Shown: positions 1-8,188 of the stretch, in pieces
Position numbering within the stretch: position 1 is the stretch's first letter
How the letters are laid out: each line of letters begins with the position of its first letter
DNA from: Bacillota bacterium
GTDB lineage: Bacteria; Bacillota_C; Negativicutes; Sporomusales; Sporomusaceae
Assembly (NCBI GenBank): GCA_023441125.1
Contig: JAEZQV010000351.1
Span: 1 to 8,188 of the forward strand
Direction: 5' to 3'
Length of the DNA stretch: 8,188 bases
Notes under the pieces: generated by a model
Databases searched by the model: none
Told to the model about the DNA's origin: nothing
Seen by the model: only the letters and a program-made list of their open reading frames with translations
Translations under genes and position numbers: made by a program

Positions 1-419
1 GCCTGGACTTCCTGATCGAAATGATCGGTAAGCCGTCTATTTTCCCGCAATAAACCCTGGTGTTCGGCCACTTTCTCGACAATAATGGATAACTCCTGGA
101 TGTTTATGGGCTTTAGTATGTAGTCAAAGGCTCCCATCCGTAACGCTTCGATCGCCGACTCCATGGAGCCATGGCCGGTAAACAGCACGATATCGGTGTA
201 GGCGCCGCAGGGCAAATCTTTAATATGTTTCAGTAACTCAATACCGGTCATGGATGGCATTTTAATGTCAGTCAGAATCATGGGGAAGCTGCCCTCCAGG
301 AAAACGGTGAGTGCTTCCTTGCCGTCACGGCATTCGGTTACCTGATGCCCCTGTCTGCGCAGGAATTTGCTTACAGGCGTGCGGCTGCCTATGTCGTCAT
401 CTACTAATAAAATATTCAA
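1..419 (-). CDS. Response regulator, receiver domain (partial, probably sigma54-activator type)
   Basis: Reading leftwards from a TTG at 417-419 gives about 139 codons, open at the window edge, so the protein is truncated at its C-terminus. The visible part is a complete CheY-like receiver: it begins NILLVDDD (acidic pocket at residues 7-9), carries the phospho-acceptor D51 in TDIKMP, T81 in FTGHGS and K103 in ILKP. A charged helical linker (VEKVAEHQGLLRENRRL) follows, of the type that joins receivers to AAA+ sigma54-activator domains in NtrC/AtoC/DctD proteins; that output domain is inferred, not seen. The start overlaps the stop of the upstream kinase gene (TTGA), so the two are translationally coupled and almost surely cognate. 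The regulator would be phosphorylated in the cytoplasm by that kinase. The TTG start is chosen because the nearest upstream ATG (424-426) is in another frame and meets a stop after nine codons. Confidence 0.93.
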   Translation of the reverse strand, partial: MNILLVDDDIGSRTPVSKFLRRQGHQVTECRDGKEALTVFLEGSFPMILTDIKMPSMTGIELLKHIKDLPCGAYTDIVLFTGHGSMESAIEALRMGAFDYILKPINIQELSIIVEKVAEHQGLLRENRRLTDHFDQEVQ

Positions 420-3400
420 CTGGCATGATCCTCCTTAACGCTGTCTGCCTCAATTAATGGAAATTCAATCCGGAAGGTGGCGCCGCCGGAATTATTGTTG
501 ATGGCTTTAATTTGGCCGCCATGCGAGGTAATCACTGATTTGACAATCGCCAGCCCCAGTCCCATCCCGGTGCTTTTGGTAGTGAAAAACGGGGTAAACA
601 TCCGCTGCTTGATAACCTCCGGTATACCCGGGCCGTTATCGGAGATTATTACGATAATTTTGTCTTCCAGCCGGGTTTCGATGGTTATCTCTTTCTGTGG
701 CTGCTGAAAATTGGCCAGGGCTTCCTGGGCATTGTTAATCAGGTTGAGCAATACATGCTCCATATGGGCGAGGGAGCCGCACAGCTCCAGCGGGTCATCC
801 AGCATAACCAGCGTCAGGGTAATATTGGCGGCAGCCAGCTGCGGTGTAAGCATATGGGTGGCGTTGGCGATGGCTTTGGTAAGGCTGAATAGCTGATGAT
901 TGGTTTGCTGATTGGTGCGGATCAGGTCGCGGATATATTTAATGATATTGGCTATCCTGGCCGACTGTTCGGAAATGGTTTGGACATCGTCCAGAAATTC
1001 TTCCCAGTGGTAGGTCTGTCCTTCTTTGGCCCATATGAGAATGCTGTCGGCCGTTACTTTAATAGAGTTTAACGGCTGATTGATTTCGTGAGCAATGCCG
1101 GCCGCCATATTGCCCAGGAAAGCCAGTTTTTCCGTTTTGCTGATACGGTTGCGGGCGGCTAACAGTTCATTTTCGGCCTGCTTCCGGTCGGATATATCCC
1201 GGGCGATGCACAGGCCGACAAGTTCACCGTTGAGGGCAAACAGATGGGCGTTGACTTCGGCGGGAACAGTCTGACCGGCTTTGCTTTCCAGTTCCAGTTC
1301 AAAAATGGTTTGCCGCGACGATACCAGTTTTTCCATCCGGCCGGCGGTGGTCGCTTTGCTTTGTTTGGACATGGTCTCCAGCATGGAAAGCGCCAGCAGT
1401 TCTTCGCGGGTATAGCCCAGCCGCCGGCAAGCGATATCATTTACTTCGATGAGTTTTCCCGGCAGCCCCTGCGGGGTAATTTTCCAGACGAAGATGGCAT
1501 CCTGCACACTGTCAAATAATTGCCGGTACCGTTTTTCCACAGCCCTTCTGACAAAAATCTCCTGGGCCAGGGTGGCATTGGCGTTGGCTAGCTGGCGGGA
1601 CTGTTCTTCAACACTCTTTTCCAGACGTTTGTAAGAGTGCTTTAATACCCTGTCGGTGAGCTTTTTGTCATGAACGTCCAGGCAGCAGCCGATAAAGCCG
1701 GCAAAGGTGTTGTCCGGATGATACATGGGAATGCCAATGGCCTGAACCCAGCGATACTCGCCGTTGGCGCCAAGCATGCGGTATTCGTAGTTGAATCTTT
1801 CCTGCCAGCCGCGGGCTTTCTCCAGCGCATACCGGACGAGCTGCCGGTCTTTGGGGTGGACAAACGCCATGCAGTCGATCACCATGCCGCTGCGCCATAC
1901 TTTGCCGGTATATTCCTGCCATTGTTTGTTGACAAAGACACAGTTGCCTTCCCGGTCATCCATCCACAGCAGGATGGGGATGTGGTTAGCCAGATAGCGA
2001 AAGCGCTCCTCGCTTTCCCGCAAGGCTAGCTCAGCTTGTTTGCGTTCGGAAATGTCTCTGGCAATCGCAATGATTTTGGGCGAGTCCCAAAGCTTGCACA
2101 AATGGGAATTAATTTCTACCGGAATGCGGGTGCCGTCTTTGGCAATATGGATAACTTCCTCCAGCGCATGGCCGGATTGCAGCAGCTGTTGCCAGCTCTG
2201 ATCAGCCATGGCCGCGTCCGGCCATGCGGTGATATCCTGAATATACAGCCGCAGCAGTTCGGCCCGCGTGTAGCCCAGCCGTTTGCAGGCATTGTCGTTT
2301 ACCTCTAAAAATGTTACATCTTTAGCTCTTGAGAAAGGCAAAACAAAAATGGCATCATTGCTGCTGTTAAACAGCGACTGATATCTCTCCATGCTCAGCC
2401 GGTAGTTGTTTTCAATCTGACGGCGGACAGTGACATCGCGGATGATGGTCACCACTTCCGTAGCGTTAATGGGCGAAAGCCGGATTTCCAGTACGCTCTG
2501 AGCGGTATCCTGATATTCGCAGGAACGGGCGACCTGAGATTGCAATGTATCCTGAATTTCCTGCAGTATTTTCCCGGCCAGCTCCTGGTCAAACAGCGTG
2601 CTGCTGCTTGGGCCGGCACCGGGGGCTGCTGCGGTGCCGGCAGGCAGTTTGCTGCCGGCAAGGTCTTCCCGCACAATACCGTCTTTATCAACAACCATAA
2701 CCGTGTCGGGGATAGCAGCGATGATGCCCCGCAGCCGGGCTTCCCTTTTGGCCAGATCATGTTCCGCCTGCTTCCGGTCGGTAATATCAATCATGGTGCC
2801 GATGATTGCCGGTTCGCCGTCCAGTTCAATGAAACTGCCATGCACTTCCACATGCCGGATAGCGCCGGCGTAGCATAACCGGACTTCATATTTCACCTGT
2901 TCCTGTTGGCGGGATAGCCTTTTCGCAATATTCGCCCGTACCAGTTCGCGGTCATCCGGGTGGATGTAGTCGTAGATATTTTCAATCGTGTTCACCTTGG
3001 CAGACGCAGGACCGGTAATGGCGGAGACGCCGTGATTTACGTAAGTTAACTTTGTTCCCTGGACGGTATAGATACTGGCCAGGGAATTCTCTATAATCAG
3101 GCGGTAGTTGGCTTCGGCCTGGCGGAGCAGGTTGCTCATGGTGCGATTATGCTGGCAGTGACCGATCAGCCAGTTCAGCAGGATTGTGCCGGTTACGTTG
3201 CCTAAGGTGACGGGAATGAAATAACTGAATAATGCCTCCGGACTGCTGAAAACATGGAAGGTTGCACCGCCATTGTAGGAATGGGCCAATATATATAAGT
3301 TCAGGGAAAAAAGGCAATTGACCAGTGTCACCATGCCCAGACGCCAGCTCGGCCGGTAATCATTGAAGATATTGCGCATTAAGGCGACGATGGGACCCCA

Positions 3401-3748
3401 GCAGGGCGTGCCTGCCGCCCAGGGCACCCAGTCGGTTCCGCCGATGGCCAGCAGGGTGACACTGACCAGCAGACCAACCAGCGCGGCCTCCGAGAGGCCC
3501 ACATATACAGCCGTCAGGATTACGGGCAGCATGCTCAGATTGGCAGTGAAACTTTGGGTCACGAACACAGGGATGACGGAAACCAGGGCCAGAAGTGAGA
3601 ACAGTGCAAACCCCGGCAAATTGGATTCATATTTATGGCGGCACACTGCTGCCGGGAAATGCTTCAGAAACAGGAGAGTTACCATGCCCATGGCTCCAAA
3701 GTTTTCCAGCAGGTGTACCGCGGTAATCGTTAAATCGCTTAGATTCAC
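416..3748 (-). CDS. Multi-PAS membrane sensor histidine kinase
   Basis: Hybrid of a membrane sensor and a cytoplasmic kinase, 1110 residues from a GTG start. Six hydrophobic segments (about 12-29, 46-64, 71-86, 88-104, 137-155, 176-196) resemble the LytS/YhcK 5TM receptor module. Five PAS domains follow (about 213-325, 336-445, 454-572, 579-697, 740-857), several ending in the typical DI[ST][DE]RKQAE linker, with a helical, probably coiled-coil stretch at 698-738. The kinase core has the H-box GIAHEINQPLN with phospho-acceptor H887, N-box asparagines N1002/N1005/N1006, G1 DNGPG (1037-1041), F-box FTPFF (1051-1055) and G2 GMGLG (1061-1065), so it should be active. The H-box is of the HPK4 type, whose members usually pair with NtrC-family regulators. 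The response regulator gene overlaps its 3' end. GTG at 3748 is preferred to the in-frame TTG at 3763 because GAGGTG lies 7 bases before it, whereas the TTG has no such site. PAS2 is divergent, with a Pro/Ala/Gly-rich insert. The ligand is unknown. Confidence 0.95.
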   Translation of the reverse strand: MNLSDLTITAVHLLENFGAMGMVTLLFLKHFPAAVCRHKYESNLPGFALFSLLALVSVIPVFVTQSFTANLSMLPVILTAVYVGLSEAALVGLLVSVTLLAIGGTDWVPWAAGTPCWGPIVALMRNIFNDYRPSWRLGMVTLVNCLFSLNLYILAHSYNGGATFHVFSSPEALFSYFIPVTLGNVTGTILLNWLIGHCQHNRTMSNLLRQAEANYRLIIENSLASIYTVQGTKLTYVNHGVSAITGPASAKVNTIENIYDYIHPDDRELVRANIAKRLSRQQEQVKYEVRLCYAGAIRHVEVHGSFIELDGEPAIIGTMIDITDRKQAEHDLAKREARLRGIIAAIPDTVMVVDKDGIVREDLAGSKLPAGTAAAPGAGPSSSTLFDQELAGKILQEIQDTLQSQVARSCEYQDTAQSVLEIRLSPINATEVVTIIRDVTVRRQIENNYRLSMERYQSLFNSSNDAIFVLPFSRAKDVTFLEVNDNACKRLGYTRAELLRLYIQDITAWPDAAMADQSWQQLLQSGHALEEVIHIAKDGTRIPVEINSHLCKLWDSPKIIAIARDISERKQAELALRESEERFRYLANHIPILLWMDDREGNCVFVNKQWQEYTGKVWRSGMVIDCMAFVHPKDRQLVRYALEKARGWQERFNYEYRMLGANGEYRWVQAIGIPMYHPDNTFAGFIGCCLDVHDKKLTDRVLKHSYKRLEKSVEEQSRQLANANATLAQEIFVRRAVEKRYRQLFDSVQDAIFVWKITPQGLPGKLIEVNDIACRRLGYTREELLALSMLETMSKQSKATTAGRMEKLVSSRQTIFELELESKAGQTVPAEVNAHLFALNGELVGLCIARDISDRKQAENELLAARNRISKTEKLAFLGNMAAGIAHEINQPLNSIKVTADSILIWAKEGQTYHWEEFLDDVQTISEQSARIANIIKYIRDLIRTNQQTNHQLFSLTKAIANATHMLTPQLAAANITLTLVMLDDPLELCGSLAHMEHVLLNLINNAQEALANFQQPQKEITIETRLEDKIIVIISDNGPGIPEVIKQRMFTPFFTTKSTGMGLGLAIVKSVITSHGGQIKAINNNSGGATFRIEFPLIEADSVKEDHAS
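430..436 (-). promoter_or_regulatory. Ribosome binding site of the response regulator
   Basis: On the minus strand AAGGAGG lies inside the last codons of the kinase gene, 10 bases before the TTG start of the response regulator. It supports the unusual TTG start and translational coupling. Confidence 0.75.
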
Positions 3749-3755
3749 GCCTAAA

Positions 3756-3761
3756 CACCTC
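3756..3761 (-). promoter_or_regulatory. Ribosome binding site of the kinase, deciding a GTG start
   Basis: GAGGTG on the minus strand sits 7 bases before GTG 3746-3748. It overlaps the longer in-frame alternative start TTG (3761-3763), which has no purine-rich site upstream. Confidence 0.6.
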
Positions 3762-3865
3762 AATATGTTATTCGCTGTTAAGGAGCATTAATCCTTGAAA
3801 TAATTGTTAGATACCGTCATATTTGCTGCGCGATGCAGCTCTACCGGCCGATGTCGGAACCTGCC

Positions 3866-3893
3866 AAAAAAAGAATAAAAAAATTCAGAATTT
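3866..3893. promoter_or_regulatory. Phased A-tracts and AT-rich palindrome upstream of the sensor promoter
   Basis: Two runs of seven A (3866-3872 and 3877-3883) start 11 bases apart, about one helical turn, and merge into the perfect dyad AAATTC-A-GAATTT (3881-3893). This lies just upstream of the -35 hexamer at 3907. By composition and position it could be an UP element, a bent region, or an operator for a small dimeric regulator. No specific protein can be assigned. Confidence 0.4.
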
Positions 3894-3906
3894 ATCCTGG
3901 ATATAA

Positions 3907-3935
3907 TTGACTTGCCCCAAGGGTTGCTATAAGAT
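3907..3935 (+). promoter_or_regulatory. Probable sigma-A promoter of the hydrogenase-type chemosensor gene
   Basis: A -35-like TTGACT (3907-3912) is followed by overlapping -10 choices: TAAGAT (3930-3935, spacer 17) or TATAAG (3928-3933, spacer 15), the latter with an extended TG at 3925-3926. Transcription would begin near 3940, giving a leader of about 55 bases that contains the tandem repeats. The same stretch also resembles a sigma54 promoter with one poor key base, described as a separate finding. Confidence 0.55.
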
Positions 3936-3938
3936 AGG

Positions 3939-3980
3939 ATTAGTGATAATTTTAACAAAATTAGTGATAAATTTAACAAA
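3939..3980. repeat. Tandem 21-base direct repeat, Rex-like operators
   Basis: Two adjacent 21-base copies (3939-3959 and 3960-3980) differ at one position only. Within each is an imperfect 18-base dyad, TAGTGATAATTTTAACAA in copy 1 (3941-3958) and the matching 3962-3979 in copy 2. The right half is a perfect TTAACAA and the left half is close to TTGTGA, so each resembles the Firmicute Rex operator (TTGTTAA/TTGTGAA, N4, TTAACAA/TTCACAA). Centre spacing of 21 bases places both sites on the same face of the helix. Their position across the predicted start of transcription suits repression. The repeat is seen directly; the Rex assignment is inference. Confidence 0.6.
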
Positions 3981-3985
3981 GTCGC

Positions 3986-3990
3986 AGGTG
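3986..3990 (+). promoter_or_regulatory. Ribosome binding site of the chemosensor gene
   Basis: AGGTG lies 4 bases before a first ATG (3995) and 7 bases before a second, adjacent ATG (3998). The longer spacing favours the second ATG. Confidence 0.6.
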
Positions 3991-3997
3991 ATTAATG

Positions 3998-5911
3998 ATG
4001 AGCAAGGATGTTCTGTTAACCCGGGAAGAACTATGTGCCGGCTGTAACAAGTGTATAGCCAAATGTCCGACCAAAGCCAACATAGCTTATGATCTCAACG
4101 GCCAAAACAAGGTCAGGGTTGACCAAACGCGCTGTATTCACTGTGGTGAGTGCCTGGAAGTCTGCGATCATAAGGCCAGGGATTTCGCCGACGATACTGA
4201 GCAGTTTTTTGCCGATCTTAAGCAAGGTGTCAAAATATCGGTGCTGGCCGCACCTGCCATCCGGTTTAATTTTAACAATTATAAACGGCTGTTCGGCTAC
4301 CTGAAATCATTGGGCGTCAAGCTTATCTATGATGTCTCGTTCGGAGCCGACATTACCACCTGGGCGTATTTGAAAGCCATTAAAGAACAGCAGCTGAATT
4401 CAGTGATTGCGCAGCCCTGTCCGGCCATTGTCAACTATGCTCAGAAATTCCGCCCGGAGCTCATAAAAAAATTGGCACCCATCCATAGTCCCATGCTGTG
4501 CACGGCTGTTTATCTGCGAAAATATGAGAACGTGCAGGACAAACTGGCTTTCTTGTCACCCTGTATCGGTAAAATTGATGAAATTAATGAAAAGGATACC
4601 GCCGGCTTGGTGCAATATAATGTAACCTATGCCAAACTGGCGGAATATCTGGAACAAAACGGCGTTACTCTGGCCGGTTATCAGGAAGCCGATTTTGATG
4701 ATGACGGCTGTGGTCTGGGATTGGCCTTCAGCCGGCCGGGCGGGCTTAGGGAAAATGTGGAGTTTCATACGCAGGATGCCTGGATCCGGCAGATCGAAGG
4801 TCCCGGACATGTATACCATTATCTGGATGATTATGCCAAACGGGTCCGGGACGGCAAACCCGTTCCGCTGCTGGTGGATGTGCTGAATTGTTTGTGCGGC
4901 TGCAATATTGGGACAGGTACCCAGAAAGCGATTGCAATTGATGATATTGATTGCCGGATGAATGCTTTGAAACAGGATAAAATCAAAGAGCAAACCAAGC
5001 ATAAAGTATTTAAGAAGACCTATGCCTTGTTTGACCGCTTTGATAAAGAATTGAACCTGGCCGACTTTGTCCGGCGGTATGAAGATAAGTCGGTGACCCG
5101 GAATACCGTTTCGGCCACTGACCTGGAAACGGTTTTCCACAACCTGCACAAGACCACCGAGACTTCGCGCCAGGTGAACTGTTATGCCTGCGGCTTTGGC
5201 AACTGTAGGGAGTTTGCCACTGCTGTGGCGCAAGGCATCAATCATGTGGAAAACTGTATTGACTATAACCGCAAAGAAGTAGAAGCCGAGAAGGAAATAC
5301 TGGCCAAAACCAATACAGAAGTCCAGGGGATGCTGACCCAGGTCAAAACACTGGCCGACGAACGCGAGCAAACAGCCCGGATGCTGCATGACCGGGTAAA
5401 AGATATCACCGACGCCATCAATGAAGTCTCGTACGGCAGCGGTGACAATGCCAAAAGCATCGAGAAAATCAGTGAGGAAGTGCACTATATCCTCAAGACT
5501 GCCATTGAGCTCCGCGAGAGTGTGCGGGAGGTCGAAGCCAAGCTAAGAGACTTCTCCCATGCCTCGGACGAAATCGTGGGGATCGCCGGCCAGACCAATC
5601 TGCTGTCTTTAAATGCCACTATTGAGGCGGCCCGCGCCGGCGAACTGGGCAAAGGCTTTGCCGTGGTGGCCAACGAAGTCCGAATTCTGGCCGACAGATC
5701 CAAAACGGCAGTCACTTCCACCAAGAACAGTGAAGCGGAGATTAGAAACCAGATAACTAAGATTATTACTATCTCCGATGACCTGGAGAGGAAGATGGAT
5801 ACCGTTAACAGTGAAATTACCAATATTTCAGCGACCGTTCAGGAGGTAACCGCCAAATGCCAGGAAATTGCCGCAACGGCGGCTATGCTGGAACAGCGGC
5901 AGCTGCAATGA
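3998..5911 (+). CDS. [FeFe]-hydrogenase-like sensor fused to a chemoreceptor signalling domain
   Basis: Soluble 637-residue fusion with no membrane segment or signal peptide. Order: a 2[4Fe-4S] ferredoxin module (C13/C16/C19/C23 and C46/C49/C52/C56); an H-cluster domain (about 78-315) with L1-like QPCPAIV (C141), L2-like SPCIGKIDE (C189, K192, E195) and L3-like NCLCGC (C298, C302); a four-cysteine Fe-S module CYACGFGNC plus a distal Cys (C395/C398/C403/C420); a helical region; then an MCP signalling hairpin (about 519-570, [20 protein letters not shown], then [13 protein letters not shown]) and a C-terminal helix. All four protein ligands of the H-cluster are present, but the cysteine that relays protons in catalytic enzymes is P140. 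Such substitutions are known in putative sensory [FeFe]-hydrogenases (groups C and D). It probably passes an H2 or redox signal to CheA/CheW in the cytoplasm. It is divergent from the kinase operon. The alternative start ATG 3995 adds one residue. Maturation genes are not in the window, so an assembled H-cluster is not proven. Confidence 0.92.
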
Positions 5912-5914
5912 GTG

Positions 5915-5945
5915 AGGCCGGAACCCGGGATACGGGTTCCGGCCT
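5915..5945 (+). terminator. Terminator hairpin after the chemosensor gene
   Basis: A perfect 13-base stem (5915-5927 with 5933-5945) closed by a 5-base loop begins four bases after the stop codon. The T-rich tail is weak (TTGGCTTTT), so termination may be less than complete. The stem could also serve a transcript arriving from the right. Confidence 0.7.
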
Positions 5946-5972
5946 TGGCTTTTGCCCGGAAGGAAGACTCTG

Positions 5973-5997
5973 GCGGCTGCATTGTCATTGCAGCCGC
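5973..5997. terminator. GC-rich hairpin between the chemosensor and the microprotein gene
   Basis: Arms GCGGCTGCA (5973-5981) and TGCAGCCGC (5989-5997) pair perfectly around a 7-base loop. There is no T-run on the minus-strand side and only TTATTATAA on the plus side. It lies 33 bases beyond the stop of the minus-strand microprotein gene and may be its 3' end structure; the role is uncertain. Confidence 0.4.
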
Positions 5998-6029
5998 TTA
6001 TTATAAGTAACTGCTAACCTAAGTAATGC

Positions 6030-6134
6030 TTAACAAGCGGAAACATCGTTGTCAAAGCCACAAAACAGAAGCAGAATAATGATGATTATTACAACTACTA
6101 TCCAGCTGTTGCCGGCACCGCAGCCACGGCCCAT
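6030..6134 (-). CDS. 34-residue single-span membrane microprotein
   Basis: A short gene with an excellent ribosome binding site encodes 34 residues: a Gly/Cys-rich head (MGRGCGAGNSW), one strongly hydrophobic helix (residues 12-24, only Ile, Val, Leu and Phe), and a short acidic tail (CGFDNDVSAC). The layout, Gly-rich head followed by an aliphatic span, recalls the tiny YjcZ-type proteins of spore-forming Firmicutes, but the sequence match is by pattern only. It probably sits in the cytoplasmic or forespore membrane. Three cysteines (5, 25, 34) are notable for so small a protein. It stands alone on the minus strand between two plus-strand genes and is flanked by hairpins on both sides. The function is unknown. 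Confidence 0.75.
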   Translation of the reverse strand: MGRGCGAGNSWIVVVIIIIILLLFCGFDNDVSAC

Positions 6135-6141
6135 GTAAATC

Positions 6142-6147
6142 CCTCCT
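6142..6147 (-). promoter_or_regulatory. Ribosome binding site of the microprotein gene
   Basis: AGGAGG within AAAGGAGGG on the minus strand, 7 bases before ATG 6132-6134. This near-perfect site is the main reason to accept so short a gene. Confidence 0.8.
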
Positions 6148-6155
6148 TTGACGTT

Positions 6156-6196
6156 GCCGCCTAGCGGCGGCGATCTGCTGCCATTGTATGCAGCAG
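6156..6196. other. Two small adjacent hairpins in the microprotein/permease intergenic region
   Basis: GCCGCC (6156-6161) pairs with GGCGGC (6166-6171) over a 4-base loop, and CTGCTGC (6175-6181) pairs with GCAGCAG (6190-6196) over an 8-base loop. A run of five T (6202-6206) follows the second on the plus strand, making a weak plus-strand terminator possible. On the minus strand both would lie in or ahead of the microprotein leader. From 6207 to the permease ribosome binding site at 6312 I see only a short direct repeat AAGTATCT (6270-6277 and 6289-6296) and no convincing promoter or riboswitch. Confidence 0.35.
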
Positions 6197-6311
6197 GAGC
6201 ATTTTTGGTTAATGGGTTAGCCGGCAGCCCTAAATTTAGTTATCCCTGGCAAGCGGCAAAACGGGAGGAAAGTATCTGGCAGATGCGGAAGTATCTAGTA
6301 TTATGGAAAAT

Positions 6312-6316
6312 GGAGG
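6312..6316 (+). promoter_or_regulatory. Ribosome binding site of the permease gene
   Basis: GGAGG lies 6 bases before ATG 6323-6325 and supports that start. Confidence 0.75.
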
Positions 6317-6322
6317 AATAGA

Positions 6323-7615
6323 ATGGAGACGCTGAATTTTAAGTATTCGCTTGAGCAGAAGCTGCCTATCCGGGATTTGCTGCTTTTTGGACTGCAGTGG
6401 TTTCTGGTAATAGTACCCTTTATTATTATTCTGGGCTCGGTTGTTGGTGCTCATGATCACGCCGGTTCACCGGCGCTGCAGTTGAAATATTTGCAAAAAG
6501 TATTCCTGGCTACCGGCCTGACCCTGTTAATTCAGGTCTTCCGGGGGCACCGCCTGCCGCTGATTGTCGGTCCGGCCGCCGTGCTGCTCAGCGGTATCCT
6601 GGCCAATCAGGGCGAGGCTGCAGCCGGTTCGACCTATTTATCCATTACCTTGTGCGGCCTGTTGCTGGCCGGCTTAAGCGCCGGCAACCTGTTAACCCGG
6701 ATCAACAGACTGTTTACAGTCCGGATTGTGGCCATCGTCCTGTTACTCATCGCTTTCACCATGATACCCACGATTCTTAATCTGATTATGGCTGGAGCCC
6801 AGCAGCCGTTTACGCAGTTTGTGTTTGTGCTGGCCATGATTGGGGCTTTGCTGCTTGGTCAGCGGCTGCTGCCGGCGGCTCAAAAATCCACGATGATTAT
6901 TTGGGCGCTGATTTTGGGCAGCCTGGCCTATCATGGCTTGGTCGCCGGTACGTGGCCGCAGCGGGCTGCCGCTCTCCCGGAAGCCGGTGACTGGCAGCTG
7001 GCCGTCGCTGCTTTTCACTTTGACCCGGTTATTTTCGTTACCTTCCTGTTCTGCTTTCTGGCCCTGACCGCCAACGATCTGGGTTCTATCCAAAGCACCG
7101 CAGGCCTGCTGCAGGTGGACAACACTGAAAAGCGCAGCAGCACCGGCCTGTTCTTTACCGGCGTCGGCAATGTGCTCGCCGGTTGCCTGGGAGTTATCGG
7201 TCCGGTTAATTATTCCTTCAGTGGCGGTATTATCCTGGCAACCGGCTGTGCATCCCGGCTGCCGCTGGCTGTGGCTGCCGGCGGCATGCTGCTGGTGGCC
7301 TTTATGCCGGGATTGATTGGTATGTTTGCTTATGTCCCGTCGGTCGTAACCGGCGGCCTCCTGTTCTACACGATGTGTCTGCAGGCCTCGGCCGGCCTGA
7401 TGATGCTGGGCCCGTCGCTGGCTGCCGAGAATGCCTTGGAAACCGGGCTGATGCTTGGCGTTTCCCTGATGTTTGGCATCTTGGCCGCCTTTTTGCCGGG
7501 CAATTTGGCAGCAGCCATTCCGCCGGTCGTCAGGCCGCTCTTAACAAACGGCTTTGTGATGGGTGTTACGATGGCGCTCATTATGGAACATCTGCTGTAC
7601 CCCCGGAGAAACTGA
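6323..7615 (+). CDS. NCS2-family (solute carrier 23) nucleobase-type permease
   Basis: A 430-residue polytopic protein with about 12-14 hydrophobic segments across its length, the usual size for the nucleobase:cation symporter-2 family of uracil, xanthine, guanine and urate transporters. Family features by position are a TM1 region near 18-40, the TM8 block ALTANDLGSIQST (247-259), and the TM10 block followed by GGIILATGCASR (301-312), which corresponds to the family's G-x-I/V-ALT-x-V-ASR stretch. Aligned by eye with E. coli UraA, the TM8 glutamate (E241) falls on N251, H245 on S255, and the TM10 glutamate (E290) on F299. The usual polar substrate and cation site is therefore altered, and substrate cannot be assigned. 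D252 beside N251 might take over. It would act in the cytoplasmic membrane. It stands as a single gene with its own terminator; no purine or pyrimidine gene is adjacent. Confidence 0.85.
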   Translation: METLNFKYSLEQKLPIRDLLLFGLQWFLVIVPFIIILGSVVGAHDHAGSPALQLKYLQKVFLATGLTLLIQVFRGHRLPLIVGPAAVLLSGILANQGEAAAGSTYLSITLCGLLLAGLSAGNLLTRINRLFTVRIVAIVLLLIAFTMIPTILNLIMAGAQQPFTQFVFVLAMIGALLLGQRLLPAAQKSTMIIWALILGSLAYHGLVAGTWPQRAAALPEAGDWQLAVAAFHFDPVIFVTFLFCFLALTANDLGSIQSTAGLLQVDNTEKRSSTGLFFTGVGNVLAGCLGVIGPVNYSFSGGIILATGCASRLPLAVAAGGMLLVAFMPGLIGMFAYVPSVVTGGLLFYTMCLQASAGLMMLGPSLAAENALETGLMLGVSLMFGILAAFLPGNLAAAIPPVVRPLLTNGFVMGVTMALIMEHLLYPRRN

Positions 7616-7623
7616 GATAACAT

Positions 7624-7658
7624 AAAAAAACCGTACTACATAGTACGGCTTTTTTTTT
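7624..7658. terminator. Bidirectional intrinsic terminator between convergent genes
   Basis: CCGTACT (7631-7637) pairs with AGTACGG (7642-7648) over an ACAT loop; pairing could extend by one base pair. On the plus strand a run of nine T (7650-7658) follows. On the minus strand the seven A at 7624-7630 give a seven-T tail. It ends both the permease transcript and the convergent aminotransferase transcript. Confidence 0.93.
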
Positions 7659-7664
7659 GCCGGC

Positions 7665-8188
7665 TTACCGGCATTGTTTCACAAAGCGCCTGATCCGTTC
7701 CAACGCTTCCGTCAGGTTGCTTATTGAGGAAGCATACGAGCAGCGGATGAAACCCTCACCGCTCTCACCAAAAGCATCGCCGGGAACAACCGCCACTTTC
7801 TCGGTTTTAAGCAGTTCTTCGGCGAACCGGAGCGATGTCAGTCCGGTTTCTTTAATAGAAGGAAAGATGTAAAATGCGCCCTTGGGTTCAAAGCAGCGGG
7901 CGCCAATGCTGCGCAGGCCGTCAAGCATCAATTGGCGGCGGCCGTTGTACTCGGCCACCATTTTTTCCATCTTGTCTTTGCCATGCCGGAGGGCTTCAAT
8001 GGCGCCCAACTGCGCGGTTATGGGAGCACACAGCATAGTATACTGATGAATTTTGTTCATGGCGGCAATGAAGTCGGGATTGGACAGGGCGTAGCCAATG
8101 CGCCAGCCGGTCATGGCATACGCCTTGGAGAACCCGTTAAGCAAAATGGTGCGGTCCCGCATGCCGGGCAGGCCGGCAAAACAGGTAT
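7665..8188 (-). CDS. Class I PLP-dependent aminotransferase, C-terminal part
   Basis: The gene enters from the right edge and ends at TAA 7665-7667; 173 residues are visible, so the N-terminal half is missing. The cofactor lysine lies in NGFSKAYAMTGWRIGY (codon 8124-8126); the Arg in TGWRIGY contacts the PLP phosphate in this fold. Near the C-terminus GFIRCSYASS holds the Arg that binds the substrate alpha-carboxylate. The stretch GAFYIFPSI and the overall pattern fit the aspartate-aminotransferase-like AspB/PatA branch (class I, subgroup gamma) found widely in Firmicutes. It would move an amino group between an amino acid and a 2-oxo acid in the cytoplasm; the exact substrate cannot be read from this part. 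No frameshift is seen. Confidence 0.93.
   Translation of the reverse strand, partial: TCFAGLPGMRDRTILLNGFSKAYAMTGWRIGYALSNPDFIAAMNKIHQYTMLCAPITAQLGAIEALRHGKDKMEKMVAEYNGRRQLMLDGLRSIGARCFEPKGAFYIFPSIKETGLTSLRFAEELLKTEKVAVVPGDAFGESGEGFIRCSYASSISNLTEALERIRRFVKQCR

Follow-up and report, generated by a model that had tools for sequence, protein, structure and literature searches.

Sensory hydrogenases and their described relatives

The HydDB classification lists an [FeFe]-hydrogenase class C2, 'Chemotactic (putative)', the role of which is given as undetermined, with the suggestion that its members may sense H2 and act via methyl-accepting chemotaxis proteins (MCPs) (PMC5037454). A study of Clostridium acetogens rejected the C2 hits it had obtained once it had examined them more closely (PMC9431212), and C2 labels are thus not always reliable. 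The protein considered here is encoded in an 8,188-nucleotide stretch of DNA from a member of the Sporomusaceae (contig JAEZQV010000351.1 of assembly GCA_023441125.1), hereafter the window. Like class C2 it is a putative H2 sensor working through methyl-accepting chemotaxis domains, and its predicted domain pairing fits that class, a likeness drawn by layout where HydDB defines C2 by sequence network.

Two further groups share much of the same plan. TamHydS of Thermoanaerobacter mathranii, of group D (M2e), has in common with the window protein two N-terminal clusters, the H-domain and a Cx2Cx4Cx16C motif (PMC8163306, PMC13104023), as well as Ser/Leu at the M353/M497 positions (PMC8163306); unlike the window protein, it carries no MCP output, and it has no PAS output either. 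TmHydS and RaHydS, of group C (M2f), likewise carry three iron-sulphur parts in this arrangement ahead of the output, which is a PAS domain in place of the MCP helix (PMC10055695), and belong to a separate clade. Group A includes the catalytic enzymes CbA5H and CpI, and the group A sequences compared here keep the L1 cysteine and an acidic stretch and are without the C-terminal Fe-S module and MCP of the window protein. For [FeFe]-hydrogenases linked to an MCP or a diguanylate cyclase, a search that covered the subscription literature thinly brought up no experimental work recognisable by title or abstract; H2 taxis has reportedly been studied in Methanococcus.

Architecture of the window protein

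The gene, preceded by an RBS-like AGGTGA at 3986-3991, and the parts of its product are collected in Table 1. The original prediction described one polypeptide composed of a ferredoxin module, an H-domain, a four-cysteine Fe-S module and an MCP hairpin with no membrane segment, and Pfam and hydropathy bear this out; the H-cluster cysteines first named (C141, C189, C298 and C302) were also correct. No stretch of the 637 residues is hydrophobic enough to span a membrane, a ground on which a membrane receptor was rejected, and the Pfam scan of the whole protein found no HAMP or PAS family between Cys420 and the MCP helices.

Table 1. Coordinates in the window of the receptor gene and its predicted parts
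Feature	Position	Strand	Basis
Whole gene: H-domain chemoreceptor, 637 aa	3998..5911	+	ORF translation, Pfam
Ferredoxin-like module, two 4Cys motifs (C13 C16 C19 C23; C46 C49 C52 C56)	4025..4177	+	Pfam Fer4 families
H-domain, residues 79-305	4232..4912	+	PF02906 E 5e-28; fold match to [FeFe]-hydrogenases
L1 motif QPCP (139-142), H-cluster Cys141, proline at proton-transfer cysteine position	4412..4423	+	Alignment
L2 motif SPCxxK (187-192), Cys189 and Lys192	4556..4573	+	Alignment
L3 motif LNCxxGC (296-302), Cys298 and Cys302	4883..4903	+	Alignment
C-terminal [4Fe-4S]-type module Cx2Cx4Cx16C (C395, C398, C403, C420)	5180..5257	+	PF04060
Ascending MCP helix, residues 421-546, ~18 heptads, beginning directly after Cys420	5258..5635	+	AlphaFold2 model
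Hairpin tip region, residues 532-564	5591..5689	+	Likeness to ordinary MCP
Descending MCP helix, residues 548-636	5639..5905	+	AlphaFold2 model
One methylation-like site, residues 618-627	5849..5878	+	Consensus-like pattern alone

In the alignment of 74 sequences the candidate cluster ligands are kept in all or nearly all rows. The ferredoxin-like module, with its motifs at residues 10-60 by Pfam, has the second cysteine set in 74/74 and the first in 72-73; Q, P and C of L1 are each present in all 74, as are the cysteine of L2 and both cysteines of L3, with the L2 lysine in 73; the APA and GAD motifs are likewise retained. In the C-terminal module (PF04060, residues 392-421) three cysteines occur in 74/74 and C420 in 73/74. 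By its sequence motifs and fold the H-domain is that of the [FeFe]-hydrogenase superfamily, the fold comparison with VIA-align covering mainly residues 1-369 and barely testing the C-terminal module and hairpin. Four cysteines alone are no proof of a [2Fe] subcluster, and the H-cluster referred to here is a predicted one.

The MCP signalling domain spans residues 507-628 (PF00015, E 3e-27), and in the AlphaFold2 model its two long helices meet at residue 547. Segment 522-576 is identical to an ordinary MCP (L010) at 34 of 55 residues, and the modelled structure is accordingly that of an MCP, an antiparallel hairpin with a conserved CheA/CheW tip.

Placement and motifs of the H-domain

In a tree of 58 H-domains the window protein lies within a clade of 37 rows (support 100/100), made up of 32 of the 57 family rows hand-picked for spread, the window protein (P0001) and four listed proteins. 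Support for joining this clade to the C- and D-type rows, apart from A, is 94/85 (not a starred branch), in agreement with the earlier call of a sensory-type H-domain. Reference rows of types A, B, C and D were assigned by domain layout and motifs, and RaHydS by its locus, the protein at L062 being the one that we take to be RaHydS; one row labelled C (L057) has no PAS family at 1e-4 and another (L058) has a weak PAS match. The clade is marked by QPC in L1, where the D-type rows, a separate clade, have SSAC. Beside it stand five D-type rows, themselves a clade with 100/100 support, set by layout and motif and not including TamHydS, which is absent from the tree. SSCC is the L1 sequence of the three C-type rows, and TmHydS has alanine at this place (PMC10055695).

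Several features suggest a protein built for sensing rather than for fast turnover. The first is loss of the catalytic proton path. The position of the proton-transfer cysteine (CpI C299) is occupied by proline (Pro140 in the window protein) in 74/74 sequences, and among the rows compared the group A stretch TIMEExxE, whose glutamates are proton carriers in CpI, gives way in the window protein to TTWAYL with a gap. The proton-transfer cysteine is generally not conserved in sensory groups C and D, a pattern that the window protein follows by sequence, and about 10% of the sensory sequences in HydDB have proline at this position (PMC10055695). The second is the Cx2Cx4Cx16C module after the H-domain, which PMC8163306 describes for groups C and D, and which is matched exactly at C395-C420; here it is common to the clade and the C- and D-type rows and absent in the A and B rows. 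The Pfam scan detected no PAS family in the window protein, which is on this basis not of group C proper (M2f), and it falls outside the D-type rows of a tree from which TamHydS is missing.

Outputs fused to the same sensor

Relatives within the clade end, by Pfam, in GGDEF, GGDEF-EAL, SpoIIE, HisKA-HATPase, PAS-GAF-HisKA, or Hpt with HATPase and CheX, and the 37-row tree requires at least seven switches of output. This variety and the repeated switching support the view that the clade sensor may be a self-contained input module. Local phmmer comparison over 57 distinct family rows gave the output types, with a Pfam check on 17 family proteins, three further proteins in the set of 20 being references of group C or D type; among rows without output by phmmer, L075, L110, L114 and L116 were settled by Pfam and L105_1_1365 is truncated where its locus ends, and a 691-aa piece at L052, with no output family by Pfam, is in no count. 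Both the H-domain and the MCP domain are present in 120/120 of the listed homologues, and a chance fusion or an assembly join was rejected on this count.

Several family members have unusual forms. A 1150-aa protein (L047:3207-6659), in the genome behind the Desulfosporosinus locus L005, combines the clade sensor with Hpt, HATPase and CheX. Short versions (L008:9977-11620, 547 aa; L006:80-1702, 540 aa) have a C-terminal part about 90 residues shorter than that of the window protein, and at G634:C4:52277-56140 (L105, L115) two clade genes adjoin on one strand.

CheA and gene neighbourhood

CheA, scored by the H-kinase_dim family at 1e-5, occurs in 22/27 Negativicutes and 18/18 Clostridia carriers of the clade. 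Every genome with an MCP version has it (31/31), as against 9/14 of those with only other outputs (Fisher p 0.002, the genomes being treated as independent, which they are not), and the five carriers without CheA hold GGDEF (1), GGDEF-EAL (3) or SpoIIE (1) versions.

In Sporomusa acidovorans (L002) a cheY-cheA-cheW-MCP-cheR-cheB cluster begins about 3.1 kb downstream of the receptor gene, the only such cluster among the eight loci read. Pfam found no hydrogenase or che genes among the other scanned ORFs of the window. An operon link to hydrogenase genes was considered; the window shows none, and the neighbours vary among the three Sporomusa loci read. Upstream and divergent in the window lies a histidine kinase (416-3763, minus strand) with a 5TM-5TMR_LYT domain and several PAS matches, beside a response regulator truncated at the end of the window (3-419, minus strand); S. 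acidovorans has a similar pair in the same place, the regulator with a sigma-54 activator domain. Downstream are an NCS2-type xanthine/uracil permease (6323-7615, plus strand) and the end of a PLP aminotransferase (7665-8186, minus strand). In S. silvacetica a permease of the same Pfam family comes immediately after the receptor gene (L001:11860-13215), and ORFs near the receptor gene at L002 (12311-13477) and L007 (18817-19983) resemble the aminotransferase by eye.

Maturases and hydrogenases in carrier genomes

The expectation that maturases would accompany the receptor holds for close kin, HydF being found in 7/7 searched genomes behind related loci, three of them Sporomusa, and gives way in the Clostridia, where it was not detected in 7 of 18 carriers. 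Carriers were defined by similarity to the window protein (E 1e-90 in Negativicutes, 1e-80 in Clostridia), so the sample tilts to its closer kin, and the 45 carriers take in five of the seven genomes just mentioned. In the Negativicutes, the class of Sporomusa, the clade occurs in 27/300 genomes, and HydF, at a cut-off of 1e-80, in 222/300 and in 27/27 carriers. In the Clostridia, the class of a Clostridiaceae relative, the clade occurs in 18/391 genomes and HydF is no commoner in carriers (11/18, at cut-offs of both 1e-80 and 1e-40) than in the rest (251/373; 262/391 in total at 1e-40). HydF is thus present in 38/45 carriers overall; among the near relatives of the window protein the maturase evidence is good, across the wider family it is mixed, and strict maturase dependence family-wide is not upheld in Clostridia.

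In the HydF-negative carriers (G305, G387, G475, G505, G622, G670 and G687) HydF is missing at 1e-80 and no match passes the HydG cut-off; five are without a HydG match at 1e-30, and G387 and G622 have matches under the cut-off. A hydrogenase that looks catalytic, its L1, L2 and L3 motifs intact, is encoded in all seven, and the gap in HydF may therefore be one of assembly, of the models used or of biology.

Proposed working and alternatives

The reading that we favour, and hold to be reasonably probable, makes the protein a soluble chemoreceptor of the cytoplasm, with a sensory [FeFe]-hydrogenase module as the input that responds to H2 or low-potential redox and signals mechanically to CheA. 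H2, or the low redox potential of the cell for which the H-cluster and N-terminal clusters are poised, would alter the state of the presumed H-cluster, and the reduced state would persist through slow turnover, which is expected where the catalytic enzymes' proton-transfer cysteine and acidic residues are missing. A shift in the H-domain would then move the C-terminal Fe-S module, whose last cysteine stands at the foot of a continuous, modelled 126-residue helix. Movement of the module would re-pack the MCP hairpin and change CheA activity and hence swimming. Domain content, cysteine sets, fold, phylogeny, output swapping and the tie between MCP output and CheA come from the computation; an occupied H-cluster, H2 as the ligand, the direction of the response and the mechanical coupling are matters of inference. 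The original prediction had electrons flowing from the H-cluster through the Fe-S clusters to a conformational signal. This fares less well, since H2 did not reduce the corresponding cluster of TamHydS, a group D protein with an identical C-terminal motif (PMC13104023). The same observation favours a mechanical link, and the C-terminal module, with C420 directly preceding helix 421-546 in the model, may be better read as a mechanical joint than as an electron wire.

A general redox or Fe-S chemoreceptor is a rather unlikely alternative, albeit the strongest: the H-domain would hold only a [4Fe-4S] cluster, or its H-cluster would be driven not by H2 but by ferredoxin potential or O2 damage acting via the N-terminal clusters. 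The seven Clostridia carriers without detectable HydF, the lost proton-transfer residues and the invariant or nearly invariant N-terminal clusters all suit it. Against this, all seven HydF-negative genomes hold a catalytic-looking [FeFe]-hydrogenase, so that HydF absence does not single out the sensor family, the APA and GAD motifs persist together with the L2 lysine, and HydF accompanies the gene in all 27 Negativicutes carriers. Less likely still, the MCP part could act on a different CheA pathway, for biofilm, development or the control of genes, in place of flagellar taxis, as relatives in which the sensor is joined to enzymes of c-di-GMP, to a SpoIIE phosphatase or to kinases suggest roles beyond swimming; however, the tip matches that of an ordinary MCP and the nearby S. 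acidovorans cluster has the composition cheY-A-W-MCP-R-B. That the protein is a metabolic hydrogenase to which an MCP tail became joined by accident is scarcely credible despite the resemblance of the H-domain and ferredoxin module to catalytic enzymes in fold, given an MCP domain in every listed homologue, and a catalytic role was rejected on account of the proline at the proton-transfer position in all 74 sequences and a clade apart from the group A and B rows.

For the wider family, it is a tentative and on balance doubtful proposal that the QPC clade is a separate group of sensory [FeFe] H-domains outside C and D, an H2/redox input that can be exchanged among outputs for taxis, c-di-GMP, phosphatases and kinases, signalling by moving the helix at its last ligand while the C-terminal cluster stays unreduced.

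Significance

The novelty of the window protein is lowered by the fact that HydDB already lists class C2, which predicts proteins of this kind; what is new is the clade, the swapping of outputs and the association with CheA. How anaerobes find or avoid H2 is, to our knowledge, mostly open at the receptor level, and a soluble receptor with a built-in H-domain would make this testable with purified protein. Natural fusions to MCP, GGDEF, SpoIIE and kinase outputs make the transmission of signals by sensory [FeFe]-hydrogenases approachable by comparison and domain exchange. The bacterium itself probably uses the protein to steer by hydrogen or redox conditions.
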